A stretch of 64,000 bases of DNA, from the NCBI RefSeq assembly GCF_000226315.1, contig NC_016026.1:1116001-1180000 (forward strand), given 5' to 3'. Shown here piece by piece: positions 1-64,000 of this stretch. Position 1 is the first letter of the stretch; each line of letters begins with the position of its first letter. The DNA comes from Micavibrio aeruginosavorus ARL-13 (lineage in GTDB: Bacteria > Pseudomonadota > Alphaproteobacteria > Micavibrionales > Micavibrionaceae). The notes under the pieces are model-generated. The model searched no databases and had not been told where the DNA came from. It was given only the letters and a program-made list of their open reading frames with translations. The translations under genes and the position numbers were made by a program.

Positions 1-89
1 CCGCCCGCTTCTGTGGCCCTATTACAGCATTCCAAAAATTGATTGCCAGCACTGCGTTCACACGCAGGGGAATGCCAAAGGGGTTTCGC

Positions 90-3000
90 ATGACTTTTTC
101 GTCCAACGCACCGGAAGATCAAACCAAAACCAAAGCCACCGATGATGGTGATGCTGTTTTGAAAACACCGTCACTGGACGGTCTGCGCGCCCGTCGCCCC
201 GGCGAATACAACATTCAATCCGGGTTGAAACGCCTGCGCATCACTGCGGCCCCGGATATCGACAATACCCCGGATGAGGACGACACCGAAGCTGTGGCAA
301 GCCCCGGCCTGTCCGCGCCGTCTGTGTCGGTATCAACCCCGTCATCGCTGTCCACGTCGAGCCTGTCCGTACGGGCAAGCCGGAATAACGATGCAGAAGC
401 CCCCGCTGCTGAAGAAGTGGACGAGGAACCCGTTTTGATGCTGTCCCCGGTGAATGCACAATCTTTTGGCAATGATAACCCGTTCAAAACCCCGATGGCT
501 GTACGTGTTGCACAGGTTGCGGGCGTTTTCTTCAGCGTGTTCTGGGTCGTTCTGACGGTGGTCTACGCCGTGGCGCAGGGCATTTCGCTCAGCCCGGATG
601 TTCTGGGCCTGTATCTGGCGGGTGCGTTGGCGCCGGTCGTTCTGCTCTGGACGTTGATCAGCATGGTTTCGCGCGGCAATGAAATCCGCCGTTATTCCGA
701 AGTTTTGCGCGGTGAATTGCAATCCATCATCTATCCGACGGAAGAGCGTGCGCGCAAAGTATCGCACGACATCGAAATCCTGACGAAACAGGCGACCGAA
801 CTGGCTGGCGCGTCGCGTGCCGTTGTGAAATCCATCAACCGCGCCCGTCACGGTTTGCGTACCGAAGTGCGTGATTTTGTTGGTATTTCCAAGAAAACCG
901 AATTCCACATTGATCGTCTGGCCGAAACGCTGCACGAACGGGCTGAAAAACTGCTGGTCCTGACGGATGAAATTGAACAGCGCACCGATGGTATCAATAC
1001 CAAGACGAAAGAGGGCGCGACCGCTTGGGATGAAGCCACGGTGAAAATCCTGGATCGTGCATCGGAAATTGAAAATGCCATGGGTCGTGGCGCAGACAAG
1101 ATTCTGGCCGCCGCCGATCAAGCCAAGGATAAAACCAAGGACATCGAAACGCACCTGAACGGCAGCTATGACGGGCTGAACAAAGCCGTGGACCAAGTGG
1201 CCGAACGTTTGAAGGCGCTGTCCGAACAATTCGATGGCCACACCAAGGGGCTGGCCACCGCCGCCGATCATGTGTCGGTTGAAACACGCCGTCTGGCCGG
1301 AACAATTGAAAGCCAAATCCAGTCGCTGGAGGAAACCACCAGCCGCACGCTGGAATCCATGGCGAAATCCAGCCAGTCGATCGAAGATCACCGCAAAGAA
1401 CTGGACCGGGGCGCGGAATCCGTCGCCGCACAGGCCGAGAAGATTGCATCGACCCTGTCCGGTGGTATCGACCGTCTCGATCAGGCGGCGGATGATCTGG
1501 TGTCCCGCACCAACACGTTGGAAACCCGTTTGGAAACCCAGGCCGAAAAACTGCACGAAACCGTGCGCGGCATTTCCAACGGTGCCGACGCGATTGAGGA
1601 AGCCGGTGTATCGGCGGCCAACAAATTGTCCGAAGCCATGGGCACGGCATTGTCGGGGGCTGAATCCATCAGCGCCGCCGTTCGCCGTTCCATTGAATCA
1701 CTGGAAAAATCGACCCAGTCGGCCAAGGAACAGGCGGAATCTCTGATTGAATCCGCTGAATCCAGCATCGCCAAACTGAACGAAGCGGGTGCAGGCAATG
1801 TTGACCATGTCCGCGATATCGTCAGCATGCTGGAGAAGAGCCGCGCCCAGATTGCCGAGGCCAGTGCGCTGGCCGACGAACAGGTGCGCAAGCTTTCCGC
1901 CGCGGTTGAGGAACAAGCCGAAACCATCACCGTATCGGCCGCCAGCATGGTGGACCGCATTGAATCCGTCCGCACGTCCCTGTCTGAACCGTTGAAGGAC
2001 ATGACGCATGCCGTGGCCGAAGCCGATGCGAAGCATGAAGAAATTGAAAACACATTGCGCCGCCGTGTGTCGGATTTGAACGAGGCCAGCGACAAGGCGA
2101 AGGACAGCGCGGAACATATCCGCACCATCCTGCGCGGTCAGGCCCAGGAAATTTCCACGCTGGCCGGTCAGATTGCTGGCAATGCCCGCACCATCAACGA
2201 CCAGATGGCCCAGCAAAGCGACCAACTGGGCGACAAAGTCCGCAAGGCGCTGGACGATGTGGACTCGGTCCGCAAGGCACTGGAAACGCAAGCTTCCCGC
2301 CTGCACAGCCTGTCCGAAACGGCTGTATCCGACATTTCCGAACTGGAAGGCCAAGTGGCCGCCCGTTGCAAGGAGGTGGAGGAATCCACATCCGCCGCAT
2401 TCGGAACGCTGGAATTGATGGACGCCAGCATGGGTGACCATGTCCGCACGTTGAAAGACCGCGCGGAAATTGCCTCGGCCGCTGTGGTCAGCGTCCGCGA
2501 AGCGTTGGAAAAAACCGCAACCGGGTTTGAGCCGCTGTACACCAAAACAGTGGAGCAGGTTGGCGATATGCAGAAACGGTTCGAAGTTCTGCGCCAGACC
2601 TATGACGACAGCGCGACCAGCAACCTCGACAAGCTGAAACAAATTGGCATCGTGTTTGATGACCGTTTGCAATCCTTGCGCGGTGGTGCGGATCAGGCGG
2701 CGAAAATCCTGAAAATCTCCAGCGAAGATTTGCAGGAACGCGTGATGGATATTGAATCCGCCGCCCGTTCGGCCAGCGACAAGATGCGCGACATTCAAAT
2801 GTCGCTGGGCGATCAATCGTCCGACATCCACCTGATCACCGATCAGGCGTTGCTGAAGATTGAAAGCATCCAGAAAGCCATTAACGAACAATTCCACGAA
2901 TTGTCCGAAGCGGTGGGTCAGGCCCTGACCCGGATCGACACCGTGGGCGATGCGTTGGGCAAATCGGCGGAAACCGTCGATCTGGCCGCGGAACGCGCCG

Positions 3001-3971
3001 TGGCCCGTTATACGGAAGTGGGCGAAATGGCCCGCGCCGAAACGGAAGAACTGAACCAGGCATCGGCCAAATCGGTCAAACTGACTGAAGTGCTGGTGTC
3101 GCAGGTTCAGGCCGAAGCCGAAAAACTGCTGACATCGTCCCGCGATACGCTGGTCGAGCTGAAGAAGACCAGCGATGGCTTCGCTCAGCGTAGCCGCGAA
3201 GTGGCTGAACAGATGAAGGCGTCGCTGCAGACATCGCAATCCTATGGTGCCGAATTGCGCCAGCAGGTTTCGATTGTGGCCGAAGCCTCCGCCGAAGCCG
3301 GGGACAAGGTCAGCCGCGTCGTGTCCGACCTGAACAGCCGTTTGGACGATATCCGCACCGCCACCACCGAAACGATGGTGAAGGTCGAAAAAGTTCGCGA
3401 TGGTCTGTCGGTCGAATCCGATCGTTTGATCTCGGTTTCATCCTCGGCGATCAAGGCTGCGGACGAAGCGGCGGATACGTTCAGCCGTCAATCCAACGCC
3501 CTGTTCAAAGCGGTACAGGATGCGGCGGACCATGCCGAGAAGATCCGCACAATGGATGCCCGCATCCAGCGCGAAGCCTTCCTGTCGGCGGCGAAATTCA
3601 TCGTGGAATCCCTGCATTCCCTGTCGGTGGATTTCACCCGCATGCTGGACGGCGAAGTGCCGGAAAAAACATGGAAAGCCTTCCAGAAGGGCGATGTCGG
3701 GGCCTTTACCCGCCGTCTGTCCCAGCTGGGCGACGAATTGCCGATGGACAAGCTGCGCGAGAAATTTGCAAGCGACAGCGAATTCCGCACCTATGTCCAA
3801 CGCTTCCTGCGCCAGTTCGAAGACATGTTCGAACAGGCCAGCGCGAACGACCACGGCGACCTGCTGTCCTCGACCTTCGCATCCAGCGATCTGGGCCGTT
3901 TGTATGTCGTCCTGTGCGGTGCGGCTGGCCGTGACGCAAAACTGACCCGCGAAGATCGTCGGGTTGCGTAA
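90..3971 (+). CDS. Giant inner-membrane coiled-coil protein, TipN-like architecture
   Basis: The first ~135 residues are acidic and rich in Ser/Pro/Ala and look disordered. Two hydrophobic segments follow at about residues 137-163 and 170-195. Nearly 1000 residues of Ala/Glu/Lys/Ser-rich heptad-like coiled coil come next (about 215-1190), ending in a ~100-residue helical, non-repetitive C-terminal domain. A short disordered N-terminus, two transmembrane helices and a long cytoplasmic coiled coil is the layout of the alphaproteobacterial polarity factor TipN, but this protein is longer than Caulobacter TipN and no diagnostic motif is visible, so the link is architectural inference. I prefer the ATG at 90, preceded by AAAGGGG, over an in-frame ATG-like start at 39. 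It stands alone, followed by a palindromic repeat. A methyl-accepting or apolipoprotein-like scaffold is an alternative. Confidence 0.7.
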   Translation: MTFSSNAPEDQTKTKATDDGDAVLKTPSLDGLRARRPGEYNIQSGLKRLRITAAPDIDNTPDEDDTEAVASPGLSAPSVSVSTPSSLSTSSLSVRASRNNDAEAPAAEEVDEEPVLMLSPVNAQSFGNDNPFKTPMAVRVAQVAGVFFSVFWVVLTVVYAVAQGISLSPDVLGLYLAGALAPVVLLWTLISMVSRGNEIRRYSEVLRGELQSIIYPTEERARKVSHDIEILTKQATELAGASRAVVKSINRARHGLRTEVRDFVGISKKTEFHIDRLAETLHERAEKLLVLTDEIEQRTDGINTKTKEGATAWDEATVKILDRASEIENAMGRGADKILAAADQAKDKTKDIETHLNGSYDGLNKAVDQVAERLKALSEQFDGHTKGLATAADHVSVETRRLAGTIESQIQSLEETTSRTLESMAKSSQSIEDHRKELDRGAESVAAQAEKIASTLSGGIDRLDQAADDLVSRTNTLETRLETQAEKLHETVRGISNGADAIEEAGVSAANKLSEAMGTALSGAESISAAVRRSIESLEKSTQSAKEQAESLIESAESSIAKLNEAGAGNVDHVRDIVSMLEKSRAQIAEASALADEQVRKLSAAVEEQAETITVSAASMVDRIESVRTSLSEPLKDMTHAVAEADAKHEEIENTLRRRVSDLNEASDKAKDSAEHIRTILRGQAQEISTLAGQIAGNARTINDQMAQQSDQLGDKVRKALDDVDSVRKALETQASRLHSLSETAVSDISELEGQVAARCKEVEESTSAAFGTLELMDASMGDHVRTLKDRAEIASAAVVSVREALEKTATGFEPLYTKTVEQVGDMQKRFEVLRQTYDDSATSNLDKLKQIGIVFDDRLQSLRGGADQAAKILKISSEDLQERVMDIESAARSASDKMRDIQMSLGDQSSDIHLITDQALLKIESIQKAINEQFHELSEAVGQALTRIDTVGDALGKSAETVDLAAERAVARYTEVGEMARAETEELNQASAKSVKLTEVLVSQVQAEAEKLLTSSRDTLVELKKTSDGFAQRSREVAEQMKASLQTSQSYGAELRQQVSIVAEASAEAGDKVSRVVSDLNSRLDDIRTATTETMVKVEKVRDGLSVESDRLISVSSSAIKAADEAADTFSRQSNALFKAVQDAADHAEKIRTMDARIQREAFLSAAKFIVESLHSLSVDFTRMLDGEVPEKTWKAFQKGDVGAFTRRLSQLGDELPMDKLREKFASDSEFRTYVQRFLRQFEDMFEQASANDHGDLLSSTFASSDLGRLYVVLCGAAGRDAKLTREDRRVA

Positions 3972-3998
3972 AGACGCAGGCATACAATAAAAAAACAC

Positions 3999-4103
3999 CG
4001 TCACCCCGGAAATCCCGTCAGGGATTATCCGGGGTTTCTGCCATAATGGCGACCATTACGGCACAAATCCCGGATAAAGGCGTGCGCCTTTTCCGGGATG
4101 ACG
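3999..4103. repeat. Paired palindromic intergenic repeat, family A (copy 1)
   Basis: Two hairpins face each other. The left carries CCCCGGA...TCCGGGG and the right carries ATCCCGG...CCGGGAT, and the outer ends (CGTCACCCCGG and CCGGGATGACG) are themselves near inverted repeats. The same layout and core (CCCGGA/TCCGGG flanked by GTCAT/ATGAC) recurs at 33632-33752 and, in a diverged form, at 28153-28222. This is a REP/BIME-like element. It may also end transcription from the upstream gene. Confidence 0.75.
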
Positions 4104-4119
4104 AATAAAAAAATTTGGG

Positions 4120-5040
4120 ATGATGTTTATGAGTTGGGTTCTCTTCGCCTTTTTGCCGCCCTTCCTCTGGACGATGAACAATGTCATCGACCAGATGCTG
4201 GCCCGGGATTTGTTCCACCGGTCGGCGTTTTCTTTTCTGATTATTTCCGGGGCCTTGACCCTGCCAACCGCCATTGTCATGGCGGTGGCCTACCCGCAGG
4301 TTTTTGACATTCCTTGGGAAACCGTCATGTTGCTGTTTGTGGGCGGCTTGTTTGGTTTTGCGGGGGCGTGGCCCTATGTCATGGCGATTCAGAATGATGA
4401 TGCCGCCAGTGCGGTGCCCATCCTGCAAACCGTGCCGGTTTTCGTTTATTTGATGGGGTTTTTCCTGCTGGGGGAAACGCTGAATGCGGTCAAGCTGGCC
4501 GGGGGTGGGCTGGTTGTTGCCGGGGCCATGGTGTTTGCGTGGAACCCCGATACACGCAAATTGCACGCGCGGACATTGATTCTGATGCTGATCAGTGCGC
4601 TGATCTGGGCGGCGTATGGTGTATGGATCCGGTACTGGACCCAGGATTTGCACTGGATGGTGGTGATGTTCTGGATCTACGTCGCGTGGGTGATCTTTGG
4701 TGCCGTTGGGTTGGCGTCGGTGCGCGAAATTCGCAATGATGCGCGGCTGATCCTGAAATCCGGAAAGTTTTTGTCGGTCCTTTTACCCTTGTTAATGCTC
4801 CAGCAGGTGATGCTGTGTCTGGCGGATCTGGCCACAGCCAAGGCGATGTCGATTGCGCCAACGGCGGTGCAGGTGTCGTTGTTCAACGGGTTACAACCGG
4901 TCATCATCATGATTTTGTGCGGTATTTTTTATCGCTTCCGCCCGGATGTGTTCGAACCCATCCGCATGGGGTCGCGTTTGTATTACCGCTTGGTATGCGT
5001 AGCGGTTATGTTTGTGGGGATGGTTCTGCTGCTGACATAG
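4120..5040 (+). CDS. EamA/DMT-superfamily transporter
   Basis: A 306-residue protein with about ten hydrophobic helices in two similar halves, as in EamA-family drug/metabolite exporters. In the first half, the stretch near residues 85-115 contains PILQTVPVFVYLMGFFLLGE, the usual EamA helix-4 pattern ending in an acidic residue. The second half holds the matching segment around PTAVQVSLFNGLQPVIIMIL. Substrate is unknown. Alternative starts at 4123 and 4129 are possible; GGGA at 4117-4120 would fit the start at 4129 best. The 3' end overlaps the convergent nagB-like gene by 35 bases. Confidence 0.85.
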   Translation: MMFMSWVLFAFLPPFLWTMNNVIDQMLARDLFHRSAFSFLIISGALTLPTAIVMAVAYPQVFDIPWETVMLLFVGGLFGFAGAWPYVMAIQNDDAASAVPILQTVPVFVYLMGFFLLGETLNAVKLAGGGLVVAGAMVFAWNPDTRKLHARTLILMLISALIWAAYGVWIRYWTQDLHWMVVMFWIYVAWVIFGAVGLASVREIRNDARLILKSGKFLSVLLPLLMLQQVMLCLADLATAKAMSIAPTAVQVSLFNGLQPVIIMILCGIFYRFRPDVFEPIRMGSRLYYRLVCVAVMFVGMVLLLT

Positions 5041-5770
5041 CGGCCTGATCCGCGACAATGGTGACATTGTACATCTGGCGCAACGCCGTGGCGGGCAGGG
5101 CGGTTGAAATGGGATCGTGCAACATACGGTGCAGGATTTCGGCCTTGTGTGGGCCCTGGACCAACAAAATAGTTTCCCTTGCCCGCATAATGTGGCCCAG
5201 CCCCAGCGTGTAGGCTGTGGGCGGGACGTGGTCCATTCCACCCCAATAAGCGGCATTGGCGGCCAAACTGTCCGCGGATAGATGGATCAATCTGGTGCGG
5301 GCATCAAACGCGCTACCCGGTTCGTTGAACCCGATATGGCCATTGGTGCCCAATCCCAAAACTGCAATATCAATGCCGTTTGAATCCAATTGTGCATCCA
5401 TGCGCGCGCATTCGGCGGAGGGATCGGGGGCCGCGCTGTTGAAAATGGTGCGGTGTGTTGGTGGGATGGACAGCGGCGTTAAAATATCGCGGGCCAGCCA
5501 GTTGGAAAATAAACGCCGATCATCCGGGGCCAGCCCCGCATAATCATCCAGCGCAACATAATGGAACCGGTCCCACAGATCGCGACGGTGCGCGTGGTGC
5601 GCGATCAATTCACGATACAGGCCCAGCGGTGTGGACCCGGTCGGCAAAACCACCCGGATCGGGCCGTTTTTGGCCGCAGCCCGGTTCAGCGCACCCATGA
5701 AAATATCCGCCGCCAGCGTATGAAAGGCAGCATTGTTGGGGGCAATTTTGAGGGTCGGGGCGGTGTCCAT
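5006..5770 (-). CDS. nagB: Glucosamine-6-phosphate deaminase
   Basis: This enzyme converts glucosamine-6-phosphate to fructose-6-phosphate and ammonia, linking amino-sugar recycling to glycolysis. Seen: the phosphate-binding loop LPTGSTPLGLY near residue 41, the LDDY acidic motif near 73, and the NagB signature GLGTNGHIGFNEPGSAF near 138-154. Length 254 is normal for NagB. The related SugarP_isomerase family member 6-phosphogluconolactonase lacks the NGHIGFNEP motif, so NagB is preferred. It is transcribed alone, divergently from the HAD hydrolase at 5921, and its last 35 bases overlap the end of the EamA gene. No nagA or nagK is adjacent. Confidence 0.88.
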   Translation of the reverse strand: MDTAPTLKIAPNNAAFHTLAADIFMGALNRAAAKNGPIRVVLPTGSTPLGLYRELIAHHAHRRDLWDRFHYVALDDYAGLAPDDRRLFSNWLARDILTPLSIPPTHRTIFNSAAPDPSAECARMDAQLDSNGIDIAVLGLGTNGHIGFNEPGSAFDARTRLIHLSADSLAANAAYWGGMDHVPPTAYTLGLGHIMRARETILLVQGPHKAEILHRMLHDPISTALPATALRQMYNVTIVADQAAMSAAEPSPQT

Positions 5771-5920
5771 TCCACATTTATGGCATTTAACGCATTGATT
5801 TTCAATAAGATTTTCGAATTTGCGTATTGTTCCGCCGCTGTATGCCGTGATAATCTTTTGGTAGGATTTATCGCCTATCCTTGATCCTAAGTTATTGACG
5901 CATAAGGGGCATCACACGTT

Positions 5921-6859
5921 ATGGGCAAGACCAAATTCTGCCAGGGCATTTCGGATATTTCAGACAGCTATATGGCGTTCATCATCGACCAGTGGGGCGT
6001 GCTGCATAATGGCGAGCGCGCTTATGATGGCGTGATCGATTGTTTGAAGGAACTTAAAGGCCGCAAGAAACAGATTATCATTCTGTCGAACTCCGGCCGT
6101 CGCGCCAGCGAGAATGCCGACAAGCTGAAAGAGATGGGCATTGGCCCCAGTCTGTATGACCATATCGTCACGTCCGGCGAACTGACATGGCAGGGACTGC
6201 ACGATCAGAACGAAGGCGTATTTGAAAATATCGGCACGAAATGTTTTTTGATCAGTCGCAACGATGATCGATCCATCATTGATGGCTTGCCCGAAATTGA
6301 ATTGGTGCATGATATTGACGAAGCTGACTTCCTGTTGATCAGCGGGTCCGATGCGCCGGAAAAAAATATGGTTGACCATTATGAGCCGATTTTGAAAAAG
6401 GCCATTCGTCGTCGTTTAAAAGCCATTTGCGCCAATCCGGACAGTCGTATTCTGATTGGTGCCAATTCGGCCCTCGGCCCCGGCATGATTGCTCGCCGGT
6501 ATGAAGATTTCGGCGGTGTCGTGCATTATATTGGCAAACCGTTTAAGCCAATTTTCCAGCATTGTGTGAAACTGTTGCAGGAAAAGCAGATTTACCCCGG
6601 TGAAACCGTGATGATCGGTGACACGATGGCGCATGACATTGTGGGTGCGGCGGCCATGAATATTGATACATGCCTGGTTCGCGCTGGCTTGCATCTGGGT
6701 GCGTTTAAACAGGCCCATACGCCATCCGAGGTGGACAAGGTTCTGAATGTTCTGGTCCTGCAATACCACAACGTGCGCCCGACTTATCTGGTCAACACGA
6801 TGGTCTGGGGCCGGGCTTTGCCGGACCGGAAGCACAAGAAGCGCAAGGTTACGGCTTAA
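5921..6859 (+). CDS. HAD-superfamily class IIA hydrolase (NagD-like, TIGR01459 type)
   Basis: Cytoplasmic phosphatase of the haloacid dehalogenase superfamily. Motif I is seen as DQWGVLHNG (about residues 24-32), with the nucleophile Asp but Gln instead of the usual second Asp position, a variant typical of the alphaproteobacterial TIGR01459 subgroup. Motif II is ILSNSGR. The C-terminal metal-binding motif is MIGDTMAHDIVGA near 230. Length 312 fits class IIA HADs with a C2 cap. Substrate unknown; relatives act on sugar or nucleotide phosphates. Ends at a bidirectional terminator shared with the convergent patatin gene. Confidence 0.85.
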   Translation: MGKTKFCQGISDISDSYMAFIIDQWGVLHNGERAYDGVIDCLKELKGRKKQIIILSNSGRRASENADKLKEMGIGPSLYDHIVTSGELTWQGLHDQNEGVFENIGTKCFLISRNDDRSIIDGLPEIELVHDIDEADFLLISGSDAPEKNMVDHYEPILKKAIRRRLKAICANPDSRILIGANSALGPGMIARRYEDFGGVVHYIGKPFKPIFQHCVKLLQEKQIYPGETVMIGDTMAHDIVGAAAMNIDTCLVRAGLHLGAFKQAHTPSEVDKVLNVLVLQYHNVRPTYLVNTMVWGRALPDRKHKKRKVTA

Positions 6860-6861
6860 GT

Positions 6862-6895
6862 TTTTTATCCCCGCTACGGCGGGGATAATTTTTTA
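6862..6895. terminator. Bidirectional rho-independent terminator
   Basis: Perfect stem TTATCCCCGC / GCGGGGATAA with a tiny loop, flanked by T-runs on the right and A-runs on the left. It lies between the convergent ends of the HAD hydrolase (6859) and the patatin-like gene (6893). Confidence 0.9.
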
Positions 6896-7864
6896 AGATT
6901 GTTTTGGTGGGATTAAAATATTCACCGCCGCATGAATTTCATCCAGCGCCCGTTCGGCGGCCAATTCGCCTTCATGGATCATCTCACGCGCGCGTTCGAA
7001 TTCCAGCATGCCAATATGCCCGATGCGCGGGCGGATATGCACGTCTGGCGGGTCGCCCGCCAGACGGGATCGCGTTAAACGGTCCTGAATAATCGTCAAC
7101 GCCGACACCATCACGCCGAACAGGCTGGGCGCGTTGGGTTCGCGGTTGAAAATGCGGCGCCCCAGACCGCCTGTGAAGGGTTTTTGATCGTCTGGGTCAA
7201 CATGCTCGGGGTTAAACACATCAAACCCTAAAACGCTCTGGTACGATGTTCCGGGACGGCGGGATTTGCCGATCATATCGGCGTTCAAATCCACGGCGAT
7301 GGTCATGTGCGCGCCGTATGAATGCAGCGGCGATACAGGAACCGGGTTTAACAACGCGCCATCGACCAACAGCCGATTGTTCAAATCAACCGGCGGAAAT
7401 ACGCCGGGCAGGGCGAACGATGCCCGCATGGAATCCACCAGCGATCCACGACGCAACCAAACTTCGTGTCCGGTGACCAGATCGGAGGCAATGCACACCA
7501 GCGGGACGGGCAAATCCTCGATCATCATCTTGCCGAAATGATCGTCCAGAACGGCATTCAAACGGTGTCCACCGATAATTCCGGCGCTGCGGACCCGGAA
7601 ATCCAGATAACGGAAAATTTTGCGGCGGTTCAGGGACAGGGCCCAGTCTTCCAGCGCGTCCAGTTTTCCGGCCAGATAGGCCCCACCGACCAACGCGCCG
7701 ATCGAGGTGCCCGCCACCAGACCGGGGCGAATGCCGTGGCGGGACAGGGTCTTTAAAACGCCAATATGCGCAAATCCCCGCGCCATCCCGCCGCCCAGAG
7801 CCAGCCCGATCAACGGGACAGGGGGCGCAGGTTGTTTTGGCGTTGAATCAGAGGGTTCCGCCAC
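6893..7864 (-). CDS. Patatin-like phospholipase, RssA family
   Basis: Putative serine acyl-hydrolase acting on membrane lipids. Seen: oxyanion motif GGGMARG near residue 24, the nucleophile elbow GTSIG near 53, and the catalytic Asp in VDGALLNP near 167. Together these form the Ser-Asp dyad of patatins. Length 323 matches RssA/YchK-type bacterial patatins rather than outer-membrane PlpD. The N-terminus is short and proline-rich with no signal peptide, so the protein is probably cytoplasmic. Monocistronic, with its 5' region facing the small gene at 8019. Confidence 0.88.
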   Translation of the reverse strand: MAEPSDSTPKQPAPPVPLIGLALGGGMARGFAHIGVLKTLSRHGIRPGLVAGTSIGALVGGAYLAGKLDALEDWALSLNRRKIFRYLDFRVRSAGIIGGHRLNAVLDDHFGKMMIEDLPVPLVCIASDLVTGHEVWLRRGSLVDSMRASFALPGVFPPVDLNNRLLVDGALLNPVPVSPLHSYGAHMTIAVDLNADMIGKSRRPGTSYQSVLGFDVFNPEHVDPDDQKPFTGGLGRRIFNREPNAPSLFGVMVSALTIIQDRLTRSRLAGDPPDVHIRPRIGHIGMLEFERAREMIHEGELAAERALDEIHAAVNILIPPKQS

Positions 7865-8018
7865 GGTTTCGATCCTTTCGGGGCTGGTTTCGAACGCGGA
7901 TTTATTGTATCACAAGGACGTTAAACGGGGGATAAGCCACAGTTTTTCTTGATCGTTCTGTCATCGGGGGGTAAGTCTAACCCCTGTTTACGGAATATCC
8001 TAAAAAGAGGTTTTTACA

Positions 8019-8291
8019 ATGCGACAATCCCGTTTCAGTACCATTTTCGCCCTGTTGGCGTTGTCCGGCCCGCAATCGATGGTGTTCATTGATATCATGT
8101 CGGCCTTTAATCGTGCCCAGCAATTGACTCAGGGGCCGGTCCAGTCATGGCGTTCGGATAAAAACGGTTTTACGGCTCTGCCTGATCGGGATGCGCGGAC
8201 GCGGTCCAATGCCGGGAAAATGCACACGTTTGCGCCACCCAGCCATCCAGCCCGCAAGAAGGGCTATACCCAGCCCCGTAAATTTCACTAA
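8019..8291 (+). CDS. Small basic hypothetical protein
   Basis: A 90-residue ORF preceded by AAGAGG eight to ten bases before its ATG and ending directly in front of the ABC transporter (AGGA of the next gene's ribosome site overlaps the stop region). Residues 5-20 are hydrophobic (FSTIFALLALSGPQSMVFI), which could be a signal or anchor segment. The remainder is basic and rich in Arg/Lys/Pro with no recognisable motif. Spacing suggests co-transcription with the exporter downstream. I do not recognise a family. Confidence 0.55.
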   Translation: MRQSRFSTIFALLALSGPQSMVFIDIMSAFNRAQQLTQGPVQSWRSDKNGFTALPDRDARTRSNAGKMHTFAPPSHPARKKGYTQPRKFH

Positions 8292-8302
8292 GGACTGATA
8301 TT

Positions 8303-10075
8303 TTGACCACCACGCCCCAGCCGCCTTCGCCGAAACGGGATTCAACCTATGTGATGGTGCGCCGCCTGGTGCGCGATTACGTGCGGCCCTATTTCGGTAC
8401 GCTGGGGTGGGCGATCTTGTTCATGTTGATCGGTGCGGGGACGACGGCGGCGTTTGCCGGGTTGATCGAACCTGTGATGGACCATGTGATGGTGGCTCAG
8501 AACAAGGGCATGATCCTGCCGCTTGCTGTGGGGATTTTGCTGTGCTTCTTCGTCAGCGGTATGGCCACATATGGCCACAGCGTTTTGATGAACAAGGTGG
8601 GTCAAAATATCCTGACTGATATTCAGCGCGACCTGTTTGCCCGTTTTATGGGTATGGATCTGGCCTTTTTCCACGCTAACCCCAGCGGCCAGTTGCTGTC
8701 GCGGATCATCAACGATGTCAGCGTGATGCGCGCGGCGGTGGCCGATGCCCTGACCGGGATTGGGAAAAGCTTTCTGACGCTGATTTTTCTGATTGGTGTG
8801 ATGTTTTATCAGGATTGGAAACTGTCATTGATAGCCTTCACCGTGTTTCCACTGGCGGCGGGGATGGTGGCGTATGTGGGGCGCCGTCTGCGCAAAGTTT
8901 CTGGGAATATTCAGAATGAAACGGCCGGTCTGTCCGATATGCTGTCGCAAATCTTCCTCGGCGTACGGCAGGTGAAGGCCTATGGCATGGAAGGATATGA
9001 ATCCGAACGCGCCGGCAACGCCATTAAACGCGTGCGCAATCTGGTCATGAAATCGGTGCGGATCGGCAACCTGACCGTTCCGGTGAATGAAACGCTGATC
9101 GGTTTGGCTGTATTCGGTATCGTTGTTTATGGCGGCTACAAAATTGTTGATGGCCAAACGACAGTGGGATCGTTGATGTCGTTTATTGCCGCCTTTGCAC
9201 TGGCCTATGAGCCGATCAAGAAGCTGGCAAAGTTGAACAATTCTCTGCAGATGGGACTTGGCGCGACGGAACGTGTGTTCCAGATGATCGATATGAAACC
9301 CGCCATCCGCAACATGCCGAACGCGGTAGAGTTGAACACACGCATGCCGGAAATTCGCCTGGAAAACGTTGTGTTTCAATATGAGGGCGGCGATGGCCCG
9401 GCCTTGCAGGGTGTGACCCTGATTATCCCACCGGGCAAGGTGACGGCATTGGTTGGCCCGTCCGGCGGTGGTAAATCCACCATCATGAATTTGATCCCGC
9501 GTTTCTATGACGTAAACGAAGGCGGGGTCAGTGTGGATGGATATGATGTCCGCGAACTGACCATGGAATCCCTGCGCCGTCATATCGCGCTGGTGTCACA
9601 AGATATTACGATTTTTGACGATACGGCGATGGCGAACATTGCCTATGGCCTGCAAGGGGCCACGTTGGATGAAGTCAAAGCCGCAGCCCGCGCCGCCGAA
9701 GCCGACACGTTTATCAGCGCCTTGCCCGAAGGGTATAACACCCGCCTTGGTGAGAATGGCGTGAAATTATCCGGGGGACAGCGCCAACGGATCGCCATTG
9801 CCCGCGCCATTTTACGTGACGCGCCGATTTTGCTGTTGGATGAGGCGACATCCGCACTGGACAATGAATCCGAACAGGCAATTCAACGCACGTTAAATAA
9901 ACTGCAAACCGGGCGCACAACGCTTGTGATTGCACACCGCCTGTCGACCGTGCAGAACGCGGACCAGATTATTGTTCTGAAAGATGGAAAAATCGCGGAA
10001 CAGGGCAAGCATGATGATCTTCTGGCACAGGGCTTGATCTATGCCCGCATGTATCAGGCGGGATTGAAGGAATAA
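8303..10075 (+). CDS. msbA: ABC exporter, fused permease/ATPase (MsbA/lipid A-type)
   Basis: Half-transporter of 590 residues. Six transmembrane helices span about residues 20-320. The nucleotide-binding domain follows with Walker A GPSGGGKST near 385, Q-loop SQD, signature LSGGQRQR near 490, Walker B ILLLDEATSALD near 512 and the switch His in AHRLS. This is the MsbA layout; the dimer would flip lipid A core or a similar lipid across the inner membrane, although a general multidrug exporter cannot be excluded. The chosen start is TTG at 8303 with AGGA eight bases upstream; no better ATG precedes the first helix. Its stop overlaps the next gene's start by one base. Confidence 0.85.
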   Translation: MTTTPQPPSPKRDSTYVMVRRLVRDYVRPYFGTLGWAILFMLIGAGTTAAFAGLIEPVMDHVMVAQNKGMILPLAVGILLCFFVSGMATYGHSVLMNKVGQNILTDIQRDLFARFMGMDLAFFHANPSGQLLSRIINDVSVMRAAVADALTGIGKSFLTLIFLIGVMFYQDWKLSLIAFTVFPLAAGMVAYVGRRLRKVSGNIQNETAGLSDMLSQIFLGVRQVKAYGMEGYESERAGNAIKRVRNLVMKSVRIGNLTVPVNETLIGLAVFGIVVYGGYKIVDGQTTVGSLMSFIAAFALAYEPIKKLAKLNNSLQMGLGATERVFQMIDMKPAIRNMPNAVELNTRMPEIRLENVVFQYEGGDGPALQGVTLIIPPGKVTALVGPSGGGKSTIMNLIPRFYDVNEGGVSVDGYDVRELTMESLRRHIALVSQDITIFDDTAMANIAYGLQGATLDEVKAAARAAEADTFISALPEGYNTRLGENGVKLSGGQRQRIAIARAILRDAPILLLDEATSALDNESEQAIQRTLNKLQTGRTTLVIAHRLSTVQNADQIIVLKDGKIAEQGKHDDLLAQGLIYARMYQAGLKE

Positions 10076-10917
10076 TGATCGCCATTCTCAAACGCTATAC
10101 AAAACGAGATTTAAAGCGCATGGCGTTTGCTATTATATGTGGGTATATCGGACTTTTGGTGTTCCTTTATGCCGCGCAGCGCAGCTTTATTTACGTCCCT
10201 GATCGCCATATGGAATCCCCCGAATATTACGGTGTTCGGGGGTACGAGGTTGTGCAAGTCACAACCGAAGACGGTTTGACTCTGTCGGGCTGGTATCATG
10301 CGCCATCATCGCCGGTTGCGCCCATCATTGTGTATTTCCATGGTAATGGTGGGTCGTTGATCCAGCGGACCGAGCGCGCGAATTTATACGCGCAAGCCGG
10401 GTACGGCGTTTTGTTTGGCGAATATCGCGGCTATGGCGGTAACCCCGGACAGCCAAGTCAGGATGGGTTATTTGCCGATGCGCGGGCCTATATCGACTGG
10501 TTGCGGGCGCGGGGCGTGACTGATGATAAGGTCATTCTATACGGTGAATCGTTGGGAACGGGTGTGGCGACCTATGTCGCGGCGGAATATGCGCCAGGCA
10601 TACGCGGATTGGTCTTGGAATCGCCTTATACATCCCTTGGTGATATCGGACGGATGCGGTTTTTCTTTGTGCCCGTCGATCTGATGCTGAAAGACAAATT
10701 TGATACGAAATCACGGATTGGCACTGTGAAGGTTCCTGTTCTGATCATCCATGGACGGCATGATATGATTGTGCCCTTCAAATATGGTGAGCGTGTTTAT
10801 CAGGCCGCAAACGCACCAAAATTATTCCGTGAATTTTCTGATGCCGGTCACAATGATTTGTACCCCAAAGGGGCGTGGCCCGTTGTGCGTGAGTTTATGG
10901 ACGCGTTGGCGCAATAA
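10075..10917 (+). CDS. Membrane-anchored alpha/beta hydrolase (Bem46/ABHD13-like)
   Basis: An N-terminal hydrophobic anchor (about residues 15-35) is followed by an alpha/beta hydrolase fold. Seen: oxyanion region YFHGNGG near 90, nucleophile elbow GESLGTG near 158, an acid residue in the HGRHD segment near 228, and the catalytic His in AGHNDL near 258. This set matches the Bem46/YfhR-like serine hydrolases, whose substrates are mostly unknown. Translationally coupled to the MsbA-type exporter by a TAATG overlap, which suggests a joint envelope lipid role. Confidence 0.82.
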   Translation: MIAILKRYTKRDLKRMAFAIICGYIGLLVFLYAAQRSFIYVPDRHMESPEYYGVRGYEVVQVTTEDGLTLSGWYHAPSSPVAPIIVYFHGNGGSLIQRTERANLYAQAGYGVLFGEYRGYGGNPGQPSQDGLFADARAYIDWLRARGVTDDKVILYGESLGTGVATYVAAEYAPGIRGLVLESPYTSLGDIGRMRFFFVPVDLMLKDKFDTKSRIGTVKVPVLIIHGRHDMIVPFKYGERVYQAANAPKLFREFSDAGHNDLYPKGAWPVVREFMDALAQ

Positions 10918-11011
10918 CTCTCTATTGTCATAATTTAAAATCGTGCGCTTTGGCTTGCTTCATACAGAGGCGAGCGCGTACCATACGCATTGAACTTCAA
11001 GGGGGATTTCA

Positions 11012-11479
11012 ATGCCGTGTATGAAAGCCATGTTGACCGATATTATCAGCGTCCGCCCGGACCAGACCGTGGCCGATGCGATCCACGCGTTTGAAGACCA
11101 GCATGTGCGGTCTGTTCCCGTCGTTGATGCGAATGGCACATTTCACGGTATGCTGAGCATTCATGATTTGATGAAATTCCTGATCCCGCCGTCCTATTTC
11201 CTCGCCCACGTGCCGTGGCACTTGGATTTCATTATGGGGGCAACGGAAGACAAGGCCCGCATTCTGGCCGATTTGCAGAAAAAAACTGTGCGGGAACTGA
11301 TGAACGAGGAAATTGTGACGGCCAAGCCCGACACACCCATTTCCGAGGCTATTCGCCTGTTGTTTCAGAATGGCAGCCCACTGCCGATTGTTGACCAGAG
11401 CAAGAAACTCGTTGGCCTGGTGTCGGAACAATCTGTTTTGCGGCATTTGAAAGACACTTTGCACGATAAAGGGGAATAA
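11012..11479 (+). CDS. CBS-domain pair protein
   Basis: A 155-residue protein consisting of two CBS motifs (about residues 5-60 and 90-150). Both have the typical VxPDxTVxDAIxxF start and the GMLSIHDLMK / GLVSEQSVL ends. CBS pairs bind adenosine nucleotides and act as regulatory modules. A strong ribosome site (AAGGGGG) precedes the ATG. It lies five bases before the permease gene at 11485, so it may sense nucleotide and regulate that transporter; this is inference from spacing. Confidence 0.85.
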   Translation: MPCMKAMLTDIISVRPDQTVADAIHAFEDQHVRSVPVVDANGTFHGMLSIHDLMKFLIPPSYFLAHVPWHLDFIMGATEDKARILADLQKKTVRELMNEEIVTAKPDTPISEAIRLLFQNGSPLPIVDQSKKLVGLVSEQSVLRHLKDTLHDKGE

Positions 11480-11484
11480 GCCCG

Positions 11485-12828
11485 ATGGTTGTCGATCACG
11501 CCGCCGCGCCGCAAGTGTTATTCGGAATGGACCCGATGATGGTGTCCACCGCGATCCTGATTTTTGCGTATGCCTTTATTATTTCCGAAAAAATCAACCG
11601 CACCATTATTGCGCTGCTGGGCGGGGCGTTGATGATTTTTATGGGCGTGCTGAACCAGGATATGGCGATCAAGGGGGTGGATTTTAATACGATCGCCCTG
11701 TTGACCGGAATGATGGTGATTGTGTCGATCACGGAAAAAACCGGCGTTTTTCAATATGTGGCGATTTTGTCGGCCAAGCTGGTGAAGGCCAATCCGCGTG
11801 CGTTACTGATTGTTATGGGCCTTATTACGGCGATGTTTTCGGCGTTGCTGGATAACGTGACCACGGTTTTGTTGACCGTTCCCATTACCTTGTTGCTGAC
11901 CGACCAATTGAAAATCAATCCGTACCCGTTTTTATTCGTGCAGATTTTTGCATCAAATATCGGCGGCACCGCCACGCTGATCGGGGATCCGCCCAATATT
12001 ATGATCGGATCTCAGGTGGGTCTGAGCTTCATGGATTTCGTCAACAATGTTGGGCTTCCGGCATTGCTGTGCCTGATCTTTATCATGGTGTTCTTTGATT
12101 TCTTCTGGGGGCGGAAAATGGTGGCTGCTGAATCTGCGCGCGCGGCCATCATGCGTTACGTCCCGACGGAAGCGATTGAGGATAAAGGCCTGCTGATCAA
12201 ATCGCTGATCGTTCTGGCGCTGGTTCTGGCCGGTTTCATTCTGGGGCATGATCATGGATTGATGCCGGGTACGGTGGCATTGGCCGGGGCGGCTTTGTTG
12301 ATGCTGTTGCAATGCGTTGGCTTGAGTGCGGAGAAACAGTCGCACAAGGTGCATGAATCGTTTCAAAGCGTGGAATGGGGCACCATTTTCTTCTTCATTG
12401 GCCTGTTCGTTCTGGTTTATGGGGTTGAAGTCGCCGGAGTTTTAAATCTGATGGCGACAAAGCTTCTTGATATCACCAACAACGACCTGTTTATGGCCAG
12501 CATGGTGGTGCTGTGGTCATCGGCTGTGTTGTCGGCGATTGTTGATAACATTCCATTTGTTGCCACGATGATCCCGTTGATCAAATCAACCACGGCGGCC
12601 TTTGGCGGGCCCGATGCGGTTATGCCGTTGTGGTGGAGCCTGTCACTGGGGGCTTGTCTGGGCGGGAATGGATCACTGATTGGGGCCAGTGCCAACGTGA
12701 TGGTGGCGGGGTTTGCCGAACGCGCCGGGCACCGTATTTCATTCCTGAAATTCATGGCGTTGGCCTTTCCGCTGATGCTGGTGACGATTGCGATTTCAAC
12801 GGTCTATGTGTGGTGGGCGTTTTTCTAG
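11485..12828 (+). CDS. ArsB/NhaD-type anion or Na+/H+ permease
   Basis: A 447-residue polytopic membrane protein with about eleven helices in two inverted halves. Seen: GGTATLIGDPPNIMIG near 155-170, the ion-transporter hallmark in the first half, and the second-half counterpart LGGNGSLIGASANVMVAG near 390-407. These pairs occur in the ArsB/NhaD/P-protein branch of the IT superfamily. Substrate (arsenite, Na+ or dicarboxylate) cannot be told from sequence; no arsenic genes are nearby. Follows the CBS protein by five bases, apparently in an operon that continues into the DUF192 gene. Confidence 0.85.
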   Translation: MVVDHAAAPQVLFGMDPMMVSTAILIFAYAFIISEKINRTIIALLGGALMIFMGVLNQDMAIKGVDFNTIALLTGMMVIVSITEKTGVFQYVAILSAKLVKANPRALLIVMGLITAMFSALLDNVTTVLLTVPITLLLTDQLKINPYPFLFVQIFASNIGGTATLIGDPPNIMIGSQVGLSFMDFVNNVGLPALLCLIFIMVFFDFFWGRKMVAAESARAAIMRYVPTEAIEDKGLLIKSLIVLALVLAGFILGHDHGLMPGTVALAGAALLMLLQCVGLSAEKQSHKVHESFQSVEWGTIFFFIGLFVLVYGVEVAGVLNLMATKLLDITNNDLFMASMVVLWSSAVLSAIVDNIPFVATMIPLIKSTTAAFGGPDAVMPLWWSLSLGACLGGNGSLIGASANVMVAGFAERAGHRISFLKFMALAFPLMLVTIAISTVYVWWAFF

Positions 12829-12829
12829 A

Positions 12830-13321
12830 ATGATGAAGCTTGCTTTGATGGTCTTGGTGGCGTTGGCTATGCCTGTGGGTGCGGCGCGGGCCCAACAGGA
12901 CGTTCCGGTCAATTATTCCTCTCCACTGGTCATTGCCACGGCAGAGGGGGCGCGCCATGAATTTATGGTCGAGGTGGTCCAGACGGGCCCCGCCCGGACC
13001 CAAGGTCTGATGTTTCGAAATTCTATGCCGCCCGAGGCCGGGATGCTGTTCCTGTTTCCGGAGAGTGCGGAGCGGTATTTTTGGATGAAAAACACGCTCA
13101 TCCCGCTCGATATCGTGTTTATTCAGGGGAATGGCACGATTCACCATATTCACGAAGGGGCCAAGCCACTGGACTTAACCCCCATACCCTCCAATGGCCC
13201 AGTGCCTGTGGTGCTGGAATTGAATGCCGGAACAGCCAGGGCCCTGGGAATTAAGCCCGGGGATCGGGTTCTGCACCCGGATGTGGCCAATTCGCTTGCC
13301 CCGGGCGCCGGAAACCAGTAA
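12830..13321 (+). CDS. Secreted DUF192-family protein
   Basis: 163 residues starting MMKLAL, with a clear signal peptide ending at ARAQ. The DUF192 core follows: the invariant RTQGLMFR-type motif (PARTQGLMFRNSMP), then MLFLFP, FWMKNTLIPLDIVFI and a terminal VLELNAGTARALGIKPGD. DUF192 proteins are small secreted or periplasmic proteins of unknown biochemical role. I choose the start just after the upstream stop (TAG at 12826) rather than an in-frame start at 12788 because it gives a proper signal peptide. Coupled closely to the permease. Confidence 0.88.
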   Translation: MMKLALMVLVALAMPVGAARAQQDVPVNYSSPLVIATAEGARHEFMVEVVQTGPARTQGLMFRNSMPPEAGMLFLFPESAERYFWMKNTLIPLDIVFIQGNGTIHHIHEGAKPLDLTPIPSNGPVPVVLELNAGTARALGIKPGDRVLHPDVANSLAPGAGNQ

Positions 13322-13345
13322 AACAGCCCAGTCCGATGGGAATCA

Positions 13346-13422
13346 CGGGGCGTAGCGCAGTCCGGTAGCGCGCCTGCTTTGGGAGCAGGATGCCGGGGGT
13401 TCAAATCCCTCCGCCCCGACCA
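13346..13422 (+). tRNA. tRNA-Pro (TGG)
   Basis: A full cloverleaf can be drawn: acceptor CGGGGCG/CGCCCCG, anticodon stem CCTGC/GCAGG with loop TTTGGGA giving anticodon TGG, T-arm GGTTCAAATCC, discriminator A and encoded CCA. Confidence 0.95.
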
Positions 13423-13543
13423 TCCGCTTTCGCTTACGCTACAGCGCGATTGGTTCGCGAAGCGAAGCGGGCGGGATGTAGCGTTAGAGAAACGGATGCC
13501 GCGCCGTAGCCCCACAGGGGCGCAGGCGGGCTGTATCATCAAA

Positions 13544-13784
13544 ATGAAATATGTCTATATCCTTAGAAGCCTTGTGGACCCGGAGCGGTTTTACGTGGGT
13601 GCAACAACGGATCTTAAGCGGCGTCTTGCGGACGCATAACGCCGGTGAATCAATCCATACAAATAAATACAAGCCTTGGGAAATAAAGACATATTTGGCT
13701 TTTGATGATCCATTAAAGGCTGATATGTTTGAAACCTTCCTGAAGACGTCAAACGGGCGGCAATTCGCGAAAAAACGTCTGTGA
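13544..13784 (+). pseudogene. GIY-YIG endonuclease-domain protein, broken by a one-base frameshift
   Basis: The first frame reads MKYVYILRSL...FYVGATTDLKRRL, a clear UvrC/YhbQ-like GIY-YIG start (here YVYIL/YVGAT), and then meets a stop at 13637. Shifting by one base just after the CGTCTT codons (around 13630) restores RTHNAGES, then the TSKYxPW-like NKYKPWEIKTYLAF and a GRQFAKKRL end, exactly the rest of a ~80-residue GIY-YIG protein. A single extra base explains it. It may be a true pseudogene, a recoding event or a sequence error. It lies between tRNA-Pro and the NDUFS4-like gene. Confidence 0.75.
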
Positions 13785-13842
13785 TTGACAATTCGTGGGG
13801 AGCGTGGCGAAATCGCGCCAAAGCAAGCAGAGAGCGGGAATC

Positions 13843-14151
13843 ATGAAAGTCACCATTTTCAAGCCAAGTCGTAATGTCATGCAATCCGGGCTGGGGAAGA
13901 CCAAGCTGTGGGTGCTGGAATATAATCCGGCGACGCCGCGTGGGCCGGAGCCGTTGATGGGCTGGACAGCGTCTGGTGATACGTTGAATCAGGTTCGCCT
14001 GACCTTTGCCAGCATGGACGAAGCGATTGCCTATGCCCAGAAAAAGGGCTGGGAATACACGGTTCTGCCTGAACATACCCGCCGCGTTGTTCCGCGCAAT
14101 TATGTCGATAATTTCGCCTATGTTCCGCCGGAAAAGAGCGCTAAGGCGTAA
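13843..14151 (+). CDS. NDUFS4-like complex I accessory subunit (ETC_C1_NDUFS4)
   Basis: A 102-residue protein with the family's conserved core: an N-terminal KVTIFKPSRNVMQSG, then KLWVLEYNP, the MGWTASGD motif and AYAQKKGWEYTV. In mitochondria and alphaproteobacteria this 18-kDa-type subunit decorates NADH:ubiquinone oxidoreductase. Start at 13843 is preferred over an upstream in-frame start at 13795 because homologues begin close to the KxxIFKP motif. The nuo operon itself is not in this window. tRNA-Arg follows 13 bases downstream. Confidence 0.88.
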   Translation: MKVTIFKPSRNVMQSGLGKTKLWVLEYNPATPRGPEPLMGWTASGDTLNQVRLTFASMDEAIAYAQKKGWEYTVLPEHTRRVVPRNYVDNFAYVPPEKSAKA

Positions 14152-14164
14152 TTTCACCCCAAAA

Positions 14165-14241
14165 GCGCCCGTAGCTCAACTGGATAGAGCATCCGCCTTC
14201 TAAGCGGACGGTTGCAGGTTCGATTCCTGCCGGGCGCGCCA
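14165..14241 (+). tRNA. tRNA-Arg (TCT)
   Basis: Acceptor GCGCCCG/CGGGCGC, D-arm GCTCAACTGGATAGAGC, anticodon stem TCCGC/GCGGA with loop CTTCTAA giving anticodon TCT, T-arm GGTTCGATTCC, discriminator G and encoded CCA. A T-run at 14265-14270 follows. Confidence 0.95.
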
Positions 14242-14307
14242 TTTCTTCCAGAAATTGCGGCCCTTTTTTATGATGGTTCGGACTTTGCCCGAACGGGCGC
14301 GCCATTT
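14231..14307 (+). repeat. Duplicated 3' end of tRNA-Arg (14-base direct repeat)
   Basis: CGGGCGCGCCATTT occurs at 14231-14244, where it forms the tRNA 3' acceptor strand plus CCA, and again at 14294-14307. Copies of tRNA 3' ends are what site-specific integrases leave as attachment sites, but only 49 bases separate the two and no integrase is near. It may be a scar. Confidence 0.55.
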
Positions 14308-14792
14308 TCTTCGAAAATCAGGTCTTTTAGACGGTGCACGCAGGTGCGCCGTTTTGTGTGTTTGGGGCTGTATTTGCGGATTGGGCAAAAAAAGGTCCGG
14401 AGACCTTTTGCAAGGACCTCCGGACAAACGGCGGTAATAGAGGGTGTGTAACTATTTTGTAGCCCAATACCGGAACCGGTGCAACACAAAAAACGCCAAA
14501 AGACAGTTTTTTTCTGCCATATTCGAAACTATCTGCAGTAAAAACAAATAAACGAGTAATAGTGATTAAAAAATATAGTACTCAAATACATTTTTCTTAT
14601 TCATCAAGTTAATGAAACTATGGTTTTGAATATATAGATTGGTTTTTTTCTTTGTTTAAATTACTTGTATTTAAGTAAATACAATAGAAAACGGTTCGGA
14701 TGTGGGTTTGGGGCTGCCCGGATACTTGCCGCGCGGGGAAGAGGCTAAGCTAAACTTGTGAATAGGAAGTTAAAGCGTGGTGTGGCCGAAAA
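14242..14792. other. 551-base intergenic region, largely AT-rich, no convincing gene
   Basis: After tRNA-Arg there is a possible + strand terminator (ACGGTGCAC/GTGCGCCGT plus TTTT at 14331-14356) and a strong minus-strand terminator at 14388-14429. About 230 bases of strikingly AT-rich sequence (about 14480-14700) follow, with poly-A and poly-T tracts, then sequence of normal composition up to the sulfurtransferase stop. I see no ORF with a ribosome site. A minus-strand promoter-like TTGCAC-17-TACAAA lies near 14455-14483. Confidence 0.6.
14388..14429 (-). terminator. Strong minus-strand rho-independent terminator
   Basis: Stem GTCCGGAG/CTCCGGAC with an inner CCTT/AAGG pair; on the minus strand it is followed by seven T's. 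It lies 360 bases beyond the sulfurtransferase stop, so it ends either a long 3' UTR or a separate minus-strand small transcript. Confidence 0.75.
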
Positions 14793-15644
14793 TTAGCCCA
14801 CGGAAATGGCGGAGTTCAGGGATTTTTGCCCCCATTCACACCACGATCCATCATAGACAGCGACATCATCCCGGCCCATTTCATGCAGCGCGAGGGCCAG
14901 AACGCAGGCGGTGACACCGCTGCCACAGCTGGTGATGATTCGTTTTCCGGCACCGGCGCGAATCATTTCGGCCATCGCGGGATGGTGGGGGATCAGGCGG
15001 GCCGTACCGGGATCAATCATGTCCATGAAGAACACATTGCGGCTGTTCGGAATATGGCCCGACGTTAAATGCGGGCGCGGTTCGGCGACGGATCCGGCAA
15101 AACGGTCCGGGCTGCGCGCATCGAGGATTAAATACTCATCGGGGCGGGTGTGGGCATCATCAACGGCCGCATGGTCGCATACCAGATGCGGGCGATAGGT
15201 GGCGCGGAACGGCGTTGTGGCGGCGGTTGGTGTGGGCGCCGGGCTAACATTCATGGGCAAGCCCATCGCCACCCACAACGGCAATCCACCGTTCAAGACG
15301 CGGACATTATCATGCCCATATAAACGGAACATCCACCATACGCGCGCGGCGGCCATGGCGATGCCGCTTTGGTCGTAGACGACAATCTGGCTGTCATTGC
15401 GAATGCCCATGGCGGTGACGGCGGCGGCAAAAGCATCTGCACGCGGGACCATATGGGGCAGCGGGTTATCATGGTCTGCCACGTCATCAATATCAAAGAA
15501 AACGGCATTGCCGATGCGGGCCTGCGCATAAACGGGGTTCATCACGCCGTATGTCGCATCGACCAGCACCAGATTGTCTGGGGCCTCAGCCAGCAAACGG
15601 GCCAGATCCTGTGGTTCAATCAAGGCGGAAGAGGGCGTGGTCAT
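14793..15644 (-). CDS. sseA: Sulfurtransferase (3-mercaptopyruvate sulfurtransferase, SseA-like)
   Basis: Two rhodanese domains in 283 residues. The catalytic loop in the second domain reads CGSGVTAC near residue 240; the CGSGV(T/A)A form is typical of 3-mercaptopyruvate sulfurtransferase, whereas thiosulfate sulfurtransferases have a basic CRxGx(R/T) loop. The first domain keeps IVVYDQSGIAMAAARVWWMF but no catalytic Cys. It transfers sulfur from mercaptopyruvate to thiol acceptors or cyanide. Its start overlaps the cyclase stop (ATGA), so the two are co-translated. Confidence 0.88.
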   Translation of the reverse strand: MTTPSSALIEPQDLARLLAEAPDNLVLVDATYGVMNPVYAQARIGNAVFFDIDDVADHDNPLPHMVPRADAFAAAVTAMGIRNDSQIVVYDQSGIAMAAARVWWMFRLYGHDNVRVLNGGLPLWVAMGLPMNVSPAPTPTAATTPFRATYRPHLVCDHAAVDDAHTRPDEYLILDARSPDRFAGSVAEPRPHLTSGHIPNSRNVFFMDMIDPGTARLIPHHPAMAEMIRAGAGKRIITSCGSGVTACVLALALHEMGRDDVAVYDGSWCEWGQKSLNSAISVG

Positions 15645-16813
15645 GCGGCGGCCGCGGTGGCGTTACGGTTTTGACCGTTGATTGTGTAGACGGTAATGCC
15701 TTCGGTTTTGCCGCGCACGGATTGGTGGCCCATGGCTTCCAACTGGGCTTGCCAGTTCTGGCTCAGATCGCGGAGCAGGGCGTCGGACAGCAAAATTTTC
15801 GTGCCCAGTTCCTTGTTCATCTGTTCCAGACGGGCGGCGGTGTTGACCACGTCGCCATAGACGCCGAGGAACAATTTTTCTTCGCCAATCTGCTGCAACA
15901 CGACCGGGCCGGAATGGATGCCGATGCGGAAATCGGGCACGGTTTTATAAAGCTTGCGGTATTCATGGCGGCTGGAATCCAGCTGCGTGCGCAGGGCGAT
16001 AACCGATGCCAGGGCGCGGTCTGCATGTTTGCGCGGCCACAGAACGACCAGGCCGTCACCTGTGTAATTGACGATATCACCACCATGAATGCGGAAGATG
16101 GCCGTGGCGTCAAAAATAAAACGCGCGATTAAGTCCATAGCGTCTTTGGGCGGCAGACGTTCGGCGTTGGCGGATGACCCGACCATGTCAAGGAACAGCA
16201 CAATGCGTTCGCGTTCCACCGGATGGTGATAGGTGCCGGACAGAAACTGCACGAAATGGTTCGGGCCGACCATGCCAATAATTTTCAGCAGGCCGATGGA
16301 AATGGTCGGTACCGTCACCGCGACGGCCAGGAAGTACATGTAAAATTCCGTCGGCAACCGTTCGACCAACGTCATCAGGCCATAAATAAAGACGGTTAAA
16401 CCAAAGCTGGCCGACAAAGCGGCGCCGAGCATGATGATATACAGGCCGAGCCGTTGTGTCGGTGATGCACGGCGCAGGGACAGGCCGTGAATGGATTGTG
16501 TAATCTCAATATAAATCAACCAGCACAGGCCATACAGCGCCCAGAACGTCAAATGAACCGTGTCATCCACGGGCAGGGGAACACCGCTGAATTTCAGAAT
16601 GCCAAAGGCGGCCATGGCGGTAATCACAAAAACGCTCAGGCGCGTGGCGAAGAAGAACAAAGCCGTTGCGCCGATCAGCGCGCATTCACCCCAGTAAATC
16701 AGCGCCAGGGACCCGACATGCAGCTTGTCCATATAAAACGCGCCCAGCGGTGCCAGGTTGAGCAGGATCAGAAGCGGGATCAGGAATTTCGGGCTGAATA
16801 GAAATTTAGGCAT
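15641..16813 (-). CDS. Membrane-bound class III adenylate/guanylate cyclase
   Basis: Five or six hydrophobic helices occupy about the first 190 residues. A class III nucleotidyl cyclase domain follows (about 205-375). Metal-binding Asps are seen in LFLDMVGSS and YTGDGLVVLW, and the Asn of GDVVNTAARLEQ matches the transition-state Asn. It probably makes cAMP from ATP in response to a membrane signal. The start used (MPKFLF) avoids a slightly longer N-terminus with ATG at 16828; both are possible. Its stop overlaps the sulfurtransferase start by four bases. Confidence 0.87.
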   Translation of the reverse strand: MPKFLFSPKFLIPLLILLNLAPLGAFYMDKLHVGSLALIYWGECALIGATALFFFATRLSVFVITAMAAFGILKFSGVPLPVDDTVHLTFWALYGLCWLIYIEITQSIHGLSLRRASPTQRLGLYIIMLGAALSASFGLTVFIYGLMTLVERLPTEFYMYFLAVAVTVPTISIGLLKIIGMVGPNHFVQFLSGTYHHPVERERIVLFLDMVGSSANAERLPPKDAMDLIARFIFDATAIFRIHGGDIVNYTGDGLVVLWPRKHADRALASVIALRTQLDSSRHEYRKLYKTVPDFRIGIHSGPVVLQQIGEEKLFLGVYGDVVNTAARLEQMNKELGTKILLSDALLRDLSQNWQAQLEAMGHQSVRGKTEGITVYTINGQNRNATAAAA

Positions 16814-16900
16814 GGGCGTGCTTTGCAACTCTGTTTTTCATTCTGTAACTGCCCCGCACACCGTTTTTATAATTATGGGGCTATTGATCCCTGCAATCTA

Positions 16901-18052
16901 TCATAGCGAAAGCGCAAACCCAAGGCATCCCGATGCAATAAGTGTCACGGGAATGATCCATTTCCAGCGAATCAGGCTGATGGACGCCAGTGCCGCCAAT
17001 GCCAGTACAACCGGGATGGGGGCGGTCAGCGTTTGTTGGGCAATGGTGGCGGTTGTGACGGCGAACAGGCCGATGACGGCGGCGGCAATCGCATGTAATC
17101 CGCCATGCCAATGCGGGTTTTCGATGATTTTTTCCAGATGATTATGGCCCAGCAAGGTAAAGCCAAACGCCGGGAGGAATATGCCGAGGGTCATCAGAAT
17201 GGCCCCGCCAACCCCATCGACCAGATAGCCCAAATAGGTGCCAAAAATCACCATCGGCGCGGGGATGATGCTGGACAGGGCGATACCGTCCACGAAATGC
17301 TGCATCGTGATGTTGGGGTACAGGCCCACCATGCTGTTTTCCAGGAACGGAATGACGGTATAGGCACCGCCGAAGGACAGCAGGCCCGCCTTCAACCCTT
17401 CAATAAACAATCCGCCATGGCGCAGGACGGACAGGGGAACGGTGGGTGAGGCCAGTGTGGTTGATGCGATAAACCCCGCAATAATAATCGCGCTGGCGAT
17501 CAGCATGACGGGGCGGGGCCAGGCATGATCCATGTAATGCATGGTCAGCGCCGCCGCAAACACAACGAGAAAATGCACACCGGCAAAGGTCATCGCGCAC
17601 GAGGCCAGTGCGATAAACCACAATATCGGCGTATCCAGCGTATGCCGCCCCATGCGGTACAGCGCTCGCACGATCAACGCGACCACAGCCGGTGCAACGC
17701 CCACAAAAATGGGCAACAACACATCCGCGCCCAAACGCACATACAATGCGGACAGGATCAAAATGAATACAAAGCCGGGCAACATAAACCCCAGCCCGGC
17801 CAACAGCCCGCCCAATCGCCCCATGCGCACCATACCCATATAGACGCATAATTCATGCGCCTCTGGACCGGGCAGGGCCTGATACACGGCCAGCGCACGG
17901 CGGAATTTATCGGGTGATATCCATTGTTCCCGCTCCACCAACGCATGGCGGATCATATCAATCTGCGCCACAGGTCCACCCCATGCGTTCAGGCCGAATT
18001 TGAGGAAAGTTTTGAAGATTTGAATTGGTGTTTCTGTGTCGTTCTTATTCAT
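16901..18052 (-). CDS. chrA: Chromate transporter, ChrA family
   Basis: A 383-residue membrane protein made of two CHR domains. The N-terminal half shows the family pattern FLKFGLNAWGGPVAQI...QALPGPEAHELCVYMG, and the second half repeats it as LLSFGGAYTVIPFLE. ChrA proteins expel chromate by CHR-dependent antiport. There is no chrB or chrC next to it. It begins only six bases after the last small SGGC-family gene on the same strand, so it may be the tail of that operon; alternatively it is an older resident gene that the inserted block now precedes. Confidence 0.88.
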   Translation of the reverse strand: MNKNDTETPIQIFKTFLKFGLNAWGGPVAQIDMIRHALVEREQWISPDKFRRALAVYQALPGPEAHELCVYMGMVRMGRLGGLLAGLGFMLPGFVFILILSALYVRLGADVLLPIFVGVAPAVVALIVRALYRMGRHTLDTPILWFIALASCAMTFAGVHFLVVFAAALTMHYMDHAWPRPVMLIASAIIIAGFIASTTLASPTVPLSVLRHGGLFIEGLKAGLLSFGGAYTVIPFLENSMVGLYPNITMQHFVDGIALSSIIPAPMVIFGTYLGYLVDGVGGAILMTLGIFLPAFGFTLLGHNHLEKIIENPHWHGGLHAIAAAVIGLFAVTTATIAQQTLTAPIPVVLALAALASISLIRWKWIIPVTLIASGCLGFALSL

Positions 18053-18057
18053 CTATT

Positions 18058-18486
18058 TCAATTTTTAATGCGATAGCCTGCCCCAATAAAGAACATAGCA
18101 ATCCCAAATATGAAAGGAAGAAATCCGACCATGATGGCAATAAAACCAACGCCGGGAAGAAACAGAAGCGTGCAACCGCCACTGAGCAGCGTAATGATTG
18201 CAGCAAATGTCATAAGAATGCCTGCGTAGAATGATCTAATGTCGTTCTCTGCATTGGGCGGTGTGTTAGCCCCATGTTTTTTGGCAAACATGAGGCGCCC
18301 ATTGAGTGCGATACAAAGCCCGATAAGCATGGGTATTCCTCCCGCAAAAAGAGGAAGAAGCATGTTCTGGATATGTCTTGTGTAGAAAGGCTGCCCGATT
18401 GTGTCGATTGCGCAAATACCGCTCGCTAGGGCGATGATTATGCCAATTGTGATAAGGGCGAGAGCGAAGAAGTTTTTAAGCGTCAT
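18058..18486 (-). CDS. Small membrane protein, duplicated SGGC module (unknown family)
   Basis: 142 residues from MTLKNFF. It contains two copies of the same two-helix module. Copy 1 starts K4NFF and carries SGIC with Cys at residue 25. Copy 2 starts with R in DIRSFYAG and carries SGGCTLLF with the same 21-residue gap between the basic residue and the Cys. Each module ends in a second hydrophobic helix with a G-P/I-F-x-x-G pattern. No family is recognised. The 5' end overlaps the preceding paralogue by 11 bases. I use the start at 18486, not the frame's earlier ATG at 18522, because it aligns with the paralogues. Confidence 0.72.
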   Translation of the reverse strand: MTLKNFFALALITIGIIIALASGICAIDTIGQPFYTRHIQNMLLPLFAGGIPMLIGLCIALNGRLMFAKKHGANTPPNAENDIRSFYAGILMTFAAIITLLSGGCTLLFLPGVGFIAIMVGFLPFIFGIAMFFIGAGYRIKN

Positions 18487-18901
18487 CGTTCTTGTAATCC
18501 TGTTTACGAATAAAATTACCAATCAGAAATATGATGATCCCCAAGGCAAAACATGGCGGAGCTATAAGCATGATTTTTTGCTCCGTAAAAGATCCTCCTG
18601 CGCCAAGGATGGTGAAAAACCTTGCTATCGCAATGGTCAGTAAGGAGATTGTGATCCCACAGCCCATAATAATCTTGGCGTGTGTGCGCCTTCTCGGCGT
18701 TTGGCCAATTAAACGTCCTCCGGACGCAAGGGAAATGCCAACGAAAAATGGGAGAGCGCCTGCCATCGGTGCCATGATCGCGAGGATAGCCGCAAATTCT
18801 GAAAGCAAAAATGTATAAAATAAGGTACATCCCCCGCTGATGAGAATCATCAGCCAGCCAATGGATGTTAGTGCAAAGCTAGAGAATGTTCTTGGCGTCA
18901 T
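18476..18901 (-). CDS. Small membrane protein, SGGC family with degenerate second module
   Basis: 141 residues from MTPRTFSS. The first module has Arg4, Gly15 and SGGCT with Cys25, then a second helix and a short basic loop. The second half (RRTHAKIIMGC...) looks like a decayed copy of the module without SGGC. The start is chosen by alignment with the neighbouring paralogues; 37 more residues upstream are open but hydrophilic and unlike them. Part of the overlapping operon headed by the Lgt-like gene. Confidence 0.72.
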   Translation of the reverse strand: MTPRTFSSFALTSIGWLMILISGGCTLFYTFLLSEFAAILAIMAPMAGALPFFVGISLASGGRLIGQTPRRRTHAKIIMGCGITISLLTIAIARFFTILGAGGSFTEQKIMLIAPPCFALGIIIFLIGNFIRKQDYKNDDA

Positions 18902-18911
18902 TTTCTGTGCG

Positions 18912-19109
18912 TTATTTCTTTTGAGAAGGTCGTAACAATGACTTGGCGATGAAAAACATTGAAAGGCCAAACACGAATGGAATAATTCCAAAGGCGATTG
19001 CAAGCTCCCCAAATTCTCGGAATGCTAACAATGTGCATCCGCCGCTGAGCAAGGCCATGAGACCGCCAATAGTCATCAGTATATAGTTCAAGATGTTTCG
19101 GCCACTCAT
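18912..19109 (-). CDS. 65-residue membrane protein, single SGGC module
   Basis: The simplest member of the tandem family. Residues 1-5 are MSGRN, a hydrophobic stretch follows to residue 21, then SGGCT with Cys25, a short loop (REFGE), a second hydrophobic helix with IIPFVFGLSMFFI, and a basic tail RPSQKK. The N-terminus resembles a lipoprotein signal peptide, but position -3 is Ser, not the canonical Leu. Both termini probably face the cytoplasm if uncleaved. The start overlaps the stop of the upstream gene by four bases. Confidence 0.75.
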   Translation of the reverse strand: MSGRNILNYILMTIGGLMALLSGGCTLLAFREFGELAIAFGIIPFVFGLSMFFIAKSLLRPSQKK

Positions 19110-19387
19110 GGCAAATCCTCGCCACTGTCTTGATCGACATCATAGTATGTTGCGTAGGGTGGGGCGTGGTATTCTGGGGTGCGGTAAATCCATTTCCCGA
19201 GCCAATATATGCCGATCCCGATGATAAAGGGTATGCCGCCAACGGCGAAGGGGATCAGTATTACATCCGATAGGCCGCTGTTGTAGAGATACAGAAACAA
19301 GAAAAATACAGTGCAGCCACCAGACAGAAAGGCGGTAACCCATCCTAGAAACATCAAAGTATAAGCGAGAAAGTTTCTGACGCTCAC
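19106..19387 (-). CDS. 93-residue membrane protein, SGGC module with acidic tail
   Basis: MSVRN start, Arg4, Gly15 and SGGCT with Cys25 as in its three neighbours. A second helix carries GGIPFIIGIGIYWLG, and an extra 25-residue tail is rich in Tyr, Pro and acidic residues (ending DQDSGEDLP). It follows the radical SAM gene with a four-base overlap and precedes the 65-residue paralogue with another four-base overlap, so the genes are translationally coupled. Function unknown. Confidence 0.75.
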   Translation of the reverse strand: MSVRNFLAYTLMFLGWVTAFLSGGCTVFFLFLYLYNSGLSDVILIPFAVGGIPFIIGIGIYWLGKWIYRTPEYHAPPYATYYDVDQDSGEDLP

Positions 19388-20796
19388 AATATGCCCCGTA
19401 TCCGTTTTCTCATGTCGTGAACAAGCCCATTGCGATAAAAAAGATTGTACGTGTCAAATGGGATGATCTGTTTTTCCGGGGTTACGAAATGGATACAGGA
19501 TCGTTTTACATTTCCAACGCAGAAATTATAACGGTCAAGAAACTGGACGATCGTAATGCGGAAAATATTTTCGTATCCCAGATTTTTCAGGGCCGGGACT
19601 TCGGGCAAGCAGCATAGCAACGATTCCATGCGTTCCGCCGTATTCAAATCGCCGCTGGAGAGTGAGAACAAGTCGATGACTTTCTGTTTCAAATCCAGAT
19701 TTTTTTCAAATGATACGGCATTTGGAACTTCGGCGATCAGCTCTTCCTGCGGGATAAGGGATGTGACGGGTGTAATTTTTCGGCCATCCCGTAACCCATA
19801 GGCGATGGATATCGATTCAGGATTGCAGGGCAGTGGGATGATATCCTCTGGCGCAAAAATATCGGACTGTTCGTAAATGGCGCGACGGATATCGGTTAGC
19901 AAGAAGCGATCTTCGTTTTTGTTGAATTTTTCATTGCGGCCTGCATCTTGTACGGGCTGGAAGGTAATTCCACGAACGCATTTGTAATTGAGGGCGTGGT
20001 CAATGATTGCGCCGATCTCATGGTCATTCACGCCCTTTTTAACCGTGACGACAAGTGTGGTAGAAATATTAAATTTCTCCAGATTGTCCAAAGCCATCCG
20101 GCGAATGGTGCGAAGGTCAATTCCGCGCAGGTTTTCGAGTGCGGATTTTTCCAATGAATCGAATTGGAGATAGATTTCAAATCCTGGAGAGAGTTTGGAC
20201 AATTCCTGGACAAAGTCCCGGTCCCGCGCAAGGCGTACGCCATTAGTGTTAATCATTAGATGGCGAATGGGTTTTGTTTTAGCCAATTTAAGGATGTCGA
20301 GGATTTGGGGGTGGATGGTTGGTTCGCCGCCGCTGATTTGCAAAACGTCTGGTTCGCCTTCGCTTTCAACCAATGCATCCATTATCGATTCAATTTGTTC
20401 CAGCGACAGATTCTTTTTTCTGGCTGGCGATGATTCGGCAAAGCATACGGGGCATTCCAGGTTGCATTCTTCGTTCACTTCAATAAGCGCGAGGCAACTA
20501 TGTTGTTCGTGATCGGCGCATAATCCACAGTCCAGCGGGCATCCGTATTCCGTTCGGGTTTGATATTTGTGGGGGCGGTCGCCGGGTTTGATAAAATCTT
20601 TGCACCATTTAAAATAAGCAGAATCGCTAGAGATTTTTGTTTTCTGAACCCCGTGCGTTTTGCATCGCTTTTGATAGAAAACATCATTGTCCTCTATCAG
20701 AATTTTTGCCGGAACTAGATCCATACATTCCTCGCACAAGGATGTGGTTTGGCCATAGAAAATATAGGGGGCCTGTTTACGCTGTTCTGTAGACAC
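19384..20796 (-). CDS. Radical SAM enzyme, MJ0619/tetraether-lipid-synthase (Tes) type
   Basis: 470 residues. The N-terminus carries a Cys-rich region with CEEC and a later CKTHG. Next comes the subfamily-specific cluster motif GCPLDCGLCADHEQHSC (about residues 84-100), followed directly by the radical SAM CxxxCxxC as CNLECPVC (about 112-119) and the SAM-binding GGEPT. This extra-Cys layout is that of the COG1964/MJ0619 enzymes, of which the archaeal member Tes joins lipid alkyl chains through sp3 carbons in GDGT synthesis. The bacterial role is not established; a lipid or lipoprotein acyl chain is a reasonable substrate given the Lgt-like partner upstream, whose gene it overlaps by 20 bases. 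Codon use and GC look lower than in flanking genes. Confidence 0.85.
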   Translation of the reverse strand: MSTEQRKQAPYIFYGQTTSLCEECMDLVPAKILIEDNDVFYQKRCKTHGVQKTKISSDSAYFKWCKDFIKPGDRPHKYQTRTEYGCPLDCGLCADHEQHSCLALIEVNEECNLECPVCFAESSPARKKNLSLEQIESIMDALVESEGEPDVLQISGGEPTIHPQILDILKLAKTKPIRHLMINTNGVRLARDRDFVQELSKLSPGFEIYLQFDSLEKSALENLRGIDLRTIRRMALDNLEKFNISTTLVVTVKKGVNDHEIGAIIDHALNYKCVRGITFQPVQDAGRNEKFNKNEDRFLLTDIRRAIYEQSDIFAPEDIIPLPCNPESISIAYGLRDGRKITPVTSLIPQEELIAEVPNAVSFEKNLDLKQKVIDLFSLSSGDLNTAERMESLLCCLPEVPALKNLGYENIFRITIVQFLDRYNFCVGNVKRSCIHFVTPEKQIIPFDTYNLFYRNGLVHDMRKRIRGIL

Positions 20797-21493
20797 GGGT
20801 TTCTCTCCTCACCATAAAAACGCTGTACGTTACAATCGCGATACAAAGATATTGGAATGTATTGAGTGGCCCAATGATTGGTTCATAGGGTTTAAAAAAT
20901 TCCCATGCAAAACGCTGGGTGGCGTAGAACCCAACGCAGAAATAGAACCCTTTTTTGATGATCAGATTGGGGCTGTATTTCAATGCAAGCAGTACGAATG
21001 CGACAAAGGCAACCATGCTGAGGCTTTCATAAATTTGCACTGGATGCCTGAGTATTCGGTCGCCGTAATCCCATCCCCAGGAAGAGCCGGTGGGGATGCC
21101 GTGTGTGTTGTCTTCCAACCCGGAAAAAAAGCAGCCAAGGCGTCCTATGATTACGCTAATGCAAAAGGGAATGATGTAGATATAGCCGGTTGATCCTTTG
21201 GTTCCATATAGCAGTTTATAGAGTTCAACCATAAGGATGGCGCCTGCAAGCGCTCCCAATATACTACGTCCGAACCCCGGAACCCCTGAGATGTGGAGGT
21301 TAAGGGTGCCAAAAAAATAGGCACCTGTGATGCTTCCCAAGCTTAGGCAGACAAAGTACAGGCCGTTAATGCTTGCGGCTGTTTGTTGCAGATCGTGTCG
21401 AAATCTCCACCTATAAGTGAGCCAGCCACTGCAGAGCGCAAGGAGGAGGGCTAGAAAATCAAATGCTGTATGAATAATAAGGGCATGTACCAT
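20777..21493 (-). CDS. Prolipoprotein diacylglyceryl transferase-like membrane protein
   Basis: 238 residues, about seven hydrophobic helices, member of the Lgt family by the central block GRLGCFFSGLEDNTHG...GDRILRHPVQIYES (about residues 128-175). In true Lgt this block holds the GRxGNFxNxE signature that binds phosphatidylglycerol and transfers diacylglycerol to the lipobox Cys. Here GNFxNGE is replaced by GCFFSGL, so this is a divergent paralogue and not the housekeeping enzyme. It heads the operon. The ATG at 21493 is fixed by an in-frame TAA two codons upstream, and no Shine-Dalgarno is visible (see the promoter entry). Confidence 0.82.
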   Translation of the reverse strand: MVHALIIHTAFDFLALLLALCSGWLTYRWRFRHDLQQTAASINGLYFVCLSLGSITGAYFFGTLNLHISGVPGFGRSILGALAGAILMVELYKLLYGTKGSTGYIYIIPFCISVIIGRLGCFFSGLEDNTHGIPTGSSWGWDYGDRILRHPVQIYESLSMVAFVAFVLLALKYSPNLIIKKGFYFCVGFYATQRFAWEFFKPYEPIIGPLNTFQYLCIAIVTYSVFMVRRETRVYRTA

Positions 21494-21528
21494 GGCTTAA
21501 GCATAAACCCATGCTTAAGATTGTGCAA
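21494..21528 (-). promoter_or_regulatory. Promoter with palindromic operator for the Lgt-like/radical SAM operon
   Basis: On the minus strand TTGCAC (21528-21523), a 17-base spacer and TATGCT (21505-21500) precede the ATG at 21493 by only six bases, so transcription would start at or next to the start codon (leaderless mRNA). A perfect 9-base inverted repeat CTTAAGCAT/ATGCTTAAG (21496-21504 and 21511-21519) covers the spacer and -10, the usual place for a repressor. Confidence 0.55.
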
Positions 21529-21552
21529 AAAAATAACCGCAACTTTGCGGTT
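21527..21552 (-). terminator. Terminator of the tRNA-Cys/tRNA-Asn transcript
   Basis: Stem AACCGCAA/TTGCGGTT with a 2-base loop; on the minus strand it is followed by ATTTTTTT. It isolates the tRNAs from the operon that begins 30 bases later. On the + strand GTTTTT follows as well, so it may work both ways. Confidence 0.8.
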
Positions 21553-21584
21553 TGTTTTTATGATCTATCTGCTCTTGAAAGAAA

Positions 21585-21659
21585 TGGCTCCCTGAGCAGG
21601 ATTCGAACCTGCGACCAATCGATTAACAGTCGATTGCTCTACCGCTGAGCTATCAGGGA
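21585..21659 (-). tRNA. tRNA-Asn (GTT)
   Basis: Minus-strand cloverleaf: acceptor TCCCTGA/TCAGGGA, D-arm AGCTCAGCGGTAGAGC, anticodon stem ATCGA..TCGAT-type with GTT anticodon, T-arm GGTTCGAATCC, discriminator G and encoded CCA. Confidence 0.95.
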
Positions 21660-21739
21660 ATGCTCATATGCGAACGGGATGAGGGATAGAATATTATTCC
21701 CCGGATTTCCAGTCCTTTTTTTACTTTAACAACAATCTT

Positions 21740-21813
21740 TGGAGGCACGAGCCGGAATCGAACCGGCGTACAAGGATTTGCAGTCCTCTGCCTAGCCACT
21801 CGGCCACCGCGCC
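21740..21813 (-). tRNA. tRNA-Cys (GCA)
   Basis: Minus-strand cloverleaf: acceptor GGCGCGG with two wobble pairs to TCGTGCC, anticodon loop CTGCAAA giving GCA, T-arm CGGTTCGATTCCG, discriminator T and encoded CCA. Probably co-transcribed with tRNA-Asn 80 bases downstream. Confidence 0.95.
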
Positions 21814-22230
21814 CCACCAAAGAATGCGTCAGGGGTAGGGATATGCCTGAAGTTCTGCGGGGCGTCAATGGCTGGTTAAGGGGAAAATGGATTTTTCCGT
21901 TCCTTAGTGTTCGCTGGGGCTTGACGGAATCGGTGGGCGGCGTAATTTAAGCACGGATAAACCATCCGGTTTAGATTTCTGCCTGCGTTGACTTATGTTA
22001 ATTACTGTGTGTTCACGGGTGTATTCAAAGCCATGTCGCAAATTGACACGGACGGTCGGGCAAGGCAGTGAAGGAGATACGAAATACAAGCCAAAGTGGT
22101 TGCTGACGTTATGTTTAACCTGTGGAAAACTGCTGGTCAGCGAGTCGGTGATAGAGTAAAAAGGAAGAGGCCCGTTCGGGACCGCTTCCTGTTCCGTATC
22201 TTCTAACGTTTAAGTCTCTTGGTGTTGTCG
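21814..22230. other. 417-base intergenic region between tRNA-Cys and the PCMT-like gene
   Basis: It contains the upstream region of the tRNA genes and of the + strand pcm-like gene. At 22158-22189 there is a neat hairpin GGAAG-GG-CCCG/CGGG-CC-CTTCC with five A's on its left, so it is a possible minus-strand terminator or a 5' leader structure of the downstream gene. A 61-codon minus frame (21904-22089) is open but has no supporting signal. Confidence 0.5.
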
Positions 22231-22890
22231 ATGAATTTTTCTCAGGCGCGCAGCGCGATGGTTGAATCCCAGATCCACACAATGGGGGTGGTCACGCCCG
22301 CCATTTTGGAGGCGTTTCGGACCGTTCCGCGCGAATCTTTCGTGCCGCCTCATCTGGCGGGTATCGCATATATTGATGAAGATATTCCTCTGGGCGATGG
22401 CCGCGTGTTGATCGAACCGGCTGTTCTGGCGCGCATGATTGAGGCCGCACAGGTCAATGCCAATGATGTTGTTTTGAATGTTGGTGACAGCACGGGATAT
22501 TCGTCCGCAGTGTTGTCGTTGTTGGCCTCCACCGTGGTGACGATGGAATCCCACCCGGGTCAATTGGATGCGGCGCGCCATGCATGGGCGGCGTGTGATT
22601 ACTGTAACATTGCGCCGATTACATGCGACGCGATGGAGGGGTGCCCGGAACATGCGCCGTATTCATTGATTGTGATGAATGGTGCCGTTGCCGAAATTCC
22701 CGAAATTTTCGTTGCACAATTGTCCGTGAACGGGCGGTTGGCTGCTGTTCTGAAACCCGATGCCAATGCCCCCGGCCATGCCGTGATTGTACAGCGCGTC
22801 GGCAATGAAAAATATTCGACCACGAAAGTGTTCGACGCGAGTATGCCGTATCTGCCGGGGTTTGAACCGCGGCGCGATTTTGTTTTCTAA
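22231..22890 (+). CDS. PCMT-like methyltransferase family protein, probably without isoaspartate activity
   Basis: 219 residues with the overall fold and order of protein-L-isoaspartate O-methyltransferase: N-terminal RSAMVESQI, then VPRESFVPP, then a Rossmann core. Two key sites differ. The SAM loop GxGSGY reads VGDSTGYSS, and the active-site segment that holds the catalytic Ser in PCMT (ISQP) reads LIEP. It is therefore likely a non-canonical family member. It precedes tolC by 43 bases, a neighbourhood I believe is common in alphaproteobacteria. The ATG at 22231 is preferred to TTG/GTG codons a few residues upstream. Confidence 0.8.
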   Translation: MNFSQARSAMVESQIHTMGVVTPAILEAFRTVPRESFVPPHLAGIAYIDEDIPLGDGRVLIEPAVLARMIEAAQVNANDVVLNVGDSTGYSSAVLSLLASTVVTMESHPGQLDAARHAWAACDYCNIAPITCDAMEGCPEHAPYSLIVMNGAVAEIPEIFVAQLSVNGRLAAVLKPDANAPGHAVIVQRVGNEKYSTTKVFDASMPYLPGFEPRRDFVF

Positions 22891-22933
22891 ACGATAACCA
22901 ATTTTGGACCAACCCAACGAAGGACCTGCGCAA

Positions 22934-24622
22934 ATGATCCGTAACCGAAACAAATTTTTGACTGGTGTAATGGCGTTGATGGTTGCAACGCCCCTGGCCG
23001 CAGCCAGTGCGCAGGATTACACCCCGAAACCGGGTGTTGGAATGGCGCCGATTATGGATGGCCCGGGCGAGCGTTCATCTGCTGGAAGCAAACCCCAGCC
23101 GGTGATCCAGAAAGCAACCAGCGCAAATGATGCCTATATGGGTGGTGCGGCCGCGCCGGGTACGGTGTCCAAAGATTCATCAAGCGACATGCCGAAGGCT
23201 TCGAACGGAGAAGATCTGAGCCGGGTTGCCGCAGCGCAGGCGGAAAAAGCCGAAGACATGGATATCAACATCCACACCATTCAAACGGCGGACGGCAAGG
23301 CTCCGGAACAAACATTGGGTGCTGTTCTGCGGTGGGCGTATGACAACAACCCGACCATTCGTGCCGCGCGTCAGGAACTGTACGCAACACAGGAAAACTT
23401 GCCACAGGCCCAAGCCGGTTGGAAGCCAACCGCCAGCGCCAATGCCAACGTGACCAAAACGTGGCTGGATGGCACGGGTGATCCGGATGGTTCAACGGAA
23501 AAAGGAATTGGTGCAGAAGTTCAGCAGCCGCTGTATCGCGGTGGCCGTACCGTGGCCTCAACCGACAGCGCCGAAAATTTGATTCTGGCGCAACGCGCGT
23601 TCCTGAAAGCCACGGAACAGGATGTGATGATCTCCGTCATCACTGCATATATGAACGTGTTGCGCGATCAGGCTTTGTATGACTTGTCCGTCAATAACCG
23701 CGAAGTGATCGCCCGCCAGTTGGAAGCGTCCCGCGCGCGTTTCGATGTGGGTGATGTAACCCGGACAGACGTATCACAATCCGAAGCCCGTTTGGCTCAG
23801 GCCGAAGCCGGCGTCACCAACGCGATTGGTCAATTGCGGTCCAGCCTGGCTGTGTATGAACAGGTTGTTGGTATGCCTGCAGGCCGCCTGGTTTATCCGA
23901 AGGTAAAAGTCAGTATCCCGGCATCACGTGATGCGGCCGTGTCCCAGGCGGAGACCGATAACCCGTCCGTTGTTGCGGCGGAATTCCTGCGCAATGCGGC
24001 GGAGCATGATATTGACCGCGTTTTTGGCGAATTGCTGCCGGAAGTGGGGCTGTTCGCACAGTGGAACCAGGCTTGGGACCCATCACCGGGTCTGTATGAT
24101 GATTCTTCGGACACGGCGATCGGTGTGCGTGCGACCATTCCGCTGTACGAAGCGGGTGCCACGCGCTCCCGCGTGCGTCAGGCTAAGCACACGGAAAGCC
24201 AGCGTCTGCTTCAGATCAGCGAGGCGCGCCGCCTGGCCCGCCAGCAAGCAGTCAGCTCCTGGGAAGATCTGGCTGCGGCTCGTGCCGAAATCACCTCGCG
24301 TGAGGCCCAGGTTGTGGCCACCCGCGTTGCGCGTGATGGCGTGAAGCAGGAAGCCGAACTGGGGACGCGGACCATTCTGGATGCGTTGGATGCGGACCAG
24401 GAATATCTGGATGCGCAAACCGCCCTGGTCACAGCCCAGCGTGACGAGGTCGTAGCGCAGTATTTCCTGGCCTCGACGGTTGGCACATTGACCCCGGATT
24501 CGCTCGGTTTTCCAGAACTCAGCCATATGGAGGGGTATGACGCCCATCTGGATGACATAACAAGCCGTGTTTTCTCTATGGATACAGAAAATACGGTGGA
24601 TCACGGCGATAACGGCCTTTGA
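22934..24622 (+). CDS. tolC: TolC-family outer-membrane efflux protein
   Basis: 562 residues. A signal peptide ends near AAASAQ (residue ~27). A ~110-residue low-complexity linker follows. The TolC repeat region then contains ALRWAYDNNPTIRAARQEL and ARFDVGDVTRTDVSQSEARL in the first half, and the equivalent ELGTRTILDALDADQEYLDAQ in the second. These are the hallmarks of trimeric TolC channels, which pair with RND, ABC or MFS pumps; no pump gene is adjacent, so it may serve several. The extended N-terminal linker is longer than in E. coli TolC. Confidence 0.93.
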   Translation: MIRNRNKFLTGVMALMVATPLAAASAQDYTPKPGVGMAPIMDGPGERSSAGSKPQPVIQKATSANDAYMGGAAAPGTVSKDSSSDMPKASNGEDLSRVAAAQAEKAEDMDINIHTIQTADGKAPEQTLGAVLRWAYDNNPTIRAARQELYATQENLPQAQAGWKPTASANANVTKTWLDGTGDPDGSTEKGIGAEVQQPLYRGGRTVASTDSAENLILAQRAFLKATEQDVMISVITAYMNVLRDQALYDLSVNNREVIARQLEASRARFDVGDVTRTDVSQSEARLAQAEAGVTNAIGQLRSSLAVYEQVVGMPAGRLVYPKVKVSIPASRDAAVSQAETDNPSVVAAEFLRNAAEHDIDRVFGELLPEVGLFAQWNQAWDPSPGLYDDSSDTAIGVRATIPLYEAGATRSRVRQAKHTESQRLLQISEARRLARQQAVSSWEDLAAARAEITSREAQVVATRVARDGVKQEAELGTRTILDALDADQEYLDAQTALVTAQRDEVVAQYFLASTVGTLTPDSLGFPELSHMEGYDAHLDDITSRVFSMDTENTVDHGDNGL

Positions 24623-24698
24623 CAAGGGTGGAGCAATGTAAGAAACTGATTTCACAGAGATAAATTTTTGTGAAACATCTTACGGAATATTGCGCCGA

Positions 24699-25331
24699 AT
24701 GAACGCGACCGCCCCAGATCAGGAACCCTCAATCGAGGAAATTTTGGCCTCCATTCGTCAGATCATTTCTGACGATGATGAGGATGGTACACCTGCGCAA
24801 GCTGCAGAACCTGAACCTGTGAAGGAAGAGCCAAAGCCCGCGCCTGCACCGACTCCGGAACCTGTGAAACAGGCAGAGCCGAAGAAGGACGATGTTCTCG
24901 AGCTGAAAGATCCGATTCCGGAAGAAGAGCCGGAAGAACCGGCGCCTGCACCAATCATTGACATGGAAGACGCCGTGGAGGAGGAGCCTGTTGTTGCGGC
25001 TCCGCCACCACCGCCACCAGCACCGAAACCCGCCCCTGCGCCCGCACCAAAGCCGGCTCCCGTGGCGATGTCCAAAGTCGACATCGACGAAGAATCCGTT
25101 TTGGGTGAAGTTGCGGCCTCGGCCACGTTTGCGGGGTTTGCGCGTCTGGCCAACAACATCGCTGTTGACCGCCGTCGCCAAACCGGTGAGGGCGTAACAA
25201 TCGAGGATATTGTACGCGATATGCTTCAACCGCTGTTGCGTCAGTGGTTGGATGACAATCTGCCGACAATGATCGAGCGCATGGTCCAAAAAGAGCTGGA
25301 AAAGCTTGCCCAGCGCGCTTTAGACGACTAA
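24699..25331 (+). CDS. popZ: Polar organizing protein PopZ (DUF2497)
   Basis: 210 residues with the three PopZ parts: an N-terminal helix EPSIEEILASIRQIISDD (residues ~8-25) that recruits partners, a central Pro/Glu/Ala-rich disordered spacer (~25-125), and a C-terminal helical oligomerization region containing TIEDIVRDMLQPLLRQWLD and MVQKELEKLAQRA. In Caulobacter PopZ polymerises at the pole and anchors ParB-parS. The order tolC-popZ-valS is conserved in alphaproteobacteria. ATG 24699 is preferred to TTG at 24690. Confidence 0.92.
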   Translation: MNATAPDQEPSIEEILASIRQIISDDDEDGTPAQAAEPEPVKEEPKPAPAPTPEPVKQAEPKKDDVLELKDPIPEEEPEEPAPAPIIDMEDAVEEEPVVAAPPPPPPAPKPAPAPAPKPAPVAMSKVDIDEESVLGEVAASATFAGFARLANNIAVDRRRQTGEGVTIEDIVRDMLQPLLRQWLDDNLPTMIERMVQKELEKLAQRALDD

Positions 25332-25384
25332 AACAAACATCGGAAATTACTGGTTTTTTGTACAACTCTGCACGGGGATGATCC

Positions 25385-28045
25385 ATGCTGGAAAAAACAT
25401 TTCAGCCTGAAAAGGTTGAAGCGCAACATTACGAATTGTGGGAACAATCCGGCGTGTTCAAATGCAACCCGGAAAGCAACACAGCGCCCTTTACAATCAT
25501 GATGCCGCCGCCCAACGTCACGGGCAGCCTGCACCTCGGCCATGCGTTGAATGGCACGTTACAGGACATCCTGACCCGCTATTACCGGATGAAGGGGCGC
25601 GACGCCCTGTGGCAACCGGGCACCGACCATGCCGGTATTGCGACACAGATGATTGTTGAACGCAATCTGGCCGCCGAAGGTTTAAACCGTCGCGAAATGG
25701 GCCGCGAAAAATTCCTCGAAAAAGTTTGGGAATGGAAAGAATATTCCGGCAGCACAATCACACGACAGTTCCGCCGCCTTGGCACGTCGCCAGATTGGGC
25801 ACGTGAACGGTTCACCATGGACGAAGGCCTGAACCGCGCCGTACGCCGCGTGTTCGTTCAGCTGTTCAAGGAAGGGCTGATCTACAAAGACAACCGTCTG
25901 GTGAACTGGGACCCGAAATTACAGACCGCCGTTTCCGATCTGGAAGTGGAGATGAAGGAGACCAAGGGCCATATGTGGCACATCCGTTACCCGATCGAAG
26001 GGGAAACGGAACGTTTCATCACCATCGCAACAACGCGCCCGGAAACCATGCTGGGCGATACGGCGATTATCGTGAATCCGAATGATGATCGGTACAAGGA
26101 CTTGGTCGGTAAATTCGCCATCCTGCCGATCGTTGGCCGCCCGATTAAAATTATTGCCGATGAATATGTGGATCCGGAATTCGGGACCGGTGCGATGAAG
26201 GTGACCCCGGCGCACGATTTCAATGACTTTGAAATCGGCAAGCGTCACGGGCTAGAGTTTATCAATATCTTCGATCGCACTGCGCATTTGAACGAAAACG
26301 CGCCGGAAGAATATCAGGGTATGGAACGCTTCGAAGCCCGCAAGAAATTACTGGAAGAGCTGGAAGCACAAGACCTGCTGGTCAAAATCGAAGATGTTAC
26401 TCATGCCATTCCGTATGACGAGAAAAGCAAAAGCGTCATTCTGGAACCGTTCATGACCGAACAATGGTACTGCGATGCCAAAACGCTGGCCCAGCCAGCG
26501 ATTGAGGCTGTGCGCTCGGGCAAAACGGTCATTATTCCGAAATCCGCCGAAAGCACCTATTTCCACTGGATGGAAAACATCCAGCCATGGTGTATTTCCC
26601 GCCAATTGTGGTGGGGACACCAGATCCCCGCATGGTACGGCCCGGAAGGGTCCGTATTTGTGGCCGAGACGGAAGAGGAGGCCTATGCCGAAGCCAAAGC
26701 GAAGTTTGGTGACGGTGTTACCCTGACCCGTGATGAAGATGTTCTGGATACATGGTTCTCCTCCGCTTTGTGGCCGTTCTCGACACTGGGCTGGCCGGAT
26801 AAGACGCCGGAACTGAACAAATATTATCCGGGTGACGTGCTGACCACGGCGGCCGATATTATCTTCTTCTGGGTGGCCCGGATGATGATGATGGGCATTC
26901 ACTTCATGGGGGATGTGCCGTTCAAAACCGTTTACCTGCATGGTTTGATTCTGGACGGGAAGGGACAGAAAATGTCCAAAACCCGTGGCAACGTCATTGA
27001 CCCGTTGGATACCATTGAAAAATACGGTGCGGACGCGCTGCGCTTTACGTTGGCCGCGTTGGCCACGCAGGGGCGGAATATCAAACTGTCCGAAGATCGT
27101 GTGGAAACATACCGTAACTTTGCCACCAAATTGTGGAACGCGGCGCGGTATTGCCAGATGAACCATTGCGCGGCCGGGCGGAATTATAACCCCGCCACCG
27201 TCACGGCGACGCCGAACAAATGGATTATCAGCGCGCTGAAGGAAACGACCGAAGCGGTGGATGCGGCGATTGAAGCGTATAAATTCAACGATGCCGCCAA
27301 TGCCCTGTACCAATTCGTCTGGGGCACGTTCTGCGACTGGTATCTGGAGTTTACCAAGCCGATCCTGTCGGGTGATGACAAGGTCCAGGCCGAAGAAACC
27401 CGCGAAACGACCGGCTGGGTGCTGGACCAGATTTTGCTGATCCTGAACCCGATCATGCCGTTCATTACCGAGGAGCTGTACACGGCGCTGGCCGAACGCC
27501 CGTTGAACACGGCGTTGATTTCGTCCCAATGGCCGGAATACCCGGCATCGTTCACGCATGCGGATGCGACGACGGAAATGAACTGGCTGATCAAGTTCAT
27601 CACCGAAATCCGCAGTGTGCGGGCCGATATGAACGTTCCAGCAGGGGCGAAAATTCGCCTGCTGGTCAAGGATGCGAATGCGGGCACACAGGCCAGCCTG
27701 AAATCCTACGACGACGTTCTGAAGCGCATGGCGCGTCTGGAAACTGTCGATCTGTTCAGCGGCCAGTCCGTTCCGGCGGGATCAATCCAGACGGTGGTGA
27801 ATGAAGCCACGTTGATCATGCCGATTGCCGACATTATCGATCTGGACAAGGAACGCGCCCGTCTGCGCAAAGAGATCGAGAAGCTGTCATCCGACATTGA
27901 AAAGATCGAGCAGAAGCTGTCCGATAAGAAATTCGTCGATAATGCTCCGGCGGAGATTATTGAAGAACAGCACAAGCGCAAAGAAACAGCCGAAACCACC
28001 CGGACGAAACTGTCCGCGGCGCTGAAGCAGTTGGAAGCGGCGTAA
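25385..28045 (+). CDS. valS: Valyl-tRNA synthetase
   Basis: Class I aminoacyl-tRNA synthetase of 886 residues. Seen: the HIGH motif as HLGH at residues 50-53 following PPPNVTG, the CP1 editing domain (~200-350) with TTRPETMLGDTA, the KMSKS motif as KMSKT near 530, an anticodon-binding domain, and a C-terminal coiled-coil arm (~820-886, ERARLRKEIEKLSSDIEKIEQ), which marks ValS as opposed to IleS or LeuS. Ends at a very strong hairpin terminator. Confidence 0.97.
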   Translation: MLEKTFQPEKVEAQHYELWEQSGVFKCNPESNTAPFTIMMPPPNVTGSLHLGHALNGTLQDILTRYYRMKGRDALWQPGTDHAGIATQMIVERNLAAEGLNRREMGREKFLEKVWEWKEYSGSTITRQFRRLGTSPDWARERFTMDEGLNRAVRRVFVQLFKEGLIYKDNRLVNWDPKLQTAVSDLEVEMKETKGHMWHIRYPIEGETERFITIATTRPETMLGDTAIIVNPNDDRYKDLVGKFAILPIVGRPIKIIADEYVDPEFGTGAMKVTPAHDFNDFEIGKRHGLEFINIFDRTAHLNENAPEEYQGMERFEARKKLLEELEAQDLLVKIEDVTHAIPYDEKSKSVILEPFMTEQWYCDAKTLAQPAIEAVRSGKTVIIPKSAESTYFHWMENIQPWCISRQLWWGHQIPAWYGPEGSVFVAETEEEAYAEAKAKFGDGVTLTRDEDVLDTWFSSALWPFSTLGWPDKTPELNKYYPGDVLTTAADIIFFWVARMMMMGIHFMGDVPFKTVYLHGLILDGKGQKMSKTRGNVIDPLDTIEKYGADALRFTLAALATQGRNIKLSEDRVETYRNFATKLWNAARYCQMNHCAAGRNYNPATVTATPNKWIISALKETTEAVDAAIEAYKFNDAANALYQFVWGTFCDWYLEFTKPILSGDDKVQAEETRETTGWVLDQILLILNPIMPFITEELYTALAERPLNTALISSQWPEYPASFTHADATTEMNWLIKFITEIRSVRADMNVPAGAKIRLLVKDANAGTQASLKSYDDVLKRMARLETVDLFSGQSVPAGSIQTVVNEATLIMPIADIIDLDKERARLRKEIEKLSSDIEKIEQKLSDKKFVDNAPAEIIEEQHKRKETAETTRTKLSAALKQLEAA

Positions 28046-28056
28046 GACGGCGTTAC

Positions 28057-28131
28057 AACACGACGCCCACGACGATCACGACGGGGTTTTGCGCCCATAA
28101 TCGTCGTGCCGTCGTGGGCGTCGTGTTTTTT
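28057..28131 (+). terminator. valS terminator (long hairpin)
   Basis: An 18-base arm AACACGACGCCCACGACG pairs with its exact complement, with an inner CACGACG/CGTCGTG extension, followed by TTTTTTATTT. Much longer than a normal intrinsic terminator. Confidence 0.9.
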
Positions 28132-28152
28132 ATTTGTACAAGCCACACCATT

Positions 28153-28222
28153 CGTCATCACCCGGTTTATCCGGGTGATCCATACCAGCCGATGGATTGC
28201 CCGGATAAACCGGGCAATGATG
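28153..28222. repeat. Paired palindromic repeat, family A-like (copy 3, diverged)
   Basis: Two hairpins in opposite orientation, CACCCGGTTTATCCGGGTG and TTGCCCGGATAAACCGGGCAA, each with a CGGTTTAT or ATAAACCG core, flanked by GTCAT and ATGATG. Layout as in the elements at 3999 and 33632. Confidence 0.7.
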
Positions 28223-28273
28223 GAATGTGTGTATTCGCCTTTGCCATCCCGGCGCAGGCCGGGGTAGAGGACA

Positions 28274-28303
28274 AAAAAACAAAAAAGCCGCCCAATGGGC
28301 GGC
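28274..28303 (-). terminator. rpmE terminator
   Basis: GCCGCCC AAT GGGCGGC stem (28287-28303), followed on the minus strand by TTTTTTGTTTTTTTG. Confidence 0.92.
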
Positions 28304-28329
28304 TTTTGTATGTCGTATCGCGACAGCGA

Positions 28330-28572
28330 TTATTTCTTGTCGCCAGCTTCTGCGCTGAGGCCGAAACCTGCGTAACGCTTGGAGAATTTGTCCAGCGCGC
28401 CGCGTTCGGTAATTTTCTGTGCGCCGCCGCTCCAAGCCGGGTGGCTGTAGCAGTCAACGTCCAGACGCATCACGTCACCCGGTTTGCCCCAGGTGGTGCG
28501 CATCGAATATTCTTCGCCCTTGGTCGTCACGACTGTGATTTCGTGGTAGTCCGGGTGTATGTCGGCCTTCAT
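28330..28572 (-). CDS. rpmE: Ribosomal protein L31
   Basis: 80 residues: MKADIHPDYHEITV, then MRTTWGKPGDVMRLDVDCYSHPAW and GALDKFSKRYAGFG, the L31 pattern. The zinc-binding Cys pairs of type A L31 are absent (only one Cys, in DVDCYSHP), as in zinc-independent forms. The short ATG at 28572 is chosen; a longer in-frame start at 28599 adds nine residues not found in L31. Confidence 0.93.
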   Translation of the reverse strand: MKADIHPDYHEITVVTTKGEEYSMRTTWGKPGDVMRLDVDCYSHPAWSGGAQKITERGALDKFSKRYAGFGLSAEAGDKK

Positions 28573-28728
28573 GGCGTATCTCCTATAAATCAGGCGCACT
28601 TTTTATCGTTAATACCCCAGCAATTCAAGTACTTTTTCGGAAAAAAGCACCTAAAACGGTTCGCCGGGGTCATGGTTACGGGGTTTTTATAAAAAACCGT
28701 TTCTTTTCAATACTCTATCCTTGTAGGC

Positions 28729-29826
28729 CTAGGCGCATTTTGCCGTTGAATCACACGTCCCACAGGCCAATGACTTCCCTGCGGAGCGCAAATCGGCGAA
28801 GGCTTCGTCCAGGCGGGCGATGATTCCCAGTTCGCCCTCGCGCAGCCATTTGCGGGGGTCGTACAGTTTTTTGTACGGGGTGCCGTCATCCGGGTCGATC
28901 TGGTACTTGAACGCCTTGGCGTTGGCCTCGACGAATTTGCCCACGGATTCAGAGAACGCGAACTGGGTGTCCGTGTCGATGTTCATTTTGAAAATGCCGT
29001 AGCCCAGAGATTCGGTGATTTTGTCCTTTTCCGACCCAGATCCGCCATGGAAGACCAGATCCAGTGGGTTGGCCGCCGTGTTGTGGGTTTTCTGGACCAG
29101 TTCCTGAGAATTTTTCAGGATTTCGGGGCGCAGTTTCACGTTGCCCGGTTTGTAAACGCCATGCACGTTGCCGAACGAAGCGGCAATGCTGAAATGACCG
29201 AGCGGCAGCAGGGTGTCATAGGCGCGCAGAACATCTTCCGGCTGGGTGTAGAGTTTGTCGTTATCGACATCGTCGGACCCGACGCCGTCTTCTTCGCCAC
29301 CGGTGACGCCCAGTTCGATTTCAATGCTCATATCAATCTTCGCCATGCGTTTCAGCAGGCGGGCACATTCCGACAGGTTGAAATCCAGATCTTCCTCGGA
29401 CAAATCCACCATGTGGGAGGAGAAGAGCGGCTTGCCCGTTTCTTTGTAGAACGCTTCGCCATGTTCGATCATTGCCTCAACCCACGGGATCAATTTCTTG
29501 TTGGCGTGGTCGGTGTGCAGGACGACGCACACGCCGTAATGTTCGGCCATCATGTGGACGTGGCGGGCGGCGGATACGGCGCCCAGAACCTTCGCCTTGA
29601 AACTGTCGGCGCATCCCTTGCCCGCGTAAAATTCAGCGCCGCCGTTGGACAGTTGGATGATCACATCGGCTTTGTTTTTTGCCGCGGCTTCCATCACGGC
29701 GTTGATGGAATTGGTGCCAACCACGTTGACGGCGGGCAGGGCGTATTGACCATCTTTGCAGGCCTTGACCAAAGCCAGATAGTCCGCGCCCGTAACAACG
29801 CCGGGTTTCAATTTCGTGGTGTCCAT
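28729..29826 (-). CDS. fbaA: Class II fructose-1,6-bisphosphate aldolase
   Basis: 365 residues. It reversibly cleaves fructose-1,6-bisphosphate to DHAP and glyceraldehyde-3-phosphate, using zinc. Seen: the zinc/catalytic block VVLHTDHANKKLIPW near 105, an IEIELGVTGGEEDG loop near 175, FHGGSGSEKDKI near 265 and FKMNIDTDTQFAF near 285. This is the E. coli FbaA (class IIA) length and order. The C-terminus ends in CGTCDSTAKCA, a three-Cys tail I do not expect in FbaA. ATG 29826 with AAGGA is chosen. Gap and transketolase lie further along the same strand, but unrelated genes separate them. Confidence 0.95.
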   Translation of the reverse strand: MDTTKLKPGVVTGADYLALVKACKDGQYALPAVNVVGTNSINAVMEAAAKNKADVIIQLSNGGAEFYAGKGCADSFKAKVLGAVSAARHVHMMAEHYGVCVVLHTDHANKKLIPWVEAMIEHGEAFYKETGKPLFSSHMVDLSEEDLDFNLSECARLLKRMAKIDMSIEIELGVTGGEEDGVGSDDVDNDKLYTQPEDVLRAYDTLLPLGHFSIAASFGNVHGVYKPGNVKLRPEILKNSQELVQKTHNTAANPLDLVFHGGSGSEKDKITESLGYGIFKMNIDTDTQFAFSESVGKFVEANAKAFKYQIDPDDGTPYKKLYDPRKWLREGELGIIARLDEAFADLRSAGKSLACGTCDSTAKCA

Positions 29827-29883
29827 GATGTGATCCTTTTTCAAATGCAATGATGGGAAAACTATAGAACCCGCGCGGCCAAA

Positions 29884-29914
29884 CAAAAAGCCCCAACTTG
29901 CGCGGGGCTTTTGA
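29884..29914. terminator. Terminator between the Gly-rich gene and fbaA
   Basis: AAAAGCCCC (29886-29894) and GGGGCTTTT (29904-29912) form a symmetric hairpin; T-runs on both sides make it usable on either strand. It most likely ends the minus-strand regulator/Gly-rich transcript before fbaA starts. Confidence 0.88.
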
Positions 29915-29934
29915 AAAATTTGGTCTTACTGGAA

Positions 29935-30168
29935 TTACGGAGCCGGAGCCGGACCGCCGCCTTCGCCACCCGACGGAGCCGCGCCACCATCAGAAGAACC
30001 GCCACCGCCAAAGCTGAAGCCGCCGAAGGAGAAGCCAAAACCGCCACCGGATGATCCGTCCGCGCCAAAGTCCAGAGTCAGCGCCGCCACGTTGGGATCA
30101 ACCACCGGGGACGGGAGGGCGTCGAATGCGGCCTCAAACTGTGCTGTAAACTCAAGTCCTGTTGTCAT
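29935..30168 (-). CDS. Gly/Phe-rich mini-protein next to a winged-helix regulator
   Basis: 77 residues. The first 35 (MTTGLEFTAQFEAAFDALPS...) look like a normal acidic amphipathic segment. The rest is a run of Gly, Ser and Phe with FGFSFGGFSFGGGG repeats, ending in GGGPAPAP. It starts nine bases after the stop of the winged-helix gene, so the two are an operon. No family recognised. A Gly-rich tail behind a short leader recalls precursor peptides and phase-separating low-complexity tails; there is no maturation enzyme nearby to support the first. Confidence 0.55.
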   Translation of the reverse strand: MTTGLEFTAQFEAAFDALPSPVVDPNVAALTLDFGADGSSGGGFGFSFGGFSFGGGGSSDGGAAPSGGEGGGPAPAP

Positions 30169-30177
30169 CGTTCCAAA

Positions 30178-30732
30178 TCAATCATTTCCGGTCTTCTGCA
30201 GGATTCCCGCGGCAATAAGGTTGTTTAATGCCCGGTTGTCCGTGGTCAGCGGCCCGTTATACAAAACATCAAAAACATCTTGGCGTTTCACCGTTTTCAG
30301 ACTGCCCACCGTGGCGACAATCTTGGCGTCCCGCAGAGTGGGGCGGTGCTGACCGAACAGATTGATATAGTGAATCAGGAAGTTTTTCAAGCTTTTATGC
30401 GATTTTTCGAAGTAATCCAGCGATAAATCCAAGTTTTTCTTGGAATAACCTGCAATATGCAGGCGGATTTCCCGCCCATCGCGGCCCGATTGCTGGCGCA
30501 TAATGCAGCCATAGTCATATAACCATTCAATATCGCGGTTCAGGGCGGATTTATGCGCCCCCAACCGTTCCATGATTTCGGCCTGGGTCGTGCCCGGAAA
30601 TTCATCAATATCGGCCAAAATGACCGCCCGCCGCAGGGTGCAAGCCGGTTCACCCCCCAGTGCATCCACCAGATGGTCAATAATATGGCCGATCCGCTCG
30701 GCCTTTTCCTTTGGGTCCATGGATTGCGTCAT
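30178..30732 (-). CDS. Winged-helix DNA-binding protein (MarR-like)
   Basis: 184 residues. A helix-turn-helix with wing is visible at about 45-100: TTQAEIMERLGAHKSALNRDIEWLYDYG followed by a beta wing SGRDGREIRLHIAGYSKK, a MarR-like pattern. The C-terminal half (DYFEKSHKSLKNFLIHYINLF...) is helical, and a second short winged-like segment VFDVLYNGPLTTDNRALNNLIAAGIL closes the protein. It may control itself and the Gly-rich gene that follows; ligand unknown. Confidence 0.72.
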   Translation of the reverse strand: MTQSMDPKEKAERIGHIIDHLVDALGGEPACTLRRAVILADIDEFPGTTQAEIMERLGAHKSALNRDIEWLYDYGCIMRQQSGRDGREIRLHIAGYSKKNLDLSLDYFEKSHKSLKNFLIHYINLFGQHRPTLRDAKIVATVGSLKTVKRQDVFDVLYNGPLTTDNRALNNLIAAGILQKTGND

Positions 30733-30874
30733 GCGCGCCTTTTCACCGTAAATCCCGGTTATTGAACACCATTTTGGGGGTAAATGTCTAAGAATGTGTT
30801 TCTGGGGATGGGGCGTTTTTATAATGGCTTGATATTAAAAGGAAAAGTTTGTTTTTGTGTGGGGGTGGTTTTGT

Positions 30875-30904
30875 TTGACATATTCCATAATTCAGGGCTA
30901 TCTT
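30875..30904 (+). promoter_or_regulatory. Sigma-70-like promoter of the 505-residue unknown gene
   Basis: TTGACA (30875-30880), 18 bases, TATCTT (30899-30904); predicted start near 30911, 27 bases ahead of the ATG, with AGGGA as ribosome site. Confidence 0.6.
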
Positions 30905-30937
30905 TTGGCGGCTCGGGTATAATTAGGGAAAATAGAT

Positions 30938-32455
30938 ATGGCGGACGATTCATACGGTCATGGTACGGCGCATAAGCCGGGTTTCCTCAAGCGACTATTT
31001 TCCTTTGGCTGGGATCAGCGGTTGCGCGCGAATTCCACACCCAAGGAATTGCCGCTGCCGTTGCCAGCGCCACCGTCGAAAATTGTCGAGCCATGGACAT
31101 TGACCGAACAGGAATCTTTATTTTTCGCGCAGTCCAAAAAATCCTTCCGCACCCGTGCGTTTAAAAATCACGCTTTGCCGGGGCAGCCGCACGAATATCT
31201 GGAGGCTGATTATGTGCCTGATCTGCAAAAATGGCGCATCGCGAAAATGGCCGTTTCTGAAGCCCGTGTTTTGCCCGCTTTGTCCGCCGATGCGGATGCA
31301 AACGGAAAAGTCCCCGTGAAATCATCCGTGATTTTGGAAGATGATGTGTGTGTGATGCGGGCGCTGCATAAAATGGCCCTGTTCGAATTTGGCACGGATG
31401 CACAGAGCGCGCATTCCCTGCGCGAAGACGTGGTCGAGGATTTAAGCGGATCACACTTCATTGATTTTGCCCATGGCGAGCACATTATTTTCGAAATCAA
31501 TGGCCACCCCAGTCTGACCAGCGAGGGTAAACCCGTTCGCAACGGCACCTATCCAGAGAGCGAATTGCAATTCGCGGCCAAGGTTTACGCAGACATCATA
31601 GCGGAGAAGCAAGCTGCCGTTCGTTTGATTGATTTGGCGCGATTGGAAATTCATGCCAAGCCGCAATCTGATGATCCGATGAAAGATTTTGAATATTTTG
31701 CATCTATTCAGGCGGCTGCGGATTATGTTGCGAAAAAAATCGGCGATAATAAGACCTATTATTTTGGACAAGTTCTGAAAGATTGTAGAAATGTTCGTGG
31801 TCGTGTTGCGAGGCGCATGGAAACCGCGTCCTTTCCGCTTCCATGGGAGAAGCGGAATTCGATCGATTTGGCAGCGGGTATTGCGTGTGTAAAATCCGCT
31901 ATCCCTGCTGTGCAGAAGCTGGCTAGTTTGGCTGATGTTTATGCGGAAGAAGCCGAGATAAACGATGTTCTGCGGAAGAGTGCTTTAAGTTTTATGGTTT
32001 ATAACGCGGCGTTTTTGTATAGCGGGTATCAATCTGATCTGGGCGATTTTTCATGTTTTGGTGCGGTGGAATTTGCGCAATCTTTGGCGCGTGAGGCCGA
32101 TACGCTAATGGATAATTATTCCTTTGATGATGAAAGGAAAAAAACTGTTCGGGCCTTTATCATGCAACCGCGCGAGCCAGAAGTCATCGCCAATGGAATG
32201 ATGAAATTACGCGATGCTTTGAATAACCTGCACGATGTGTCTCGCAGGCAATCGCTTGCCGTGCAAGAAGGGCAAAAGCCGAAAATGGAGTTGCCGGATT
32301 ATCGCGATTTAACAACGCAATTTAATACGATTGCGTCGAATGATAATGCGCAGGCGTTGGTGCAGATTAAGGCACTGGATTATACCGATGAGGAAATTGA
32401 TCGGGATGTAAAAGCCTTTCACAAACGAATGCGGGCGGGTAAGCATTTAGGATAA
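30938..32455 (+). CDS. Hypothetical protein, 505 residues
   Basis: No family recognised. The N-terminal ~60 residues are basic and proline-rich (KPGFLKRLFSFGWDQRL, then a PLPLPAPPSK linker). A mixed alpha/beta part follows to ~200, containing FIDFAHGEHIIFEINGHPSL, and the rest is helical with many charged residues. No signal peptide or membrane helix is seen, so it is probably cytoplasmic. The last half has more A/T-rich codons than its neighbours. It has its own good promoter and a strong terminator, so it forms a single-gene unit between two gene clusters. Confidence 0.75.
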   Translation: MADDSYGHGTAHKPGFLKRLFSFGWDQRLRANSTPKELPLPLPAPPSKIVEPWTLTEQESLFFAQSKKSFRTRAFKNHALPGQPHEYLEADYVPDLQKWRIAKMAVSEARVLPALSADADANGKVPVKSSVILEDDVCVMRALHKMALFEFGTDAQSAHSLREDVVEDLSGSHFIDFAHGEHIIFEINGHPSLTSEGKPVRNGTYPESELQFAAKVYADIIAEKQAAVRLIDLARLEIHAKPQSDDPMKDFEYFASIQAAADYVAKKIGDNKTYYFGQVLKDCRNVRGRVARRMETASFPLPWEKRNSIDLAAGIACVKSAIPAVQKLASLADVYAEEAEINDVLRKSALSFMVYNAAFLYSGYQSDLGDFSCFGAVEFAQSLAREADTLMDNYSFDDERKKTVRAFIMQPREPEVIANGMMKLRDALNNLHDVSRRQSLAVQEGQKPKMELPDYRDLTTQFNTIASNDNAQALVQIKALDYTDEEIDRDVKAFHKRMRAGKHLG

Positions 32456-32483
32456 AAAACGGCGCCATCGGGCGCCGTTTTTG
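32455..32483. terminator. Bidirectional terminator between the unknown gene and gap
   Basis: AAAAAACGGCGCC ATC GGGCGCCGTTTTTG: a GC-rich stem flanked by A- and T-runs between convergent genes. Confidence 0.92.
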
Positions 32484-32503
32484 TTTGTTTATGTGGTCCT
32501 GTA

Positions 32504-33514
32504 TTACAGGCTGGCCATCTTTACGGCGGTGTCCAACATGCGGTTGGAGAAGCCCCATTCGTTGTCGTACCACGCCATGACGCGCACCATGGTGCCGTCG
32601 ATGACTTTGGTTTCGTTGATGGCAAACATGGATGAATGCGGGTCGTGGTTGAAATCGCCGCTGACCAGTTCGTCGGTGTAGTAGCCGAGGATGCCCTTCA
32701 ACTGATTGCTGTTGGCGGCGGCTTTGATCAGTTCGCTGATTTCTTCCACCGTCGTGGCGCGTTTGGCCACGAATTTGAAATCAACCAGTGACACGTTCGG
32801 GGTTGGCACGCGGATGGCAACGCCGTCCAGCTTGCCTTTCAGATCCGGCAGAACCTTGCCCACGGCCTTGGCGGCCCCGGTGGAGGTCGGGATCATGTTC
32901 AGCGCGGCGGCGCGGGCGCGGTGCAAATCCTTGTGGTTGGTGTCCACAATGCGCTGGTCGCCGGTGTAGGAATGAATGGTGGTCATGAACCCATGTTCAA
33001 TCCCAATCGCGTTGTGCAACACGGATGCCACAGGGGCGAGGCAGTTGGTGGTGCAGGATGCGTTGGACACGATTTTGTGATCAGCGGTCAGCTTGTCGGA
33101 GTTCACACCATAAACAACCGTGATGTCTTCATCGGTGGCCGGGGCGGAAATAAGCACCTTTTTCGCGCCAGCGGTCAAATGTTTGGCCGCATCATCACGT
33201 TTGGTGAAAATGCCGGAGCATTCAAATGCAACATCAACGCCTACATCTTTCCAGGGTAGGGCAGCTGGGTCTTTCACCTGAACGCATTTAATTTTGTGAC
33301 CATTGACGATCAGAACGTCATTGCCTTGGGTTTCCACGTCGAACGGGAAACGGCCATGAACCGAGTCATATTTCAACAAATGCGCATTGGTGTGCAGATC
33401 GGCCAGATCGTTGATGGCGACAATCTCCAGATCCTTACGGCCAGATTCATAAAGGGCGCGTAAAACCAGGCGGCCGATACGGCCAAAGCCACTGATGGCG
33501 ACGGATGCTGTCAT
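32504..33514 (-). CDS. gap: Glyceraldehyde-3-phosphate dehydrogenase, type I
   Basis: 336 residues; oxidises glyceraldehyde-3-phosphate to 1,3-bisphosphoglycerate with NAD(P). Seen: nucleotide-binding start AISGFGRIGRLVLRAL, catalytic Cys in SNASCTTNCLAP near residue 150, catalytic His in TIHSYTGDQR near 180, and the C-terminal WYDNEWGFSNRM. The residue after the second beta strand, INDLADL, ends in Asp-Leu, compatible with NAD use. No pgk follows, unlike the usual tkt-gap-pgk-fba order. Confidence 0.96.
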   Translation of the reverse strand: MTASVAISGFGRIGRLVLRALYESGRKDLEIVAINDLADLHTNAHLLKYDSVHGRFPFDVETQGNDVLIVNGHKIKCVQVKDPAALPWKDVGVDVAFECSGIFTKRDDAAKHLTAGAKKVLISAPATDEDITVVYGVNSDKLTADHKIVSNASCTTNCLAPVASVLHNAIGIEHGFMTTIHSYTGDQRIVDTNHKDLHRARAAALNMIPTSTGAAKAVGKVLPDLKGKLDGVAIRVPTPNVSLVDFKFVAKRATTVEEISELIKAAANSNQLKGILGYYTDELVSGDFNHDPHSSMFAINETKVIDGTMVRVMAWYDNEWGFSNRMLDTAVKMASL

Positions 33515-33824
33515 GGGAAATCCTCTGTTGAAAGATGTCGTTTATGTTCCGGGCCATATTATCGTTTCAACGGCAGGATACAAGACGGGGGCCATGAATA
33601 TATAAGAATGAATATAATCACATCCGTTTCCCGTCATCCCGGAAACGCCATCGGCGTTATCCGGGATTGTGGCCGTGATGGGTGGGCCTGTGACAGCGGT
33701 GCCATTACGGCAGAAATCCCGGATAATCCTTGTCAGGATTTCCGGGATGACGAAAGGGGGAAAGCGCTACGGGCCAAAGGATGTCATCCTCTGGCCCGGT
33801 AATGCGCTATCAAATGCGCGAATA
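33515..33824. other. Gene-free stretch upstream of gap
   Basis: It holds the gap promoter region and the family A repeat at 33632-33752. I see no further coding signal up to the small minus-strand ORF at 33825. Confidence 0.6.
33632..33752. repeat. Paired palindromic intergenic repeat, family A (copy 2)
   Basis: CGTCATCCCGGAAACGCC...TCCGGGATT and its mirror AAATCCCGGATAA...TTCCGGGATGACG. It shares the outer arms, the CCATTACGGCA-AAATCCCGGATAA stretch and the spacing with the element at 3999-4103. Confidence 0.8.
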
Positions 33825-33980
33825 TCAATGATCTGTTCGTCCGTGCGGCGGCGGCTGGGCCCTGGCCTCTGTCTCGGTTTGGCACTCCCGGCGCGCTTGC
33901 GCTTCTTTGGTGACTTGGGCGCTGATTGCAGCACTCATGGCTTCGCCAACACGGTGCATGCCCTCAATGAAATCCCTCAT
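33825..33980 (-). CDS. Possible 51-residue small protein
   Basis: Starts MRDFIEGMHRVGEAMSAAIS, an amphipathic helix, continues with a charged QVTKEAQARRE stretch and ends in a Pro/His-rich tail (QPPPHGRTDH). AAGG lies 11 bases before the ATG and the region upstream is AT-rich and promoter-like. No family recognised; it could be an uncharacterised small protein or chance. Confidence 0.4.
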   Translation of the reverse strand: MRDFIEGMHRVGEAMSAAISAQVTKEAQARRECQTETEARAQPPPHGRTDH

Positions 33981-34097
33981 GTTTTCAGTGCCTTTCCATA
34001 TCCTCTATATTTTCATTTTGCGATAAAATTATGAAAACTTTATTAGCAACAGGAAATATAAGTTCAGCGCAGGAGAATGCTTGACCGGCCCATCTGT

Positions 34098-34117
34098 AAA
34101 TGAGAATTATTTGCATC
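34098..34117 (+). promoter_or_regulatory. Fur-box-like site upstream of the methyltransferase gene
   Basis: TGAGAATTATTTGCA (34101-34115) matches the TGATAATnATTATCA Fur core at 11 of 14 positions and lies about 20 bases ahead of the ATG. It could let Fur or Irr control the two-gene operon. Confidence 0.35.
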
Positions 34118-34136
34118 ATTTAAGCAGGAGCGTTTG

Positions 34137-34820
34137 ATGACCCAATCCCAGAAACTGGACACATGGACCACATCCCAGGAAGAAGAAGACCGCATGGTGC
34201 CGGGCCATATGCACCATTGGCAAACCATGATTGGCCATGTGCGCGAGCGGGATTTGCGCCATAAAACCATTCTGGATTTCGGGTGTAACCAGGGCGGTTT
34301 TATCCAGATGCTGTTCAACACCATGCCTTTTGCCCGGGCCGTGGGTGTAGACATCGCCGAAGGATCATTGGCCAAGGCCCGTGCGCGCAACCAATTTGCC
34401 CCGGCCGATTTTTTCCACACCAGCCAATTGCCCGGCATGGCCAATACATTCGACATGGCGTTCAGCCACGAGGTTATTTATTTGTTGCCCGATTTACATG
34501 CCCATGCCAAAGACATGGCACAGGTTTTAAAGCCGGGCGGGGTTTATTACGCCGCCACGGGGTGCCATACGGATAACCCCCGTTGGGCCGATTGGCACAA
34601 GGCGATCAGCGATTATTCGAACATTGATGTGCCGCATTACGCGTTGGATGATTACGCGGGCGCATTTGCCGCGAACGGGTTCGCGGTTGAGGCCAAACAG
34701 TTCCGCAGCGATGGGTTCATCGGGGTGGAACCGGATGACAAGGTGTATTACCCGACGCTGATCGACAAACTGAACTATTACAGCCAGACAAAAATTTTGT
34801 TCCGCTTTGTAAAGGTCTAA
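34137..34820 (+). CDS. SAM-dependent class I methyltransferase
   Basis: 227 residues. Motif I reads ILDFGCNQGGFIQ (residues ~43-55), followed by VGVDIAEGSL for motif II and AFSHEVIYLL for post-II, so it binds SAM. The unusual GCNQGG loop replaces GxGxG. The C-terminal part (ISDYSNIDVPHYALDDYAGAF) is not typical of ubiquinone methyltransferases. Substrate unknown. ATG 34137, six bases after AGGAG, is preferred to the TTG at 34134. Five bases separate it from the alpha/beta hydrolase gene, so the two form an operon. Confidence 0.83.
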   Translation: MTQSQKLDTWTTSQEEEDRMVPGHMHHWQTMIGHVRERDLRHKTILDFGCNQGGFIQMLFNTMPFARAVGVDIAEGSLAKARARNQFAPADFFHTSQLPGMANTFDMAFSHEVIYLLPDLHAHAKDMAQVLKPGGVYYAATGCHTDNPRWADWHKAISDYSNIDVPHYALDDYAGAFAANGFAVEAKQFRSDGFIGVEPDDKVYYPTLIDKLNYYSQTKILFRFVKV

Positions 34821-34825
34821 CACCA

Positions 34826-35719
34826 ATGAAAAACGCATTCCCGCGTACAGGCATGATTGATGCCGCCGATGGGTCAGGGCACCGGATTTATTTTGAATCC
34901 TATGGTCCCGTTGACGCGCCGGCGTTTGTCATGGTGCATGGCAATTCCGGAAATGTGTTTGAACCATCGAAATTGTCGATGTGGGATTTGGATACCCAAC
35001 GTGTGATTATCATTCATGCGCGCGGTGTTGGTTTGTCCACGCCGATGGGCAAGGTTGAAAAGAACCTGTACCCCAATCTGGCCGATGACATTGAAACCGT
35101 TCGTGCTCATTTGGGTGTGGATCAGGTCAGTTTGTTTGGGTGGTCCGCCGGGGCGGCTGTGTGTTGTTTGTATGCGCAAAAATACCAGCAACATGTGAAT
35201 GATGTGGTGTTTTACGGCGCATTTTTGGGCGGTAAGAAGGAGCTGGAGGCGTATTACCAACGCAGCCAGCAACAATACCCCGATGGATGGAAAAAATTCT
35301 GCACGACCTATGGCCCGAACAGTGCGTATTTCGCGGTTCTGTCCGCCAATGCGTTTTTGTTGTGGGGAGCGCCGCAGGAAAAGCGTGATGCGGCCCTGAA
35401 TTACGAACGTGTATTCGGGACGTATAATGCCAGTGGGGCGGAACTGGACCGTCTGGTCGCCAACCGCACGGTTTTTGCGAACATGATTGAACAGGATTTT
35501 GGCCTGTCATCCAAGACACAAATCGTTGTTCCGCCAAACGCGAAATTCATTCGTGGGGCCAATGATTATATTGGTACGCCTACAGCCGGCGAAACCATCA
35601 TAAACAATGCGGGCCATGATGTGCATGACCCGCATGTTCAAATGTTCTTAAAGAGCGTTATGGCCGGTGTTATCGCGCCAGTTTCGCCTGCACCTTCTCC
35701 ACAACCGCCTCAGCCGTAA
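34826..35719 (+). CDS. Alpha/beta hydrolase (proline iminopeptidase/epoxide hydrolase-like)
   Basis: 297 residues. Seen: oxyanion MVHGNSGN near 33, IIIHARGVGLSTP near 55 (resembles the DQRGxGxSxP motif of proline iminopeptidases but with HAR instead of DQR), nucleophile elbow FGWSAGAA near 107, and the catalytic His in NAGHDVHDP near 275. Substrate unknown; it is probably paired functionally with the methyltransferase ahead of it. The last 50 bases overlap the 3' end of tkt on the other strand, and its C-terminus is a Pro-rich PAPSPQPPQP. Confidence 0.8.
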   Translation: MKNAFPRTGMIDAADGSGHRIYFESYGPVDAPAFVMVHGNSGNVFEPSKLSMWDLDTQRVIIIHARGVGLSTPMGKVEKNLYPNLADDIETVRAHLGVDQVSLFGWSAGAAVCCLYAQKYQQHVNDVVFYGAFLGGKKELEAYYQRSQQQYPDGWKKFCTTYGPNSAYFAVLSANAFLLWGAPQEKRDAALNYERVFGTYNASGAELDRLVANRTVFANMIEQDFGLSSKTQIVVPPNAKFIRGANDYIGTPTAGETIINNAGHDVHDPHVQMFLKSVMAGVIAPVSPAPSPQPPQP

Positions 35720-37691
35720 TGCCGAAATGCTTGTAGAGCACTTCCGCCGGGGCTGACTCGCCAAAGGTGGACATGCCGACGAAAATGCCATGCGGGCCGA
35801 TCAAACGGTCCCACGGCATGCGGATGGCGGCTTCGACGGCGACCTTGATCGTGTCGTTGCAGACGAAGGACATGAAATAGTCTTTGTCCTGTTCCATGAA
35901 TAAATCCAGACATGGGACGGATACAACGCGGGTCGGTGTTCCGGCGGCGTCCAGCTTTGCCTTGGCATCCATTGCAATTTCAACTTCGGACCCGGAAGCG
36001 AAAATCGTGACCTTGGCATCTTTCGCATCGGCCAGAATATACGCGCCGCGGGCGGAGAGGTTTTCATCCGTGTGCGTGGTGCGCAGGACTTTCAGATTCT
36101 GACGCGTCAGGGCCATGATGGACGGAGCGGTTTTTTTGTTGATCGCCAGTTCCCAGCATTCCGCCGTTTCCACGCCGTCACACGGACGGAACGTGTAGGT
36201 GTTCGGAATGGCGCGCAACGCAGCCAGATGTTCCACCGCTTGGTGCGTCGGGCCATCTTCGCCAAGGCCGATGGAATCGTGCGTCATCACATGGATGACA
36301 CGCTGTTTCATCAACGCACCCAAACGAATGGATGGGCGGCAATAATCGGCGAAGGACAGGAACGTTCCGGCATACGGAATAATCCCGCCATGCAGAGCCA
36401 TGCCGTTCATCATCGCGGCCATGCCGTGTTCGCGCACGCCGTAATGAATATATTGGCCGTTATAATCGCCGGGGGTGATGTTGGTGGGGCCTTTGATCTG
36501 GGTCATAACCGAACCCGTCAAATCCGCCGATCCGCCGATCAGTTCAGCGACAGCCGGAACCAGCTTCTCCAGCACTTTGCCGGATGTTTTACGGGTGGCG
36601 TCGGCTTTGGCATCGCTGGCGAATTGTTTTTTCAGTTCATTCACCAGCGGGGCAATGTCTTTGGCAACATCGCCCGCCATGGTTTTCAGGAATGCGCCCT
36701 TGTTCGCGGATGATTCAAGGCGTTCATTCCATGCGGCATAGTTGCTGGCGCCGCGGCGGCCAGCATCGCGCCATGCGGCCAGAACATCGTCCGGAATTTC
36801 AAACGGCGCGTGCGGCCAGTTGAGGTTTTTACGCGCGCCCGCAATTTCATCCGTGCCCAGCGGGGAGCCGTGGGATGATGATTTGTTTTCTTTCGTCGGT
36901 GCACCGAAACCGATTTTGGTTTTGCAACGGATGATGCTTGGCTTGTCGGTTGTTTTGGCGTGGGCAATGGCGTGTTCAATCGCGGCCATGTCGTGGCCAT
37001 CAACCGTTTGCACATCCCAGTGATAGGATTCAAAGCGCTTGGTCACATCATCGGAATAAGACAGCGATGTCGGGCCATCAATGGAAATGCCGTTATCATC
37101 ATACAGCACAACCAATTTCGACAATTTCAGGTGCCCGGCCAGTGCGCAGGCTTCGTGGCTGATGCCTTCCATCAAATCGCCGTCGGATGCGATGACATAG
37201 GTCCAGTGATTGATCAGATCATCACCAAAACGGGCATTCAGAATGCGTTCGGCCAGTGCAAAGCCCGGCGCGGTGGAAATACCCTGACCCAGCGGGCCGG
37301 TGGTGATTTCGATACCGGCGCTTGGCATCACTTCTGGGTGGCCCGCGGTGATGGCGTGCAGTTGGCGGAAATTCTTGATCTGGTCCAGCGTCATCTTCTC
37401 ATACCCGAGGAGGTAGAGCAGGGCGTATTGCAGCATCGACCCGTGTCCGGCGGACAGGATGAAACGGTCGCGGTCGGCCCATTCCGGATGCTTGGCGTCA
37501 AAATTCATGAATTTGGTGAACAGCACCGTGGCCACGTCGGCCATACCCATCGGCATGCCGGGGTGGCCGGAATTGGCTTTCTCCACGGCGTCCATGGCCA
37601 GAGCGCGGATGGCATTGGACATGGTTTTCAAATCGGGGGATGCGTTTGTCATGATTTTGGCACTCGCTTGTTGCATGGGCGCTTGGGTCAT
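35670..37691 (-). CDS. tkt: Transketolase
   Basis: 673 residues. ThDP enzyme of the pentose-phosphate pathway moving two-carbon units between sugars. Seen: GHPGMPMGMAD near 45, the ThDP-binding block SDGDLMEGISHEA near 160 with DDNGISIDG, the pyrimidine domain REHGMAAMMNGMALHGG near 420, and the C-terminal domain from ~545. ATG at 37691 has GAGG six bases upstream; a shorter start at 37652 lacks this. It is the most upstream of the minus-strand carbon genes (tkt, gap, fba), which are not contiguous here. Confidence 0.95.
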   Translation of the reverse strand: MTQAPMQQASAKIMTNASPDLKTMSNAIRALAMDAVEKANSGHPGMPMGMADVATVLFTKFMNFDAKHPEWADRDRFILSAGHGSMLQYALLYLLGYEKMTLDQIKNFRQLHAITAGHPEVMPSAGIEITTGPLGQGISTAPGFALAERILNARFGDDLINHWTYVIASDGDLMEGISHEACALAGHLKLSKLVVLYDDNGISIDGPTSLSYSDDVTKRFESYHWDVQTVDGHDMAAIEHAIAHAKTTDKPSIIRCKTKIGFGAPTKENKSSSHGSPLGTDEIAGARKNLNWPHAPFEIPDDVLAAWRDAGRRGASNYAAWNERLESSANKGAFLKTMAGDVAKDIAPLVNELKKQFASDAKADATRKTSGKVLEKLVPAVAELIGGSADLTGSVMTQIKGPTNITPGDYNGQYIHYGVREHGMAAMMNGMALHGGIIPYAGTFLSFADYCRPSIRLGALMKQRVIHVMTHDSIGLGEDGPTHQAVEHLAALRAIPNTYTFRPCDGVETAECWELAINKKTAPSIMALTRQNLKVLRTTHTDENLSARGAYILADAKDAKVTIFASGSEVEIAMDAKAKLDAAGTPTRVVSVPCLDLFMEQDKDYFMSFVCNDTIKVAVEAAIRMPWDRLIGPHGIFVGMSTFGESAPAEVLYKHFGITAEAVVEKVQAKLAR

Positions 37692-37775
37692 TGGGGGCCT
37701 CGTGTGGTGAAGTGTGTCCATACAATGCCGGGGCAGGGGTGCGTGGTCAATATCCCCGCCGTCTCTCTATTTTTA

Positions 37776-37848
37776 GCATCCCCGCGAAAGCGGGGATCCA
37801 TGGGTTTTTGGGGGCGGATTCGTGGATCCCCGCTTTCGCGGGGATGCT
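37776..37848. repeat. Paired palindromic repeat, family B (copy 1)
   Basis: GCATCCCCGCGAAAGCGGGGATCCA and its reverse TGGATCCCCGCTTTCGCGGGGATGC, about 20 bases apart, so two hairpins in opposite orientation. Same core as at 49661 and 62752. Confidence 0.85.
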
Positions 37849-37909
37849 ATTGAGGTGGTGGGTGGCGTACAGGCCTGTGGATGCAATTGTGGACAACGTC
37901 CGCCTGGTC

Positions 37910-37937
37910 TTGACCCAGCGGCTGGAAGGCTGATAAT
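37910..37937 (+). promoter_or_regulatory. Promoter of the zapA operon
   Basis: TTGACC (37910-37915), 16 bases, GATAAT (37932-37937); transcription would start near 37944, about 50 bases before the GTG of the small coiled-coil gene. Confidence 0.6.
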
Positions 37938-37995
37938 GGCCCGGTTTTCGGGTGTTGTATTACCGTTTTTTGAGACGATTTAGAGGGGCTTTCAC

Positions 37996-38250
37996 GTGTC
38001 CACAGCGATCCTTAATGCTTTGAGTGGCCTTGATGAGGTCATTGACCGGCTGGAGCAAAATATGGCTCGCCGCGAAAAAGAAACCAAAAGCGTTGCATCC
38101 AAAAAGTCCGGCCAGCCGGATTTGTTCAGCGTTCCGCACCCCAGCCAGCCGCGTACGGGTGGCACGGTTGTAACGCTGGATTCTGCCGTTTTGGCACGCA
38201 AACTGGACGTGGCCATCAGCCGCGTCGAAGAATTGCTGAAAGAGGGTTAA
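37996..38250 (+). CDS. Small coiled-coil protein upstream of zapA (DUF4164-like)
   Basis: 84 residues. Residues 5-35 form a likely coiled coil (NALSGLDEVIDRLEQNMARREKE), the centre is polar with a QPDLFSV segment, and the end is another helix (LDVAISRVEELLKEG). GTG start with GAGGGG seven bases upstream. Small coiled-coil proteins of DUF4164 type commonly precede zapA in alphaproteobacteria. A role at the division site is inferred from the neighbour only. Four bases separate it from zapA. Confidence 0.72.
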   Translation: MSTAILNALSGLDEVIDRLEQNMARREKETKSVASKKSGQPDLFSVPHPSQPRTGGTVVTLDSAVLARKLDVAISRVEELLKEG

Positions 38251-38254
38251 GAAC

Positions 38255-38608
38255 ATGGCCGAGGTGAGCCTAGCCATTCATGGCAAGACGTATGGCATTG
38301 CCTGTGATGACGGGCAGGAAAGCCGCGTGCGCGAGCTGGGCAAGTATATTGATGCCCGTATGCGCGAAATTGCCTCCGCCGGTGCGGCCACGAACGAGCC
38401 GCATTTGCTGGTTTTGACAGCCCTGGTTCTGGCCGATGAAGTGTATGATCTGCGCGGTGCGTTGCAGGCCCAAATGGCCGCCCAGCATCAGCAGGAAATG
38501 GCCCACGCCGCCCAGATGGATTCCGAAGAAGAACGCCAAGTCGTTGATGCGATTAACCATTTGGCCGCCCGCATTGAATCCGTTGCGGCGCGTTTGCAGA
38601 AGATTTAA
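38255..38608 (+). CDS. zapA: Cell-division protein ZapA
   Basis: 117 residues. The N-terminal globular part (EVSLAIHGKTYGIACDDGQESRVRELGKYID) and the C-terminal coiled coil (from ~60, ALVLADEVYDLRGALQ...) match ZapA, which crosslinks FtsZ filaments at mid-cell. It is directly followed by the 6S RNA gene and fthfs, the classical zapA-ssrS-ygfA order. Confidence 0.93.
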   Translation: MAEVSLAIHGKTYGIACDDGQESRVRELGKYIDARMREIASAGAATNEPHLLVLTALVLADEVYDLRGALQAQMAAQHQQEMAHAAQMDSEEERQVVDAINHLAARIESVAARLQKI

Positions 38609-38633
38609 TCAATCTAATCAATCCAAAATACAA

Positions 38634-38671
38634 GATCCCGGAAGGCGTGTCCGCGTGCATCCGGGATTTTT
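38634..38671 (+). terminator. Hairpin/terminator after zapA (half family A repeat)
   Basis: ATCCCGGA (38635-38642) pairs with TCCGGGAT (38660-38667), followed by TTTT. The arms match the family A palindrome core, so a single repeat unit appears to serve as the zapA terminator. Confidence 0.6.
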
Positions 38672-38737
38672 GCTATTTGATGGATCGGTTTATGAAGAAA
38701 ATTATGGTTTTTACGGGATTTAACCTATAATCATACT

Positions 38738-38915
38738 CAGGCAAAAGGACCGCTGGGGCTCTCGAACACACCTTAATCCCTCGGGCCGATAGTCTTTTCG
38801 CGCGGGTGCTGCCTCTGTCCGGACCGTGGTCTGGTTATGTGGTGCCCAACCTGGTGAGTTGGGCCAGTAGCGGATAAGATGCATGTGTACGGTTCGCCTG
38901 GCACCTTTTGCTCCT
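38738..38915 (+). ncRNA. ssrS: 6S RNA
   Basis: Located between zapA and 5-formyltetrahydrofolate cyclo-ligase, the conserved place for 6S RNA. TATAAT at 38726-38731 sets the start at about 38738. The ends pair (GCAAAAGG at 38741-38748 with CCTTTTGC at 38904-38911), giving the closing stem, and the middle has a GC-rich stem-loop (GGACCGTGGTCTGG region) flanked by less paired sequence, the open-promoter-like bubble. 6S RNA binds and restrains housekeeping RNA polymerase in stationary phase. Exact ends are estimates. Confidence 0.85.
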
Positions 38916-38941
38916 TCTTTTCATGTTCTGACGCCTGATCC

Positions 38942-39520
38942 ATGACCGATAATCCTAAGGACATTATGCGCCGCGAAGCGAAGCGCCACCGCGACCGGAT
39001 TGATCTGGTCGACGGGGATGGCGATGCGGCGGCCGATTTGTTCATGGAAACAATGGCGCCGCGCGCGGACCAGATTGTGGCCCTGTACTGGCCCAAGGGG
39101 CGCGAATTCGATACATTGCCATTGATGGAACGACTTTTGACGGCGGGTGTCACCTGCGCTTTGCCCGTGGTGGTAAAGGATGAATGGTTGTTGCGCTTCG
39201 TTGCCTGGAATGATGGTGATGCCTTGGTCGATGGTCCGTATGGGTTAAAACAGCCATCCGTGGATGAAAATACAGCTTTTGTAGAACCGGATATTTTCGT
39301 TGTGCCGTTGCTGGCGTTTGATCGGCGCGGGAACCGCTTGGGATATGGCGGCGGATATTATGATGAAACGCTGCGCCATTATCGCGCGATAAAGGATGTA
39401 ACGGCCGTTGGATATGGATATGCGGAGCAAGCGGTTTTATTCAATCTGCCTGCCGAAGACCACGATCAGAAATTGGATGTTATGATTACGCCGCGCGGTG
39501 TGCAGCGTTTTACAATTTGA
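38942..39520 (+). CDS. fthC: 5-formyltetrahydrofolate cyclo-ligase
   Basis: 192 residues. Converts 5-formyl-THF to 5,10-methenyl-THF with ATP. Seen: a basic N-terminus MRREAKRHRDRI, IVALYWPKGREFDTLPL near 45, a FVVPLLAFDRRGNRLGYGGGYYDETL block (near 120-143) that is the family signature, and the C-terminal DVMITPRGVQ. The 6S RNA lies immediately upstream and may be transcribed into it. Confidence 0.93.
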   Translation: MTDNPKDIMRREAKRHRDRIDLVDGDGDAAADLFMETMAPRADQIVALYWPKGREFDTLPLMERLLTAGVTCALPVVVKDEWLLRFVAWNDGDALVDGPYGLKQPSVDENTAFVEPDIFVVPLLAFDRRGNRLGYGGGYYDETLRHYRAIKDVTAVGYGYAEQAVLFNLPAEDHDQKLDVMITPRGVQRFTI

Positions 39521-39536
39521 ATGTTTCTTCAACAAT

Positions 39537-39640
39537 TCCCCCTGCCTGAGGGAGGGGGTTAGGGGGAGGGGATCGTATGGGCCATTCAGTGGCACCGTTT
39601 TATCCCCCACCCAACCTCCCCCTTTAGGGGAGGGAGCAAA
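39537..39640. repeat. G/C-rich inverted intergenic repeat, family C
   Basis: CCCTGAGGGAGGGGGTTAGG (left) and CCAACCTCCCCCTTTAGGGG (right) are imperfect complements about 40 bases apart. Different in sequence from families A and B. It ends just before the phosphoesterase gene, so it may lie in its leader. Confidence 0.6.
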
Positions 39641-39658
39641 CAAGGGAAAGAGAACACA

Positions 39659-40477
39659 ATGCGTATTTTGTTTATCGGTGATGTGTACGGGCGCACGGGA
39701 CGTGATGCACTGGCCAAACACTTGCCGACCTTGCGGGAAAAACTGAAACCCGATGTTGTGATTGTGAACGGTGAAAACGCCGCGCATGGCATTGGTATTA
39801 CCGAATCCATCTGCAAGGAATTTTACGGCAACGGTGTTGATGTTATCACCACGGGCAACCATGTGTGGGACCAACGCGAAATTATTTCGTACATTGAACG
39901 CGATCCGAAATTGCTGCGCCCGTTGAACTTCCCCAAGGGGACACCGGGCAAAGGGGCGTATAAACACACATTGTCCGATGGCCGTTCCATTTTGGTTGTG
40001 AACGCCATGGCCCGTATTTTCATGGACCCTTTGGATTGCCCGTTTGTGGCCATGAATGAATTGATCAATTCTTACCGCATGGGGCCGGGTGGCGTGAACG
40101 CCATCTTCCTTGATTTTCACGGCGAGGCAACGAGCGAAAAAATGGCCATGGGGCATCATCTGGACGGGCGTGTGTCGGTTGTTGTTGGCACGCACACGCA
40201 CGTTCCGACGGCGGATGTACAGATTTTCAACGGCGGCACCGCATACCAATCCGACGCCGGTATGACCGGCGATTACGATAGTGTCATCGGCGTGCGCAAA
40301 GATATTCCGATTGGCCGTTTCGTGCGCAAAATGTACACGGAAAAATTCGCCCCGACAGATGGCGAAGCCACAGTGTGCGGATTATTCGTTGAAACAGATG
40401 ACCGCAACGGCTGGGCCAAAAATGCCGGTGCCGTGCGCATCGGGCCGCGGTTGAAGGAAGAAATTCCGACGTTTTAA
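39659..40477 (+). CDS. YmdB-family metallophosphoesterase (TIGR00282)
   Basis: 272 residues. Metal ligands are seen in order: GDVYGRTGR (Asp8), NGENAAHG (Asn/Glu near 39), TGNHVWDQ (Asn/His near 67), and THTHVPTAD (His pair near 180). YmdB from Bacillus hydrolyses 2',3'-cyclic nucleotides and affects biofilm formation and RNase Y; the family is widespread in alphaproteobacteria, often near fthfs and yebC as here. The start ATG at 39659 follows AGGGAAAGAG. Its stop is five bases from the convergent hypothetical gene. Confidence 0.9.
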   Translation: MRILFIGDVYGRTGRDALAKHLPTLREKLKPDVVIVNGENAAHGIGITESICKEFYGNGVDVITTGNHVWDQREIISYIERDPKLLRPLNFPKGTPGKGAYKHTLSDGRSILVVNAMARIFMDPLDCPFVAMNELINSYRMGPGGVNAIFLDFHGEATSEKMAMGHHLDGRVSVVVGTHTHVPTADVQIFNGGTAYQSDAGMTGDYDSVIGVRKDIPIGRFVRKMYTEKFAPTDGEATVCGLFVETDDRNGWAKNAGAVRIGPRLKEEIPTF

Positions 40478-40481
40478 GCGA

Positions 40482-41048
40482 TTACATCCGATTAATGTAA
40501 TCCAAATCCACCCCATACCGTTCCGGGTGTTTGTCGAAATAACGGGCGCAAGCGTCGTTGAGGGCATCGATCAATTCGACGCCTTGTTTTCCGCCATGGC
40601 CTGTGATGCCGCCCAGAATAATGGCGCGGATGGTGGCGTGGAAGGCGGTCACGATTTCCATGGCGTCGGGATCGGGGTTTTCGATGACCTCCAGAAACTG
40701 CACCAGACGGTCGGAAATGCTGGTGATCAAGGCATAATGAAACATACCGCCATTGGCTTTCAGTTGCATCACGGGGTAGATCACGCCTGCAATTAATTCT
40801 TCCGGGTCGTCGCTGGGTTTGCGGGCTTTAACGCGGTCGATGCCCTTCATCAGGGACGCCAGATAAATTTCCGCCAGCGGCGCAAAATCAACCGCGTTGT
40901 TTTCCAGCAGGTTTTGCGCCTTGTCCAGAATGTCATCGCCAATTCCGCCTGTGCCGACTTTTTCTTTCAGCAGGTTGGGCGGGCGGATAAATTCCGCCTT
41001 ACGGCGTTGTGGTTGGGAAAAATGCGGGGTGTTGGCGTTGTCGTCCAT
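40482..41048 (-). CDS. Conserved hypothetical protein adjacent to a response regulator
   Basis: 188 residues. The N-terminal segment AEFIRPPNLLKEKVGTGG is a short motif I have seen in alphaproteobacterial proteins next to CheY-like regulators. The rest is helical with a mixed charged surface, including LAEIYLASLMKGIDRVKAR and GGMFHYALITSISDRLVQFLEVI. No enzyme motif. It follows the response regulator by 21 bases on the same strand, so both probably belong to one signalling unit; direct interaction is a guess. Confidence 0.7.
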   Translation of the reverse strand: MDDNANTPHFSQPQRRKAEFIRPPNLLKEKVGTGGIGDDILDKAQNLLENNAVDFAPLAEIYLASLMKGIDRVKARKPSDDPEELIAGVIYPVMQLKANGGMFHYALITSISDRLVQFLEVIENPDPDAMEIVTAFHATIRAIILGGITGHGGKQGVELIDALNDACARYFDKHPERYGVDLDYINRM

Positions 41049-41069
41049 GGTGGCCTTCCGCTCTAACGC

Positions 41070-41708
41070 TTAAATAAAATCAATATCTTCGGGACGTAAA
41101 TCAAAACGGTCGCCTTTGCCCATGCCGGTGCGTTCGCGAATGCGGCGCAGGTTTTCATGTGCATCGTTGACCTGTTGCTGACGCATGGATTGCATCAGAA
41201 CGGCGCTCGGGCTGTCGGTATCGCGGCGGAACGGGCCGGAATGAACGCCACCGGGGACGGCGCGGTTGCGGCGGCGATCAGGACCAAAGAAATTGCCGGA
41301 ACGGACGAATTGCCGCGGGCGTTCAATCACCTGGGCCAGACGTTTGTACAGATCGCGGGCGTTAAAGGGTTTGACCAAAAATTCGGTAACGCCGGCATCG
41401 CGGGCCTGGAGTACGCGGCGGCGTTCGCTGAACCCCGTCATCAAAATCACGGGCACATACGGGTTCGGGCTTTTCGGATCGTTGCGGATTTTGCGGGTGA
41501 AGGCGATGCCGTCCACCGGCTTCATCATCCAGTCGGCAATGACCATGTCCGGGTTATATTTGCAGAATTGTTCAAAGCCGGATTCGCCGTTTGGCGCGCT
41601 GATCACCGTGCCGACGCCAAAGGTGGTCAGCAGGGCCTTGGTAATTTCCAGCATCGGCTGGTTGTCTTCAACAACCAGAATGGTGATGCGGTTAAGCTGA
41701 TACGTCAT
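41070..41708 (-). CDS. Response regulator with REC domain and FxGPDRR tail
   Basis: 212 residues. REC domain in residues 8-130: acidic pair E14-D15, phospho-acceptor Asp59 in ADWMMKP, Thr in VILMTGFS near 90, Lys in FLVKPF near 111. The C-terminal ~80 residues contain FFGPDRRRNR, the FxGPDRR motif found in alphaproteobacterial stand-alone regulators, and a helix ending at the C-terminal FDLRPEDIDFI. No DNA-binding domain, so it likely acts through protein contacts. No histidine kinase in the window. Start ATG 41708. Confidence 0.87.
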   Translation of the reverse strand: MTYQLNRITILVVEDNQPMLEITKALLTTFGVGTVISAPNGESGFEQFCKYNPDMVIADWMMKPVDGIAFTRKIRNDPKSPNPYVPVILMTGFSERRRVLQARDAGVTEFLVKPFNARDLYKRLAQVIERPRQFVRSGNFFGPDRRRNRAVPGGVHSGPFRRDTDSPSAVLMQSMRQQQVNDAHENLRRIRERTGMGKGDRFDLRPEDIDFI

Positions 41709-41987
41709 GATCTGACCGCTTGTCGTATGATTTTTGCGTGAATGTAAAAAGATACCCGGCCCACTTCTCCCTTTATCTTAAAGGGGTTAGCTTGCCAGAG
41801 ATTTAACGATTACGGAAAACAGGAACGCAGCACACAGAAAATCGTACCACATTTGTGTGGGTTGGCAAACGTGCTATTCTGAAAGGGCCTTGCGAAAGGC
41901 GCGGGAATCCGGCATTTTTGGCCGTTTCCGGTGATCCGGATTCTCTTTTTGTTCACGGTCTGAAACCCCCAATATCAAGATACGCAC

Positions 41988-42740
41988 ATGGCAGGTCATT
42001 CCCAGTTTAAAAACATCATGCACCGCAAGGGTCGTCAGGACGCCAAGCGGGCCAAGGTCTTCACAAAAATCGGACGCGAAATCATCGTTGCCGTGAAGGG
42101 TGGTGGTTCAGATCCCGGTGCAAACCCGCGTTTGCGTGCCGCCATGTTGTGGGCACGTGAAGAAAATATGCCCAACGACCGTATTAAACGCGCGATTGAC
42201 AGCGCGATGGGCGTGGGTGCCGACGATAACTACGAAGAAATTCGGTACGAAGGCTACGGCCCGGGTGGCGTAGCCATTGTGGTTGAAGCGCTGACCAACA
42301 ACCGTAACCGCACGGCGGGGGATGTGCGCGCCACGTTCTCCAAATACGGCGGCAATTTAGGCGAAACCAATTCGGTCAGTTTCATGTTCGACCATGTCGG
42401 CCAGATTTTGTACCCGGCCAAAACGGCCAGCGCCGACGCAATGTTCGAAGCCGCCGTTGAATGCGGAGCCGACAATTGCGAAAGCACGGAAGACGGCCAC
42501 GAAATCACATGCCAGCCGGATGATTTTGCGGCCGTTCGTGATGCGTTGGAAGAAAAACTGGGCGCGCCGGAGAAATCCGCGCTGGTTTGGAAACCCAACG
42601 TAATGGCGGAAGTGAGCGAAGAACAGGCAAAGACACTGCTGAAACTTCTCGACGTTCTGGAAGATAATGATGACGTGCAAAACGTCACCACAAACTTCGA
42701 AGTATCCGACGAAATCATGGAGCGTCTGCTCGCATCTTAA
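41988..42740 (+). CDS. yebC: YebC/PmpR/TACO1 family protein
   Basis: 250 residues, family signature at the start [32 protein letters not shown], then [26 protein letters not shown] and the central [23 protein letters not shown]. YebC proteins were long treated as transcription factors and are now linked to translation of polyproline-type stalls (as TACO1 in mitochondria). Directly upstream of ruvCAB, the common order. Confidence 0.96.
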
Positions 42741-42756
42741 CTCGAAGGAGTACCGC

Positions 42757-43266
42757 ATGCGCATTTTGGGCATTGATCCGGGTTTGCAACGCACCGGGTG
42801 GGGCGTGATCGAAGCCGAGGGCAATCGCCTGCAATATATCGCGTGCGGTACCATTGCGACCAACCCGACATTGTCCACCGCCGAACGGTTGGCGGAAATT
42901 GATGCGGGTTTGGTTGACGCGATCAAAACATGGGAACCGGATACGGCCGCGATTGAGGAAACATTCGTCAATCGCAACCCGGCATCGGCGTTGAAACTGG
43001 GCGTGGCCCGTGGGGCCGCCATGGTGGTTCCGGCGCGGATGGGGTTATCGGTTGGGGAATATCCGGCCAATCTGGTGAAAAAATCTGTTGTTGGTACAGG
43101 CCATGCGACCAAGGACCAAATCGGTATGATGATCCGCACCTTGTTGCCCTCTGCCGGGAAAATGGGCACGGATGCGGCGGATGCATTGGCGATTGCCATT
43201 TGCCATGCCCACCATTATTCCAGCCGCCAAAAAATGGGCGGCATCATGAACGGAGGCGTACGATGA
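42757..43266 (+). CDS. ruvC: Holliday-junction endodeoxyribonuclease RuvC
   Basis: 169 residues. Metal-binding acidic residues: Asp7 in ILGIDPGLQRTGWG, Glu68 in AIEETFVNRN, and the Asp pair in GTDAADALAIAICH. Resolves Holliday junctions as a dimer. The ATG at 42757 with AAGGAG is chosen; an earlier open frame from 42667 overlaps yebC and is not homologous. Four-base overlap (ATGA) with ruvA. Confidence 0.96.
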   Translation: MRILGIDPGLQRTGWGVIEAEGNRLQYIACGTIATNPTLSTAERLAEIDAGLVDAIKTWEPDTAAIEETFVNRNPASALKLGVARGAAMVVPARMGLSVGEYPANLVKKSVVGTGHATKDQIGMMIRTLLPSAGKMGTDAADALAIAICHAHHYSSRQKMGGIMNGGVR

Positions 43267-43901
43267 TCGCAAAACTCAGCGGTATTCTGGATTCTGTTGC
43301 GCTCGATTGTTTGATTATCGATTGTGGCGGCGTGGGGTATCAGGTGTTCGCCAGTGGCCGCACGTTGTCCCGCGTGGGTCAGCCGGGTGATCCGGTCAGC
43401 GTGCTGATCGACACGCATGTGCGCGAAGACCATATCCATCTGTTCGGTTTTTATGATGCGGCGGAACAGGCATGGTTCCGTCTGTTGACCAGTGTGCAGG
43501 GCGTGGGCGCGAAAGTGGCGTTGGCGATCCTGAGCGTATGTCCGCCGGACAAGCTGGGCTACACCATCGCCGCACAAGACGTTAGCGCGTTGCGTCAGGC
43601 TGATGGCGTTGGCCCGAAACTGGCCACACGCATTGCAACGGAATTGAAAGATAAAGCAGGCAAGGTTGATCTGACCCCCATGCGCGGCGCGGTCAAGGCT
43701 CCTTCGATGAAGACGGATAAACCCGCCGCCGATCAATCCGGTGTTGATGGCGATGCCGTGTCGGCATTGGTCAATCTCGGCTATGGCCGGGCTGAGGCCT
43801 TTGCGGCCATTGCGCAATTACGCGCGGCGGGAACCGCAAATGATAATAGCAGCCTGCAAGATCTCATCCGTCTGGCGTTGAAGGAGTTGTCACAATCATG
43901 A
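43263..43901 (+). CDS. ruvA: Holliday-junction branch-migration protein RuvA
   Basis: 212 residues with domain I ([12 protein letters not shown]...), the helix-hairpin-helix domain II ([17 protein letters not shown] and [17 protein letters not shown]) and the C-terminal three-helix domain III (~165-212, [18 protein letters not shown]). Tetrameric RuvA holds the junction and loads RuvB. Preceded by GGAGG; overlaps ruvC by four bases and ruvB by four. Confidence 0.96.
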
Positions 43902-44938
43902 AACAGGCAACCGAACGCAATCCGGAACTGGAAACCATCAAAACGGATACCGATGTTGAGGATGCCGCCATCCGTCCCGCACGGTTGGAAGATTTTGTTG
44001 GCCAGGACAAGTTAAAAGATAATCTGCGCGTCTTTATCGAAGCGGCGAAGGGCCGAGGCGATGCGCTGGACCATGTTCTGTTCTTCGGCCCGCCGGGTTT
44101 GGGTAAAACCACGCTGGCGCAAATCGTTGCGCGAGAACTGGGCGTGGGGTTTCGCGCGACATCCGGCCCGGTGATTGCGCGCGCGGGTGATCTGGCCGCG
44201 ATCCTAACCAATCTGGAGCCGCATGATGTGTTGTTCATTGATGAAATTCATCGTTTGAACACCCATGTCGAAGAAGTTTTGTACCCGGCGATGGAAGATC
44301 GCAAACTTGATCTGGTGATCGGTGAAGGTCCTGCGGCCCGTTCGGTGCAGATTGATTTGCCACCCTTTACCTTGATCGGTGCAACAACGCGCAGCGGGAT
44401 GATTTCAAACCCGTTGCGGGATCGTTTCGGCATTCCATTGCGCCTGGAGTTTTATGAGGCGAAGGATCTGTGCCGCATCGTTGCGCGGACCGCGGGTATT
44501 TTGAATATGAATTTGGCCGATGATGGCGCGATGGAAATTGCGCGCCGTTCACGCGGTACGCCGCGCATTGCCGGCCGTCTGACCCGCCGTGTGCGCGATT
44601 TCGCGCATGTATCAGGGGCAGGGCGTATTGATGCGAAAGCGGCAGATGCCGCGCTTCAACGCCTTGATGTTGATGCACAGGGGTTGGACGGTATGGACCG
44701 CCGTTACTTAACCTGCATCGCCGATAATTACGGCGGTGGTCCGGTGGGGGTTGATACGCTGGCGGCGGCGTTGTCCGACCAACGTGACGTGATCGAAGAT
44801 GTGATCGAACCGTATTTGATGCAGCAAGGGTTTGTCCAACGCACACCGCGTGGCCGGATGCTGGCGGAGAAGGGGTATGCCTATCTCGGCCTGACACCGA
44901 AGAAGCCGTTGCAGGTTGATTTGTTGGACGAGGCCTAA
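43898..44938 (+). CDS. ruvB: Holliday-junction branch-migration ATPase RuvB
   Basis: 346 residues. AAA+ ATPase with Walker [10 protein letters not shown] near 65-73, Walker [10 protein letters not shown] near 113, sensor 1 IGATTRSG near 161, arginine finger region NPLRDRFGI, and the C-terminal winged helix ending [20 protein letters not shown]. Drives branch migration on RuvA-bound junctions. Three-base gap to ybgC, so DNA repair and Tol genes share a transcript. Confidence 0.97.
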
Positions 44939-44941
44939 ATC

Positions 44942-45346
44942 ATGGCCGCACATGAAATCACCGCCCGTGTGTATTACGAAGACACCGACGCCGGGGGCGT
45001 GGTGTTTTACGGGAATTACATGAAATTCGCCGAGCGGGGGCGGACGGAACTGCTCCGCGCCATTGGGTTTGAAAACAGCACGCTGGCCCGCGAAGCCGGG
45101 GTTTTGTTCGTCGTGCGCCGAATCACGGCGGAATATATGAAACCGGCGCGTCTGGATGACCTTTTGACTATAAAAACCGCCCTAAAAAAGGTGAATAACG
45201 CCAGTTTTGAGATGTTTCAGTCGATTTTTTGCCAGAATCAGATGATATTCTCCATGGACGTAACGCTGGTGACCATCAATATGGATGGCAAGCCGGTCCG
45301 CCTGCCCGATAACCTTCGGGATAAACTATCCAATTTTTCTGTTTAA
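44942..45346 (+). CDS. ybgC: Tol-Pal-associated acyl-CoA thioesterase YbgC
   Basis: 134 residues, hot-dog fold 4-hydroxybenzoyl-CoA thioesterase type. The catalytic segment is RVYYEDTDAGGVVFYGNYMKFAERGRTE with the catalytic Asp and Tyr in DTDAGGVVFY. In Gammaproteobacteria YbgC acts on acyl-CoA or acyl-ACP and binds ACP. Heads the tol cluster. Confidence 0.95.
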   Translation: MAAHEITARVYYEDTDAGGVVFYGNYMKFAERGRTELLRAIGFENSTLAREAGVLFVVRRITAEYMKPARLDDLLTIKTALKKVNNASFEMFQSIFCQNQMIFSMDVTLVTINMDGKPVRLPDNLRDKLSNFSV

Positions 45347-45358
45347 GGATGAATGACG

Positions 45359-46162
45359 ATGACACAAGCTGTCGAACGCGCTGTTGATGCAACCGCACTG
45401 GCCGGAACCACGGTCCATGACTTCACCATGTGGGGCATGTTCATGCAGGCCGACCTGGTTGTGAAGGCGGTGATGCTGGCGTTGATCTTCGCGTCGGTCT
45501 GGAGCTGGGCCATCATCCTTGAAAAACGCCATACGGTGAAGAACCTGAACCGCCGCGCCGATCGGTTTGAGGATGCGTTCTGGTCGGGTGAGCCGCTGGA
45601 TAAACTCTATCAACGCGTGAAAAAGGGTAAACAAGACCCCGTTATCCGCACCTTCGCCGCCGGTATGGAGGAATGGCAAAACGGTGTCGCCATGGGTATG
45701 CCGGGCAAGGAAAGCGTGGCGGCCAGCCTGCGCCAACGTGTTGAGCGCGCCATGTCGGTGGCCATTAACCGTGAAATGAACCGTCTGGAACGCGGGATGA
45801 CGTTCCTGGCCAACGTGGGGTCCACGGCACCATTCGTCGGTCTGTTCGGGACTGTCTGGGGGATCATGCACAGCTTTACCGCCATCGCCTCCAGCCAGAA
45901 TACGTCGCTGGCCGTTGTGGCCCCGGGTATTGCCGAGGCGTTGTTTGCAACGGCTTTGGGCCTTGTTGCGGCTATCCCTGCGGTTATTGCCTATAACAAG
46001 TTTACGAACGATCTTAATCGTTATGCGGACCGTCTGGATGCGTTTATGTCCGAATTTTCGGCCATTCTGTCCCGCCATTTGGATAGTTACGAGAACAGCC
46101 GCGGTGGGGTCGGCTCTCACGGAAAAAAGTCTGACTCTGACACGGAAGTGAAGGTGGCTTAA
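45359..46162 (+). CDS. tolQ: TolQ, proton-channel subunit
   Basis: 267 residues. Three hydrophobic segments: about 28-50, 165-190 (FVGLFGTVWGIMHSF) and 200-225 (IAEALFATALGLVAAIPAVIAYNKF). These blocks are typical MotA/TolQ/ExbB. Forms the TolQR proton channel that powers TolA. ATG 45359 gives a better distance to AAGGAT than 45353. Confidence 0.95.
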   Translation: MTQAVERAVDATALAGTTVHDFTMWGMFMQADLVVKAVMLALIFASVWSWAIILEKRHTVKNLNRRADRFEDAFWSGEPLDKLYQRVKKGKQDPVIRTFAAGMEEWQNGVAMGMPGKESVAASLRQRVERAMSVAINREMNRLERGMTFLANVGSTAPFVGLFGTVWGIMHSFTAIASSQNTSLAVVAPGIAEALFATALGLVAAIPAVIAYNKFTNDLNRYADRLDAFMSEFSAILSRHLDSYENSRGGVGSHGKKSDSDTEVKVA

Positions 46163-46164
46163 CC

Positions 46165-46608
46165 ATGGGCGCATCATTATCATCAGGTGGCGGCAGCCGT
46201 TCCGGGCGTCGTGGGCGGTCCTACCGCAAAATGTCGGATATCAACGTGACACCGTTCGTCGACGTTATGTTGGTTTTGTTGATCGTATTCATGGTTACGG
46301 CCCCGTTGTTGACCTCCGGGGTTCCGGTGGATTTGCCAAAATCCGAGGCGAAACAGATCGCGGACGAAGATAATAAACCGCTGGAAATTTCCGTTATGAA
46401 AGACGGCAAAATTTTCATCGGCGAAACCGAAGTTGAACGTGACCGTTTGATCCCGTTGCTGTCATCCATGACCAACAATGACCCGGACCGCCGCATTTTC
46501 ATCCGCGGGGACCAGGGGTTGCCCTATGGTGACGTGATGGACGTGATTGGGTCCGTGAACAAAGCGGGTTTCCGCAAGGTCGCGTTGATTTCCAACCCGT
46601 CTAAATAA
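46165..46608 (+). CDS. tolR: TolR
   Basis: 147 residues. Single helix following SDINVTPFVDVMLVLLIVF, in which the Asp (FVD) is the proton-carrying residue of ExbD/TolR. The periplasmic C-terminal domain follows. Works with TolQ. Two-base gap to tolQ. Confidence 0.95.
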   Translation: MGASLSSGGGSRSGRRGRSYRKMSDINVTPFVDVMLVLLIVFMVTAPLLTSGVPVDLPKSEAKQIADEDNKPLEISVMKDGKIFIGETEVERDRLIPLLSSMTNNDPDRRIFIRGDQGLPYGDVMDVIGSVNKAGFRKVALISNPSK

Positions 46609-46667
46609 GAAACCGTTTCACAATCTTGCCTTAAAACCGCCGTTTCTGGCGGGTAGTTGTAACACCG

Positions 46668-47645
46668 ATGAACGCAACCGCGCCAAACGATATGCTGACA
46701 TCCGGGCCGCCGCCCAAATATGCGATGCATGTGCCGGATGAAAACCAAATGCCCGCCGGAATGAAATCCGCGCTGATCGGGTCTTTGGTCGTTCATCTGG
46801 TCGTTGTGGTTATCGGCACGATGGGGCTGCCGTTTTTTAAAAAGGACTACACCGATTTGTCGCCGCCCATTGCCATTGAAATGGTTGAGGTGGCCGACAT
46901 CACCACGCGGACAAAACCCGTTGAGGATTCCAAGCCTGTCGAGAAGAAAGAGCCCGCAAAAGAGCAGTTAAAGCCGCAACCGGATCGCACAAAACCGACC
47001 CCGCCGCCGCCCGCAGCCAACGATGATGCGCCCGATCGCCCGAAAGAGCCCAAGGCCCCGACGCCCGTGGAAGATTTGGCCGAGCCGGTGAAGAAGAAAG
47101 AAGAAAAGCCGAAGGAACAGCCCAAGCCAAAGGCTGAACCGAAAAAGGAACAGGTCAAGCCAAAGCCGAAGCCGGTCGAAACCAAAGCCGACGCCAAACC
47201 GGTTGAGCAGGATGACGCGTTCAAATCCTTGCTGATTGACCTGGCAGAGAAAAAGCCGGAATCCACCGATAATACAGGGGACAAAGCGGCGGCGAATACC
47301 AGCCCGACACCAGATGCGCCAATTTCCGAGCGCCTGACCATGAGCGAGATGGATGCCGTGGTGCAACAACTGGGCCAGTGCTGGAAGCTGATGGCCGGGG
47401 CGCGGTATGCCGAGAATTTGATTGTCGAAGTGCGGATGTTCATGAATCCGGACAAGACCTTGCGGGAGGCTCGTATTGTCGACCAGCTTCGTTATAATAC
47501 CGACTCGTTCTACCGCGCCGCGGCGGACAGCGCATTGCGTGCCGTTCACAGCCCGGAATGCAACCCGTTGCGCCTGCCGGATGGCAAGTACAATCAGTGG
47601 AAAGATTTGAGTATCACCTTCGACCCCAGTGAAATGTTGATGTAA
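46668..47645 (+). CDS. tolA: TolA, TonB-like bridging protein
   Basis: 325 residues. N-terminal cytoplasmic tail, one helix near 35-57 ([20 protein letters not shown]), a long Pro/Lys/Glu-rich periplasmic stalk (~85-205, KPEPK-type repeats) and a globular C-terminal domain (~225-325) with [16 protein letters not shown] and [16 protein letters not shown]. The domain links TolQR to TolB and Pal in the outer membrane. The stalk is charged and Pro-rich rather than Ala-helical as in E. coli, usual in alphaproteobacteria. Confidence 0.93.
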
Positions 47646-47661
47646 GGGAAAACGGATAAAA

Positions 47662-48993
47662 ATGACCCGTAAGTTTTATGCAGTTTTTGCTTTGGCCTTG
47701 GTTCTGGTGTGTACGGTTCTGTCGACCGCTGCCCATGCACAGACTAGGTTGACGGTTAAAGATGGTAAGATTCGCAAAATTCCAATCGCGATCACCAATT
47801 TCAATCCGCAATTGCCACAACATCAGCAAATCGCAACCGAGATGCCGGATATTATCCGTAGCAACCTCGGTTCTTCTGGCCTGTTCGAGCCGGTGAGTCA
47901 GCAGTCATTCATCCAGACGCCGCAATCCATTGCGACGGACGGGGTGCGTTTCCCGGAATGGCGGGCCATTAATGCCGAGGTTCTGGTGACGGGCTCGGTC
48001 AGCACGTCGGCTGATGGCAAGACTCGCGTTGAATTCCGTCTGTGGGATGTTGTGGGGCAAACGCAAATGGCGGGTATGGCCTATACCACCACGCCGCAAA
48101 ACTGGCGCCGTATTGCCCACATTATTTCGGATGAAATTTACAAACGTCTGACGGGTGAAGATGCGTATTTTGATACCCGTATCGTTTACGTGGCGGAATC
48201 CGGCCCGGCCAACAAACGTGTGAAGCGTCTGGCGATCATGGATCAGGATGGTTACAACAACCATTATCTGACCGATGGCAGCTATATGGTTCTGACTCCG
48301 CGGTTCTCCCCGAACACGCAGACCGTGGCGTATCTGGCTTATTACAACAAAAAGCCGCGCGTCTATATCTACAACATTGACACGGGCCGTCAGGAAGTTC
48401 TGGGTGATTTCCCGGGCATGACGTTCTCTCCGCGCTTCTCGCCGGATGGGTCCAAGGTCATTATGTCGTTGGCTGAAAACGGGAACACCGAGATCTATAC
48501 GATGGATCTGAAATCCCGCCGTACGCAACGTCTGACTAACAATGCCGCGATTGACACAGCTCCCAGCTTCTCGCCGGATGGCCAGCAGGTTGCGTTTGAA
48601 TCCGACCGTGGCGGTACACAGCAATTATATGTGATGAGCGCGAACGGTGGTGAGGCAAAGCGTATTTCCTTCGGTGAAGGCCGTTATGCCAGCCCGGTTT
48701 GGTCCCCGCGTGGTGACTTGATCGCGTTCACAAAGCTGTACAAAGGTCAGTTTTATATCGGCGTGATGCGTCCGGATGGTCAAGGTGAACGTATCATCAC
48801 CACCGCCTACCACGTTGAAGGACCGAGCTGGTCCCCGAATGGCCGCGTTCTGACCTTCTTCAAGGAAAGCCCGATGAGCGGTGGTGGTAAAACGGCCCGT
48901 CTCTATACCATCGACATTACCGGTTACAACGAACGTGTGTTGAAAACGCCGAGCGATGCATCCGATCCGGCATGGTCGCCGTTGAACCCGTAA
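47662..48993 (+). CDS. tolB: TolB, periplasmic beta-propeller
   Basis: 443 residues. Signal peptide (cleavage near AHAQ), an N-terminal domain with [11 protein letters not shown] and FEPVSQQSF, and a C-terminal six-bladed propeller with WD40-like repeats such as [43 protein letters not shown] and [13 protein letters not shown]. Binds Pal and colicin-type partners. Ends at an intrinsic terminator; pal does not follow. Confidence 0.96.
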
Positions 48994-49012
48994 GGGATTT
49001 GATCAGATAAAT

Positions 49013-49042
49013 AAAAAGGCCGGATTGTCTCCGGCCTTTTTT
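49013..49042 (+). terminator. tolB terminator
   Basis: AAAAAGGCCGGA TTGTC TCCGGCCTTTTTTA directly after tolB. Confidence 0.93.
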
Positions 49043-49100
49043 ATTTTCAATTATCATTCGCTCGGAGTCGGGAATCGATAGTGATGATCCGCTCTTCTGT

Positions 49101-49127
49101 ATGGATCCCCGTTTTCACGGGGATGAC
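49101..49127. repeat. Single family B hairpin (copy 4)
   Basis: ATGGATCCCCGTTTTCACGGGGATGAC, the right half of a family B pair. A degenerate left half may lie in the preceding 40 bases. Confidence 0.65.
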
Positions 49128-49138
49128 ATGGCATAGGG

Positions 49139-49627
49139 TTAGGTGTTCGCAATATCCGCAAACGCCGCAATCACTTCGCGGTACGTGTCCCGTTTGAACG
49201 GAACAATCAGGTCGAGGATTTCATCGAAGGACACCCATTTCCACGCCTTGAATTCCGGGTCGGCCCCGTTGTGCCCGGTGTGGATGACGATGTCGGATTC
49301 CGTGCCGGTGAACCGGGCGGCCACCCATATCTGTTCTTGGCCGCCATATTGGCCGTTCCACAACTTGCCCAATAAATGCGGGGGCAGGGTGTAACGCAAT
49401 GGGCGTTCCATGATGCGGAGAATGTCGGCCTTGTCCGTGCCGATTTCTTCGACCATTTCGCGGTAAAATGCGACCTTGATGTCCTCGCCCGCATCAATGC
49501 CGCCTTGGGGCATTTGCCATGCGCCGGGTGTGTCGATGCGTTCGCCGACAAAGACTTTGCCTTCGTCGTTAAACAGGGCGATGCCAACACAGGGGCGGAA
49601 TGGGAGGTTTGAGAAATCTTGGGCCAT
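49139..49627 (-). CDS. rppH: RNA pyrophosphohydrolase (Nudix), RppH
   Basis: 162 residues. Nudix box GGIDAGEDIKVAFYREMVEEIG (G-x5-E-x7-REx2EExG) is intact. RPCVGIALFN at the start and WQMPQGGID before the box are typical of RppH, which removes pyrophosphate from 5'-triphosphate mRNA and starts decay; a general dinucleoside polyphosphatase role is possible. The start at 49627 is used because an earlier in-frame ATG at 49687 reads through the repeat at 49661-49735. Confidence 0.92.
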   Translation of the reverse strand: MAQDFSNLPFRPCVGIALFNDEGKVFVGERIDTPGAWQMPQGGIDAGEDIKVAFYREMVEEIGTDKADILRIMERPLRYTLPPHLLGKLWNGQYGGQEQIWVAARFTGTESDIVIHTGHNGADPEFKAWKWVSFDEILDLIVPFKRDTYREVIAAFADIANT

Positions 49628-49660
49628 GCTTGTACGCTTTCTTTTTATTTTTTCTTTAAT

Positions 49661-49735
49661 GTCATTCCCGCGAAGGCGGGAATCCATGGTGGTTATCCAT
49701 TCCTCTGTATGGATTCCCGCTTTCGCGGGAATGAC
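49661..49735. repeat. Paired palindromic repeat, family B (copy 2)
   Basis: GTCATTCCCGCGAAGGCGGGAATCCATGG and its mirror GATTCCCGCTTTCGCGGGAATGAC with a 25-base spacer; almost identical to the copy at 62752. Confidence 0.9.
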
Positions 49736-49757
49736 GTTTGAGGGGGTGTTGCGGAAT

Positions 49758-50927
49758 TTATTTTGCCATCCGCGTCGCTGCGGAAAGGGGGGCCAGTACC
49801 AATCCTTTTTTCTGCAGGGTCGGGGCCCACTCGGCCAGTGCCTTCAAGGTCAGAGGATTGGCGTTTACAAAACCAATCGCCGTCCCGTTATTGGCGGCGG
49901 TACGTTCCAGTGATGTCAGGGCCGCGGCAATCGCCTCCGGCGTCAATGTATGGTCGATCCAGAGGTTGGTGGAGGCATAGGGGGCATCCATACCCACAGC
50001 CATGGTACGCGGCACATCGGTCGGTTGAATATCGCCATCAACGAAACCCAAACCGCGATGGTAAATATCGTTGATCATCGGGCGCATATCGTTCAGCGAT
50101 TTGATAAAGGCCGGTTCACGTCCCGTGACTACGCCGACATAGCCGGTGCCGCGCGACAATGCCCAATAGAGCTTGTTGAAATTCTGCTTCTCAATCGCAT
50201 TGATCAGCAAGGTTTGCGGGCCCGGGTCGCTTAAAGGGTAATCTGCACTTTCAACGGGCAGTTTCAGCCAGACTTCATGCCCCGCTTCACGTGCGCGCTT
50301 CATCCATTGGTCCGGCGCGGTGGCGTAGGGGGTGATGGCGACGGAAATTTCGGGTGGAAGGTCTTTGAGAACAGAGGTGCCCAGCGTTTCCGAGATGCCA
50401 ACATCATTCACCAGAATGGAAATAATCGGCGCACCCGATGCGCCGACAGGGCGAAATGGACGGCGATAGGCATCGAAGGGGCGTAAACGGTCGCCTTCAC
50501 GGACGATCGGCAATTGGCCATCGGGTGTGACTTGAAACAACCCTGTGATCGGGGCCTTGGCCATGCCGTTTTCCATGTATTCAACGGCGGTTCCGGCAAC
50601 GGGTGGTTCTATAGCTGCCGCAGTGGCTTCTGCGGGCTGTGGTTCCGGCGTTACAACGGGGGTTTCCGCTGCTGCTGCGTGATCGTCTGGCGCTTCGGTC
50701 GCGGGTGTTGTTGCATCCGGAAGCGTTGCGGGTTTTTCCGCGCGTACAATCACCGTCGTTTGTTGCGGCAGGGTGGCGTTCAGCTTGGCCAGTTCGGCAC
50801 GATCCTTCCACCATGCCCATCCAGCAACCAATGCGTAGATAAGAATGACCACAGCCATTCCCCGCACGAAGGCGCGGGGAAAACCCGATTTCCCGGTGGG
50901 TCCAGTGGCTGTGGTTGAAAACGCCAT
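49758..50927 (-). CDS. Divergent polysaccharide deacetylase family protein (YibQ/DUF610)
   Basis: 389 residues. A short cytoplasmic part, one membrane helix near 24-45, a Pro/Ala/Glu-rich linker to ~130, then a deacetylase-like NodB-type fold (~170-380). The family's opening IDDxG motif here reads ILVNDVG, so the first Asp is replaced by Asn; HEVWLKLPVE and YVGVVTG follow. It belongs to the cluster rppH-DUF610-ctpA-envC conserved in alphaproteobacteria. Probably acts on envelope glycan or is a pseudo-enzyme; enzymatic activity is uncertain. Confidence 0.85.
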   Translation of the reverse strand: MAFSTTATGPTGKSGFPRAFVRGMAVVILIYALVAGWAWWKDRAELAKLNATLPQQTTVIVRAEKPATLPDATTPATEAPDDHAAAAETPVVTPEPQPAEATAAAIEPPVAGTAVEYMENGMAKAPITGLFQVTPDGQLPIVREGDRLRPFDAYRRPFRPVGASGAPIISILVNDVGISETLGTSVLKDLPPEISVAITPYATAPDQWMKRAREAGHEVWLKLPVESADYPLSDPGPQTLLINAIEKQNFNKLYWALSRGTGYVGVVTGREPAFIKSLNDMRPMINDIYHRGLGFVDGDIQPTDVPRTMAVGMDAPYASTNLWIDHTLTPEAIAAALTSLERTAANNGTAIGFVNANPLTLKALAEWAPTLQKKGLVLAPLSAATRMAK

Positions 50928-50941
50928 GGTTGTGTTACGCC

Positions 50942-52450
50942 TTACTCTTTCTTCGCATCCGGTTTTGGTGTTTCGGTGACCGGGTTAGCGGCGGGGGTTG
51001 CCCCTTCCAACCGTTGTTCATACAGCATGATGCCCTTCACCAGATCCAGCGCGCGGGCCAGCTGGTAATCCTCCAGCCCTTCGCTGGTGGCATCCTTGGC
51101 ATTCGGGTCGTCCTTTTTCTTCTGGGCGTCGGCTTCGGCTTTCAGGTCAGCGGACAAAGACGATTCCGCCTCATCCTTTTTCAACCCGTTATCCAGCGCA
51201 CCGCGCAGGTCAGCCTCGCCAAAGGAAGAGCCTTTTACAGTTTCCAGTTTGGCCTGTTCAATCGCAATGTCGGGTTCAATCCCGGTGGCCTGAATGGAAC
51301 GGCCAGACGGCGTGTAATACCGTGCCGTCGTCAAGCGCATGGCGCCATGACCCGGCAGCGGGATAACGGTTTGCACCGAACCCTTACCGAAGGATTTGGT
51401 TCCAACGACCAGCGCACGGCGGTGATCCTGCAACGCGCCGGATACAATTTCCGATGCGGATGCGGACCCACCGTTGATCAGGATGACAATCGGCTTGCCA
51501 TTGGCAATGTCACCCGGCGTGGCGTTGTCGCGTTTGGTGTTGGATTCATCGCGACCACGGGTGGATACGATTTCGCCCTTGTCCAGGAACAGGTCAGACA
51601 CCGAAATCGCCTGATCCAGCAAACCACCCGGGTTGTTGCGCAGGTCGAGGACGTAGCCCTTCAACTTGTCACCCGTTTTGGCTTTGATTTCTTCAACAGC
51701 GGTGCGCACACCGGTCTCGGTGTTCTGGTTGAAAGTGGTGATACGGATATAGCCCAGAGACTCATCGTAAACTTTCCAGCGAACGGATTGAATTTTGATC
51801 ACGTCACGCACAATGGTCAGTTTAATCGGTTCAGCTGCGCCTTCGCGGCGGATGGTCAATTCGATCGGCGCACCAACCTTGCCGCGCATTTTGTCGACAG
51901 ATTCATTCAGGCTGAGGCCCACAATGTTTTCGCCGTCCAGATGGGTGATGTAATCCCCAGCCAGAACGCCAGCACGGAAGGCGGGCGTATCATCAATCGG
52001 GGAGACAACCTTAACAACGCCGTTATCGGTGGTGACTTCAATGCCCAGCCCACCAAATTCGCCGCGGGTTTGAACCTGCATGTCGCCGAAATCTTTTTCA
52101 TCCAGATAATCGGAATGCGGGTCGAGGTTAGTCAACATGCCGTTAATGGCAAATTCAATCAGTTCTTCGTCCGTTTTCGGTTCAACATATTGCGCGCGCA
52201 CGCGTTCAAACACATCACCGAACAGGTTCAGTTGTTTGTATGTGTCACTGCTGTCCGGGACGGCGGTCTGCTTCGGTGCGCCCGTGCCGGCTGTGCGGTC
52301 ATCGCCGCTTGCGGGTTTTTCCTCTGTTGCTGCGGGTGCCGTTTGTGCAGGGGCGTCGGTGGACGGGGCCGTGTCCTGCGCATATGCGGGACCAGACAAA
52401 GCGAACAGCGCAAAAGCCGCAACAGACAAGGCAGACAGACGGGAGATCAT
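50942..52450 (-). CDS. ctpA: Carboxyl-terminal processing protease CtpA (S41)
   Basis: 502 residues. Signal peptide (AYAQ near 27), a PDZ domain (~115-195, YITHLDGENIVG), and the S41 catalytic domain with the Ser in GGSASASEIVSGAL and Lys in SFGKGSVQT, the Ser/Lys dyad. Cleaves periplasmic proteins from their C-terminus, often controlling peptidoglycan enzymes. C-terminal ~60 residues are Lys/Ala/Glu-rich. ATG 52450 is preferred over a longer open frame that reads back into envC. Confidence 0.93.
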   Translation of the reverse strand: MISRLSALSVAAFALFALSGPAYAQDTAPSTDAPAQTAPAATEEKPASGDDRTAGTGAPKQTAVPDSSDTYKQLNLFGDVFERVRAQYVEPKTDEELIEFAINGMLTNLDPHSDYLDEKDFGDMQVQTRGEFGGLGIEVTTDNGVVKVVSPIDDTPAFRAGVLAGDYITHLDGENIVGLSLNESVDKMRGKVGAPIELTIRREGAAEPIKLTIVRDVIKIQSVRWKVYDESLGYIRITTFNQNTETGVRTAVEEIKAKTGDKLKGYVLDLRNNPGGLLDQAISVSDLFLDKGEIVSTRGRDESNTKRDNATPGDIANGKPIVILINGGSASASEIVSGALQDHRRALVVGTKSFGKGSVQTVIPLPGHGAMRLTTARYYTPSGRSIQATGIEPDIAIEQAKLETVKGSSFGEADLRGALDNGLKKDEAESSLSADLKAEADAQKKKDDPNAKDATSEGLEDYQLARALDLVKGIMLYEQRLEGATPAANPVTETPKPDAKKE

Positions 52451-52487
52451 TGAAGCAAGGTCCTTTTCAATGTGTTTTACTTGAGTC

Positions 52488-53705
52488 TTAGCTGAGGCCC
52501 GGAATTTTTCGGGACGGATCAACAGGTTTGCCATCATGGCGTAATTCGTAATAGAGCGTGCCGGCATCGCCAGATGTGCCCATGGCGCCCACAGGCTCTC
52601 CGGCATTTAAACGGCGTCCAACCACTGTATCAATTCTGGACATTCCTGCAACCAGACTGTGGTAACCCTTCTGGTGTTCGATGATGACCATATTACCGTA
52701 ATTTTTGAATTGTCCGGTGAAGCGGACAATCCCGCCCATGGGGGCTGAAACAACGGCACCGGGGCGGGTTTTCAATTTCAAACCTTCGCTTTTGGCACCG
52801 ATATTATCGTTTTGTCCGAAATGGACCAGAATGGTGCCGCTGGCGGGCATACGCCCGTCGCCGGCCTTTGGTAAAGCACCATCATCCTTTGGGGTGTTTT
52901 TACGGAAAGGCTTTGCCGCGCTGGCTTTGGCTTGTGCCGTTCGTTGTGCGGCGGCAAGCTTCTCGGCCTGCTGGATCTTGCTCATCAAATCCTGCAGGCT
53001 TTTGGCTTCGGCGGCCATGCGTGTGACGGCTTCGGCCTGATCTTTGTAATCGCTCTGGCTCTGGCGATACAGGGTTTCGCGTTTACCAAGCAGGGTTTTC
53101 AATTTGGTCTGTTTGCCCTTCAAATCGGCGGAGGCATCCTGTGCGGCTTTGCGGTCTTTTTCCAATGACGTGCGCAAATCTTCGAGGCGGTTCAGATCGG
53201 CGGTGACCGTTTCAACGCGTGTGTTGATGGCGGGCAGGATGCCTTGCAATAACATCGCGCTCTGTGCGGTTTCCAGCGGCGCGCCGGGGCGCATGATCAA
53301 GGTTTCGGTGGGCACGCGGCGAATACGTTGCAGGGCCAGGATCAATTCCGAAATCGACCCATAATCTTTTTCCAGCCGGAATGTCAGCGCATCTTTTTCT
53401 GTCTGCAATTTTTTGATCCGCGTTTCGATTGCGGTCATGGCGCTTTCGGCGGCCTGAACTTCGGCGGTCAGCTTACTCATCTCATTGCGGGTGGATTGCA
53501 AATCCTCTTCGGCGGATTGCGCTTTTTCTTTCATCGCATCCGCGCGGGCTTCTTCCTGCTTTAAACGGGCGTTGAGTTGGTCGAGCGCTTCGGCTTTGCG
53601 TCCCGGCATGGGTGCGGTTTCACCGCGTGCGGGCAGGGGGGCCGCAGCAGACAAAAATAAAAGGACCATAACGGTCCCGGTGATGTGCGTCATAGAGCGG
53701 ATCAT
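52488..53705 (-). CDS. EnvC-like murein hydrolase activator (degenerate M23)
   Basis: 405 residues. Signal peptide, a long coiled coil (~35-260), and a LytM-like C-terminal domain (~285-400). The M23 zinc motifs are partly lost: HFGQNDNIGAKSEG keeps one His but the later HxH is EHQKGYHSLVAG and the final YYELRHDGKPVDP is present. EnvC proteins lack catalysis and activate amidases at the septum; this matches that class. Upstream of ctpA in the usual order. Confidence 0.87.
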   Translation of the reverse strand: MIRSMTHITGTVMVLLFLSAAAPLPARGETAPMPGRKAEALDQLNARLKQEEARADAMKEKAQSAEEDLQSTRNEMSKLTAEVQAAESAMTAIETRIKKLQTEKDALTFRLEKDYGSISELILALQRIRRVPTETLIMRPGAPLETAQSAMLLQGILPAINTRVETVTADLNRLEDLRTSLEKDRKAAQDASADLKGKQTKLKTLLGKRETLYRQSQSDYKDQAEAVTRMAAEAKSLQDLMSKIQQAEKLAAAQRTAQAKASAAKPFRKNTPKDDGALPKAGDGRMPASGTILVHFGQNDNIGAKSEGLKLKTRPGAVVSAPMGGIVRFTGQFKNYGNMVIIEHQKGYHSLVAGMSRIDTVVGRRLNAGEPVGAMGTSGDAGTLYYELRHDGKPVDPSRKIPGLS

Positions 53706-53723
53706 CAGGGTACTTTTTCCGGG

Positions 53724-54167
53724 TCAGGATTCCCGGTGATAGGGGTGCCCGGCGATAATCTGCTGGGCCCGATAAATTTGTTCGATCAGCATAACGCGGA
53801 CCAGCATGTGGGGCCAAGTCTGAACACCGAAAGAAAGCAGGAAATCCGCAGATTTTCGCAGTTCATCCGACAACCCGTCCGCGCCGCCGATGATGAAGCG
53901 GATTTTGGTTGTTCCCTCCGCCGACAGACCTTCCAGCTTGCGCGAGAAATCCAGACTGCGCAGGGCTTTGCCGCGCTCGTCCAGCATGATGGTGTATCCA
54001 TCCTTGCCAATCTTTTCGGAAATTTTACGGTGTTCGTCGGCGGTGGATTTGCCGTCCAGCTCGATCAGGTTGATCTTCCAGCTACACCGTTTTGCGTAAT
54101 CACCCCACAGGGCCGCAAACGGATCTTGCTTCATTCGCCCGACGGCGATGATATCGATATGGAACAT
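53724..54167 (-). CDS. rlmH: 23S rRNA (pseudouridine1915-N3)-methyltransferase RlmH
   Basis: 147 residues. SPOUT-family methyltransferase. Seen: IDIIAVGRMK at the start, FIIGGADGLSDELR near 100, and the family's C-terminal RVMLIEQIYRAQQIIAGHPYHRE. Modifies Ψ1915 in helix 69. The second Met (54167) is chosen since homologues begin MxIxIIAVG. It lies between rsfS and envC. Confidence 0.95.
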   Translation of the reverse strand: MFHIDIIAVGRMKQDPFAALWGDYAKRCSWKINLIELDGKSTADEHRKISEKIGKDGYTIMLDERGKALRSLDFSRKLEGLSAEGTTKIRFIIGGADGLSDELRKSADFLLSFGVQTWPHMLVRVMLIEQIYRAQQIIAGHPYHRES

Positions 54168-54235
54168 ATGCGCGCACACACGCCCGACAGGCGGGCTGCT
54201 TATTTTTATGGATATAACCGGCGGCTGGGTTCAGA

Positions 54236-54634
54236 TCAGCGCGCGGTGACCAGCGGGCTTGTTACGCCGCTGATTTGTGGTGTCGGTGTGGACCGCCACA
54301 TTTTTTCGATGTTGTAGAAGCTGCGAACTTCCGGGCGGAATACGTGGACGATGACATCCAGCGCATCAACAACGACCCAGTCGCCTTGCTTTTCGCCTTC
54401 CATGCGCACGTCATTGTGGCCAACACCCTTCAGACGTTCACGCAGCTTTTCGCACGCCGCGGCAACGTGGCGCGAGGAAGTCCCGGATGCGACGATCATA
54501 TAATCGGCGATCGCGGTCTGGTTACGCAGGTCGATAACTTCGATGTCCTGGATTTTGTCGCTATCCAGGGATTGAACAATCAGATCCCGCAGGGATTCCG
54601 GACTTTCTAGTCCATTTTCATAGTGCGTTAAAAT
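54236..54634 (-). CDS. rsfS: Ribosome silencing factor RsfS, probable AUU start
   Basis: RsfS binds uL14 and blocks 30S-50S joining under starvation. The family core is seen: IEVIDLRNQTAIADYMIVASGTSSRHV, then GDWVVVDALDVIVHVF and RSFYNIEKMW. The only ATG in frame is at 54499, inside that core (Met of ADYMIV), so initiation must be upstream. No ATG, GTG or TTG occurs in the 45 codons before it. A perfect AGGAGG (54646-54641) lies six bases before ATT at 54634, giving a 132-residue protein that starts (M)LTHYENGLESPESL. I infer AUU initiation; CTG at 54640 touches the Shine-Dalgarno and is less likely. Confidence 0.82.
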   Translation of the reverse strand: MLTHYENGLESPESLRDLIVQSLDSDKIQDIEVIDLRNQTAIADYMIVASGTSSRHVAAACEKLRERLKGVGHNDVRMEGEKQGDWVVVDALDVIVHVFRPEVRSFYNIEKMWRSTPTPQISGVTSPLVTAR

Positions 54635-54668
54635 GTACAGCCTCCTATGGGTTTATGTGAACAGCACC

Positions 54669-54723
54669 ATAATAAAAAACGCCCGGGCGCGCAATCGGCT
54701 CCGCGCGTTCGGGCGTTGTTTTG
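54669..54723 (-). terminator. Minus-strand terminator upstream of rsfS
   Basis: GC-rich hairpin AACGCCCG...CGGGCGTT with an inner GCGCG/CGCGC stem (54679-54719), followed on the minus strand by TTTTTTATTAT. It separates nadD and a promoter at 54828-54857 from rsfS, so it may act as attenuator or end a small RNA. Confidence 0.8.
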
Positions 54724-54821
54724 TACCATGGCACATATGTACAGCAGGGCGTTTGATGACCTTCGCAAGCGTCAGCAACCCTCCTGTTCATATAGAGATG
54801 CAAAATGTGCTTTTCTCATAC
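54672..54821 (-). ncRNA. Candidate ~150-nt small RNA or attenuated leader of rsfS
   Basis: Bounded by a promoter (54828-54857) and the terminator above. The interior can fold into a long hairpin: ACAGGAGGG near 54795 pairs with CGCCCTGCTGT near 54745, with an inner TGAC/GTCA stem. It lies in the nadD-rsfS gap. I recognise no known RNA family. Confidence 0.4.
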
Positions 54822-54827
54822 CCCCAT

Positions 54828-54857
54828 TATAAAACGGATTGGGCAGGGGGTGCAAAC
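54828..54857 (-). promoter_or_regulatory. Minus-strand sigma-70-like promoter between nadD and rsfS
   Basis: TTGCAC (54857-54852), 18 bases, perfect TATAAT (54833-54828). Predicted start near 54821. Confidence 0.6.
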
Positions 54858-54911
54858 CAAAGGTAAGATTTTGCATGATGCAATGCATTAAGTTATTGAA
54901 ATAACATACTG

Positions 54912-55529
54912 TTATTCTGTGCTATTTCGTATTTTTGTAGAGGATAGATCGACCATCCGCGTGTGTAATAAATAGAACCGGTTCCGGGGCTCCAGTGGGG
55001 CGGCGGTGGCAGAATCGGGCACGGTCCGGTTCCGTACCGGCAAACGGCGCAACGGGGCCCGTTTGACCAGATCCAGCGCCGGGGGCCGGGCCACATGGGC
55101 GGTGGCGACCAATTCCGGAATATCCCGCCAATGCCGCCAAGTATGGATGGTCTGCACAATATCAAACCCGGTCAGCAGGACAAAATCGGTCCGTTTAAAC
55201 CGGGTTTTCAGCATATCCAGCGTATCAATCGTCCGGGTCAGGCCCAGTTCACCCTCCAACCCGCACACCAGCATTTTGGGGTGCTGGGCGGTCAGGGCGC
55301 GGCAAGCGGCTATGCGTTCGGCGTAATTCATCGTGTCGCCATTAAATTTGTGGGGGTTTTGCGGTGTCACCATCCACCAGACATAATCCAGTTTCAGGGC
55401 CGCCAGCGCCACGCGCGCATTATGCACATGGCCGGCATGGGGAGGATTAAACGATCCGCCCAATAATCCAATCCGCATCCCCGCCCAGCGGGGACCGTCC
55501 AGCAAATGCGGTTCACTGATAAAGGACAT
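54912..55529 (-). CDS. nadD: Nicotinate-nucleotide adenylyltransferase
   Basis: 205 residues. Nucleotidyltransferase motif GGSFNPPHAGHVH near residues 25-37 and C-terminal DLSSTKIRN (the ISSTxIR motif). Adds AMP to nicotinate mononucleotide in NAD synthesis. The N-terminal ~18 residues before MRIGLLGG are extra; the ATG of MRIGLLGG at 55478 is a reasonable shorter start. Upstream of rsfS as in most alphaproteobacteria. Confidence 0.92.
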   Translation of the reverse strand: MSFISEPHLLDGPRWAGMRIGLLGGSFNPPHAGHVHNARVALAALKLDYVWWMVTPQNPHKFNGDTMNYAERIAACRALTAQHPKMLVCGLEGELGLTRTIDTLDMLKTRFKRTDFVLLTGFDIVQTIHTWRHWRDIPELVATAHVARPPALDLVKRAPLRRLPVRNRTVPDSATAAPLEPRNRFYLLHTRMVDLSSTKIRNSTE

Positions 55530-55597
55530 TTGCCGTCTGATTCCTGTCGTGGCCAATGATGTAGAAATTTACCGTGCGCGGGGGCCGAATACCAATG

Positions 55598-55633
55598 AAA
55601 AACGGCGCGGAATAAAACCCGCGCCGTTTAAAA
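55598..55633 (-). terminator. Terminator of the smc-atp transcript
   Basis: AAACGGCGCGG / CCGCGCCGTTT stem with AATAAAAC loop; minus-strand side followed by TTTTTC. It closes the operon that starts at smc. Confidence 0.9.
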
Positions 55634-55651
55634 AACTTGGTATCCCTGACC

Positions 55652-56143
55652 TTAGTTCATATTGGACGGCAGGGTTTTGATGGCCTGGTCAATCAGGCGG
55701 GCGTTGCCCGCATCATCCAGGCGGTTGGCAATGATTTCAGCCGTGGCTTTGACGGCCAGTTCGGACGCATAGGCGCGAATTTCGGCCTTGGCACTGTCTT
55801 CCATCCGTTTTAGACGGTCGGCCAGTTGCTTTTCCTTGCGGTCAATCATTTCGTTCAATTCGGCTTCGGCCGTTTTGCGGATTTCCGTCGCATGGTTGCG
55901 TGCGTTTGCAATGATGGTTTCGGCTTCGTTCTGGGCGTCGCGTTGCTTGCGCTGATACTGGGCCAGCAATTCCTGTGCTTCGACGCGCAGGTTTTCGGCG
56001 GTTTCAATATCCGTGCGGATTTGCGCAATCCGGCCGTCCAGCTTGCCAAGGATTGCCGTTTTCGCGGCCTTGAATACCAGCACCACAAACAGGGTGAAGG
56101 AAATCAGAACCCAGAAATTGGTATCGTGTAACAATTGTTCCAT
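55652..56143 (-). CDS. atpF: ATP synthase F0 subunit b
   Basis: 163 residues. N-terminal helix (FWVLISFTLFVVLVFKAA, residues 8-26) followed by a long charged helix with heptad pattern. Part of the peripheral stalk with b'. Eleven bases after the b' gene. Confidence 0.93.
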   Translation of the reverse strand: MEQLLHDTNFWVLISFTLFVVLVFKAAKTAILGKLDGRIAQIRTDIETAENLRVEAQELLAQYQRKQRDAQNEAETIIANARNHATEIRKTAEAELNEMIDRKEKQLADRLKRMEDSAKAEIRAYASELAVKATAEIIANRLDDAGNARLIDQAIKTLPSNMN

Positions 56144-56154
56144 TACGGTGCCCC

Positions 56155-56790
56155 TTACGCGGCTTTTGCCAGTTTGTTGACGACCGTTTTGGCCTGATCA
56201 ATGTTGGTTTCGATCCCGACCAGTTTTTGGGCGGCGGCGGCGGCAACTTCGGCGGCGATGGTGTTCATCTCGTTCATCGCGTCCTGCTTCCCGGTGTTCA
56301 GGCGGGCATCCAGGGCGGCAATTTCACGATCTGCTTTCTCAGCAGCGGCGGCCAGTGCGGTTTCAAAGTTGGCTTTGATACCGGCTTCGGTTTCCATGCT
56401 GATCCGGGCGGCTTCGGCGCGCGCGTGGTTCAGGCTGGCCTCATAGGCGGCTTGAACGGCTTCGGCTTCGTCCGTCAGGCGTTGGGCCGTGTTACGGTCA
56501 CCCGCAACATGTTCATTCCGGTTTTCAATCACGCTGGAAATCTTGGGCAGAACCCGGCGGGCGAAGACCAGATACAAAACGGCGAAGGTCAACAGCATCC
56601 AGAAAACCTGGCTGCTGAAGGATGAGGGATCGAACTGCGGCAGGCCGCCACTGCCACCGCCATGGTCTGCACCATGTGCGGCATCGGTTGCGGCAAAAAC
56701 GGTCTGGATGCCAAACATCATCGCGCATGCCAAGGCAGTTGCGGCGGTGCCCATCATCCAGATCATTTTTTCAAGCAAGGTACGTTGCAT
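56155..56790 (-). CDS. atpG: ATP synthase F0 subunit b'
   Basis: 211 residues, longer than b. An N-terminal ~60 residues includes a hydrophobic stretch (AATALACAMMFGIQTVFAA, residues 16-34) that looks like a signal segment, then the b-type helix VFWMLLTFAVLYLVFARRVLPK near 62-83 and a long amphipathic helix. b and b' pairs are a feature of alphaproteobacteria and photosynthetic bacteria. No ATP-synthase F1 genes are in the window. Confidence 0.9.
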   Translation of the reverse strand: MQRTLLEKMIWMMGTAATALACAMMFGIQTVFAATDAAHGADHGGGSGGLPQFDPSSFSSQVFWMLLTFAVLYLVFARRVLPKISSVIENRNEHVAGDRNTAQRLTDEAEAVQAAYEASLNHARAEAARISMETEAGIKANFETALAAAAEKADREIAALDARLNTGKQDAMNEMNTIAAEVAAAAAQKLVGIETNIDQAKTVVNKLAKAA

Positions 56791-56842
56791 GCCAGTTCGA
56801 TCCCTTATCAGAGTCCTTTAAACGCAGATCAATTATTCGGTA

Positions 56843-57067
56843 TTAGCCGAACAGGATGATCAGCGAGATCAGCAGTGCGAAAATCGCCAGAGCTTCGGTC
56901 AGAGCGAAGGTCAGGAAGAATTTCTTGTCCAGCAGTTCGGAAGCGCCCGGGTTACGGCCTACAGCTTCGTTGTAGGAGGAGAAGATCATGCCCAAGCCCA
57001 GACCAACACCGATAATCGGCATCAGAGCGAGTGCAGCGGCGATCAATTTTGCGGCTTCGAGTTCCAT
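56843..57067 (-). CDS. atpE: ATP synthase F0 subunit c
   Basis: 74 residues, two helices with polar loop RNPG at 38-41. Helix 1 has GVGLGLGMIFSS (tight helix packing) and helix 2 the proton-carrying Glu58 in ALTEALAIF. Glu rather than Asp as usual in alphaproteobacteria; no sodium-type Gln/Glu/Ser signature is seen. Confidence 0.95.
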   Translation of the reverse strand: MELEAAKLIAAALALMPIIGVGLGLGMIFSSYNEAVGRNPGASELLDKKFFLTFALTEALAIFALLISLIILFG

Positions 57068-57139
57068 AGTCAGGTCTTCCTTCTTCTTGGTTTCAGTTGG
57101 TTACTTGTGGTTCCATTTACCCGTTGGGTCCGCCCCATC

Positions 57140-57889
57140 TTAGTGGTGCAGATCAACGGTATCCTTCAGATAAATACAGCTCAGCACCGCGAACACATAA
57201 GCGTGGATCAACGCCACCAGCAGTTCGAATGCGGTCAGAACGGTATTAAATGCCATCGGCAGCAAGCCCGGCAGAATGCCCTTGGCACCCAGTGCGGCAA
57301 ACATCGCCACGCTGAATCCGGCAAACACTTTCAACATCAAGTGACCAGCCATCATGTTTGCGAACAAACGAACGGACAATGTCACCGGACGGATCAGGAA
57401 CGAAATCAATTCAATCGGAATGATCAGCGGGAACAGCCACAGCGGAACACCCGGCGGCACGAACAGGGAGAAGAAATGCATGCCATGACGGAATACGCCA
57501 ATCAGCAGCACAGTCAGAAACACCAGAATGGCCAGAGCGCCCGTGACGATCAGGTGGCTGGTGTACGTGAACGAATACGGGATCAGGCCCAGCAGGTTGC
57601 CCATCAACACAACGATGAACAGGGTGAAGATCAGCGGGAAATATTGACGGCCAGCGGAACCGATATTTTCGCGCACCATGTTGGCGACGAATTCATAGAC
57701 CATTTCGGCCATAGCCTGTGCCCGGCTGGGGACCAGTGCTTTGCGCTTCATGCTCATCGTCAGGAACAGAGTCGAGACGACCGCGCCAATCACCATCCAC
57801 AGGGACGCGTTGGTAAAGGACAGATCAACCCCGCCGATTTCAATCGGAATAATCGGGGTTACTACAAACTGGTGAAGCGGATCGGCCAC
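57140..57889 (-). CDS. atpB: ATP synthase F0 subunit a
   Basis: 249 residues with six or seven helices. The essential Arg lies in SVRLFANMMAGHLMLKV near 175. The final helix reads ELLVALIHAYVFAVLSCIYLKD, where most family members have Gln (LQAYVF) in the place of His. Forms the half-channels beside the c ring. Upstream gene atpI, downstream atpE. Confidence 0.94.
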   Translation of the reverse strand: MADPLHQFVVTPIIPIEIGGVDLSFTNASLWMVIGAVVSTLFLTMSMKRKALVPSRAQAMAEMVYEFVANMVRENIGSAGRQYFPLIFTLFIVVLMGNLLGLIPYSFTYTSHLIVTGALAILVFLTVLLIGVFRHGMHFFSLFVPPGVPLWLFPLIIPIELISFLIRPVTLSVRLFANMMAGHLMLKVFAGFSVAMFAALGAKGILPGLLPMAFNTVLTAFELLVALIHAYVFAVLSCIYLKDTVDLHH

Positions 57890-57933
57890 GGTTTAAACTC
57901 TCCGGTCCCATAAGGGGCTAATAGTTAGGCGAT

Positions 57934-58311
57934 TCAGTCTTTTTCCGCCGGTTTTCTAACCGTTTTTTCGTCCTGATGCAACCTTGCAAATCCAACGGCG
58001 GACCCGGCGTTCTGGGTTATACGATAAACTTCCCAAAAACCGGTGAAAATGCCAGCCAAAAGGAAGATAATCAGGAAAATGGGCTGGGTTTCCAGCCATT
58101 TATCCAAACCCCATCCAATCAGCCCCCCGGCCGCCATGCAGGTGACCAGTTCGGCCCCGGCGCGGACACCGTTGCTCATATTATCGGCATCCTTGCGGAT
58201 TCCGGCCTGGCGGGCTGATTCCGCGTCCTCCTTGGCCTTCATGTCGGCCAAGGTGTCGGACAGGGCTTTCAGCCGTTCATGGTCGGGTTCGGTGTGATTG
58301 TCGTTGCTCAC
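57934..58311 (-). CDS. atpI: AtpI/AtpZ-type F0F1 assembly protein
   Basis: 125 residues. A charged N-terminal half, then two helices (ELVTCMAAGGLIGWGLDKW and PIFLIIFLLAGIFTGFWEVYR, ~53-100). AtpI helps assemble the c ring. Start overlaps smc stop by four bases (ATGA), so expression is coupled to smc. Confidence 0.88.
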   Translation of the reverse strand: MSNDNHTEPDHERLKALSDTLADMKAKEDAESARQAGIRKDADNMSNGVRAGAELVTCMAAGGLIGWGLDKWLETQPIFLIIFLLAGIFTGFWEVYRITQNAGSAVGFARLHQDEKTVRKPAEKD

Positions 58312-61300
58312 GCCGCTTCATCCAGGAAGTCGAGCTGTTTGTTCAGGTCGACCGAGACCAGTTGTGATACACCGCGTTCGGCCATGGTCACACCGTACAA
58401 ACGGTCCATCCGCGCCATGGTCAGGCGGTGGTGGGTGATCAGGATGAAACGGGTTTCACCCTTGGCCGCGAATTCGGTCAACACGTCACAGAAACGATCA
58501 ACGTTGGCATCGTCCAGCGGGGCGTCCACCTCGTCCAGTACGCAGATCGGGGACGGGTTGGTCATAAAGATCGCGAAGATCAACGCCGTGGCCGTCAGTG
58601 TTTGCTCACCACCCGACAACAGGGTCAGGGATTGCAGAACCTTGCCCGGCGGTTGGGCGAAGATTTCCAAACCAGCTTGCAGCGGATCATCGGCTTCGAC
58701 CAAGGACAAGTGCGCACTGCCACCGCCAAACAGGCGGGTGAACATTTGCTGGAAGTACGTATTCACCTGATTAAATGCGGTGTTCAGGCGTTCGCGGGCT
58801 TCCTTGTTCAGGGTGCTGATGGCGGAACGCAGTTCGTCGATGGCCTGGGCCAGGTCGTCGCGTTCCTTCAGCATGTTGCCCAGTTCAGCTTCCAGTTCCT
58901 CAGCCTCAACATCGGCGCGCAGGTTGACTGGACCAATCATGTCTCGGTCGCGGACGGCTTTTTCACGTTCGTGACGCAGCTGTTCCAGAACCGGCGGGCT
59001 GTCCGGATTGATTTCGGCATGGGCGGAGAGTTCTTCCGGTGACATGTCGAATTGGTCGCGGATCTGCTGAATGATCGTTTCGATCTGTTGCTGACGTGCG
59101 GCGACGGTGGCCTGTGCGTGGGCCCGGCGTTCTTTCGCTTCGGTCAGATCGTTTTCAGCGGATTTCAGCGCTTTATTTGTATCGTTCAAATCGGATTCTG
59201 CGGCGGCCAGCTGGTCGCTGATGATGCTCTTTTCCGATTCAATTTCGGCGATACGGGACAGCAGGCGTTCCTTGATATCGCGGATTTCGCCCGGGCGCTG
59301 TTGCAGGGATTCAATTTTCTGCGTCAGCGTTTGTTCACGTTCGCTCAGTTCCGCCAGACGCTCGGTCGCGCGGGCGCAACGGTTTTGCAGGGATGTGCGT
59401 TCATATTCGATCGCTTGCAAACGGGAGGCACGGCGGGCGTGTTCTTGACGGACCTGTTCCAGTTCACGAATAGCGTCGTGCATGGATTCGCGGGCGGTCG
59501 CCAGTTCGGCACGCAGGGTTTCAATTTCTTCCTGCTGCGCGGCCATGGCCACTTCGTCGAATGTGTCCAGTTCACGGGCATTTTCGGCGACGCGTTGTTC
59601 CAGGGCTTCGGAATCAATCCGGGCCTGGGACAAAGCTTCTTCCAGTTTTGCCAGTTCGGCCTGTAACGCGGATTGGGATTCAATCGCGCGGTTCAATTCC
59701 GAACGCTTAATGCGAATATCCTGATCCGTGGACTGCAATGTGTTTTGCGTTTCGCGGCGTTCGGTTTGCAGCGTTTCGACTTTCGCCTGAACCTCTTCAA
59801 ACGCGATTTTCGCGGCGGCCAGTTCGGCTTCCAGTGCGGGAACCATCACGACCAGTTCGGCCAGACGGTTCTTCTGTTTCAGCTGGATCGCGTGACGATC
59901 GGCGGCGGTGGCCTTCATATACAGGCCGTCCCAACGCCAGTAAGCGCCGTCACGGGATACCAAAGCCTGACCCGGCTTCAGTTGTTGGCTGATGGTATGG
60001 CCTTCGTCTTCGCTTTCAACAACGCCAATCTGGGACAGGGCCAGTTTGACAGCGGCCGGGGCCTTAATATGCGGCTCCAGCGCGGACATACCAGCGGGCA
60101 GGGACGGCAGATCGGCAACGTTGCGGATCTTCCAGACCACCGGAGCACTTTCGTCCAGCGAGGCCATCAGCGCATCGCCCAAGGCTTTGGACAAAGCGGT
60201 TTCGAAACCTTCATCGGCGCTGATATCTTCCAGAACCGGCTTGAAGTTGCCTTCGGCATACGCCTCAACAATTTCGGTCAGCGTTGCGATTTCCGCGTCC
60301 AGTTTACCTTTTTCGCGTTGCTTCTGTTGGAAGGTTTCGCGGGTGGTATCCAGTTTGGAACGGGATTCCGTCAGGTTGCTTTCCAGCGATTGCATCGCCG
60401 CGCGCAACGTTTCAGCCGTTTTCTCCAGGATTTCCAGCGCTTCACGCAACGGTGTGGCTTGGTCGCCAGCGCGGAGCGTTTCCTGTTTCTCGGCCAGTTG
60501 CGATTCCACGCGGGTCAGGCGGTCACGCAGTTGTTCCAGACGGTTGCGGTCTGCATTGATCTGGTTTTCCAGGCTTTGGCGGCGGGCGCGAACGTCGGCG
60601 AATTGCTCGGTCAACGTTTGCAGTTTTTCTTCCAGACGGCTGACTTCTGCATCGCGCGCATCTTTCTGCGCCTCTTTTTCCTGCAGCTTGGCCCCTTCAT
60701 TTTCATGATCGGCTTTCAGCGTGGCTTCTTCGGCATCCAGACGTTCGATGATCGTGGTGTTTTCGGTCAACGTCGTGGTTTCGTGCGCATGGTCCAGCTG
60801 GGCTTGATCCAGTTGGGCCTTGGATTCACGGATTTCGTTGGACAGGCGTTGTTCTTCGTCTTCCAAACGTTGCAGGGCCAGCTTCTGCGTTTGCAGGGAG
60901 GCCGCAAATTCGGCGTCTTTCATGCGCAGGTCAGGCAGGTCTTGTGACTGGCTGTTTTGCGTTTCGGTCAGGCCGGTGACAACCAACAGACGTTCGGCTA
61001 CAAGGCTTTCCGCTTCGCCATAGACGCGTTCAATTTCACGCAATTGGGAGTAAGCGTTGCGATAATCCAGTGTGGCAATCATCACTTCCAACTGGCGGAT
61101 CTGGGTGGCCAGTGTGCGATATTTGCTGGCCTGACGCGCTTGTTTTTTCAGGCTGTTCAGGCGCGTATCCATGCCGCCCAAAACGTCTTCAACACGCTTC
61201 AGGTTGTTGTCGGTGGCGCGCAGGCGCAGTTCAGCCTCGTGACGGCGGGCGTACAGGCCCGTAATTCCGGCGGCTTCTTCCAGCAGAACGCGGCGTTCGG

Positions 61301-61781
61301 CCGGTTTTGCCGTGATCATCTGAGTCATCTTGCCCTGAGAAATCAGGAACGGGGATGACGCACCGGACATCATGTCCGCATACAGCAATTGCACATCGCG
61401 GGCGCGCACAGGCTTGCCGTTGATTTTATAGCTGGACCCGTGGTCGCGCTCGATACGGCGCACCACTTCGATTTCGTCGCATTCCGCATATTGCGGCGGA
61501 GCGGAACGGTCGGTGTTGTCCAGAATAACGGTAACTTCGGCAAAGGAACGGCGTGGGCGGGATGCGGTGCCGTTGAAAATAACGTCTTCCATGCTGCCGG
61601 ACCCGCCGCGCATGCGTTTGGACGATGTTTCACCCATGGACCAGCGAATGGCTTCGACCAGGTTGGATTTACCGCAACCGTTCGGACCAACAACACCGGT
61701 CAGACCTTGAACGATATCAACGTCGGTTTTCTCAACGAAGGATTTAAAGCCGTTCATGCGGACGCGTTTAAAATGAACCAT
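58308..61781 (-). CDS. smc: Chromosome segregation protein SMC
   Basis: 1157 residues. N-terminal ATP-binding head with Walker A GPNGCGKSN (residues 33-41), long coiled-coil arms (~170-500 and ~650-1000), a central hinge (~500-650, containing PVLEDISADEGFETALSKALGD), and the C-terminal head with signature LSGGEQTLTATALIF and Walker B PICVLDEVDAPLDD. Forms the SMC-ScpAB condensin that organises and segregates chromosomes. scpA and scpB are not adjacent. Transcribed before atpI in the same operon. Confidence 0.97.
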   Translation of the reverse strand: MVHFKRVRMNGFKSFVEKTDVDIVQGLTGVVGPNGCGKSNLVEAIRWSMGETSSKRMRGGSGSMEDVIFNGTASRPRRSFAEVTVILDNTDRSAPPQYAECDEIEVVRRIERDHGSSYKINGKPVRARDVQLLYADMMSGASSPFLISQGKMTQMITAKPAERRVLLEEAAGITGLYARRHEAELRLRATDNNLKRVEDVLGGMDTRLNSLKKQARQASKYRTLATQIRQLEVMIATLDYRNAYSQLREIERVYGEAESLVAERLLVVTGLTETQNSQSQDLPDLRMKDAEFAASLQTQKLALQRLEDEEQRLSNEIRESKAQLDQAQLDHAHETTTLTENTTIIERLDAEEATLKADHENEGAKLQEKEAQKDARDAEVSRLEEKLQTLTEQFADVRARRQSLENQINADRNRLEQLRDRLTRVESQLAEKQETLRAGDQATPLREALEILEKTAETLRAAMQSLESNLTESRSKLDTTRETFQQKQREKGKLDAEIATLTEIVEAYAEGNFKPVLEDISADEGFETALSKALGDALMASLDESAPVVWKIRNVADLPSLPAGMSALEPHIKAPAAVKLALSQIGVVESEDEGHTISQQLKPGQALVSRDGAYWRWDGLYMKATAADRHAIQLKQKNRLAELVVMVPALEAELAAAKIAFEEVQAKVETLQTERRETQNTLQSTDQDIRIKRSELNRAIESQSALQAELAKLEEALSQARIDSEALEQRVAENARELDTFDEVAMAAQQEEIETLRAELATARESMHDAIRELEQVRQEHARRASRLQAIEYERTSLQNRCARATERLAELSEREQTLTQKIESLQQRPGEIRDIKERLLSRIAEIESEKSIISDQLAAAESDLNDTNKALKSAENDLTEAKERRAHAQATVAARQQQIETIIQQIRDQFDMSPEELSAHAEINPDSPPVLEQLRHEREKAVRDRDMIGPVNLRADVEAEELEAELGNMLKERDDLAQAIDELRSAISTLNKEARERLNTAFNQVNTYFQQMFTRLFGGGSAHLSLVEADDPLQAGLEIFAQPPGKVLQSLTLLSGGEQTLTATALIFAIFMTNPSPICVLDEVDAPLDDANVDRFCDVLTEFAAKGETRFILITHHRLTMARMDRLYGVTMAERGVSQLVSVDLNKQLDFLDEAA

Positions 61782-61829
61782 GGGCCTGTTCTTTCCGTTT
61801 TTACAAAAACTGTTTTGTTACGCTGCTGA

Positions 61830-62567
61830 TTATTTATTCAGCTCTTCAATCTTTTGGGCAAAGCTGTCGATGGCTTGTGCCCCCGTCATGCTGGCCGCAC
61901 CATCATTGAAAATGAAGCTGGGGGTCGAGCTGACCTGATATTTTTCAGCTTTGGCCTGCATCGTATTGGCAATGTGTTCTTTCAACTTGTCATTGGCCAG
62001 GCAGGCGTCAAAGGACCCGTCGCTCATTCCTGCCAGCTTGGCATTCTGGCGCAGGATTTTGGCCGGTTCCTGGCTGAATGCCCATTGTTCCTGGGTTTTG
62101 AACAGCAGGCCAATGAAGGTGAAATAACGTTCGCCGGGCATACAGCGGGCGATCATCGAAGCCTGAAGCGCCGGGGCGTTCAGCGGGAAATCGGTGAAGG
62201 TGAAGTGGACGATTCCCGTATCAATGAATTTTTCCTTCAATGCGCCGAACGTATCGTTGTGGAAATGGGCGCAATGGTTACAGGTCAGCGAGGCAAATTC
62301 CTCGATCTTCACCGGGGCATCCGGGTTGCCCAGTGTGCGCGGCGCGAAGGGGTCGCTGCTGACGTCATATGTTTTGGAGTCCGTTTTGTCTTCCGTTGCG
62401 GCGGCGGCCGGGGCCATTTCAGTCAGGTCGGCCACCACGTCGCTTTCAGCAGTGATGGATGTATCCACATTGCTCATCTTGTTTTTGAACAAGGCAAAGG
62501 ATCCACCAGCCAGAACGACGGCAGCCAGGATCAGAACCACGAACAGAGTTTTGTTATTGACGGTCAT
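61830..62567 (-). CDS. DsbA-family thiol-disulfide oxidoreductase
   Basis: 245 residues. An N-terminal membrane anchor (~7-26), a disordered acidic stretch to ~75, then a thioredoxin-fold DsbA domain with CNHC as the active site (ASLTCNHCAHFHND, near 93-105). The cis-Pro segment is VSSTPSFIFNDG near 215. It likely forms disulfides in periplasmic proteins; no dsbB nearby. Faces smc across 48 bases on the same strand. Confidence 0.88.
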   Translation of the reverse strand: MTVNNKTLFVVLILAAVVLAGGSFALFKNKMSNVDTSITAESDVVADLTEMAPAAAATEDKTDSKTYDVSSDPFAPRTLGNPDAPVKIEEFASLTCNHCAHFHNDTFGALKEKFIDTGIVHFTFTDFPLNAPALQASMIARCMPGERYFTFIGLLFKTQEQWAFSQEPAKILRQNAKLAGMSDGSFDACLANDKLKEHIANTMQAKAEKYQVSSTPSFIFNDGAASMTGAQAIDSFAQKIEELNK

Positions 62568-62751
62568 TGTGTGCGCCCCATAACGCGTGGCAGGCCCGGA
62601 TTAAGGGTTTGCCATAAAAGTTGCCATCGATGTGTAAACAGGAATGCCGCTAAAATCAAGGTTTATGACCAATTTGTCAATGAATCCGCGCCTTTTGGAT
62701 GTGTTTATCCACAATTGAAGGGGGGCGCGGGGTGGAAAGTTTTTCTTCGGT

Positions 62752-62826
62752 GTCATTCCCGCGAAAGCGGGAATCCTTACGCTTTAGCGGCCAGTCACCA
62801 TGGATTCCCGCTTTCGCGGGAATGAC
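62752..62826. repeat. Paired palindromic repeat, family B (copy 3)
   Basis: GTCATTCCCGCGAAAGCGGGAATCC and mirror GATTCCCGCTTTCGCGGGAATGAC with a ~27-base spacer; near-identical to 49661-49735. Confidence 0.9.
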
Positions 62827-62863
62827 AGTGTCCTTTTATACATTATTGTTTATTTTTAATAGG

Positions 62864-64000
62864 TTAGTTCTGTTCCGCGCCAACCACGACCATATCCACA
62901 CGGTCGGTTTCCGGGCTGTCCGGGTTTACACCCAGGGCGCGCACATCCATGCGGGATGGATCAATGCCATTCTCCATCATCCAGGCCCGAACATTCAGGG
63001 CACGGGACAGGGCGGTGCGGCGGGAGCCGGACTGGCTGTTATCAACCGGGCTGGCGAAGGCCACGATCTGAACCCGCAGGTCGGAATTATCCTTCATCCG
63101 GGTCAACAGGTCGCCCATGGTTTCGGCCAGCACATCATCGGAAACCGTACCCACACCCTTGTCGTAGGACAGGCTGATGGGGGAGGTACGGCTGGCGATA
63201 GCCGCCGGGGTATCTTCGGCAATAACGGCGGTTTCGGCGCTATCACCCTTGGCGGCAGGTTCAAGAGTGTTCAGATCAGCCGCGGTGGCAACCTGATCTT
63301 CGACAACCGGTTTACGACCCGGGCGCGGAGCGTCCGGGCGTTCAGCCAGAACCATCGCGGTCTCTGCATCGTCCGTTGTTACGTCCGTCCGTTTTTGCTC
63401 GGGCTCTTCCGTTATTGGTTCCGGCGCAACCGGTGCAATGGCAACCGGCGGGCGCGGCGGTACAGCCAGCGTGCGTGGTTTTTGTACGAGGGGCTCCGTT
63501 TTGGCAATCGGGGCTTCGGACGCAACGATGGGGTGCTCGGCTTGTGATTCAACGGCCGCCATGTCGTTTTGGGCCATTTCCATTTCTGCCTTGTCCATGG
63601 CCTCGCGCTCTGCAAGGGCTTCTTTCTCACGATCCTTCGGGCGGAAGATAAAGCCACGTTGCACCACGGGCATCTGGTCATAGGCCGTACCATACGGACG
63701 GGCGGAATTGTTTTTCATCATTGATCCGGTACCTGCGGCCGTTTCAATGTTGTTCAAGGCGACGGCAATATCTTCTGCCGACATATCGACAACCTGACGC
63801 GCCAGCGGATCACTGCCCAGATCGGCCACACTCAGGGTCGGAGCCGGAATGGCACCACCGGAGTAAGATGCGGTGGCTTGATAGGCAGGGGCCGTGCGCT
63901 CAAATTCATCTTCATCGGCTGTGCGTGTGGCAACACGATAAACTTCGCCGGCCTGATAGGTCCGACGGGCACGTTCGACAAATTCAATCGACGCGTTCTG
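62864..64000 (-). CDS. OmpA-domain periplasmic/outer-membrane protein (5' end outside window)
   Basis: The frame is open to the last base of the window, so the real start is beyond 64000 and 378 codons are visible. The N-terminal part is low-complexity with Gln/Ala/Pro and acidic repeats. The C-terminal ~110 residues form an OmpA-like domain: VSDDVLAETMGDLLTRMKDN, VQIVAFASP, then the peptidoglycan-binding-like SRRTALSRALNVRAWMMENG and MDVRALGVN. Such domains bind peptidoglycan; the typical NxxLSxxRA motif is kept. It might be a Pal/MotB-like or tail-anchored scaffold. It is not an obvious pal, because the leader is long and the tol genes are far away. Confidence 0.78.
   Translation of the reverse strand, partial: QNASIEFVERARRTYQAGEVYRVATRTADEDEFERTAPAYQATASYSGGAIPAPTLSVADLGSDPLARQVVDMSAEDIAVALNNIETAAGTGSMMKNNSARPYGTAYDQMPVVQRGFIFRPKDREKEALAEREAMDKAEMEMAQNDMAAVESQAEHPIVASEAPIAKTEPLVQKPRTLAVPPRPPVAIAPVAPEPITEEPEQKRTDVTTDDAETAMVLAERPDAPRPGRKPVVEDQVATAADLNTLEPAAKGDSAETAVIAEDTPAAIASRTSPISLSYDKGVGTVSDDVLAETMGDLLTRMKDNSDLRVQIVAFASPVDNSQSGSRRTALSRALNVRAWMMENGIDPSRMDVRALGVNPDSPETDRVDMVVVGAEQN

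Follow-up and report, generated by a model that had tools for sequence, protein, structure and literature searches.

Which task brings together, in one operon of a predatory bacterium, a radical SAM enzyme of the kind that couples archaeal lipid tails, a relative of the lipoprotein diacylglyceryl transferase Lgt, and four mini-proteins? The operon lies on the minus strand of Micavibrio aeruginosavorus ARL-13, within the stretch of 64,000 nucleotides that was analysed (the window; all coordinates refer to it). It comprises the genes for an Lgt-like protein with seven transmembrane helices (238 aa, 20777..21493), a Tes/TrsS-like radical SAM enzyme (rSAM, 470 aa, 19384..20796), and mini-proteins 1 (93 aa, GTG start, 19106..19387), 2 (65 aa, 18912..19109), 3 (141 aa, 18476..18901) and 4 (142 aa, with two mini domains, 18058..18486). 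A sequence-only reading had given overlaps of 20, 4, 4 and 11 bases between these genes, which the gene coordinates bear out; the 10-base gap separating the 65-aa and 141-aa genes was absent from it. A promoter scan returned 2 sites against 6.7 in shuffles. We favor, with a probability of roughly 45%, a dedicated membrane-lipid module in which the Lgt-like protein lipidates a cysteine at a membrane-helix end and the rSAM modifies the chains of that lipid, the chemical steps being what we infer. The trio looks like an undescribed way to attach and reshape lipids, and our literature search found no paper naming it in the title or in the opening of the abstract.

The two enzymes

The rSAM was assigned from family profiles, motifs and a fold match. 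Its Pfam Radical_SAM and HMPTM zinc ribbon matches both exceed the cut-off, and its best NCBIfam match is TrsS, a radical SAM (seleno)protein (NF045646), covered over near full length with 311.5 bits but under the 490-bit cut-off; Tes (NF045702) follows with 279.4 bits, under the 450-bit equivalog cut-off. The structure model, in which residues 359-407 are of low confidence, aligns with 7tom (the Tes fold, 7tol/7tom) over 404 residues (Z 46.6, rmsd 2.2), whereas the next family reaches Z 20.3. Three metal-site motifs are shared with Tes (GDGT-MAS, MJ0619), as described together with its lipid binding in the consulted portions of PMC9433317: the rubredoxin-type CX2CX20CX2H site (C21, C24, C45, H48), the N-terminal auxiliary cluster cysteines (C86/C90/C93) and CX3CX2C (C111/C115/C118). 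All are invariant in 22 aligned sequences, a set that excludes the actinobacterial relatives, which are devoid of the N-terminal cluster motif. The two cysteine stretches quoted in the sequence-only reading, GCPLDCGLC...HSC and then CNLECPVC, are both found in the translation.

The assignment to the MJ0619/Tes family made in that reading is supported as to the Tes-type fold and the metal-site motifs, but the enzyme lies outside the Tes clade proper and under the Tes cut-off. In the rSAM tree, MJ0619 groups with haloarchaeal rSAMs (99/94) and the main module clade stands apart (100/99), contrary to the position expected from the reading; MJ0619 is a long branch, its placement is unsure, and a long-branch warning applies. 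C324 and C434 are also invariant in the 22 sequences, and the cysteine pattern differs from that of MJ0619 around the C-terminal [Fe4S4] cluster. Archaeal Met439 corresponds to V417 and Tyr459 to F437, with Met and Tyr each present in one of the 22 aligned relatives. Both residues are reported as fully conserved among archaeal Tes enzymes, although M439A is active and Y459 non-essential, according to excerpts of PMC9433317. Having a gene for an Lgt-like partner is a further difference from Tes. Since the rSAM falls outside the Tes clade proper, archaeal-type tail coupling is an analogy, and that it couples chains is proposed here tentatively. A further difference from TrsS is that no methyltransferase gene follows in the window (by-eye check); in three Lgt-free plasmid loci (L103, L104, L107) such a gene comes directly after the rSAM.

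The Lgt-like protein was assigned from its Pfam match, structure model and residue mapping. It scores 64.1 bits against Pfam LGT (gathering cut-off 24.9) and matched no NCBIfam family at E up to 1, the lgt equivalog included. Its model (pLDDT 91) has 5azb, phosphatidylglycerol:prolipoprotein diacylglyceryl transferase, as best PDB match (Z 13.6, the next being Z 7.1), so that its placement in the Lgt family stands, as does the reported loss of GNFxNGE, with GCFFSGLED in its place. A normal Lgt is also present in the same genome (258 bits). Relative to E. coli Lgt (EcLgt), the window protein has H8 for Y26, D12 for Y30, C121 for N146, and L79 at the position of H103, which is part of the canonical HGGL motif. 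At the same time, R118, Y190, R194, E198 and K201 align with R143, Y235, R239, E243 and R246, and E202 is likewise kept. Among 44 module Lgt-like proteins, N146C is present in all, Y26H in 41 and Y30D/E in 40; H103 is lost in all 44, typically to a hydrophobic residue, and Y235 and R239 are kept throughout. In the passages seen of PMC4728403 and PMC13251419, R143, Y235 and R239 are proposed to bind phosphatidylglycerol (PG), and the H103 region to bind the prolipoprotein. These data support a real Lgt paralogue that keeps the proposed lipid-binding residues, and the enzyme probably handles a PG-type lipid. The 44 module sequences are separated from seven canonical Lgts by one branch (100/100), part of which may reflect sampling, as the canonical set is proteobacterial only. 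The remote Lgt-like proteins of family f97 and of actinobacteria fall near the base of the module branch with weak support, and the f97 ones score 36-39 bits in the Lgt-like search, no higher than canonical Lgt.

Recurrence of the module and the helix-end cysteine

The module was found in Proteobacteria, Bacteroidota, Actinomycetota and one Gemmatimonadota bin, the last resting on a single MAG contig (L043), which breaks off within the rSAM and could be a binning error. Cultured carriers with names include Aestuariivirga litoralis KCTC 52945, Nonlabens xiamenensis 1Q3 and Persicobacter psychrovividus. Within 143 genomes the rSAM has nine matches, and in eight of eight close loci, its own included, the Lgt-like gene is nearby; the seven others all carry mini-proteins as well, and the ninth match (G036, L017) is remote and sits on a short contig ending about 0.4 kb past the rSAM. 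An Lgt-like gene was also near the rSAM in 26 of 27 loci from a one-genome-per-species collection (the exception is 31% identical), in 12/12 matches from 398 genomes of the phylum (own included) and in 12/12 from 247 Bacteroidia (centre included). Across 385 genomes of the class, four have a main-type rSAM and five an Lgt-like protein above 150 bits; four are shared and adjacent, and the fifth is a broken remnant without rSAM. Because the module loci share ancestry and the scans partly overlap, these counts do not represent independent events.

For the locus comparison, second locus copies (L018-L023, L037, L070, L111 and others), loci whose contig ends in the rSAM (L041-L043) and a remnant (L065) were dropped before counting, and in L031 and L033 just the end of the Lgt-like gene is present. 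A small membrane protein with a helix-end cysteine was found in 52 of 53 module loci (all except L079), in 0/4 Lgt-free rSAM loci and in 0/44 control stretches, by a rule written after the data had been seen and with module stretches (about 5 kb) longer than the controls (4.2 kb). Some additional matches in the module loci L028, L063 and L114 look spurious. The neighbors are non-random in other genomes, and the genes almost certainly form one functional module.

In the window, all four mini-protein genes encode Cys25 (codons 19313-19315, 19035-19037, 18827-18829 and 18412-18414 for mini-proteins 1 to 4), in agreement with the fixed position after a helix that had been noted. The description of all four as SGGC proteins holds at Cys25 for three; the 142-aa protein, a tandem of two units, has SGIC there and SGGC at Cys105 (18172-18174), and the second half of mini-protein 3 looks like a hairpin without SGGC. 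SGGC is a special case of a more general helix-end cysteine, which was present in 66 of 67 small proteins chosen without requiring a cysteine; the first list held 74, of which seven had been added by hand for having one and are excluded from this count. The small proteins differ strongly across lineages, the cysteine following a helix early in the protein in some and lying close to the C terminus in others, whereas both enzymes are conserved. What stays constant among the module's small proteins is, on this evidence, a cysteine at the membrane-helix end.

Considering 73 small proteins, with one key cysteine assigned by hand, the nearest charge before the helix is K/R in 59 and D/E in 8, and after the cysteine D/E in 45 and K/R in 17. 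Judged solely by simple hydropathy and the positive-inside rule, the cysteine is predicted to sit where an in-to-out helix reaches the outer side, and the charge pattern fits the proposed topology. A lipobox has a small residue at -1, a Leu-like one at -3, and its cysteine at the extracytoplasmic helix end. Here, no more than 43 of 67 proteins have G, A or S at -1, the other 24 having L, I, T or another non-small residue, so these sites are not normal lipoboxes; 39 of the 67 have A, S or G at -3. L105, where the rule caught a cysteine other than the intended one, was dropped from the residue -1, charge and 67-protein counts. In 20 late-type proteins, from which the four window mini-proteins were removed by hand correction, 2-17 residues (32 in one case) separate the cysteine from the C terminus. 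Ordinary lipoproteins are rejected as an explanation because of this near-C-terminal cysteine together with the non-small -1 residues.

A proposed lipid on the helix-end cysteine

In the reading that we favor, the small proteins would place their cysteine at the extracytoplasmic end of the in-to-out helix, the Lgt paralogue would move a diacylglyceryl (or related lipid) group onto it without LspA cleavage, and the Tes-like rSAM would then work from the cytoplasmic side to modify the alkyl chains; joining of chain ends through a carbon-carbon (or sulfur-carbon) bond would be the likeliest reaction. That the helix-end cysteine is the acceptor for the Lgt-like enzyme has, in our judgment, slightly better than even odds. 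A counterpoint is that the cysteine is predicted to face outward whereas the rSAM presumably lies in the cytoplasm, a contact problem that, to our knowledge, Tes shares. Lipidation of the cysteine, if confirmed, would mean that bacteria possess a second class of lipoprotein, one that stays uncleaved and is served by its own Lgt; it would also bear on which bacterial Tes homologues geochemistry can take as a source of membrane-spanning lipids. In the parts consulted, PMC8941075 reports 456 bacterial Tes homologues and hypothesizes brGDGT synthesis, and PMC9433317 places such homologues in bacteria not known for biphytanyl chains. Most sampled bacterial rSAMs of this type are accompanied by an Lgt paralogue of their own and by a small membrane protein with the cysteine, which gives a concrete substrate and a concrete residue.

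The main competitor, which we regard as unlikely, is that both enzymes serve to produce a special membrane lipid in free form (e.g., tail-coupled, membrane-spanning or a thio-lipid), with the small proteins acting as scaffolds for the enzymes or the lipid and the cysteine serving a disulfide, a metal or helix packing. Tes makes free lipids, the brGDGT proposal points the same way, and the conservation of the enzymes next to strongly divergent small proteins would suit it; however, a scaffold need not keep its cysteine, and the cysteine is nearly the sole constant of these proteins despite their varied architectures.

Improbable, in our view, is that the Lgt-like protein is no longer a diacylglyceryl transferase and that H26, D/E30 and C146 (EcLgt numbering) form a Cys-His-Asp/Glu site transferring acyl groups via a thioester. 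The three residues occur together in 38/38 Lgt-like proteins of the largest group with an alignable N terminus and in 0/7 canonical ones, and Y30 and N146 share one hydrogen-bond network in EcLgt, as far as described in excerpts of PMC4728403. Nevertheless, the proximity of C121, H8 and D12 in the model is assumed, and the pattern is broken in two smaller Lgt-like groups, where two sequences have Y26 and three have V30. Moreover, the portions seen of PMC13251419 describe Leptospira Lgt with N146C as partly replacing EcLgt, so C146 need not mean new chemistry, and MSMEG_5408, the second Lgt of M. smegmatis, with Y26H and N146C; both are set beside the Lgt-like protein by description alone.

An equally doubtful extension of the favored lipidation of an outward cysteine is that the rSAM joins the attached tail to that of an inner-leaflet lipid, so that the protein would be pinned by a covalent membrane-spanning staple, with the Lgt-like enzyme using its swapped Cys, His and Asp/Glu; if true, bacteria would be applying Tes-type chemistry to a proteolipid. 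Least probable is a RiPP-like role, in which the rSAM modifies the small proteins (e.g., by turning the helix-end cysteine into a thioether) and the Lgt-like protein attaches a lipid to the product or exports it: several small proteins in tandem next to a single rSAM do resemble RiPP loci, and SuiB (Z 20.2) and SkfB (Z 18.8) are among the remoter fold matches, but the rSAM is much nearer to Tes than to any RiPP maturase among the matches listed, and the cysteine is predicted on the outer side.

Spread and plasmid loci

The GC content of the operon is 46.3%, versus 54.8% in the remaining window, which together with the patchy spread of the rSAM (9/143 genomes, own included) suggests transfer or loss; a by-eye check of the translated ORFs flanking the operon showed no mobile element among them. 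Mini-domain matches also occur in 4 of 89 relatives without an rSAM match, two of them good (G031 at a contig end, G009 fused to a GNAT-like domain) and two weak (G105 and G108, E 0.004-0.006). An ABC-F-type ATPase, recognized by eye, recurs downstream in Hyphomicrobiales loci among the matches listed, in a neighbor clustering that is noisy.

Screening plasmids with the rSAM gave 10 matching records, of which seven were inspected (three haloarchaeal records are outside this set), three without and four with an Lgt-like gene, the latter from Persicobacter, Nonomuraea, M. branderi and M. avium. With the Lgt-like protein as query, Persicobacter was the sole plasmid match, so the actinobacterial plasmid Lgt-like proteins are remote. 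On the M. branderi and M. avium plasmids, the Lgt-like gene (H26, C146) lies upstream of the rSAM, with two small genes in between.

Genomic linkage of the radical SAM and Lgt-like genes

The operon (18058-21493, minus strand), comprising the genes for the Lgt-like protein, the Tes-like radical SAM enzyme (rSAM) and four SGGC-type mini-proteins, has a GC content of 46.3%, versus 54.8% in the remaining window. A site resembling a terminator (21535-21552) lies just upstream, together with the genes for tRNA-Asn and tRNA-Cys. The next gene downstream, on the same strand (16901-18052), looks by eye as if it encodes a chromate-transporter-type membrane protein. Micavibrio aeruginosavorus ARL-13, an epibiotic predator, has a genome of one contig (2,481,983 bases, the length given in PMC3189940), in the rest of which a search with the rSAM gave no second match; a canonical Lgt gene is present elsewhere.

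The rSAM was present in 9 of 143 genomes, and all eight close rSAM genomes (own included in both counts) carry the Lgt-like gene and SGGC-type proteins. In the ninth genome, G036, whose rSAM is 30% identical, the short contig carries neither. Co-occurrence was also screened in scans sharing some genomes with one another: the rSAM was found in 12 of 398 genomes of the phylum (own included) and 12 of 247 Bacteroidia, with the Lgt-like gene at 12/12 in each, and in a one-genome-per-species collection this gene lies upstream of the rSAM, directly or past small genes, in 26 of 27 loci. The neighbours thus recur. Within the class (385 genomes), Lgt-like scores exceeded 150 bits in five genomes, the next scores being 60 bits or less; four of the five adjoin an rSAM and one is a broken remnant without it. 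This remnant, L065 (G449:C68, about 398-1045), looks as if the Lgt-like gene had decayed upon loss of its partner.

Small helix-Cys proteins

By a rule drawn up post hoc, with the data already seen, 52 of the 53 module loci encode at least one small helix-Cys protein, compared with none of the four rSAM loci without Lgt and none of the 44 control stretches (4.2 kb). The sole locus lacking one, L079, encodes a larger protein (653-1480) between the Lgt-like gene and the rSAM, whose initial signal-like helix ends in LIGGTGC. Among 67 small proteins chosen downstream of the rSAM regardless of Cys, 66 have a helix-end Cys; residue -2 to it is Gly in 61/67. The position of the Cys differs between lineages: it usually comes after the first helix in Proteobacteria (SGGC, SGLC, PGFC, GTC), and after the final one, close to the C terminus, in Bacteroidia and Actinomycetota (e.g., IGFGVCMSNLK, SGGLCTGLNPADYAG). 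In a list of 74 small proteins, seven of them hand-added, the closest charged residue ahead of the helix is positive (K/R) in 59 and negative (D/E) in 8, whereas past the Cys it is D/E in 45 and K/R in 17; by the positive-inside rule, the Cys is therefore predicted to lie outside.

Across 95 relatives, each of the five genomes that have a close rSAM also has mini domains, always within the operon. Beyond these, clear examples are limited to G009 and G031, and G105 and G108 give two weak partial matches. At L099 (G009:C44, 5463-6209) an SGGC mini domain is, by eye, fused to a GNAT-like acetyltransferase domain; no rSAM was found in this genome.

The two enzymes and their possible reaction

The closest structural match of the Lgt-like model (pLDDT 91) is E. 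coli Lgt (Z 13.6, 213 residues; next match, 7.1), and a single 100/100 branch separates 44 module sequences from seven canonical ones, all proteobacterial, which bears out the assignment as a divergent Lgt paralogue. Compared with E. coli Lgt, His replaces Y26 in 41/44, Asp/Glu replaces Y30 in 40/44 and Cys replaces N146 in 44/44; no module sequence has H103, where 43 carry a hydrophobic residue and one carries Glu. All 44 retain Y235 and R239, and 42 retain R143 (Lys in two); positions E243 and R246 are always Glu/Asp and Lys/Arg. Since R143 and R239 are tied to phosphatidylglycerol binding and the H103 region to proposed acceptor-peptide binding (PMC4728403, PMC13251419), the predicted lipid-donor site appears to be preserved and the acceptor side altered.

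The window rSAM has Pfam Radical_SAM and HMPTM zinc ribbon domains above cut-off, and its best NCBIfam models, TrsS (311 bits) and Tes (279 bits), fall below their respective cut-offs of 490 and 450. Its predicted structure is clearly Tes-like, matching archaeal Tes (MJ0619; 7tom) with Z 46.6 across 404 residues (next family, Z 20.3). The Tes-type assignment of the sequence-only reading thus stands for the fold, but not at the model cut-off or in the phylogeny, as in a tree of 54 sequences the main clade of 43 (support 100/99) lies apart from MJ0619. Across 22 aligned sequences, the motifs of the rubredoxin-type site, the N-terminal cluster and the radical SAM cluster do not vary. In contrast to archaeal Tes, in which Met439 and Tyr459 are reported as fully conserved (PMC9433317), the window enzyme has V417 and F437, and each position matches Tes in only one of the 22 relatives. 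A Bacteroidia locus, L114 (G1005:C9), has a single in-frame TAG inside the rSAM match.

The constants of the module are an Lgt-type lipid site with altered acceptor side, an rSAM of lipid-tail type and a thiol at the lipobox-thiol position. In the simplest reading, to which we assign a probability of roughly 0.45, the Lgt-like enzyme would lipidate the helix-end thiol of the small protein and the rSAM would then act on the lipid chains. A less probable account is that the enzymes make special free lipids while the small proteins serve as a scaffold. Acyl transfer by the Lgt-like protein through a Cys-His-Asp/Glu site, partly compatible with thiol lipidation, seems unlikely, and action of the rSAM on the small proteins themselves is the least probable.

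Novelty and remote versions

Each enzyme is a variant of a kind already known, but taken as a whole the module is undescribed within the searchable literature, which included a minority of subscription journals and no preprints: the trio is named in no title or abstract start found.

The rSAM and Lgt-like pair is also found on plasmids of Persicobacter, Nonomuraea, M. branderi and M. avium. Actinobacterial rSAMs and those of f97, a remote alphaproteobacterial group, fall on long branches outside the main clade. Two actinobacterial plasmid rSAMs (L105, L106) are without the GCPxDCGLC auxiliary-cluster motif and retain the Lgt-like partner. The two remote f97 rSAMs (L063, L064), from small genomes, have an Lgt-like gene alongside (36-39 bits) and small proteins with GTC at the helix end; an ICMT/PEMT-type methyltransferase adjoins their Lgt-like gene. 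In Lgt-free relatives found in M. vanbaalenii and two haloarchaea, a methyltransferase follows the rSAM instead.
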